From IMG/VR virus record IMGVR_UViG_3300035157_000353, positions 1 to 22,492 of that record: a stretch of DNA of 22,492 bases; one strand, written 5' to 3'. The translations under genes and the position numbers were made by a program. Positions 1-22,492 of the stretch are shown here, one piece after another; the stretch's first letter is position 1; every line of letters starts with the position of its first letter. The DNA is from a virus. A model generated the notes under the pieces. The model did no database searches. It had not been told where the DNA came from and was given only the letters and a program-made list of their open reading frames with translations.

Positions 1-121
1 AATAATCTCCATCAGGGTATGAAAGATTGCTTTCAACATTCACGTATGGACCAGCAAAAGCTGCACCAGCGAGAAGGAATGGAGATGCTGCAACAGCAGC
101 GATTGTTGATTTGATAGACAT
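1..121 (-). CDS. Secreted porin-like protein, N-terminal fragment
   Basis: Only the first 40 codons lie in the window; the gene continues past base 1. The ATG is at 121-119. The peptide begins MSIKSTIAAVAASPFLLAGA and continues AFAGPYVNVESNL, so it has a short basic start, a hydrophobic core and an AFA-type signal peptidase I site after about residue 23. The mature start GPYVNVE resembles small outer-membrane beta-barrel or porin-like proteins encoded by cyanobacteria and cyanophages; that family assignment is from memory. There is no Shine-Dalgarno sequence upstream: the bases before ATG are an A/C-rich ACACTTAAAAAACAAAC stretch. The gene has its own long leader and a strong two-phase promoter, so it is probably expressed highly and on its own. 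The signal peptide is certain by eye; the barrel function is inference. Confidence 0.7.
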   Translation of the reverse strand, partial: MSIKSTIAAVAASPFLLAGAAFAGPYVNVESNLSYPDGDY

Positions 122-247
122 GTTTGTTTTTTAAGTGTCTCGCAAGGATACAAAAAGACCCTGCGGATGATAAGATCCCCGACATGGGATCTGCTTACAT
201 CGGCACAGGGTTACGATTCTTTCGAGTCCTGATTCGTTATGTAAAGT
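122..247 (-). promoter_or_regulatory. Long structured 5' leader with attenuator-like hairpin
   Basis: This is the untranslated leader of the secreted-protein gene. It holds a 54-nt imperfect hairpin at 158-211: ACCCTG pairs with CAGGGT, then GATG with CATC, then GATCCC with GGGATC around a 6-nt loop. On the transcribed strand the hairpin is followed at once by TCTTTTTG (152-156 is the T-run). It therefore looks like an intrinsic terminator placed between promoter and start codon, as in an attenuator. The last bases before ATG, ACACTTAAAAAACAAAC, closely match the end of the gp32 leader. No open reading frame in the leader is convincing. Confidence 0.5.
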
Positions 248-286
248 TATTTATACATTATAAACTCTTATATGGGGTGTTGTCAA
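248..286 (-). promoter_or_regulatory. Tandem sigma70 promoter plus T4-type late promoter
   Basis: Reading leftward: a perfect -35 box TTGACA at 286-281, an 18-nt spacer, a perfect -10 box TATAAT at 262-257, then a perfect T4 late box TATAAATA at 255-248. The two start sites would lie about 8 nt apart, near 250 and 242. The same unit can thus be read by host sigma70 holoenzyme early and by the phage gp55/gp33-type late apparatus later. The -35 box overlaps a weak GGGTG/CACCC hairpin (275-293) that follows the tail operon. Confidence 0.75.
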
Positions 287-303
287 CCCACCCTTGTGCC
301 AGT

Positions 304-636
304 TTAAAAATGGTCAGGTAGGTCTTTATTTTCTACTGGTTTCCAATCTTTACCATAATACTTCTCTAATATGTTATGATGTGGTGCTCTATCAAGTTGT
401 TCTTGTGTGAACTTATGAGACTTTGGTGGTTCCTTTGGAAACAATTCTAATTGTATACCATGTGCTTCCCAGAACCATTCTTCTGGATCCTCTCCTTTTA
501 TATGAGAGAATCCATAAAAAGAACCATCATCTCTTTGATAGAGCATATGATGGTCATGTGGATTAAGTAACCACATCTGTGTTATCTTATCGGTAGTTTT
601 ATAACCGATCTCTTCTTTAGTCAGTTTCTTCATCAT
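304..636 (-). CDS. Conserved small phage protein, function unknown
   Basis: This 110-aa protein is not recognised as a named family. It is hydrophilic and rich in aromatic and histidine residues (LNPHDHHMLYQRDDGSFYGF, then EEWFWEAHG), with a proline-rich middle and a charged C-terminus; it has no cysteine, signal peptide or membrane segment. The start is either of two adjacent ATGs (ATGATG at 636-631), lying inside the end of the 37-aa gene upstream with about 20 nt of overlap. That suggests translational coupling. It is the last gene of the tail/baseplate operon, so a minor virion or assembly role is possible, but nothing in the sequence shows it. Confidence 0.65.
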   Translation of the reverse strand: MMKKLTKEEIGYKTTDKITQMWLLNPHDHHMLYQRDDGSFYGFSHIKGEDPEEWFWEAHGIQLELFPKEPPKSHKFTQEQLDRAPHHNILEKYYGKDWKPVENKDLPDHF

Positions 637-730
637 TTAGTAAGTCAACCCAGTCCTCATCTGGGGTAAATATTATTGGACCTTCTGCAATACGCTCCTG
701 AAGGTCATCTAGGAGTTCATCATCACCCAT
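617..730 (-). CDS. 37-aa acidic small protein
   Basis: A very short gene found by reading the strand between its neighbours. Its ATG (730-728) overlaps the TAA of the needle gene upstream as TAATG, and its TAA (619-617) lies inside the next gene. The product begins MGDDELLDDLQERIAEGPII, continues FTPDEDWVDLLNDEETD, and is strongly acidic with a predicted amphipathic helix at residues 5-15. Tight coupling at both ends, and the absence of any other explanation for the 93-nt gap, support it as a real gene. Function is unknown; small acidic peptides like this recur in cyanophage tail operons, which is recollection rather than a check. Confidence 0.6.
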   Translation of the reverse strand: MGDDELLDDLQERIAEGPIIFTPDEDWVDLLNDEETD

Positions 731-1893
731 TAGTTCAACATAATCATCTTACCATACATGATTAGATTCTTTGTGGCGGTGATAGTACCAATACCTGATG
801 TAGCTAAAGTATAGTTACCTTGTACTGTGTTAGTAGAGAATCCAGTAATTTGTTGAGTCTCATTACCAGAAACAATCCTTGTTAAATTCTTACTCCATGT
901 CTGAGTAACATCATCTGTTACAGTTTGTGTTAGTTTCTTGGTAATAGTCTCTGTGTGGTTACCTGTTATGGTTTCTGTTAAATTACCAGCAGTAATAGTA
1001 TTAGTAACATTACCAGCAGTAAAGGTGCTTGTATGATTACCTGCTGTGCTAATGAATTTGGTATCACCTTTCATTACATGCACAGAAAGTGTTTCCATTT
1101 GAGGTGCTGTAGGTACTGGTTTTGGTGGTATACCCATGATATTAACACCCATCTTACCTAGAACATCCCAAGAGCAATCACCCTGAACCTTATACTTAGC
1201 ATGACCAGCAGTATTAAGAGTAAAGATAGAACGTGGATCAAGCATCTGCCTGATAGTATACTCACCAGTAACCTTCTGTGTCCAACCACCTGTAACAGTA
1301 TTATTAATGAAAGTAGTATCTGTCTTAAATGTATTAGATTCTATACTAACAGCACCACCTTTATTATTACCACCCATAATCTTAACCTTCTGCCCTATCA
1401 AGTTAAGGTCTGTAGTAGCACGAACTGTTACATTCTTACCTTTCAGTGCTAGGTGACCATCAGTAGACTCAATATTACAATCACCACCTACCTTAATAGA
1501 TACTGGTTTCTCTTCATTCAAGAAGTTTTCAACTTCTATATTAAGTTTGTTTCCGAGCTTAAGGTTCAAATCACCCCATGCCCTTAGAGTTACATTACCA
1601 CCATCCTCAGAATCACCTATCTTAGCAGCACCAATGAATACGTTACCTTTCTCATCAAAATCTAACTTCTGACCATTATTTGTAGCTAATATAAAAGTAA
1701 CTCTACCTTCATCATTTACTTGTCTAATAATTTTAATACCAAGTAATCTCTCAGCAGACATAAGAGCCTGCTCAGTAGCAGAACCAGGAGGAGTAGCAGG
1801 AGGTTGCTGATTAGCACCCTGTGCTTTAGGCACACCACCATCGGCTAAACCTTTTTGTGTATTATCTACAGACTGTTGTGTTAAACTCGTCAT
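730..1893 (-). CDS. gp5 C-terminal-like beta-helix needle/spike protein
   Basis: This 387-aa protein resembles the triple-stranded beta-helix that forms the T4 cell-puncturing needle at the C-terminus of gp5. Residues 85-180 carry beta strands with DLNLKLG, DCNIES and DLNLIGQKVKIMGG turns. Residues 270-350 show short tandem threonine/asparagine-rich repeats (GNHTSTFTA, GNVTNTITA, GNLTETIT, GNHTETIT) of about 8 residues, like the VXGXXXXX octads of gp5. The start chosen is the ATG at 1893, whose ATG overlaps the upstream TGA as ATGA. A TTG 9 nt earlier is possible but less likely. It follows the OB-fold hub gene directly, so the two probably make the separate parts of a split gp5. The N-terminal 50 residues are proline/glutamine-rich and flexible. 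Confidence 0.7.
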   Translation of the reverse strand: MTSLTQQSVDNTQKGLADGGVPKAQGANQQPPATPPGSATEQALMSAERLLGIKIIRQVNDEGRVTFILATNNGQKLDFDEKGNVFIGAAKIGDSEDGGNVTLRAWGDLNLKLGNKLNIEVENFLNEEKPVSIKVGGDCNIESTDGHLALKGKNVTVRATTDLNLIGQKVKIMGGNNKGGAVSIESNTFKTDTTFINNTVTGGWTQKVTGEYTIRQMLDPRSIFTLNTAGHAKYKVQGDCSWDVLGKMGVNIMGIPPKPVPTAPQMETLSVHVMKGDTKFISTAGNHTSTFTAGNVTNTITAGNLTETITGNHTETITKKLTQTVTDDVTQTWSKNLTRIVSGNETQQITGFSTNTVQGNYTLATSGIGTITATKNLIMYGKMIMLN

Positions 1894-4748
1894 GTTGGGC
1901 AATCAACGTATCTACCAGTACCGATCTTAGCATATCCTAGCAGATCTCTAGTCTCGCTGTCAAGACAACTCAAACTAGCAAGGGCATATGCACCATAACC
2001 ACCACCACCTACAATCTCAACCTTAGGTGCTACATCAAAGATCTTTGTTCTATCAACAACTTCAAATCCAATAACAAGACCAGCATTATTAATCCTAGCA
2101 ACAACTAAGGAAGAGTCTCCATCAATATACACAGTAGGTGTTGAAGTATATCCTCTACCAGGTCTGGTTAATGTGAGAGAATCTAATACACAATTAACAT
2201 TGTCTGGTCTATTAGCAACATAGTTAGTTCCTCTCTGAGTAACACGAATCTCTGTAACATATCCATCAGAATCTAATAGAGGTATAGCTAGAGCACCGTA
2301 TCCCTGACCAGTAATAGCAATATGAGGTGGTAATATATAAGGATCACCAGGATTATCAATAGGTATCTCAATGATCTTACCACCTGGATCTACAATAGGA
2401 TTTCCTATAGTAGGTGGAGTGAATCCAGGATCCGTAACTGGTGGTGATGGAGCAGTAAACCTAACTTCTTGACCTAAGATACTAACGTCAGCAACAGCAC
2501 CAGTACCACTAATAGCGAACCTAAGACTTTCAATCTGTTCTATATCTGCATCTTCTTTTATACCAACAACAACCACTGACTTATTATTCTCAATAGCAAA
2601 GGTTCCGAAAAGATTACCACCAACAATATCTGTCTGAGTAATATTAGGTCCAAATAAAGTATATCCCATAACAGTTCCATTAGGTATACCATTAGTTGAA
2701 ATAGTATATGTAATGAACTCACCTTCCTTATACTCAAGTTTATCTGAGGTTACACCAACACTTATCTCACCTGTAATAACTTCTACAGGGATAGTAACAC
2801 CTGTATCTGGTGGTGTACCTACAGGATCCTCAGGAGTACCACCTGTTACTGGTGGCCATTCAATAGGAGTACCACCTGGTCCTGTAAATGGAGGGACATA
2901 TGGATTTGGATCACCTGGTTCTGGTACAGGAGCAAGACCTATAGTTACAATAGCCTCATAGTTTGTGAATTGTGCTTCACCTACACCAGTAGAATAATCA
3001 ATCTCTACCGAGAATTCCTCTGGTGTATCATTCTCTGAGTCTTTAATTGTCTGAATCTCAATAATTCTCTCAGTTTGATTTTTACCAAACCCTAGGATAC
3101 CACTAGTCGAAACATAATCTACATCAGCAGTAGCACTACCTTCTACTGTCTTAAAGGTAACAGAACTAGATGCTTCAATATATCCAGTTCTCAATACCTT
3201 TACTTCAGCAACATCACCTTCCAATACATTGACATTAAGGATCTCATAATTTACAATCCTTTCTGTTGGTGTAACCTCACCACCACCATCAGGAGGAAGT
3301 GTACCTGCTCCAGTTGTAGGAGGATTACCATAGATAAATTCATTATTTCCACCACCAGGAACTATAGCAGGAAGTCCACCATATATGATACCACCAGTTG
3401 TGACTGGAGATGGATATCCCCTAGCATCATCACAAACACTCTGTCCGTAATCAAGTGGTCCGTCTGCTAGTTTCTCAAGAAGATCATCTAAGAAATCACT
3501 CTTATCTTCCTTCTCCTTAGAAGTACATCTTGTATTCTCATCACCACACTTAGAATCAACCCCACCACATGAGATTCCAAGAATGGACATGATCTTAAAC
3601 ATTGCACCACCAACGATGTTCAATGCATTCCCTGCTATACTTAGAATTGATTGTAGAGGACCAAGTACAGACTGAAGAAGATTGTTCACAAAGGACATAA
3701 TCTTATTCAGGATAGCATTAACAAAGATATCGACCTGACATGTTGCTGCTCTGAATACTTTAAGAAGATAATCAAAGATTAAACTTGTGATGAAATCAGT
3801 TAGTCTTTCAAGTATATCTTCGATAGAACATCCTATCTTCTCAAGCATCTGATCAAGCCATGCCTGAACACCTTCTAAGATTCCTTCAAATGGAGAGAGT
3901 ATGAGTTTAACGAGCATTTCAACTCCTTTCCTCAATGCAGCGATAATCTCACCACGTATACGAGCCATTGCATCACGAACGACTCTAAGAACCTTATTAA
4001 TATAACCCTTAGCTTTGCCCACATAACTAAAGATCTCACCATTGGCCTTACTAACAAGGTAGTCACCTAAGTTACCACCACTTTCTGAGACCATAGCAAA
4101 TAGTTCACCTAAGATATACTTAATATCTTTCTTTGTCTCTCCATTACATTCTGCCTGTGCTACAGCAACACAAACATTAGTACCTAATGGATTAGATACA
4201 CTGTTCTTACCACGATGTGATAGATCTTGTGCTGAATATGTGTTAACATTACCACCTGCTATAAGACCCGATGCTAAGTTCTGATTTGTCTCTTCTTGAT
4301 TTACTGGTTGATCTGTTAGTAGATTTGTACTAGCGTTGATCTTAGGTGTAAATGAGAGGCAATTTAACTCAGCAGCAGCTTGAGTCATCTGCTCTGGTGG
4401 TTCTTCAGCAGCATTAGCAACATGACCAATAGAATGAAGAATTATAGGTTTGGTCTTATCTGCGTCTAACCACAGACCCAAAACCCAATCACTAGGCTCA
4501 AGATTAGCAGTTGCACCAGATGCTCCACCATCCTTATATGGTATTGTAACTGGTAGTGCAGCTTGAGCCCAAGGTAGATCTTCCTTTGGTACGTCAGCAC
4601 ATACAGACGAATGAGCACTAACAATCCTGACCCTAAAACGGTTGGAGTTCTTAGGGTTGTCAACTTCTTCTACTTGACCCACCCACCATTGAGCTCCATC
4701 AGAGCCTATCTGGAAAGATGGTAATAAAGAGTTAACTACAGGATCCAT
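1890..4748 (-). CDS. 5: gp5-type baseplate hub protein with OB fold and Calx-beta-like domains
   Basis: A 952-aa hub protein. Residues 1-110 match the gp5 N-terminal OB fold (WWVGQVEEVDNPKNSNRFRV, DWVLGLWLD, KPIILHSIGH). Residues 205-395 are a run of amphipathic helices. A cysteine cluster follows (C394, C401, C408, C439). Residues about 500-603 resemble a Calx-beta domain (LEGDVAEVKVLRTG, SATADVDY, ERIIEIQTIKDSENDTPEEF), and 660-757 look like a second, more diverged copy. Proline/glycine linkers separate them. Residues 800-952 contain GQGYGALA / RGTNYV / GRGYTSTPTVYIDG repeats common in phage tail proteins. The T4 gp5 lysozyme domain is missing; a lysozyme domain occurs instead in the 888-aa protein of the same operon. 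The gene starts 2 nt after the CP12 stop and overlaps the needle gene by ATGA. Confidence 0.75.
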   Translation of the reverse strand: MDPVVNSLLPSFQIGSDGAQWWVGQVEEVDNPKNSNRFRVRIVSAHSSVCADVPKEDLPWAQAALPVTIPYKDGGASGATANLEPSDWVLGLWLDADKTKPIILHSIGHVANAAEEPPEQMTQAAAELNCLSFTPKINASTNLLTDQPVNQEETNQNLASGLIAGGNVNTYSAQDLSHRGKNSVSNPLGTNVCVAVAQAECNGETKKDIKYILGELFAMVSESGGNLGDYLVSKANGEIFSYVGKAKGYINKVLRVVRDAMARIRGEIIAALRKGVEMLVKLILSPFEGILEGVQAWLDQMLEKIGCSIEDILERLTDFITSLIFDYLLKVFRAATCQVDIFVNAILNKIMSFVNNLLQSVLGPLQSILSIAGNALNIVGGAMFKIMSILGISCGGVDSKCGDENTRCTSKEKEDKSDFLDDLLEKLADGPLDYGQSVCDDARGYPSPVTTGGIIYGGLPAIVPGGGNNEFIYGNPPTTGAGTLPPDGGGEVTPTERIVNYEILNVNVLEGDVAEVKVLRTGYIEASSSVTFKTVEGSATADVDYVSTSGILGFGKNQTERIIEIQTIKDSENDTPEEFSVEIDYSTGVGEAQFTNYEAIVTIGLAPVPEPGDPNPYVPPFTGPGGTPIEWPPVTGGTPEDPVGTPPDTGVTIPVEVITGEISVGVTSDKLEYKEGEFITYTISTNGIPNGTVMGYTLFGPNITQTDIVGGNLFGTFAIENNKSVVVVGIKEDADIEQIESLRFAISGTGAVADVSILGQEVRFTAPSPPVTDPGFTPPTIGNPIVDPGGKIIEIPIDNPGDPYILPPHIAITGQGYGALAIPLLDSDGYVTEIRVTQRGTNYVANRPDNVNCVLDSLTLTRPGRGYTSTPTVYIDGDSSLVVARINNAGLVIGFEVVDRTKIFDVAPKVEIVGGGGYGAYALASLSCLDSETRDLLGYAKIGTGRYVDCPT

Positions 4749-4750
4749 AA

Positions 4751-4978
4751 TTAATCGTCATATACTAAGCACTCAGGCTCGTCTGGATGCTGGTCACACC
4801 ATAGTTCTATGGTATTAGGGTCATGGTGATCTCCTGCTGCTATCTCTGCTGCATGGTGAGAAACATAATCTTCTAAATCATGCAATTCTCCTTCAATATG
4901 CCTACGCATCTGAGGATTTGTCTGAGGATCTTGTAAGATCTCTTGGTCTTTTTTAATGTGTTGTTCTATGCTTTCCAT
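4751..4978 (-). CDS. cp12: CP12-like Calvin-cycle inhibitor
   Basis: A 75-aa protein whose end reads C61-DQHPDEPE-C70-LVYDD. This is the C-x8-C pair and acidic VYDD tail of CP12, the intrinsically disordered redox protein that ties GAPDH and phosphoribulokinase into an inactive complex. The C-terminal cysteine loop and acidic tail are the GAPDH-binding part. The N-terminal cysteine pair of full plant-type CP12 is absent, as in other phage versions. The middle (HIEGELHDLEDYVSHHAAE) is helical. In cyanophages CP12 is an auxiliary metabolic gene thought to slow the Calvin cycle and favour the pentose phosphate pathway. Oddly, it sits inside the tail operon between two hub genes, 15 nt after one and 2 nt before the next. 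No clear Shine-Dalgarno sequence precedes its ATG. Confidence 0.8.
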   Translation of the reverse strand: MESIEQHIKKDQEILQDPQTNPQMRRHIEGELHDLEDYVSHHAAEIAAGDHHDPNTIELWCDQHPDEPECLVYDD

Positions 4979-4993
4979 AATAGTTTAAGCGTT

Positions 4994-6349
4994 TTAAGTA
5001 GTAGTCCCATCATCGGAACCGTAAGAGTCTCTTTGTAATTTTAACACCGTTGTGACCTTCATGTTGGTTCTATTAAAGTTTCGAGACAATTTAGTGATCA
5101 AATAAATTCCACTATTCACGGTGTCTATAGGGTTTGTTTCTCTTTCTTCCTCGGCTACTGAGTTTGAGAGGATTACTTTAATCTTTTCTCCCACAACCAA
5201 ATCGAGATTTCCTGGGACATCGATTCTTAATCCTTGTGTATTTAGGAGATAATTGCGAGAGATCGATTGTGTCAGTGTATTCTTAGTCCAATCTTTTATC
5301 TCAGCATCCTTTGCTGCAACATCTTGTCCACTATAATATGCTTCACTAGACATGATAGCAGACGTAATCCTAGTTGGAGTCTTAGCTAATTCCTTTTGAC
5401 CCTCTGTTAAAGAATCACTAGATCCTAGATGACTTTGATTAGAGTACTCATCATTAGCAGAGAATAAAGAAGTCTCCACATATCCAGTATCCATGTTGTA
5501 TGTTTGTAATTCACAACAATATGCTCCCAACCTCAACCCTGCCATAACATTAATCTCAGAGGTAAATTCAACCTTTTCTATTGTCCTTGAATCTGCTGCA
5601 CCAAGTCCTGATGCATCATATACTGAATCTGTAAATGTTTTACCTTCTGTTGCGTATTCTTGATCACCCTTCTCTGGATCACATAAATTATTAATGGATT
5701 TAAAATTGAATCCCTTAGCATTCTCAAAGAATAAGAATCCTGCGTGTCCTGTTAATGAACCAACCTCAGTAGCAGTAGCATCACCATCATTACCTGTTCT
5801 TGGAGTAGGAGAAGATAAAGATTTATTCAATATCATAGAACATACTGTAAATGGTGTCTTGTTAGATGCAATAAACGCCATTTTATTAGTAGCCTCATCC
5901 TTATGAAAATCCTTATCACTCTTTAGGAAGTCTTTAACACACTCCTGTGCTATATCATGAGGGTATCCCTTCAATGACTTATTAATTCTAACACCTTCAT
6001 TCTGAAGTGCTTCCTTTGATATCAATCCAAGAACATATGTCTGTACCTTATTTGCAACTACAATATCCTTTAAAATATAAGTATAGAACTCGTAAGTAAA
6101 ATCATTCTCAAATGCATCTGTTATTACTATTATTACCTTCTCATTTCCCTGAATCGGACCACTAGAACGAACGTTAAAACCAGAATCAATGACTCTCATA
6201 GTCATACTGATAAAAGGTTTAGATATATCCTCGTAATACATCATACCCTGTATAGTTTCACGTATATCTAATGGTGTTCCACCACCATGAGGATGCAAGA
6301 ACGCTTCTTTAAAAGTAAAACTATCGGGTGATCGTGCTTCGTCAGACAT
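4994..6349 (-). CDS. Tail/baseplate hub protein, possibly gp27-like
   Basis: A 451-aa protein of mixed beta/alpha character without a signal peptide. The N-terminus (FTFKEAFLHPHGGG, MMYYEDISKPFISMTMRVID) and the segment FTYEFYTYILKDIV, followed by VQTYVLGLISKEALQNEG, resemble hub proteins with tail-tube-like domains. The stretch HDIAQECVKDFL and NKTPFTVCSMILNKSL also fits contractile-tail hub proteins of the gp27/gpD type. In T4 gene 27 follows 26 and 51, and here the gene lies downstream of gp26 and gp51 and close to the gp5-type gene, as a gp27 partner should. The ATG at 6349 directly abuts the upstream TAA. Homology to gp27 is inference; a structure prediction would decide it. Confidence 0.55.
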   Translation of the reverse strand: MSDEARSPDSFTFKEAFLHPHGGGTPLDIRETIQGMMYYEDISKPFISMTMRVIDSGFNVRSSGPIQGNEKVIIVITDAFENDFTYEFYTYILKDIVVANKVQTYVLGLISKEALQNEGVRINKSLKGYPHDIAQECVKDFLKSDKDFHKDEATNKMAFIASNKTPFTVCSMILNKSLSSPTPRTGNDGDATATEVGSLTGHAGFLFFENAKGFNFKSINNLCDPEKGDQEYATEGKTFTDSVYDASGLGAADSRTIEKVEFTSEINVMAGLRLGAYCCELQTYNMDTGYVETSLFSANDEYSNQSHLGSSDSLTEGQKELAKTPTRITSAIMSSEAYYSGQDVAAKDAEIKDWTKNTLTQSISRNYLLNTQGLRIDVPGNLDLVVGEKIKVILSNSVAEEERETNPIDTVNSGIYLITKLSRNFNRTNMKVTTVLKLQRDSYGSDDGTTT

Positions 6350-9016
6350 TTAGGTACTCAAAGAATATAGGTGAATTTGCTTGAATGGATCAGCATTCTC
6401 ATCAACTAAAGGTTGTCTGAACGAAGGACTAATAGGTGGTCCTGCTTGTTGTACAGGTGCTGCTGCTTGTTGTTGCGGAATAGTAATAATATTAGTATTA
6501 GGAGTCTCAGTTACATTCTTAGAAAGTACACTACCTGGAGTAATAGGAGGTGGACTCAACATATCAGGAGCAATAATAACATGCTCAGTTCTAATAGGTG
6601 GTAACATTAGATTATTCAAATAATCACTATGCTTCTGAGAACCACCTTCCAAATCTGCTGGTCTTTCCCAATGCTTCATCCACCAATCAGCAGCTTCTTG
6701 TGGTGAGTTAAATTGTTGTTGTTGGAACTCAGGTCCAGCATCTTCTCCAATAGCATATCTAATCTGACCTTTCCAATTATTCTCCCAATCAGGAACTGCA
6801 TCAGTCATTCCTTTCTGACGAGTATCATACCACTGGAATAATCCACCAGCACCACCATCATCACCTGATCGTGCATCAACATCAAAATTACTTTCTCTCT
6901 GTATATTTGCTAATATACCAAGTGCCTTATTATGACTCAATCCTAACTCTTTAGTCATATAAGCATACATTTCACCCTCTATCCCTTGAGATGGTGCTTC
7001 TGTTGCTGCTGGTGCTGTCTGTGCTGGTGGTGTTTCTGGTTGTCCAATTGGTAGCATATTTCTCAAACTCGCTGGTAAAAATCTTTCTGCTAAACTCTGT
7101 ATTCCTGTTGTTAATCCACCAAACATATTTTCAAAGTGACCTTTGACTTGTTCGATACCTTGTAATGAGGAACCACCACTAGGTCTCATATTAGGCATCT
7201 CAAAGATATTCGCAAGTGGTTGCAACAACTTCATAATACCTGGTTTAACCATGCTACCAAGTGGTCCGAGAAACTCAGGCATCTTAGCAGCCATTGCCAT
7301 TATACCACCACCTGCTGCCTTCATGGGTACTTCTATAGCCGATGCTAATGCATCATGTAAACCACCACGGAATGACTTACCTAATGGAGTGAAAGTAACT
7401 AATTCTTTACCTGCTTCACCACCCATCAATCCTCTTGTTATCATAGGATTGTCTACAATATATGATCCACCCTCTGCATTCTTTATAGGTGATTCTTGAT
7501 TCTGTTCAGCGTTTAAATTATCAGTAACACTTGATCCAGACCTATCACCACTTTGTAATTTCTCTACAGCACTATCTGCATGATCCCCATACAAACCAAG
7601 TGCTCCAAATCCACCCACTTCATCAGGTACTATATTAAGGAAGTCAAATTGATTTAAGAATTTTCTACCAGACTCACGTATATTAGCATCAACCTCAGCC
7701 ATTACCTTATTAGACTCATCAAATCCACCAGTCTTAATAAGTGAATTAGCACCCTCATATAGAGCACGGAATGGGGTTCCTACTATTTCTAATGCACCAG
7801 ATAAACCATCAGTAAGACTACCAAGAACATTCTGAGCTTGATTAGTTCCATCACCACGTATCCAATCACCCATACCACGGGTCATTTCCCCAACATATGA
7901 TGACGCTAAACCAGTACCAATAACACTCATTGCTGGTCCTAAAATACCCATGATTCCACCAGCACCACCAGCAGCAGAAGCAGTACCAGTTGCTGTTGCA
8001 CCAATACCTGCCATATCAACAGCAGCATCAGTATAGTCAACAGCAGCACCTGCTAGGTCTCCTTCACTAAGAGACATTGTTCCTGTTACTGCACTCAATA
8101 AAGGAATTGCTTTTGATACTCCTGGATTGTTTAATATCTTAGCGATACCTAAATCAGGCATCTTCGGCATATCAAAACCTTTTAATGGGTTCTCAAAATT
8201 CTTCAATGGTTTGAGAATATTATCCATCCATGATGTTTTTGGTTTAACACCCAAATCTGCATTCTTGAGGGAATCTAAATGCTTTAACCTATTTTGTGCA
8301 GCTGCAACTTCACCTGGATTAGAACTATTCTCAATAATATTAAGAATCTTCTGTCTTTTACTTAAGTCTGCTACATCATCAGCAGATCCAATTAATCTAT
8401 TGGTTGGATTTACACCCTGAGCAACATTCCTTGGCACTCCACCAGCAGGAGGAAGTGCATTTAATGTTCTAGCAGGAGGCAACATGTTGCCCAATCTACT
8501 TGTCCACTTAAGTGCTCTAACAGCATCACCAAGTAGGTGAACCATATCCCATAGAGCATTACCAGACTTACCACCACTCTTAGAATCTCTAATTGGTTTA
8601 AGAGTTCCAGAAAAATCTTCTGTCTTCTCTAACCTTTGTTCTCTTCTTAATCTTTTTGTTTCTGCTAAAGCATCAGCTTGCATATCAACTGATGCTGCTA
8701 ACAATCTAGTCTGACCAGCAATCAGAGTTGTTTGACTCTCAATAGAATCTACAACTGTCCACAATACATCAATTACTCTAGCAGGAGGTCCAGAAACTAA
8801 ATCTTCATTGGAAGTAACAAGGTCTCCACCAGGACTAAAAGCAGAACCTAAGTCCTGCTTAACCCCAGTGATCATAAATTTATCTTTAGGGGTTACTACG
8901 CTAATCTTAGCTTTCTCTTCGTTACCCCCATTGCCAATACTATTAATGGCCTCTTGAACTTTCTTATCAAGAGGACCCTCACCTGCTGATTGATATCCTT
9001 GTGTTCCTGATGGCAT
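6350..9016 (-). CDS. Large tail protein with phage tail-lysozyme domain
   Basis: An 888-aa protein. Residues about 680-800 form a phage tail lysozyme domain (lysozyme/transglycosylase-like): YMTKELGLSHNKALGILANI, then QRES with probable catalytic E708, then GGAGGLFQWYDTRQKGM and the tryptophan-rich end AADWWMKHWERPADLE. The N-terminal 130 residues are charged and helical (DMQADALAETKRLRREQRLE). Residues 300-420 are glycine/alanine-rich and hydrophobic; 540-610 is another Gly/Met-rich hydrophobic stretch; the last 90 residues are proline/glutamine-rich. The overall make-up suggests a tape-measure-like or hub-associated protein that carries the peptidoglycan-cutting activity which T4 places in gp5. 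Its ATG overlaps the gp51 stop (TAATG), and its stop abuts the next ATG. Confidence 0.65.
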   Translation of the reverse strand: MPSGTQGYQSAGEGPLDKKVQEAINSIGNGGNEEKAKISVVTPKDKFMITGVKQDLGSAFSPGGDLVTSNEDLVSGPPARVIDVLWTVVDSIESQTTLIAGQTRLLAASVDMQADALAETKRLRREQRLEKTEDFSGTLKPIRDSKSGGKSGNALWDMVHLLGDAVRALKWTSRLGNMLPPARTLNALPPAGGVPRNVAQGVNPTNRLIGSADDVADLSKRQKILNIIENSSNPGEVAAAQNRLKHLDSLKNADLGVKPKTSWMDNILKPLKNFENPLKGFDMPKMPDLGIAKILNNPGVSKAIPLLSAVTGTMSLSEGDLAGAAVDYTDAAVDMAGIGATATGTASAAGGAGGIMGILGPAMSVIGTGLASSYVGEMTRGMGDWIRGDGTNQAQNVLGSLTDGLSGALEIVGTPFRALYEGANSLIKTGGFDESNKVMAEVDANIRESGRKFLNQFDFLNIVPDEVGGFGALGLYGDHADSAVEKLQSGDRSGSSVTDNLNAEQNQESPIKNAEGGSYIVDNPMITRGLMGGEAGKELVTFTPLGKSFRGGLHDALASAIEVPMKAAGGGIMAMAAKMPEFLGPLGSMVKPGIMKLLQPLANIFEMPNMRPSGGSSLQGIEQVKGHFENMFGGLTTGIQSLAERFLPASLRNMLPIGQPETPPAQTAPAATEAPSQGIEGEMYAYMTKELGLSHNKALGILANIQRESNFDVDARSGDDGGAGGLFQWYDTRQKGMTDAVPDWENNWKGQIRYAIGEDAGPEFQQQQFNSPQEAADWWMKHWERPADLEGGSQKHSDYLNNLMLPPIRTEHVIIAPDMLSPPPITPGSVLSKNVTETPNTNIITIPQQQAAAPVQQAGPPISPSFRQPLVDENADPFKQIHLYSLST

Positions 9017-9207
9017 TACTTAGATTGTTGTTGTTTGAGTTCCTCAAGATATTGGGTAAGGAGTGCAAGGTACACGATCCGTTCCCAAGGAATCATATTA
9101 TCTAGCTCTGTTAAGCTATATTTATGGTGTTGCATCAGGGCAAAATTAGTTTGAAAATACTCTTCCAAATTAGTATGAAAGAGTGCTATCCGAAAAAACT
9201 CTGTAAT
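9016..9207 (-). CDS. 51: gp51-like baseplate hub assembly protein, ATT start likely
   Basis: A small gene that uses no ATG at its probable start. The conserved reading frame runs TEFFRIALFHTNLEEYFQTN, then FALMQHHKYSLTELDNMIPW and ERIVYLALLTQYLEELKQQQ, about 63 aa, and resembles the short gp51 of cyanophages. The codon before TEFFRIA is ATT (9207-9205), just after an AGAGGG stretch; cyanophage versions as I recall them begin M-T-E-F-F. The first in-frame ATG (9135) would remove 24 residues, including the conserved FHTNLEEY. The gene overlaps the end of gp26 by about 22 nt and its TAA overlaps the next ATG. The order gp26-gp51 is that of T4. The frame and product are fairly sure, the start is not. 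Confidence 0.65.
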   Translation of the reverse strand: MTEFFRIALFHTNLEEYFQTNFALMQHHKYSLTELDNMIPWERIVYLALLTQYLEELKQQQSK

Positions 9208-9896
9208 CCCTCTATAGTATATGTAGACTTCTTTTTAGTATTTGGGTTCTCAATTTCAAAAGTGTGACTTAACTTAGGCATAGTCCTAAAGAAATCAGAT
9301 ATTTTATTAAACTGTTCTTGTGTAAGACTCTCTAAGAAAGAAGTCAACTCTTTCTTAGTACATTCCTTTGCCTCAGTTATATCTTCACCCTCAAAAATCT
9401 GATCTATACAACTAACGATAACGTTCATACCATCATCAGCAGCAGACTTAGTGAATTGAGTATTAACAAAATGATTTAGACTAGGGTACTTCATAATAAT
9501 ACCAACATCATCATTAATCATAATCTTATCTGAATGATCTTCAGGTTTAACAACCTCAATCTCATTTATATTAACAGTATGAGATACTTCAGTCTTTCCA
9601 TCATCCATACATTTAACATTCAAAGTAATCTCCTCTCCTACAGAAGCAGCACGGATTCTGAGGAAAAGATACTCTAAATCAAAACTAGGTAACTCGTCTG
9701 GTTTTACACCACGTGTAATAACACAAGTTTTTATTGTATCTATTAATGCTTGTTGTATTTGCTTTTCATCCTTCGAGTCCATTGCTATAAGAAGAACTTT
9801 CTCTTCTTTGACGAGGAACGGACGGTATTTAATTTTCTTGCCTGTGGATGGGAGTTCCAACTCATAGGTAGGTGCGGTAACCTTTGGTAATGCCAT
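9186..9896 (-). CDS. 26: Baseplate hub subunit gp26
   Basis: A 236-aa protein of the T4 gp26 baseplate family (208 aa in T4). It begins MALPKVTAPTYELELPSTGK and continues KIKYRPFLVKEEKVLLIAMD, the usual start of this family. Further features are SFDLEYLFLRIRAASVGEEI, the beta-strand NVKCMDDGKTEVSHTVNINE and the C-terminal FLESLTQEQFNKISDFFRTM segment. In T4 gp26 takes part in assembling the baseplate hub. It stands between a tail-tube-like protein and gp51. A late-type box overlaps the end of the upstream gene and would give a leader of only about 10 nt. There is no Shine-Dalgarno sequence. Confidence 0.85.
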   Translation of the reverse strand: MALPKVTAPTYELELPSTGKKIKYRPFLVKEEKVLLIAMDSKDEKQIQQALIDTIKTCVITRGVKPDELPSFDLEYLFLRIRAASVGEEITLNVKCMDDGKTEVSHTVNINEIEVVKPEDHSDKIMINDDVGIIMKYPSLNHFVNTQFTKSAADDGMNVIVSCIDQIFEGEDITEAKECTKKELTSFLESLTQEQFNKISDFFRTMPKLSHTFEIENPNTKKKSTYTIEGLQSFFG

Positions 9897-9912
9897 AATG
9901 TAAACTTTTTTT

Positions 9913-9920
9913 TATTTATG
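9913..9920 (-). promoter_or_regulatory. Probable late promoter for gp26
   Basis: CATAAATA on the leftward strand fits the cyanophage late consensus NATAAATA. It overlaps the stop codon of the 256-aa tail gene and is followed by an A-run (AAAAAAAAG). The start site would be near 9907, giving a leader of about 11 nt before the gp26 ATG. Because AT-rich DNA gives such matches by chance, confidence is moderate. Confidence 0.45.
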
Positions 9921-10686
9921 CGACATCTGATGATGATAAATCCAAGTTACCATCGTTATTTGTGTCTAGTAATTGTGCGAGTAAACCTAACGTTGGTGTA
10001 CTATTATCATTAAACAGTACATAATGCTTACTATAATAAAAATTACCTGTTGCTTTAACTAAGGTAGATCCACCAAAAGAAAGTGGTACAGTTTCAACAC
10101 TATATGGATATGCATCTTGTAGAACATGTACCATAGAAATTCTTGAAGTATCACCCGTAGGACCCTTCTCAACTTTACCAATCCTTATAGTTGCATGGTA
10201 TGACTCTGGAAAACGCATCCTAGTAGTTCTATTACGAACCTTAGCGTTTACACCCATTGCTCCTTCGTAAGTTAATCCCTCCCTAGAAGGAAAGTATCCA
10301 CCTGTATCATAACCTATTCCATTTGCATCAACTTCAGAAAAGATATATGACCACCATGCTTGCAGGAATTTATATGGTTCCATATTAGCATCACACATCC
10401 ATCCTAATTGAAAATCAGTATACATCTTAGTGTGAGGATATGATACTTGACCTTCACCTAAGTATTTTCCAGTTGTTTGACCTGTTGCTGCTTGAGATGG
10501 TGGTAAAGATGCTTCATCACAAAATCCTTCATATATGTCTGCATTTGGAAGAATACCATCAATATGACTCTTCAACTCAGACTGCTTTGGTCCAAAATCA
10601 AACTTTATGGCATATCCATTGGACATTGCCATACCACCCCTTTGAGCAATTCTATTAATTTGATCCAGTATTGTAGTTCTTGCCAC
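9916..10686 (-). CDS. Tail-tube-like structural protein with C-terminal EF-hand-like loop
   Basis: A 256-aa virion protein, first gene of the tail operon. The start codon is GTG (10686-10684), giving MARTTILDQINRIAQRGGMA, a beginning I recall as common in cyanophage structural proteins; no ATG fits. The body (FQLGWMCDANMEPYKFLQAW, GYFPSREGLTYEGAM, then ATIRIGKVEKGPT and VHVLQDAYPYSVETVPLSFG) has the features of the gp19/gp54 tail-tube fold, where an inserted domain faces the lumen and a DAYP segment contacts neighbours. A role as tail tube initiator (gp54-like) beside gp26 would make sense. The last 18 residues carry DTNNDGNLDL (D241, N243, D245, G246, D249), a calcium-loop pattern as in EF-hands and dockerins. 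Confidence 0.6.
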   Translation of the reverse strand: MARTTILDQINRIAQRGGMAMSNGYAIKFDFGPKQSELKSHIDGILPNADIYEGFCDEASLPPSQAATGQTTGKYLGEGQVSYPHTKMYTDFQLGWMCDANMEPYKFLQAWWSYIFSEVDANGIGYDTGGYFPSREGLTYEGAMGVNAKVRNRTTRMRFPESYHATIRIGKVEKGPTGDTSRISMVHVLQDAYPYSVETVPLSFGGSTLVKATGNFYYSKHYVLFNDNSTPTLGLLAQLLDTNNDGNLDLSSSDVA

Positions 10687-10719
10687 TCTAAATAAAACGG
10701 GGATTGTATTTTATTTAGT
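10687..10719. promoter_or_regulatory. Divergent late promoter built on an inverted repeat
   Basis: The whole gap between the leftward tail operon and the rightward gp4 unit is 33 bp. It contains a perfect 10-bp inverted repeat, CTAAATAAAA (10688-10697) and TTTTATTTAG (10709-10718), around an 11-nt G-rich spacer. Each arm supplies a TAAATA core in its own direction: TCTAAATA rightward (10687-10694) and ACTAAATA leftward (10719-10712). These are near matches to TATAAATA. Each box lies 25-26 nt from the start codon it would serve, so the two promoters would be symmetrical and face to face. Confidence 0.55.
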
Positions 10720-11157
10720 ATGGCTTACTCTGGGTTGTATAAACCAATAAACCCTAAGAAATATAAAGGTAACCCAACTAGGATTATCTACAGGTCATTA
10801 TGGGAACGAAAATTCATGGTATTCTGTGACCATACATCTTCTATAATAGAATGGGGAAGTGAGGAAGTTATTATACCATATCGTTCACCTATTGATGGAC
10901 GAATACATAGGTATTACCCAGACTTCTACATAAAAGTACTCACTAAAGAAGGTAGACTTGCTAGAAGTATAGTTGAAATAAAACCAAAGAAACAGGTTAA
11001 AGGACCAGATCCAAAACCTAAAAGAAAAACCGTAGCATGGAAGAAGTCTGTTATGACTTTTATGAAAAATAAAGCAAAGTGGGATGCTGCGGAAGATTGG
11101 TGTGATGATAGAAGAATGAAGTTTATGATCCTTACAGAGGACCAACTTAATGTCTAG
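10720..11157 (+). CDS. 4: Head completion protein gp4
   Basis: A 145-aa homologue of T4 gp4 (gp50/65), which finishes the filled head before the tail joins. It has a TnsA-like PD-(D/E)XK nuclease layout: YRSLWERKF with E29, HRYYPDFYI with D68, then SIVEIKPKK with E86 and K88. These are the expected metal and catalytic residues, so the fold, and perhaps nuclease activity, is retained. The C-terminus is basic (PDPKPKRKTVAWKK). It opens the rightward unit directly behind the divergent promoter and overlaps the next gene by 8 nt. In T4 gene 4 stands between genes 2 and 53, and the same neighbours appear here. Confidence 0.85.
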   Translation: MAYSGLYKPINPKKYKGNPTRIIYRSLWERKFMVFCDHTSSIIEWGSEEVIIPYRSPIDGRIHRYYPDFYIKVLTKEGRLARSIVEIKPKKQVKGPDPKPKRKTVAWKKSVMTFMKNKAKWDAAEDWCDDRRMKFMILTEDQLNV

Positions 11158-11788
11158 AGAAACTATATTTGAAGAAGTAAAAGAAAAAGCAGGATCACAT
11201 GCTAGAACTGCATCGTGGTATAGGAAACAAGTGCGTACAATTGCTAAGAGATTCCAAGATGCAGAGACTGTAATGGAAAAAATGCAAACAGACGAAAAGA
11301 AGGAGACATTAACAGACGATAAATTTCAAGATAGTAATAGATCTAGAAACGATATTAAAAGAGGACACCTATACTTATTTGAATACTCTGCACTAGGTCA
11401 AAGAGTACCATATTGGGATGAATTCCCTTTAGTTTACGTTATAGATCATAATGTTAGATCATTTAGAGGTGTAAATTTACACTACATCAACCCAAAATAT
11501 AGAAATAATATAATTACAACCTTAACAGAAGACAACCGTCTCAGCGTTCCTAGAAGTACCTTCCATAAATACATACGAAAAGGTGTGCGTTCTAGGTTCT
11601 TAGACTTAGGACAAGCTGAATGGCAAACAGCAATATTTTTACCTGTTGAAAATTTTGTATATAGGAAGGGTAGAAAAACCTTCTCATATAGGAAAGATAA
11701 AGTTTGGAATGAAACCTACCTAAAACGCAAAGACCGTTTTTCTATGAAACGTGTTATTGAGTTGTACCCAGGACAAACAGCAGAATGA
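11150..11788 (+). CDS. 2: gp2-like DNA end protector / head completion protein
   Basis: A 212-aa basic protein. The central core reads KRGHLYLFEYSALGQRVPYW, then DEFPLVYVIDHNVRSFRGVN and LHYINPKYR. The pattern G-x-x-Y-x-F-x-Y ... P-Y-x-D-x-F-P-L ... G-x-N-L-H-Y is what I recall from phage proteins annotated as DNA end protector (T4 gp2, 274 aa). In T4 gene 2 neighbours gene 4, as here, which supports the call. gp2 stays on the DNA end and blocks host RecBCD. The N-terminus (residues 1-70) is charged and helical, the C-terminus is lysine/arginine-rich (YRKGRKTFSYRKDK), suiting DNA contact. It overlaps gp4 by 8 nt and gp48 by ATGA. A different head or tail role is possible. Confidence 0.5.
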   Translation: MSRETIFEEVKEKAGSHARTASWYRKQVRTIAKRFQDAETVMEKMQTDEKKETLTDDKFQDSNRSRNDIKRGHLYLFEYSALGQRVPYWDEFPLVYVIDHNVRSFRGVNLHYINPKYRNNIITTLTEDNRLSVPRSTFHKYIRKGVRSRFLDLGQAEWQTAIFLPVENFVYRKGRKTFSYRKDKVWNETYLKRKDRFSMKRVIELYPGQTAE

Positions 11789-12828
11789 CCGAAACAACTA
11801 CACAACAAGCATCAGGTATACTTAAGTATCCATATGATCTGTCTCCTGATAATGATACAGATTATATTCAATTCGATTTCTGGAGTTATAAACCACCTTT
11901 CGATAGAGGTAATGCTGAAGATGGACAGGGTTCTCTGACTATGAATTCCATACTAGGAGGTATGAATCAAACAAATGCAGCTGCTGAAGGAATAGATGGT
12001 AATTTTGGAGTAAAAAGAGATACAAGTATACACATATACATGCCTCAAGATGTAAGTACTTCATACGCTGCTACTTGGGGTGGTAAAGAATTAACGAACT
12101 TTGGTGCAGGAGCACTATCAGGAATTACAAATCTAGGACAAGGAGATTTTGGTCAAGCATTTCAAAACTTTATGTCCAGCATTGGTAGTACTCCAGCAAT
12201 GGGAACTACAATAACATCAGTAATAGCAAAAGCAATAGTTAACTCTGGTGGTAACCAATTAACATTAAATGATACATTAGGTGGAACTACAGGAATTATA
12301 TTAAACCCCAATGTAGAGATGTTCTATGGAGGTCCACAAATCCGTAATATAGGATTTTCCTTCAAAATGTCTGCTAGGAATTTAGAGGAAGCACAAAATA
12401 TTAATGCTATATGCCAATTATTCAAAGCAGAATCATTACCTGCATTTGGTGGAAAAACTAATGCTGGTGCTGATCTTTTTGGTGCTATAGTTACTGGTCT
12501 TGCTGTAGGTAGTTTAGGTGGTCCTGTTGCAGGTGGAGTAGCAGGTGGTTTTTCTGCTGGAGCAGGAGTAGCACAAGATAAATTTGCAAACTTCATAACT
12601 ATACCAGATCTAGTAAGAATGCAATTAAAAAAGGGTGCTGCAAAACACCCATACCTCTCTCAATATAAAGCACTCGCTTTAACAAACGTAGATATCAATT
12701 ACACACCAGATGGGTCATATTCTACCTACATAGGTGGATACCCCACATCAGTTGAACTAAGAATTGGAATGGTGGAAACAAAGATCGTTTACAAGAACGA
12801 TCTGGTCAAAGATGGTTGGAGTTACTAA
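11785..12828 (+). CDS. 48: Baseplate tail-tube cap gp48
   Basis: A 347-aa protein close to T4 gp48 in length (364 aa). The N-terminal ILKYPYDLSPDNDTDYIQFD, the central GGPQIRNIGFSFKMSARNLE and EAQNINAICQLFKAESLPAF are typical of the gp48/gp54 family that caps the baseplate and starts the tail tube. Residues 228-262 are glycine/alanine-rich and hydrophobic. The end (VDINYTPDGSYSTYIGGYPT) fits the conserved beta-rich C-terminus. The start overlaps the gp2-like stop as ATGA and the stop overlaps the gp53 start as TAATG, so the four genes are translationally coupled. Confidence 0.8.
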   Translation: MTETTTQQASGILKYPYDLSPDNDTDYIQFDFWSYKPPFDRGNAEDGQGSLTMNSILGGMNQTNAAAEGIDGNFGVKRDTSIHIYMPQDVSTSYAATWGGKELTNFGAGALSGITNLGQGDFGQAFQNFMSSIGSTPAMGTTITSVIAKAIVNSGGNQLTLNDTLGGTTGIILNPNVEMFYGGPQIRNIGFSFKMSARNLEEAQNINAICQLFKAESLPAFGGKTNAGADLFGAIVTGLAVGSLGGPVAGGVAGGFSAGAGVAQDKFANFITIPDLVRMQLKKGAAKHPYLSQYKALALTNVDINYTPDGSYSTYIGGYPTSVELRIGMVETKIVYKNDLVKDGWSY

Positions 12829-13493
12829 TGTATTTCTCAATTTTACCAAATCTAGAATATGACGTTAAACCAAAAAGTTTTCCATTTTCTAGTGCAGATT
12901 TCACAATCGTAAAAAACTTCTATAGACGATTTGAGATAAATGGTGATATTTTCAGCCATATAGCATATTACAACAAATACAGCATTCCAGAAAATGTTAG
13001 AATAGACCAAGTAGCAATGGTTCTATATGGTAGACATGAATATGACTGGATTATAGCATTGATGAATAATATCACTAATATCCATGATCAGTGGCCATTA
13101 AATTCATCAGATTTGCAAAACTGGGTCGAAGAAAAGTATGGAGAGACTTGTTATAGCGATATTAGTTATTATGAAATTAGCGAAGATGTTAAAAATAGCA
13201 AAGGTACGATATTTTTGAAAAAAGGGCAAAAAGTCGATAAATCCTTCTATGACGCTAATTATCAATATAACCTTCAAGACTCCCAAAACACAGTTCAAAC
13301 AGTTGCTGGAAATACGATAAGTAGACCAGTTTCGGTATTTGAAGACCAAACTCGTCAAAACGAATCAAAGAGAGAAATCTATATTTTGAAAAAAGGGTAT
13401 GTTACCCGATTAGTCCGAGAATTAAAAAAGCAGAGCACCTACAATAAGTGCTCTGCCTATGTTTCTAAGAAGTTAAAGAAATCAACTATCTAG
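12828..13493 (+). CDS. 53: Baseplate wedge subunit gp53
   Basis: A 221-aa protein of the gp53 family (196 aa in T4), which joins the baseplate wedges around the hub. The start MYFSILPNLEYDVKPKSFPF and the segment VAMVLYGRHEYDWIIALMNN, with NITNIHDQWPL, are characteristic. The start is the ATG at 12828 that overlaps the gp48 TAA; a TTG 12 nt earlier is not needed. The last 20 codons encode KKQSTYNKCSAYVSKKLKK, and their DNA contains a perfect 9-bp inverted repeat that serves as an intrinsic terminator for the opposite strand. Two terminators thus separate this unit from gp32. Confidence 0.85.
   Translation: MYFSILPNLEYDVKPKSFPFSSADFTIVKNFYRRFEINGDIFSHIAYYNKYSIPENVRIDQVAMVLYGRHEYDWIIALMNNITNIHDQWPLNSSDLQNWVEEKYGETCYSDISYYEISEDVKNSKGTIFLKKGQKVDKSFYDANYQYNLQDSQNTVQTVAGNTISRPVSVFEDQTRQNESKREIYILKKGYVTRLVRELKKQSTYNKCSAYVSKKLKKSTI
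13424..13456 (-). terminator. Intrinsic terminator of gp32, inside gp53
   Basis: On the leftward strand GCAGAGCAC, a 9-nt loop and GTGCTCTGC form a perfect 9-bp stem (13456-13430), followed at once by six Ts (13429-13424). It lies 114 nt beyond the gp32 stop and within the 3' coding end of gp53. This is a textbook factor-independent terminator and the natural end of the gp32 transcript. Confidence 0.8.
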
Positions 13494-13531
13494 CTCGACT
13501 TTTTTAGTCATTTTTTGTCGGGATTTTTTTT
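13494..13531 (+). terminator. Intrinsic terminator of the gp4-gp53 unit
   Basis: Just after the gp53 TAG, CTCGAC (13494-13499) pairs with GTCGGG (13517-13522) with one G-T pair and a 17-nt T-rich loop. ATTTTTTTT follows (13523-13531). A second small hairpin, CGGGA/TCCCG (13519-13535), competes with it. The long loop makes it less canonical than its neighbour on the other strand. Confidence 0.5.
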
Positions 13532-13569
13532 CCCGAATTGCCAGAATCAAAAAGTCAATTTCGCCTCAC

Positions 13570-14469
13570 TTAATCAGCCTCTGCTAAACTTGCAAAGTAA
13601 CTCAAAGCATCATCATCATCAGCCACTGGCGATGGAGCACTCTTTTTAAATGTAGGAGCAGATGATGCAACTGGTACAGGTGTCTGTGTCTCTTCTCTGT
13701 AAACTGGAGAAGGAGAAGCAGCACGTGTTCCATTCAATACAGAATCTAAACGTTGTTTCAACTCTTCATATGTTTTAAACTGATCAGGTGCAGTAAATGC
13801 TTTTAAACTATGCTCCTGTGTGTAGATAGCTTCCAATTCGGAATCATCTGCACTAAGAGCAGTAGGAACATCAAACTCTGAACTATCATAGTTCCAGAAA
13901 CCTGCAACTGTCTTAATCTTCAACTTAAAGTTAGCACCTTTCCATAGATCAAAGACATCAACTGGTGTCTCATCTTGGAACTCAGGTTGCAATGCAGCAA
14001 GAATCTTTTGGAAGATCTTCTGCCCATAACGATATAAAAATACCTTACCTTCGTTCTCTGGATTCTTAGGATCCTTTACAACGTAAATGTTAGAGTAATA
14101 ACGTAGATTACGCTTTTGCTTACGTGCTACTTCTTTATCTGCCTCGTGTCCACTATTCCATAGTAAACGATTTGCTTCTCCAACTGGATCTGTCTTACCT
14201 ATTGTAGTCAGTGAATTCTCGATGTACCAACCGCCTTGTCCTTGGAAAGCATGTGAAAATACTTTAGCAAAGGGAAGACCTTTTTGACCTTGCTCTGTAT
14301 CTTGAGCAGGTGGTGGAAGAAATCTAATGACTGCGTATCCGTTACCTGTATTATCTAGTTCTGGTTTCCAGAACCTTTCATCTTTATTACTGTTACTTGT
14401 TTTTTCTAACTCTTTCTGTAAGAATTCAAAGTTTGAAGTTGAACTCTTCTTTAGATCTGCAAATGACAT
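13570..14469 (-). CDS. 32: Single-stranded DNA-binding protein gp32
   Basis: A 299-aa gp32. The start is the ATG at 14469; an in-frame upstream extension is rejected because it lies in the leader. The N-terminus MSFADLKKSSTSNFEFLQKE holds a basic-Ser/Thr LAST-like motif used for cooperative binding. The core SNIYVVKDPKNPENEGKVFL and YRYGQKIFQKI matches the T4 gp32 core. The tail is proline/serine-rich and ends in an acidic DDDDALSYFASLAEAD for contact with replication partners. It has no cysteine at all, so the zinc site of T4 gp32 (three Cys, one His) cannot exist. There is no Shine-Dalgarno sequence. The leader before ATG is long and unstructured near the start, which fits autogenous control by gp32 binding its own message. 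Confidence 0.9.
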   Translation of the reverse strand: MSFADLKKSSTSNFEFLQKELEKTSNSNKDERFWKPELDNTGNGYAVIRFLPPPAQDTEQGQKGLPFAKVFSHAFQGQGGWYIENSLTTIGKTDPVGEANRLLWNSGHEADKEVARKQKRNLRYYSNIYVVKDPKNPENEGKVFLYRYGQKIFQKILAALQPEFQDETPVDVFDLWKGANFKLKIKTVAGFWNYDSSEFDVPTALSADDSELEAIYTQEHSLKAFTAPDQFKTYEELKQRLDSVLNGTRAASPSPVYREETQTPVPVASSAPTFKKSAPSPVADDDDALSYFASLAEAD

Positions 14470-14697
14470 ATTGTTTTGTATTAAGTGTATTTGTCTTGTA
14501 GTAGGGTGGGAGGTTGGAATTATGTATACCAACAAGTAAGGGGCATTGCTACATGAGTAGATTTTTACCTCACTGTCTGAGACCCGACTGGTAAGTCGAT
14601 TCACCTTTCGGTGCAGCACCACCTGTGTCTCATCACCTTAACTAGCCTTATGCCAGCAAGTTTATTCAGTCACTCCCGTGTCAGGGAGCGACCCCGA
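14470..14697 (-). promoter_or_regulatory. Long multi-hairpin 5' leader of gp32
   Basis: About 228 nt without a credible gene. From the 5' end: a 7-bp hairpin CGCTCCC/GGGAGTG with loop TGACAC (14690-14671); a branched block closed by GAGAC (14632-14628) and GTCTC (14584-14580) that contains CACCGAAAGGTG with a GNRA loop and CGACTTACCAGTCG; and CTACTCATGTAG (14560-14549). The last 70 nt are A/C-rich and unpaired up to the ATG. T4 gp32 is repressed by its own protein through a leader pseudoknot and an unstructured stretch; this leader has room for the same. It may also match one of the named cyanophage leader RNA motifs, which I cannot compare from memory. Confidence 0.55.
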
Positions 14698-14703
14698 CAT
14701 TTA

Positions 14704-14734
14704 TATTTATAGCACGGATCAGAGGGAAAGTCAA
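14704..14734 (-). promoter_or_regulatory. Overlapping sigma70 and late promoter of gp32
   Basis: Leftward: -35 TTGACT (14734-14729), a 17-nt spacer, then TATAAA (14711-14706) as -10. The same bases form a perfect late box TATAAATA (14711-14704), followed by another, TATAAATG. The -35 overlaps the stop codon of the DUF1825 gene. gp32 could be read by host polymerase early and by late polymerase afterwards from nearly the same site, as at 248-286. Confidence 0.65.
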
Positions 14735-15069
14735 CCCCTTTCCAAAGTTTCTTGCATCTGTCCAACCTTCCTCTTCAAATCCTCAAACATCATTGGTACA
14801 CTGAGTTCTTGGTTAGCTCCAAGCATTGTAACTCCCTTTGCCATGTTTTCAATCACTGACTTTGCTTCTGGATCGTCACTCAATTTCATTCTAGCATACA
14901 ATATCTCTTGCTTGTCCAACAATAACAATAAAGCAGCAAGATATTCTTCCTTCCTCTCTTTGCTCAAAACAGGAAAACTCATCGCATATTTAAAACAAAT
15001 CTGTTGGAGTTCCATCATCTCTTGGATGTCTCCACGTACTATTTCTGATTTAAAAAATTCGGAAGTCAT
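14731..15069 (-). CDS. DUF1825-like protein
   Basis: A 112-aa helical protein. It begins MTSEFFKSEIVRGDIQEMME and has LSKERKEEYLAALLLLLDKQ and EILYARMKLSDDPEAKSVIE. This matches the cyanobacterial DUF1825 pattern of FDSEIVQ near the start, a central helix, a [FY]xxRxxLSDD motif and a C-terminal LxxM helix. The family is found in cyanobacteria and their phages; I know of no established function. It starts with an ATGA overlap to gp33 and ends in the gp32 promoter. Its place between the late-transcription co-activator and gp32 hints at a role in transcription or replication, but this is only context. Confidence 0.65.
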   Translation of the reverse strand: MTSEFFKSEIVRGDIQEMMELQQICFKYAMSFPVLSKERKEEYLAALLLLLDKQEILYARMKLSDDPEAKSVIENMAKGVTMLGANQELSVPMMFEDLKRKVGQMQETLERG

Positions 15070-15287
15070 ACTAACATTAACTTGGCTCTGGATGTACGTT
15101 TAATAAAATTAAGTTCTTGTGCATCATACTTAAGTTTTTCCTTAAGTGGTTTGGATATAAGTTTAGGAACTGTCTCCAACTCTATCTCATTTTGATCACA
15201 GTAATGAATAATAGCATCGATATAATTCATATCATTATTATCTAAAACTATTCGCTCCACTTCCTGCGAAAATTTCGCAGTAGTCAT
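15066..15287 (-). CDS. 33: Late transcription co-activator gp33
   Basis: A 73-aa protein resembling cyanophage gp33: MTTAKFSQEVERIVLDNNDM, then NYIDAIIHYCDQNEIELETV and PKLISKPLKEKLKYDAQELN. In T4 gp33 (112 aa) bridges RNA polymerase and the sliding clamp to activate late promoters. The start chosen is ATG 15287, which has AGAGGA 8 nt upstream. A start at 15320 would add 11 residues and overlap the exonuclease, and is less likely. The presence of gp33 agrees with the TATAAATA boxes in this window. It is coupled to the DUF1825 gene by ATGA. The short length is usual for the cyanophage form. Confidence 0.75.
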   Translation of the reverse strand: MTTAKFSQEVERIVLDNNDMNYIDAIIHYCDQNEIELETVPKLISKPLKEKLKYDAQELNFIKRTSRAKLMLV

Positions 15288-15306
15288 AAATTTATCCTCT
15301 AATAGT

Positions 15307-15984
15307 TTACTTTTTTCCATTGTATTCGTCTATGTATTGTAGGAGAGAGTCTAGATACTCTTTCTTAACAGGACGAACCTCAACTTGAGTCTCTCCATCT
15401 TCACAAACAACTATAGTAACAAGTTGTTCGACATGGAGATCATATCTTTCCTTGAGCATACATGCATATGCACACTCTTGGACAAAATAATCATAAAGAT
15501 ATTTAACCCTCTTTGGTTTAGCCGAAGTCTTAAAATCGATTATGGATAACCGTCCATCGAATTCTGCAATACAATCTACACGACCTGCTAGTCTTAAAAC
15601 GTCCGAGTAAAGTGCTGCTTCCTGTAGGTATATTTTATTTATGCGGTCTAAAGTATCTTTAGAATGCTTAAACATCACTACTGGTAAGGGTTGATCGCTA
15701 TGATCTTCTAGATTTAATTCGTTATTAATATAATCTTCTACTATACTATGATACTTAGTACCACGTGAAGTAGATCTTTTTGATATGTTATTTGCTTTCT
15801 CTTCACCTACTTGCCTCCTCCACTTCATTATACCCTTCATCTTAGTAGGATTGCTACCTATTACAGTGGTACAAGATGGATATTTATTACCCTCTGGTGT
15901 GAAGTAGACACGTTTGCCTGTCTCCTCATCAGTTCTTGCCTCCATCTCAATGGGAGTTAACAAATCAAGGTGTATGAAAGTCAA
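15307..15984 (-). CDS. PD-(D/E)XK exonuclease
   Basis: A 225-aa nuclease of the PD-(D/E)XK/RecB-Cas4 type. Residues fit the fold: H79 in RGTKYHSIVEDYI, D137 in AGRVDCIAEFDG, D150-x-K152 in LSIIDFKTSAK, and Q169 in FVQECAYACMLKE. Such enzymes digest DNA ends and in phages serve recombination or host DNA breakdown. The start codon is TTG (15984), with a perfect Shine-Dalgarno GGAGGT 5 nt upstream and a TTGA overlap with the PhoH stop; no ATG is near. It lies between phoH and gp33. The active-site set is complete, so it is probably active; the exact substrate cannot be told. Confidence 0.8.
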   Translation of the reverse strand: MTFIHLDLLTPIEMEARTDEETGKRVYFTPEGNKYPSCTTVIGSNPTKMKGIMKWRRQVGEEKANNISKRSTSRGTKYHSIVEDYINNELNLEDHSDQPLPVVMFKHSKDTLDRINKIYLQEAALYSDVLRLAGRVDCIAEFDGRLSIIDFKTSAKPKRVKYLYDYFVQECAYACMLKERYDLHVEQLVTIVVCEDGETQVEVRPVKKEYLDSLLQYIDEYNGKK

Positions 15985-16724
15985 GTGTTACCTCCTGTGT
16001 TTATCTTACTGATAAGGTAAGACTTAACAAGACCAGATCTAATGATGTCCTCAATACCAAACTCAACAGATGAAAACTCATCCATATCCTCAATGATACG
16101 TTGGAAGTCTAGGATACCATCCTTCTCATTAGTTCTAACTAGATCAGTCTGACTAACATCACCAGCAAATATAATCTTAGAGTCTTGTCCTACCCTAGTG
16201 ATTATACTATCTAACTCATGGAAATTCAAGTTCTGTGACTCATCAACCAATACAATAGCATTGTCTAGTGTAGTACCACGTAAGAATGAAGTAGACCAGA
16301 AAGAGATAGTCTCTTGGTGCTTGAGGTTTTCATACAACATATCAAACGCTGCATCATCAGGCATCTTAAACATATGTCTTACCATGTTCTTGTATGGTAT
16401 CTGATATAGTAATGCCTTATCATCATGGTCACCAGGTAGGAAACCAATCTCTCTTGTAGATACTAGAGACCTAACAATATAAACCTTATCGTATGGTGTG
16501 TTAGGTGTAAACACATCCTTCAATGCAAGATATAAAGCAATGAATGTCTTACCTGTACCTGCTACACCATAGGTGAAAATATTCTTACCCTTAGCATACT
16601 CCTCAAACAATAGATTTTGATTGTCTGTTAGTGGAGTAATCTCTCTGAAGAAGTTCTCATTAATGGGTCTCTTCCTCTTCGCTCTCCTCTTAGTAGGTTG
16701 ACCATTAGCTTTAGTAGTAGCCAT
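15981..16724 (-). CDS. phoH: PhoH-like ATPase
   Basis: A 247-aa P-loop ATPase of the PhoH family. After a basic N-terminus (KRRAKRKRP), the Walker A motif GVAGTGKT is at residues 53-60, the Walker B-like IVLVDES at 157-163 and an FAGDVSQTD sensor segment at 187-194. PhoH proteins are common in marine phages and are linked to phosphate-starvation genes in bacteria; the biochemical role (RNA helicase or nuclease partner) is not settled. The start is the ATG at 16724, which overlaps the upstream TAA as TAATG and has GAGGGG before it; an in-frame TTG 6 nt upstream is not needed. It overlaps the exonuclease. Confidence 0.85.
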   Translation of the reverse strand: MATTKANGQPTKRRAKRKRPINENFFREITPLTDNQNLLFEEYAKGKNIFTYGVAGTGKTFIALYLALKDVFTPNTPYDKVYIVRSLVSTREIGFLPGDHDDKALLYQIPYKNMVRHMFKMPDDAAFDMLYENLKHQETISFWSTSFLRGTTLDNAIVLVDESQNLNFHELDSIITRVGQDSKIIFAGDVSQTDLVRTNEKDGILDFQRIIEDMDEFSSVEFGIEDIIRSGLVKSYLISKINTGGNT

Positions 16725-16969
16725 TACCAACCCCTCACTCGTGAACCTGGTTGCTTCTGAACTTTATTCTTCATAATATCTGCCCATCCTGGATGTGTTT
16801 TAGTCATTTTATCACGCCATTCACCCACCTCACCAACACCAGCAACACCTTTAGACCAGTCTTTATCCCAGTCTGGATTGTCCTTTCTCCATTCTTCATA
16901 TTGTTTCATAGACATGACTAACTCTTTAGTTTCTCCTGTCTCTTTATGTTTAAGTGGGTAGGTTGGCAT
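16724..16969 (-). CDS. Small FmdB-like hypothetical protein
   Basis: An 81-aa protein that begins MPTYPLKHKETGETKELVMS, the MPTY...TGE pattern seen at the start of FmdB-type small regulatory proteins, followed by MKQYEEWRKDNPDW. The cysteines of the FmdB zinc ribbon are absent, so any metal-binding role is lost. The C-terminus (QKQPGSRVRGW) is basic. Similar short proteins occur in cyanophages and pelagiphages as far as I recall. It is joined to ho1 and phoH by TAATG overlaps on both sides. Function is unknown. Confidence 0.6.
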   Translation of the reverse strand: MPTYPLKHKETGETKELVMSMKQYEEWRKDNPDWDKDWSKGVAGVGEVGEWRDKMTKTHPGWADIMKNKVQKQPGSRVRGW

Positions 16970-17664
16970 TAATCATTTCCTCCTTTAAGTTTAGACTTTA
17001 CAAAGTTACATGCTAGGTTTAAGAAAGACTTACTTGCATCCCCTTGCAATTCATCAAACATATACATGTTGAGTCTGAATGCATAGTTAGCCTCAGCAAT
17101 CAATTCATTTATATCTTGCTCAGTTAATTCAATCTCATCTAAAACTGCTTTGTAATTAGTTTTAAATGCTTTAGCATCTTCTATCCTAGGGAAATCATAG
17201 AAGTGTAGACCTTCACCCTTAGGTGGTTGTAAAGCATTCTGTGCTATACCCTTAAGGATTTGACCTCCAGATAGATCACCAATATATCTAGTATAATGAT
17301 GGGCAATCAACAGATAGGGATTACTCTCTGCAATCTCATTAAGTCTGTAACAGTATGTATTACATGCTTCAGATGGTGTCTGTTGCTCCCTCCACATAGG
17401 ACCATAATAATATCTAAGATCCTGTTGTAAAGAAGCAGTACGAAACAAATCCACATTCCACTGCTGTAATACCTTTGCTCTAGGGTCAGTAGTCTTTGCT
17501 ACTAACTGCTCCATTGTATCATAGACATACCAAAAGTCTGTAATTAACTTACGGTACTCTTCAGGATCTAATACACCCTTAAGAAACTGTGCAACGAACT
17601 TAGTATTCTCTGCTGCTGAGTGAGACTTCTTAGTTCCTTCTTTTAATCGAGCAGTAAAACTCAT
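16969..17664 (-). CDS. ho1: Heme oxygenase
   Basis: A 231-aa biliverdin-forming heme oxygenase. H15 in GTKKSHSAAENT is the proximal heme ligand. The distal helix shows YIGDLSGGQILKG (D130, G133, G134), which positions oxygen and water over the heme. Length is normal for cyanobacterial Ho1. The enzyme opens heme to biliverdin IX-alpha, CO and iron; cyanophages use it to make bilins, usually with PebS or PcyA. No bilin reductase gene lies in this window, so the next step is either elsewhere in the phage or supplied by the host. It overlaps the genes on both sides by TAATG. All key residues are present. Confidence 0.92.
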   Translation of the reverse strand: MSFTARLKEGTKKSHSAAENTKFVAQFLKGVLDPEEYRKLITDFWYVYDTMEQLVAKTTDPRAKVLQQWNVDLFRTASLQQDLRYYYGPMWREQQTPSEACNTYCYRLNEIAESNPYLLIAHHYTRYIGDLSGGQILKGIAQNALQPPKGEGLHFYDFPRIEDAKAFKTNYKAVLDEIELTEQDINELIAEANYAFRLNMYMFDELQGDASKSFLNLACNFVKSKLKGGND

Positions 17665-18206
17665 TAAGATACCCTCCTAAATTTATTGTTACCTGAATAG
17701 TAACGATGTAGATTGAAATTTATATTATACCTAGCACTAGCATTGGTTGTGGTAGATGAGTTGTGTTTAACAGACCCATCAAAAAAGACCATGCGGTTAG
17801 CCACTGAATCTATTTTACTACCATCTTGCATTCTTGTAAAGCCATCACAAGTATTTAATGAGAAAATACCAGCAACATGCTTGAAAGGATAGTCAATATG
17901 TGGTTGGTGTTCCTTTAATGTTTCTGTGTGTGGGTATAGGTTTGCTTTCACTCGTATAAAAACTGTGAAGACCTCCTCACTATTAAATGCTGGTGCAAAT
18001 ATTTTGTATATGTCTTCAAAGAATGGACTCCTAGGTACATCATCTTTGTATAACAAATTAGTACCATAACTGTTCCAAGGTTCCGACTTCTCACCTACGT
18101 AATCACTAACCCCTTCTCTAAATCTATAAGTAAACTTTTTAGAAAGTTTTACCAGTTCATTAAAAGTATATGGATCTAAAAATCTATCAATGATTCTTAC
18201 ATCCAT
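17664..18206 (-). CDS. 2OG-Fe(II) oxygenase
   Basis: A 180-aa protein with the double-stranded beta-helix dioxygenase signature. The iron triad is H103-x-D105 in EHQPHIDYP and H148 in GSVKHNSS, and R159 in ASARYNINFN would bind 2-oxoglutarate. The N-terminus (IIDRFLDPYTFNELVKLSKK) is the usual opening of prolyl-hydroxylase-like phage proteins. Substrate is unknown. It overlaps thyX by 10 nt and ho1 by TAATG. Such oxygenases are numerous in cyanophage genomes, and at least three more occur in this window. Confidence 0.75.
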   Translation of the reverse strand: MDVRIIDRFLDPYTFNELVKLSKKFTYRFREGVSDYVGEKSEPWNSYGTNLLYKDDVPRSPFFEDIYKIFAPAFNSEEVFTVFIRVKANLYPHTETLKEHQPHIDYPFKHVAGIFSLNTCDGFTRMQDGSKIDSVANRMVFFDGSVKHNSSTTTNASARYNINFNLHRYYSGNNKFRRVS

Positions 18207-18835
18207 CCCAATGCCTCTGATACTATAGGGAACTGTTCTTTAAAGACTGATCTAACCATCTCTGCTATCTCCATGTGTTCCTTCTGGGTTCCATGTGCAG
18301 AACGTAGGTCTATGTAATGTACCCATGAGCGTACACTACCTGTCATATAAATTCTGGTTGGTGTTGCTAATGGGAGAACAAATCTCGCACACTCCTTCGC
18401 AATACCATTAGCGAGGAGTTCATTGTAGAGATCCATCGCTTCAACAAAGTGTTCTGCGATCTTCTCTTGGAGGTCTTGCTTCTTATTCTTTGGTACATCA
18501 TCGGTACTATTCTGTCTATTCTTAGTGTCTTGATGCCTAAGATCAAACATAGGAATCTCATCTGCTAACAGATTAGTAGCAGCATATCTCTGTGAAAATT
18601 CCTGAAATGTAAATGATCTATGTCTTAGTATCTGTGCAGCAAGACCACGTGTAGTCTCAATCTCCACAGTCATGTGTGCTTGTTCAAATACCGACCAATG
18701 GCCATGCTTTATGCAATAACCTAGTAATCCAGCTACGTTTGGGTTGTCTTGGTTCTTCGGGTTGCTGACTCTCGCCACGTAACCCATCGTCTCCTCCGCT
18801 TTGGGAGTGACTGTCACTAGTTTCACTTGTTGCAT
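18197..18835 (-). CDS. thyX: Flavin-dependent thymidylate synthase
   Basis: A 212-aa ThyX. The family motif RHRX7S is exact: R71-H72-R73 and S81 in ILRHRSFTFQEFSQRY. The N-terminal ARVSNP and the C-terminal SWVHYIDLRSAHGTQKEHME segment, which binds dUMP and flavin, are present. ThyX methylates dUMP with methylene-tetrahydrofolate and reduced FAD, supplying dTMP for phage DNA. The ATG at 18835 has an AAAGA-type weak ribosome site. The first 152 nt of the gene overlap the end of the upstream small basic protein in another frame, an unusually long overlap for this genome. Confidence 0.93.
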   Translation of the reverse strand: MQQVKLVTVTPKAEETMGYVARVSNPKNQDNPNVAGLLGYCIKHGHWSVFEQAHMTVEIETTRGLAAQILRHRSFTFQEFSQRYAATNLLADEIPMFDLRHQDTKNRQNSTDDVPKNKKQDLQEKIAEHFVEAMDLYNELLANGIAKECARFVLPLATPTRIYMTGSVRSWVHYIDLRSAHGTQKEHMEIAEMVRSVFKEQFPIVSEALGWM

Positions 18836-18971
18836 TCTTTTTCTTCAGTGATTTTTTTATATACTTGGCGTATCTTACCTCTTCCTTAGTATACCACTCT
18901 GGATGCTTTTTTGCAAGCTTTATGATCTTCTTCGCACTCCTTCTCTTGTCCTTCCTCTGACTCTCTTCCAT
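18684..18971 (-). CDS. Small basic hypothetical protein overlapping thyX
   Basis: A 95-aa protein, first gene after a perfect late box. Its N-terminal half (MEESQRKDKRRSAKKIIKLA, then KKHPEWYTKEEVRYAKYIKK) looks like a genuine conserved cyanophage small protein. The second half (from about residue 46) is read through the first 152 nt of thyX in a different frame and has the low-complexity look (GGDDGLRGESQQPEEPRQPK) of an unselected extension. So a lost stop codon or frameshift may have lengthened the protein. The alternative is a real dual-coding region. Function is unknown. Confidence 0.6.
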   Translation of the reverse strand: MEESQRKDKRRSAKKIIKLAKKHPEWYTKEEVRYAKYIKKSLKKKNATSETSDSHSQSGGDDGLRGESQQPEEPRQPKRSWITRLLHKAWPLVGI

Positions 18972-18998
18972 TCCATATCTTTCTCGGACGTTACTAAG

Positions 18999-19006
18999 TA
19001 TTTATA
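18999..19006 (-). promoter_or_regulatory. Late promoter of the thyX-ho1-phoH-gp33 unit
   Basis: A perfect TATAAATA reads leftward, 28 nt before the first ATG of the unit (18971), and just after a strong terminator. No convincing -35 box sits upstream (only a T-run), so this looks like a pure late promoter. It would drive the genes from 18971 down to 14731. Confidence 0.7.
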
Positions 19007-19021
19007 CTCGACTTTCTACAC

Positions 19022-19052
19022 AAAAAAATCTGGGAAAAAATTTTCCCAGATT
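19022..19052 (-). terminator. Strong intrinsic terminator
   Basis: AATCTGGGAAAA and TTTTCCCAGATT form a perfect 12-bp inverted repeat (19027-19052) with a 2-nt centre. On the leftward strand the stem runs straight into a T-run (19028-19022). It ends the unit of two small genes above. A second 8-bp hairpin, AACCAAAA/TTTTGGTT (19059-19079), lies just after it on the map and includes the stop codon of the 46-aa gene. Confidence 0.8.
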
Positions 19053-19077
19053 CCTGTAAACCAAAAGTGATTTTTGG

Positions 19078-19218
19078 TTAGCTCTTAGAAGCGAACTTGC
19101 GTTTCACTTTGATACCACGATACATTAGATCATGGTTTCTCTTTTGAGCTTCTGTTTGTACCATTTGACGGTACGCTTCAGAGTCGTACTTGACTCCACG
19201 GTAAGTGACTTGTGCCAT
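19078..19218 (-). CDS. DUF4278-like 46-aa protein
   Basis: A short gene read from ATG 19218 to TAA 19078. The product is MAQVTYRGVKYDSEAYRQMV, then QTEAQKRNHDLMYRGIKVKR and KFASKS. Two copies of the Y-R-G-[VI]-K motif (residues 6-10 and 33-37) match the short DUF4278 family found in cyanobacteria and their phages. A good Shine-Dalgarno, AGAGGA, lies 8 nt upstream. It follows the 60-aa gene after 39 nt and ends at the terminator, so the two form one unit under the riboswitch-like leader. No function is known. Confidence 0.75.
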   Translation of the reverse strand: MAQVTYRGVKYDSEAYRQMVQTEAQKRNHDLMYRGIKVKRKFASKS

Positions 19219-19257
19219 TGGCTTGTCCTCTGGATTGGGTGGATAAGACCCGTTCCT

Positions 19258-19440
19258 TCAGTCGGCATTTGCGTCCCAGTTACAACCAGATTCGGTAGCG
19301 TCCTTGACTGTCTGAATAACTTCAGCGTCAGCGACTTCACCGTACTCGCTTCTTACATCACCTAGTAATTCGTATGCTTGATCACAAGTCAAGAGACTCA
19401 TGTTAGCGAACATTAAACTGGGTAGTAAGAAATGTATCAT
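19258..19440 (-). CDS. Small secreted peptide behind a riboswitch-like leader
   Basis: A 60-aa protein. Residues 1-18 (MIHFLLPSLMFANMSLLT) are hydrophobic and signal-like, though without a basic start. The mature part begins at C19 in TCDQAYELLGDV and ends SGCNWDANAD with C53, so one disulfide is possible. I recall similar short secreted cysteine-pair peptides in cyanophages, without a known function. The ATG directly follows the putative glutamine-sensing RNA: only 9 nt separate the aptamer from the start codon. In the Downstream-peptide class of these RNAs the regulated gene is also a short conserved peptide, which fits. Confidence 0.7.
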   Translation of the reverse strand: MIHFLLPSLMFANMSLLTCDQAYELLGDVRSEYGEVADAEVIQTVKDATESGCNWDANAD

Positions 19441-19448
19441 GGGATGAA

Positions 19449-19504
19449 CGTTCCGTTCCGTGTCGGCTTACTTGCGGCTCCTATATTTATGGGAGCTGAA
19501 CGAT
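19449..19504 (-). promoter_or_regulatory. Glutamine riboswitch-like aptamer (glnA/Downstream-peptide type)
   Basis: Read leftward from 19504: ATCGTTCA, hairpin GCTCC...GGAGC (P2, 19496-19477), CGCAAGTAAG (19476-19467), hairpin CCG-ACA-CGG (P3, 19466-19458), then AACGGAACG (19457-19449). CGTTC (19502-19498) pairs with the final GAACG as P1. This is the order and much of the sequence of the glnA/Downstream-peptide RNAs, whose consensus as I recall is CGUUCA-P2-CGGAAGUAGG-P3-CGAAGGAACG. Differences are a few bases in the core and one extra base before the 3' strand. Glutamine binds this class. P1's 3' strand holds GGAACG, the only candidate ribosome site for the ATG at 19440, so ligand binding could hide it. 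Confidence 0.65.
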
Positions 19505-19505
19505 T

Positions 19506-19521
19506 GTGTTAATATTAACAC
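19506..19521. promoter_or_regulatory. Perfect 16-bp palindrome (operator candidate)
   Basis: GTGTTAATATTAACAC is a perfect palindrome lying against the 5' end of the riboswitch-like RNA. It either covers the start site of a TATAAT promoter (19533-19528) or contains the -10 box (TAATAT) of a TTGACT promoter. This is the right place for a repressor dimer to block transcription. It could also form a hairpin in RNA. Which protein might bind is unknown. Confidence 0.5.
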
Positions 19522-19540
19522 AGGTATATTATATAGTCAA
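19512..19540 (-). promoter_or_regulatory. sigma70-like promoter of the riboswitch unit
   Basis: TTGACT (19540-19535), a 17-nt spacer and TAATAT (19517-19512) would start RNA near 19505, exactly at the 5' end of the aptamer. An alternative -10, TATAAT (19533-19528), has no good -35 and would start near 19520. Either way the region lies between the end of the oxygenase gene (19577) and the aptamer. A late-type CATAAATA also occurs within P2, but its start would cut off half of the aptamer. Confidence 0.45.
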
Positions 19541-19576
19541 GTAGGAATGTGTAATCTGATACAATTTAATAATGTC

Positions 19577-20182
19577 TTAAAGTTTGACCTCTTTAGCACC
19601 TTCAAGTTTGGAGTGGTCTCCAATGTAAGTGAACCAACCTGTTAGAATATATTTCGTACCTTCACTCACTTCACAACCACGATGAGGGTGTGTCCAATAA
19701 GCAGGCCACATTAGAACATCACCTTGCGTAGGTTTAAAACTCTTCTCTTGATATGGAAACTCTGTATGTCCTCCTAGTTCTATATCATTTAGATACACCA
19801 TCCATGCTACACATCTGTTACTAGCAGGGTGATGGATAGGTACATCATTCTCGCAATGCAATGCCTTGTAATGATTACCAGGCAAATACTCCTGTATCTT
19901 AAAGAGAGGAGAAGGACCCCAAGGATGAGTTTGAGTTAAGAAATCATATGTTTTTTTATACTGCTCAAAACATGGTTGCAACCACATCATCTTAGATGGG
20001 AAGGATGATGTATGCATCTCCCTCATATCCATATGGAGTTCAGTAAATTGTTTCTTATCGAAGTCTAACTGACCACCAATATTTCCTGGTTGATGTCCAT
20101 CTTTATTGGTATGAAAATACTCAATGATATTTTCACATTCATCTTTAGGGAAACAAGATTTAGTGTGTTGTATGAAATCCAT
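19577..20182 (-). CDS. Prolyl 4-hydroxylase-like 2OG-Fe(II) oxygenase
   Basis: A 201-aa dioxygenase. The core reads HYKALHCEND with H109-x-E111, then CVAWMVYLNDIELGGHTEFP, GDVLMWPAYWTHPHRG with H167, and KYILTGWF with K177 in place of the usual arginine. The MVYLND..GG.TEFP and WPA..THPHRG motifs are typical of cyanophage P4H-like proteins. H-x-E rather than H-x-D is an iron-site variant I recall in this subgroup. The likely substrate is a protein or small molecule, not identifiable from sequence. It overlaps the 55-aa gene upstream and ends the glutaredoxin-led unit without an obvious terminator. Confidence 0.75.
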   Translation of the reverse strand: MDFIQHTKSCFPKDECENIIEYFHTNKDGHQPGNIGGQLDFDKKQFTELHMDMREMHTSSFPSKMMWLQPCFEQYKKTYDFLTQTHPWGPSPLFKIQEYLPGNHYKALHCENDVPIHHPASNRCVAWMVYLNDIELGGHTEFPYQEKSFKPTQGDVLMWPAYWTHPHRGCEVSEGTKYILTGWFTYIGDHSKLEGAKEVKL

Positions 20183-20327
20183 TTCTCAATTCTCTAGCGT
20201 GTGCATTGTGTTCGCATAATTTATTCATCCAGATCCTTTCCTCTAAAGTAACTTCAACTCCATCAGTTGTGATCATTCTGCATAGTATATCTGTTAGTTG
20301 CAATCGATATGCTGTTGATAAAGTCAT
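20160..20327 (-). CDS. 55-aa conserved small protein
   Basis: A short gene between two oxygenases. The ATG at 20327 overlaps the upstream TAA (TAATG) and the TAA at 20160 lies 23 nt inside the next gene. The product is MTLSTAYRLQLTDILCRMIT, then TDGVEVTLEERIWMNKLCEH and NAHARELRNGFHTTH. The pattern L..R..L..I...I..G.EVTL.ERIW..KL..HN recurs in short cyanophage proteins as I remember them, and the coupling at both ends supports a real gene. It is helical, with two cysteines (C16, C38). Function is unknown. Confidence 0.7.
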   Translation of the reverse strand: MTLSTAYRLQLTDILCRMITTDGVEVTLEERIWMNKLCEHNAHARELRNGFHTTH

Positions 20328-20860
20328 TAATATAATGGCGGTTGTTCAATGTCTATGTTACCTGCTATGGTAGTGCCTACATTTCCTGGTTGAACTTGAT
20401 GTCCCACCCAAGAAGGAAACAATATCATATCTCCTTTAGATAACTTAGGTTTATAATATAAAGGCATGTCCATAGAGTTACCTCTAGGGGCATGGTTCTG
20501 AATCAAATGACCTGCTGGATTCATAAGCATAGTCATAGAGTTTTCTACTGTCTCGTAGATAATAAAACTCCACTGTGACTTAGGATGAATATGATATCCT
20601 TGATAGTCTGTAGAAGAATACTTATTCCTCCAGATCTGAGCAAACTTTAACTTACTCCAAGGATCTCTCAACTCATTCAAACACGGTGCTATAACACTAT
20701 GAAGATATTTGTATGTATCCTTAGGTATGTGTGGTCTTGATTCATATGTGGTAGGGATACCACTCTCCCATGTAGGAGCATACTTACCCTCTGATATCTT
20801 TATCTTATCTAAGTCAACCTTTAATTCAAAGATAGGAACTGAGAAGATATGTTTCTTCAT
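20327..20860 (-). CDS. Putative 2OG-Fe(II) oxygenase
   Basis: A 177-aa protein of the short 2OG-Fe(II) type. The opening KKHIFSVPIFELKVDLDKI is the common start of this group. The iron site would be H90 or H92 in YQGYHIHPKSQWSFIIY with H154 in PSWVGHQVQPGN; the following TTIAGNIDI matches the final strand. The pattern H-x-H-P-x-S ... FPSW..H.V.PG fits the 2OG-FeII_Oxy_5-like proteins in cyanophages. The third ligand and the 2OG-binding basic residue are not obvious, so activity is less sure than for the other oxygenases here. It is coupled by ATGA upstream and TAATG downstream. Confidence 0.65.
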   Translation of the reverse strand: MKKHIFSVPIFELKVDLDKIKISEGKYAPTWESGIPTTYESRPHIPKDTYKYLHSVIAPCLNELRDPWSKLKFAQIWRNKYSSTDYQGYHIHPKSQWSFIIYETVENSMTMLMNPAGHLIQNHAPRGNSMDMPLYYKPKLSKGDMILFPSWVGHQVQPGNVGTTIAGNIDIEQPPLY

Positions 20861-21186
20861 GCTGCATCAGCACCTTCAGGTGGTTCTGGTTTCTTTCTCT
20901 TCTTTCTTTTAGTTGGTGGAGTAGCAAGAGGTTTCTTTGGATCGACCCAACGTCTAGGATCTACATTACCTTCTGTCTGATGAAACCTTTTCAATCCAGA
21001 CTTATACTTATCCCAGTAGTGGTCAAATATTTCTGTCTGCTTCTGTGATACAACTATATCATAGCATACTAAATTTTCCTTGTCGGTATACTCAACAAGG
21101 TATGAAGTATATGGTAGATTTTTTTCGAGTGCTTCTTTAGGGTCACACTTCTCTCTAAGGATATGCATTAAGTTCTGTTGCCCCAT
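20857..21186 (-). CDS. Hypothetical protein with basic proline-rich tail
   Basis: A 109-aa protein that I do not recognise. It begins MGQQNLMHILREKCDPKEAL, has a central YDIVVSQKQTEIFDHYWDKY segment that looks like a strand followed by a helix, and ends in a lysine/proline-rich tail (PPTKRKKRKKPEPPEGADAA) that may bind nucleic acid or be disordered. It starts 19 nt inside the upstream gene and overlaps the next by ATGA, so it is firmly part of the unit. Confidence 0.6.
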   Translation of the reverse strand: MGQQNLMHILREKCDPKEALEKNLPYTSYLVEYTDKENLVCYDIVVSQKQTEIFDHYWDKYKSGLKRFHQTEGNVDPRRWVDPKKPLATPPTKRKKRKKPEPPEGADAA

Positions 21187-21599
21187 ACTATAGAAGGGAA
21201 TGCTTCAGATACACAAGCCTTAGTAATCTTATATCGTTTACCTAACTTCTTATCTTTAGCAAGTACTAGTGTCTCTGCTTCAGCAGCAGTTAGTCCTTCT
21301 AGCATCTGAATGAACATACTCTCACGCTTACTCTGAGAGATACTAGAACCCCCTTTAAAGAAATGGTATAGAATTCTATACTCCTTCTCCAATACAGTAT
21401 GCTCTGTACCAGCAGGTGCTTCGTTCGGTGTGTAAGGAACTGCTCCTTCTGGGAGCATAGAAATTATACTTTCATCGAAGTTAATAATAAGGAGAGATCT
21501 TAGTGCTTGAGTGTTAAATTTCTGAAGCAATCCAATCTTCTCCTTTTTTGTCTTTGCATTAGATACTTTTTGCAGTACCTCATTCATCAGCAGTTTCAT
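21168..21599 (-). CDS. DUF6433-like conserved cyanophage protein
   Basis: A 143-aa protein. The sequence MKLLMNEVLQKVSNAKTKKE, then LQKFNTQALRSLLIINFDES, LPEGAVPYTPNEAPAGTEHT and ESMFIQMLEGLTAAEAETLV is characteristic of a very widespread cyanophage family (DUF6433) without known function. The start MKLLMNEVL at 21599 is chosen by resemblance to the family; the ATG at 21608 would add MNS. Either start lies within the end of the upstream membrane-protein gene. The protein is helical and soluble, and overlaps the next gene by 19 nt. Confidence 0.75.
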   Translation of the reverse strand: MKLLMNEVLQKVSNAKTKKEKIGLLQKFNTQALRSLLIINFDESIISMLPEGAVPYTPNEAPAGTEHTVLEKEYRILYHFFKGGSSISQSKRESMFIQMLEGLTAAEAETLVLAKDKKLGKRYKITKACVSEAFPSIVWGNRT

Positions 21600-21819
21600 C
21601 GAGTTCATCCTCTTTAATAAATTTCACGTGCAGTAGTTCTTCACTTAACCAATTACCTTGTTCGTCATACATCTCTGGGTGGAATGTAGTCTGCTCATTT
21701 TGTGACCAATAGTAGTCATGCATGAAGTCTTTCGCATTCCAACCTGCAATGATACCTATGCACAAAAAGATAAATGATAAAGTTGCCGAGAGGTAAATCA
21801 TGGTCGGTGTTAATTCCAT
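21580..21819 (-). CDS. Small single-pass membrane protein
   Basis: A 79-aa protein with one membrane segment near the start (MIYLSATLSFIFLCIGIIAG, residues 7-26), followed by WNAKDF and an acidic cytoplasmic or periplasmic tail (FHPEMYDEQGNWLSEELLHV, then EDELDETADE). A good Shine-Dalgarno, GGAG, stands 9 nt before the ATG at 21819. Such small one-helix proteins with the HPEMFDE..G motif are common in cyanophages as I recall; role unknown. It overlaps the next gene. Confidence 0.7.
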   Translation of the reverse strand: MELTPTMIYLSATLSFIFLCIGIIAGWNAKDFMHDYYWSQNEQTTFHPEMYDEQGNWLSEELLHVKFIKEDELDETADE

Positions 21820-21834
21820 TGTCCATCTCCGATA

Positions 21835-21963
21835 CTAGTTTTCTATCTTCTCCCACCTGAGTTCAAATACTAGTATGAACTTACGTTTGAGGAAGGAAAA
21901 GGTTTGTTCTGTCCCTAGTCTCTTTAAAACTGGGGAAGGTGGTTCTTTCTTCCTCCTTAACAT
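21835..21963 (-). CDS. 42-aa basic small protein
   Basis: A short ORF filling most of the 157-nt gap between glutaredoxin and the membrane protein. The product is MLRRKKEPPSPVLKRLGTEQ, then TFSFLKRKFILVFELRWEKI and EN, a basic start and a strand-forming, regular second half. Its stop lies 15 nt before the next ATG. No clear ribosome site precedes its ATG, and an AAGGAGGA stretch lies just inside the reading frame instead. A GATAAATA late-like box (21985-21978) stands 14 nt upstream. Probably real but not certain. Confidence 0.5.
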   Translation of the reverse strand: MLRRKKEPPSPVLKRLGTEQTFSFLKRKFILVFELRWEKIEN

Positions 21964-21976
21964 TAGTTCTGTGCCT

Positions 21977-22270
21977 TTATTTATCTCCATTTTTTGTACT
22001 CACTAAACCTTTTTGTACAAGGAACCGAGCTGTTGGTACTAGACCACCGTACTCAACTCCATCTATTATAACATATGGATAACCATTTGCATCAGGAAAC
22101 TTTTCTAAGAATTGTTCCCTAGTTAAGTGTTTACCATCAACAGTACCAAAAGAATCAACTTTATAAAATTTAGTTTGTTCAAAGAGACCAGCACGTTGAA
22201 GCAGTTCCTTTAGGTGGTCGCAATAAGAGCATCCCCTAGTAACATAGGCTTCAATTTCCATAGGTTTCAT
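21977..22270 (-). CDS. grx: Glutaredoxin
   Basis: A 97-aa thioredoxin-fold protein. The redox motif C14-S-Y-C17 lies in VTRGCSYCDHLKEL, and the cis-proline P65 in GYPYVIIDGVEYGGL. The EYGGL end of the core matches glutathione-binding glutaredoxins. In cyanophages it probably reduces ribonucleotide reductase or other thiol enzymes. Start at ATG 22270 or, three codons on, ATG 22261. A sigma70-like promoter lies just upstream, inside the end of the preceding gene. Both active cysteines are present. Confidence 0.85.
   Translation of the reverse strand: MKPMEIEAYVTRGCSYCDHLKELLQRAGLFEQTKFYKVDSFGTVDGKHLTREQFLEKFPDANGYPYVIIDGVEYGGLVPTARFLVQKGLVSTKNGDK
21978..21985 (-). promoter_or_regulatory. Possible late promoter
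   Basis: GATAAATA reads leftward across the glutaredoxin stop codon and fits the relaxed NATAAATA cyanophage late consensus. It would give a leader of about 9 nt before the 42-aa gene. The match is one base off TATAAATA and in AT-rich DNA, so it is tentative. Confidence 0.3.
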
Positions 22271-22283
22271 TTACACTACCAAT

Positions 22284-22312
22284 AGTATAGCACATATCAT
22301 TTCAATAAGCAA
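22284..22312 (-). promoter_or_regulatory. Possible sigma70 promoter of glutaredoxin
   Basis: TTGCTT (22312-22307), a 17-nt spacer and TATACT (22289-22284) lie just before the glutaredoxin ATG, overlapping the stop region of the oxygenase fragment. The -10 matches five of six consensus bases, the -35 only the TTG. The start site would be near 22277, leaving a very short leader. Confidence 0.4.
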
Positions 22313-22492
22313 TCTACTTTCAGTGTACGTTGAAGAAACACATCAAATGCTAACGTGATGCGAACTTCCTCACTCTCATTCCTTGGAACATAATGAGGTA
22401 GATCTGATCTAAACAAATGTAATTCACCTGGTGTACTAGTATGCCTCTCACCTGCATAAGTTATACCTACATCCAAAGGTCCACTTATAAAG
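22297..22492 (-). CDS. 2OG-Fe(II) oxygenase, C-terminal fragment
   Basis: The gene enters from beyond the right edge; only the last 64 residues are seen, ending at TGA 22299-22297. The piece reads FISGPLDVGITYAGERHTST, then PGELHLFRSDLPHYVPRNES and EEVRITLAFDVFLQ. The L.LFRS.L.H.V.RN.S.E.RI.LAF pattern is the C-terminal half of the short 2OG-Fe(II) oxygenase domain, with the distal iron histidine in LPHYV and the 2-oxoglutarate arginine in VRITLAF. It ends 26 nt before the glutaredoxin ATG. Confidence 0.65.
   Translation of the reverse strand, partial: FISGPLDVGITYAGERHTSTPGELHLFRSDLPHYVPRNESEEVRITLAFDVFLQRTLKVDCLLK

Follow-up and report, generated by a model that had tools for sequence, protein, structure and literature searches.

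The leader on the minus strand of a 22,492-base virus record (the window, that is the whole stretch analysed; all leader coordinates below refer to its minus strand) is probably best explained, as a whole, as a glutamine riboswitch in which two interlocked, strand-swapped aptamers share a helix P3 and hold a nested gene. The architecture, the nested coding gene and the putative partner gene downstream are shown by comparison with relatives. Judging by its sequence, the window is from a T4-like cyanophage; Pfam matches to heme oxygenase, ThyX and 2OG-Fe(II) oxygenases were found in it, and the leader locus is flanked by a 2OG oxygenase gene and thyX. An earlier note on this DNA was right in taking the locus for a glutamine-riboswitch-type RNA carried by a phage. 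Elsewhere in the window a manA RNA (RF01745, 166 bits) was found at 14503-14699, also on the minus strand, directly 5′ of a gp32-like gene (ssDNA-binding protein). Gene 32 of T4 is regulated through a pseudoknot in its own leader.

The motifs CGTTCA, P2, CGCAAGTAAG and GGAACG are present at 19502-19454 in the order that the earlier note had described, and a degenerate pattern for this order gave no match in 100 shuffles. Both glutamine riboswitch models of Rfam match this element in Infernal, as had been expected, but no match reaches a curated cut-off at this locus: RF01739 scores 32.3 bits (E 2.8e-5 for 401 bases and all families) against a gathering score of 35, and RF01704 scores 23.5 bits against a cut-off of 33. 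The element was supposed to end at 19441, as a single aptamer in front of a peptide gene. This reading was rejected, since a second half (19278-19250), about 180 nt downstream of the first, overlaps the end of the 60-aa ORF, which places the gene inside the RNA. In relatives the composite has the same order, with the second CGTTCA a few nt past the first GGAACG and later a P2-like stem, CGCAAA and GAAGGAACGG; this second P2-like stem is a short hairpin in some loci and encloses an ORF in others. In the window, the 5′ strand of the outer P1, CGUUCA (19497-19502), pairs in the swapped model with the second GGAACG. It is followed by the P2 hairpin GCUCC...GGAGC (19477-19496), which covaries and whose loop is short here and holds an ORF in other phages, by the outer core CGCAAGUA (19469-19476), made up of the ligand-pocket CGx and of AAGUA as the 5′ half of the loop-E motif, and by the 5′ strand of P3, AGCCGACA (19461-19468), which pairs with 19267-19260. 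The first GGAACG (19454-19459) is the 3′ strand of the inner P1 and forms the hairpin GAACG-GAA-CGUUC with 19450-19446, the second CGUUCA (19445-19450) being the 5′ strand. Next come UCCCA (19440-19444), the 5′ strand of P2′, whose last base is the A of the AUG, and its partner UGGGA (19274-19278) near the end of the nested ORF. The inner core CGCAAA (19268-19273), whose third base pairs in the swapped model with the base after the first GGAACG, the 3′ strand of P3, UGCCGACU (19260-19267), and GAAGGAACG-G (19250-19259), with the 3′ half of loop E, the 3′ strand of the outer P1 and the long-range partner G, complete the element. The pocket bases expected for RF01739 (CGUUC/GAACG, the G of CGx and the long-range pair) are all present in the window, and so are its three-way junction and a loop E (AAGUA/GAA) beside a base-paired P3, AAGUA and [G/A]AA flanking P3. 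The H-type pseudoknot of RF01704 (P1 helix and adjacent second helix) was not found; covariation gives each GGAACG to the CGx of the other element.

Relatives were gathered by pattern scans of viral contigs, which yielded hundreds of contigs with the leader. Ordinary aptamers of the glnA type, which the first scan had picked up as well, were set apart, and the comparison set consists of 384 distinct composites, mostly from viral contigs. It may be noted that two scans picked pocket variants on one side (an outer CGG in one, a base other than G after the first GGAACG in the other) and left the partner bases free. The element was present in 14 of 14 isolate genomes read, which were chosen by BLAST match and give no prevalence estimate; in P-SSM2 it was read by eye because the core is CGCAGA. 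A P2′ ORF is found in S-SSM7, P-RSM6, S-BM1, SynMITS9220M01, S-SZBM1, S-RIM2 and P-SSM2, ORFs in both P2 and P2′ in P-SSM4, S-IOM18, S-CAM1 and Sf-CH3, and no nested ORF in S-PM2, P-TIM68 and Bellamy, nor in the single-cell phage contig AG-345-P14. Bacterial and archaeal genomes, scanned with one exact pattern for the second half, gave 6 matches within host or metagenome bins, one of them on a 189,106-base contig that is in IMG/VR too. As all 6 look like phage sequence, the composite appears to be phage-borne. At one locus (L077, 6503-6850) two composites are apparently fused, with a phrog_6471-type ORF in between, and a divergent composite (L098, 2939-3050) has a wholly different P3 (AGGCAUAA/UUAUGUCU) and GGA in place of GAA in loop E.

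A common pocket is seen in crystals of the glutamine-I and -II aptamers, with C1:G40, the triple G18>G2:C39 and a helix-closing long-range pair, which is C19:G41 in class II and has an equivalent in class I (PMC6698751). This long-range pair served as our test, with the class I consensus read as CGG with GGAACG-C and class II as CGC with GGAACG-G. Across the 384 relatives the long-range pairs show one predicted strand-swapped double aptamer, a swap that rests on one such pair per pocket plus P3: the outer CGx is complementary to the base that follows the second GGAACG in 384/384 composites, and the inner CGx to the base that follows the first in 375/384; the highest counts given by shuffles were 272 (outer) and 346 (inner). 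The P1 drawn in the earlier note, between the first CGTTCA and the first GGAACG, is contradicted by this covariation. If instead the locus held two ordinary tandem glutamine aptamers, each with a P1 of its own, P3 would be a kissing contact and the ORF would just lie in the second loop. Tandem glnA RNAs are known (PMC2864571), true tandem pairs occur among the fetched loci (L025, L037 and L110), and either half alone resembles RF01739 (about 32-40 bits for the second, often above the cut-off, and about 19-29 for the first). But with each element using its own GGAACG the matches drop to 275 and 276 of 384, both together in 272, and the 112/384 loci in which both long-range pairs are not satisfied, against 9 for the swapped pairing, led us to reject tandem aptamers. 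Moreover, with the loop-E half AAGUA in one element and the half GAA in the other, a tandem reading would leave neither with a complete loop E of its own, and we consider a tandem arrangement quite improbable. As regards the swapped arrangement, pocket C-to-G variants arise separately, the outer in 89 loci (12 downstream-sequence clusters) and the inner in 18 loci (7 clusters); loci are not independent events, but the pocket pairs have changed in no fewer than two directions. Most loci have a C-G long-range pair as opposed to G-C in glutamine-I. The core does depart from the glnA consensus, as had been pointed out, but the main departure is compensated, CGC with GGAACG-G replacing CGG with GGAACG-C, which argues against the changed ligand that had been considered. 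Many short-loop relatives score 35-42 bits with RF01739, and for one of them the model returns the swapped alignment, with the outer P1 and a 46-nt insert in P3 (39.0 bits). For other loci it scored the halves separately, and therefore the model alone does not settle the swap.

Compensating changes in homologous leaders, which the earlier note had set as its own test, were found in P3 and P2′. P3 joins both halves, the strand after CGCAAGUA pairing with the strand before GAAGG of the second half, and takes the forms AGUCG/CGACU, AGUCA/UGACU, AGCCGAC[A,U,G]/[U,A,C]GCCGACU and rarer ones. In the long class its last pair is A-U, U-A or G-C in 180/180 loci, a count that none of 1000 shuffles reaches, 119 being expected by shuffling; two C-A mismatches of this long form are kept in most loci. 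P2′ covaries in ORF-bearing loci (GATTATGG/CCATAATC, CCCC/GGGG and TCTAT/ATAGA), and compensatory changes maintain it although the loops are about 130-200 nt long. The four P1 strands hardly vary, also where the scan had left them free, and because of this invariance no covariation was seen in P1. In the window P2′ has only 5 bp and pairs the first base of the AUG alone, and unconstrained folding of the window leader with the ORF did not return the composite as the minimum energy structure.

The nested ORF of the window (19258-19440, 60 aa, phrog_504 family) is enclosed by P2′ and stops with UGA at the border of P3 and loop E, its C-terminus DANAD being encoded by nucleotides of the aptamer core. 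An ATG had been placed 9 nt past the aptamer; it is there, at 19440, but the distance is 13 nt when counted from the first GGAACG and 8 nt when counted from the overlapping repeat GGAACGGAACG. The cysteine pair described for this peptide is likewise present, and exactly two cysteines are encoded by 304/304 nested ORFs, whose families are phrog_504 and phrog_6471. The phrog_504 profile matches the window peptide with E 9.1e-6 and a relative with 2e-26. AlphaFold on the 60-aa peptide with 36 relatives (a modest mean pLDDT of 73.8) predicts two helices, 19-33 and 39-47, with one cysteine at the start of the first helix and one after the second. Among the 384 composites, 250 have an ORF in one or both P2 loops (P2′ only 147, P2 only 49, both 54, neither 134), fractions that depend on the scan patterns and should not be taken for prevalences. 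The P2′ ORF starts 3-6 nt past CGUUCA in 201/201 cases and stops at one aptamer position, just before the second GGAACG, in 189/201, and hence the C-termini read DAND, DANAD, DAKAD and similar; the whole AUG is paired in 67/201. Many P2 ORFs have GRK at the end, with the UAA of CGCAAGUAAG as stop. GGAG stands just 5′ of the nested AUG in 42/142 ORF loci; it arises from GAG or GAGC linkers, which loci without an ORF in P2′ seldom have. The nested ORFs evolve under purifying selection, with dN/dS of about 0.31 for P2′ ORFs and 0.15 for P2 ORFs and every computable pair below 1. One may ask if the gene is a mere passenger of a glutamine riboswitch whose P2 loops tolerate insertions, such that it is read constitutively and regulation acts on the downstream DUF4278 gene only. 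The RNA is kept without any ORF in 84/258 loci of the first set, so the aptamer can do without the gene, and the P2 ORFs, about 12 nt from the presumed early transcription start, would be nearly leaderless. Yet the AUG begins within the stem in 183 of the 201 P2′ ORFs, the stop is fixed within the core and compensatory changes keep P2′ despite the long loops, which makes a passenger gene unlikely in our view.

In the model of two interlocked aptamers, the outer one (5′ part 19502-19461, 3′ part 19267-19250) would have the class-I glnA layout of P1, P2, CGCAAGUA, P3 and GAAGGAACG, and the inner one (second CGUUCA, P2′, CGCAAA, first GGAACG) would be a circular permutation with its P1 closed by a three-base loop. 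The P2′ stem would enclose the complete 60-aa gene, with the AUG at the stem and the stop in the core. To translate the nested ORF, a ribosome would have to unwind P2′ and P3 and get as far as the outer P1, and on termination it would cover P3 and P1 strands; translation and the folded, ligand-bound aptamer would therefore be mutually exclusive. We infer that glutamine is the likely ligand; the pocket bases match the glutamine-binding ones of the glutamine-I and -II structures (compared with PMC6698751). Bound glutamine would lock P2′ and keep the nested gene off, and it would turn on DUF4278 as in the host glutamine-II switch, so that the two proteins would be made reciprocally. In host glutamine-II switches, glutamine turns translation on (Klahn 2018, as cited in PMC6698751), an analogy that weakly suggests the direction of control on the phage DUF4278. 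Repression of the nested gene by glutamine, with DUF4278 permitted, would then be the likeliest reading. Alternatively, translation of the nested ORF might itself be the sensor, with ribosome movement and not glutamine deciding the folding, as in leader-peptide attenuation. Start and stop lie at the two ends of the element, so P3 and P1 would read out ribosome occupancy directly, but the glutamine pocket bases are kept, the same RNA also occurs without an ORF and the encoded peptides evolve as proteins; we give this very little credence. If the aptamer is an interlocked pocket pair, one RNA would thus switch two proteins in opposite directions. The full combination, that is selected genes inside ligand-binding RNA loops, codons supplied by the aptamer, interlocked pockets, two oppositely switched proteins and perhaps a cooperative glutamine response, is put forward tentatively, with a little less than an even chance of holding in all its parts.

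The second ORF, earlier called DUF4278-like, is a 46-aa gene (19078-19218, minus strand) that matches PF14105 above the gathering cut-off (26.9 vs 25.3 bits) and phrog_5049 with 1.7e-20. Wherever a locus has enough sequence, a DUF4278-type YRG motif is found downstream (110/110 loci), and a glutamine-II RNA of Prochlorococcus (host locus L244) likewise precedes a DUF4278 gene. After the window gene, a terminator-like hairpin with a T run is seen at 19015-19060 on folding 19075-19010; it is not listed by the consensus scan. Upstream, the promoter said to start at the aptamer was recovered as TTGACT-17-TAATAT (19540-19512, minus strand, 9/12 matches in the scan). Its -35 hexamer TTGACT (19535-19540) overlaps CTATATA (19536-19530), which is similar to the T4-type late promoter motif, so that transcription could begin both at the aptamer (early) and ahead of the inverted repeat (late). 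The commonest -35/late-like form in relatives is TTGACTATATA/TTGACTAAATA, upstream of the aptamer in about 190 loci; in S-PM2, the late motif NATAAATA and genes with early and late promoters together have been described (PMC2984593). The palindrome noticed over the promoter is the perfect inverted repeat TGTGTTAATATTAACACA (19505-19522), which covers the -10 TAATAT (19517-19512) and is conserved as a repeat: arms of at least 6 are found in 204/250 distinct upstream regions vs about 8% of shuffles, while the arms themselves vary between phages (GTGTTA..TAACAC, GGTCTA..TAGACC, GGTATG..CATACC and others). The Prochlorococcus glutamine-II loci (L243 and L244) have an NtcA-form palindrome, GTA-N8-TAC, immediately 5′ of the aptamer, where the phages have their inverted repeats, some of which share this form (GGTATGCTAACATACC, TGTAGCAATTGCTACA).

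Compared with glutamine-I (glnA, RF01739), the composite has the same P1 (CGUUC/GAACG), P2, CGxAAGUA, P3, GAAGGAACG and pocket-closing long-range pair, and loop-E halves flank P3 in both. It differs in that a second aptamer, circularly permuted, is set into an opened P3, that ORFs lie in the P2 loops and that the window score is below the Rfam cut-off. With glutamine-II (Downstream-peptide, RF01704) it shares CGCA and GGAACGG with a C-G long-range pair, and the DUF4278 gene downstream (Prochlorococcus), but it is without the H-type pseudoknot with its adjacent P3 strand; the glutamine-II crystal is a strand-exchanged dimer (PMC6698751), whereas here the strand exchange would be within one RNA. 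Cyanophage glutamine riboswitches have already been reported (PMC9964418, PMC9602691). The glnA RNAs of S-CREM1 and others were assigned to the same family and come from phages of the same kind, and the S-CREM1 match spans 99 nt and would fit a composite; the portion of PMC9964418 considered here describes neither interlocked halves nor ORFs inside the aptamer for them. Melnitz and Mosig, phages of marine heterotrophs, also bear a glutamine riboswitch, that of Melnitz at the tmRNA gene, and no nested ORF is described for either in the corresponding portion of PMC9004378. We found no description of an interlocked double aptamer or of enclosed genes in the open-access literature, a scope outside which lie supplements that may hold one, such as that of Weinberg 2010, in which a conserved peptide sequence that might have a part in regulation is reportedly discussed.

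Should the swapped double pocket prove real, it would be a natural single-RNA case of the strand exchange seen as the glutamine-II crystal dimer and would offer a ready test of cooperative glutamine sensing. To our knowledge, a riboswitch aptamer otherwise precedes its gene; in this widespread group of marine cyanophages the aptamer holds the gene within it. The phage families phrog_504 and phrog_6471 thereby gain a regulatory context, which would be the nitrogen status of the host during infection.
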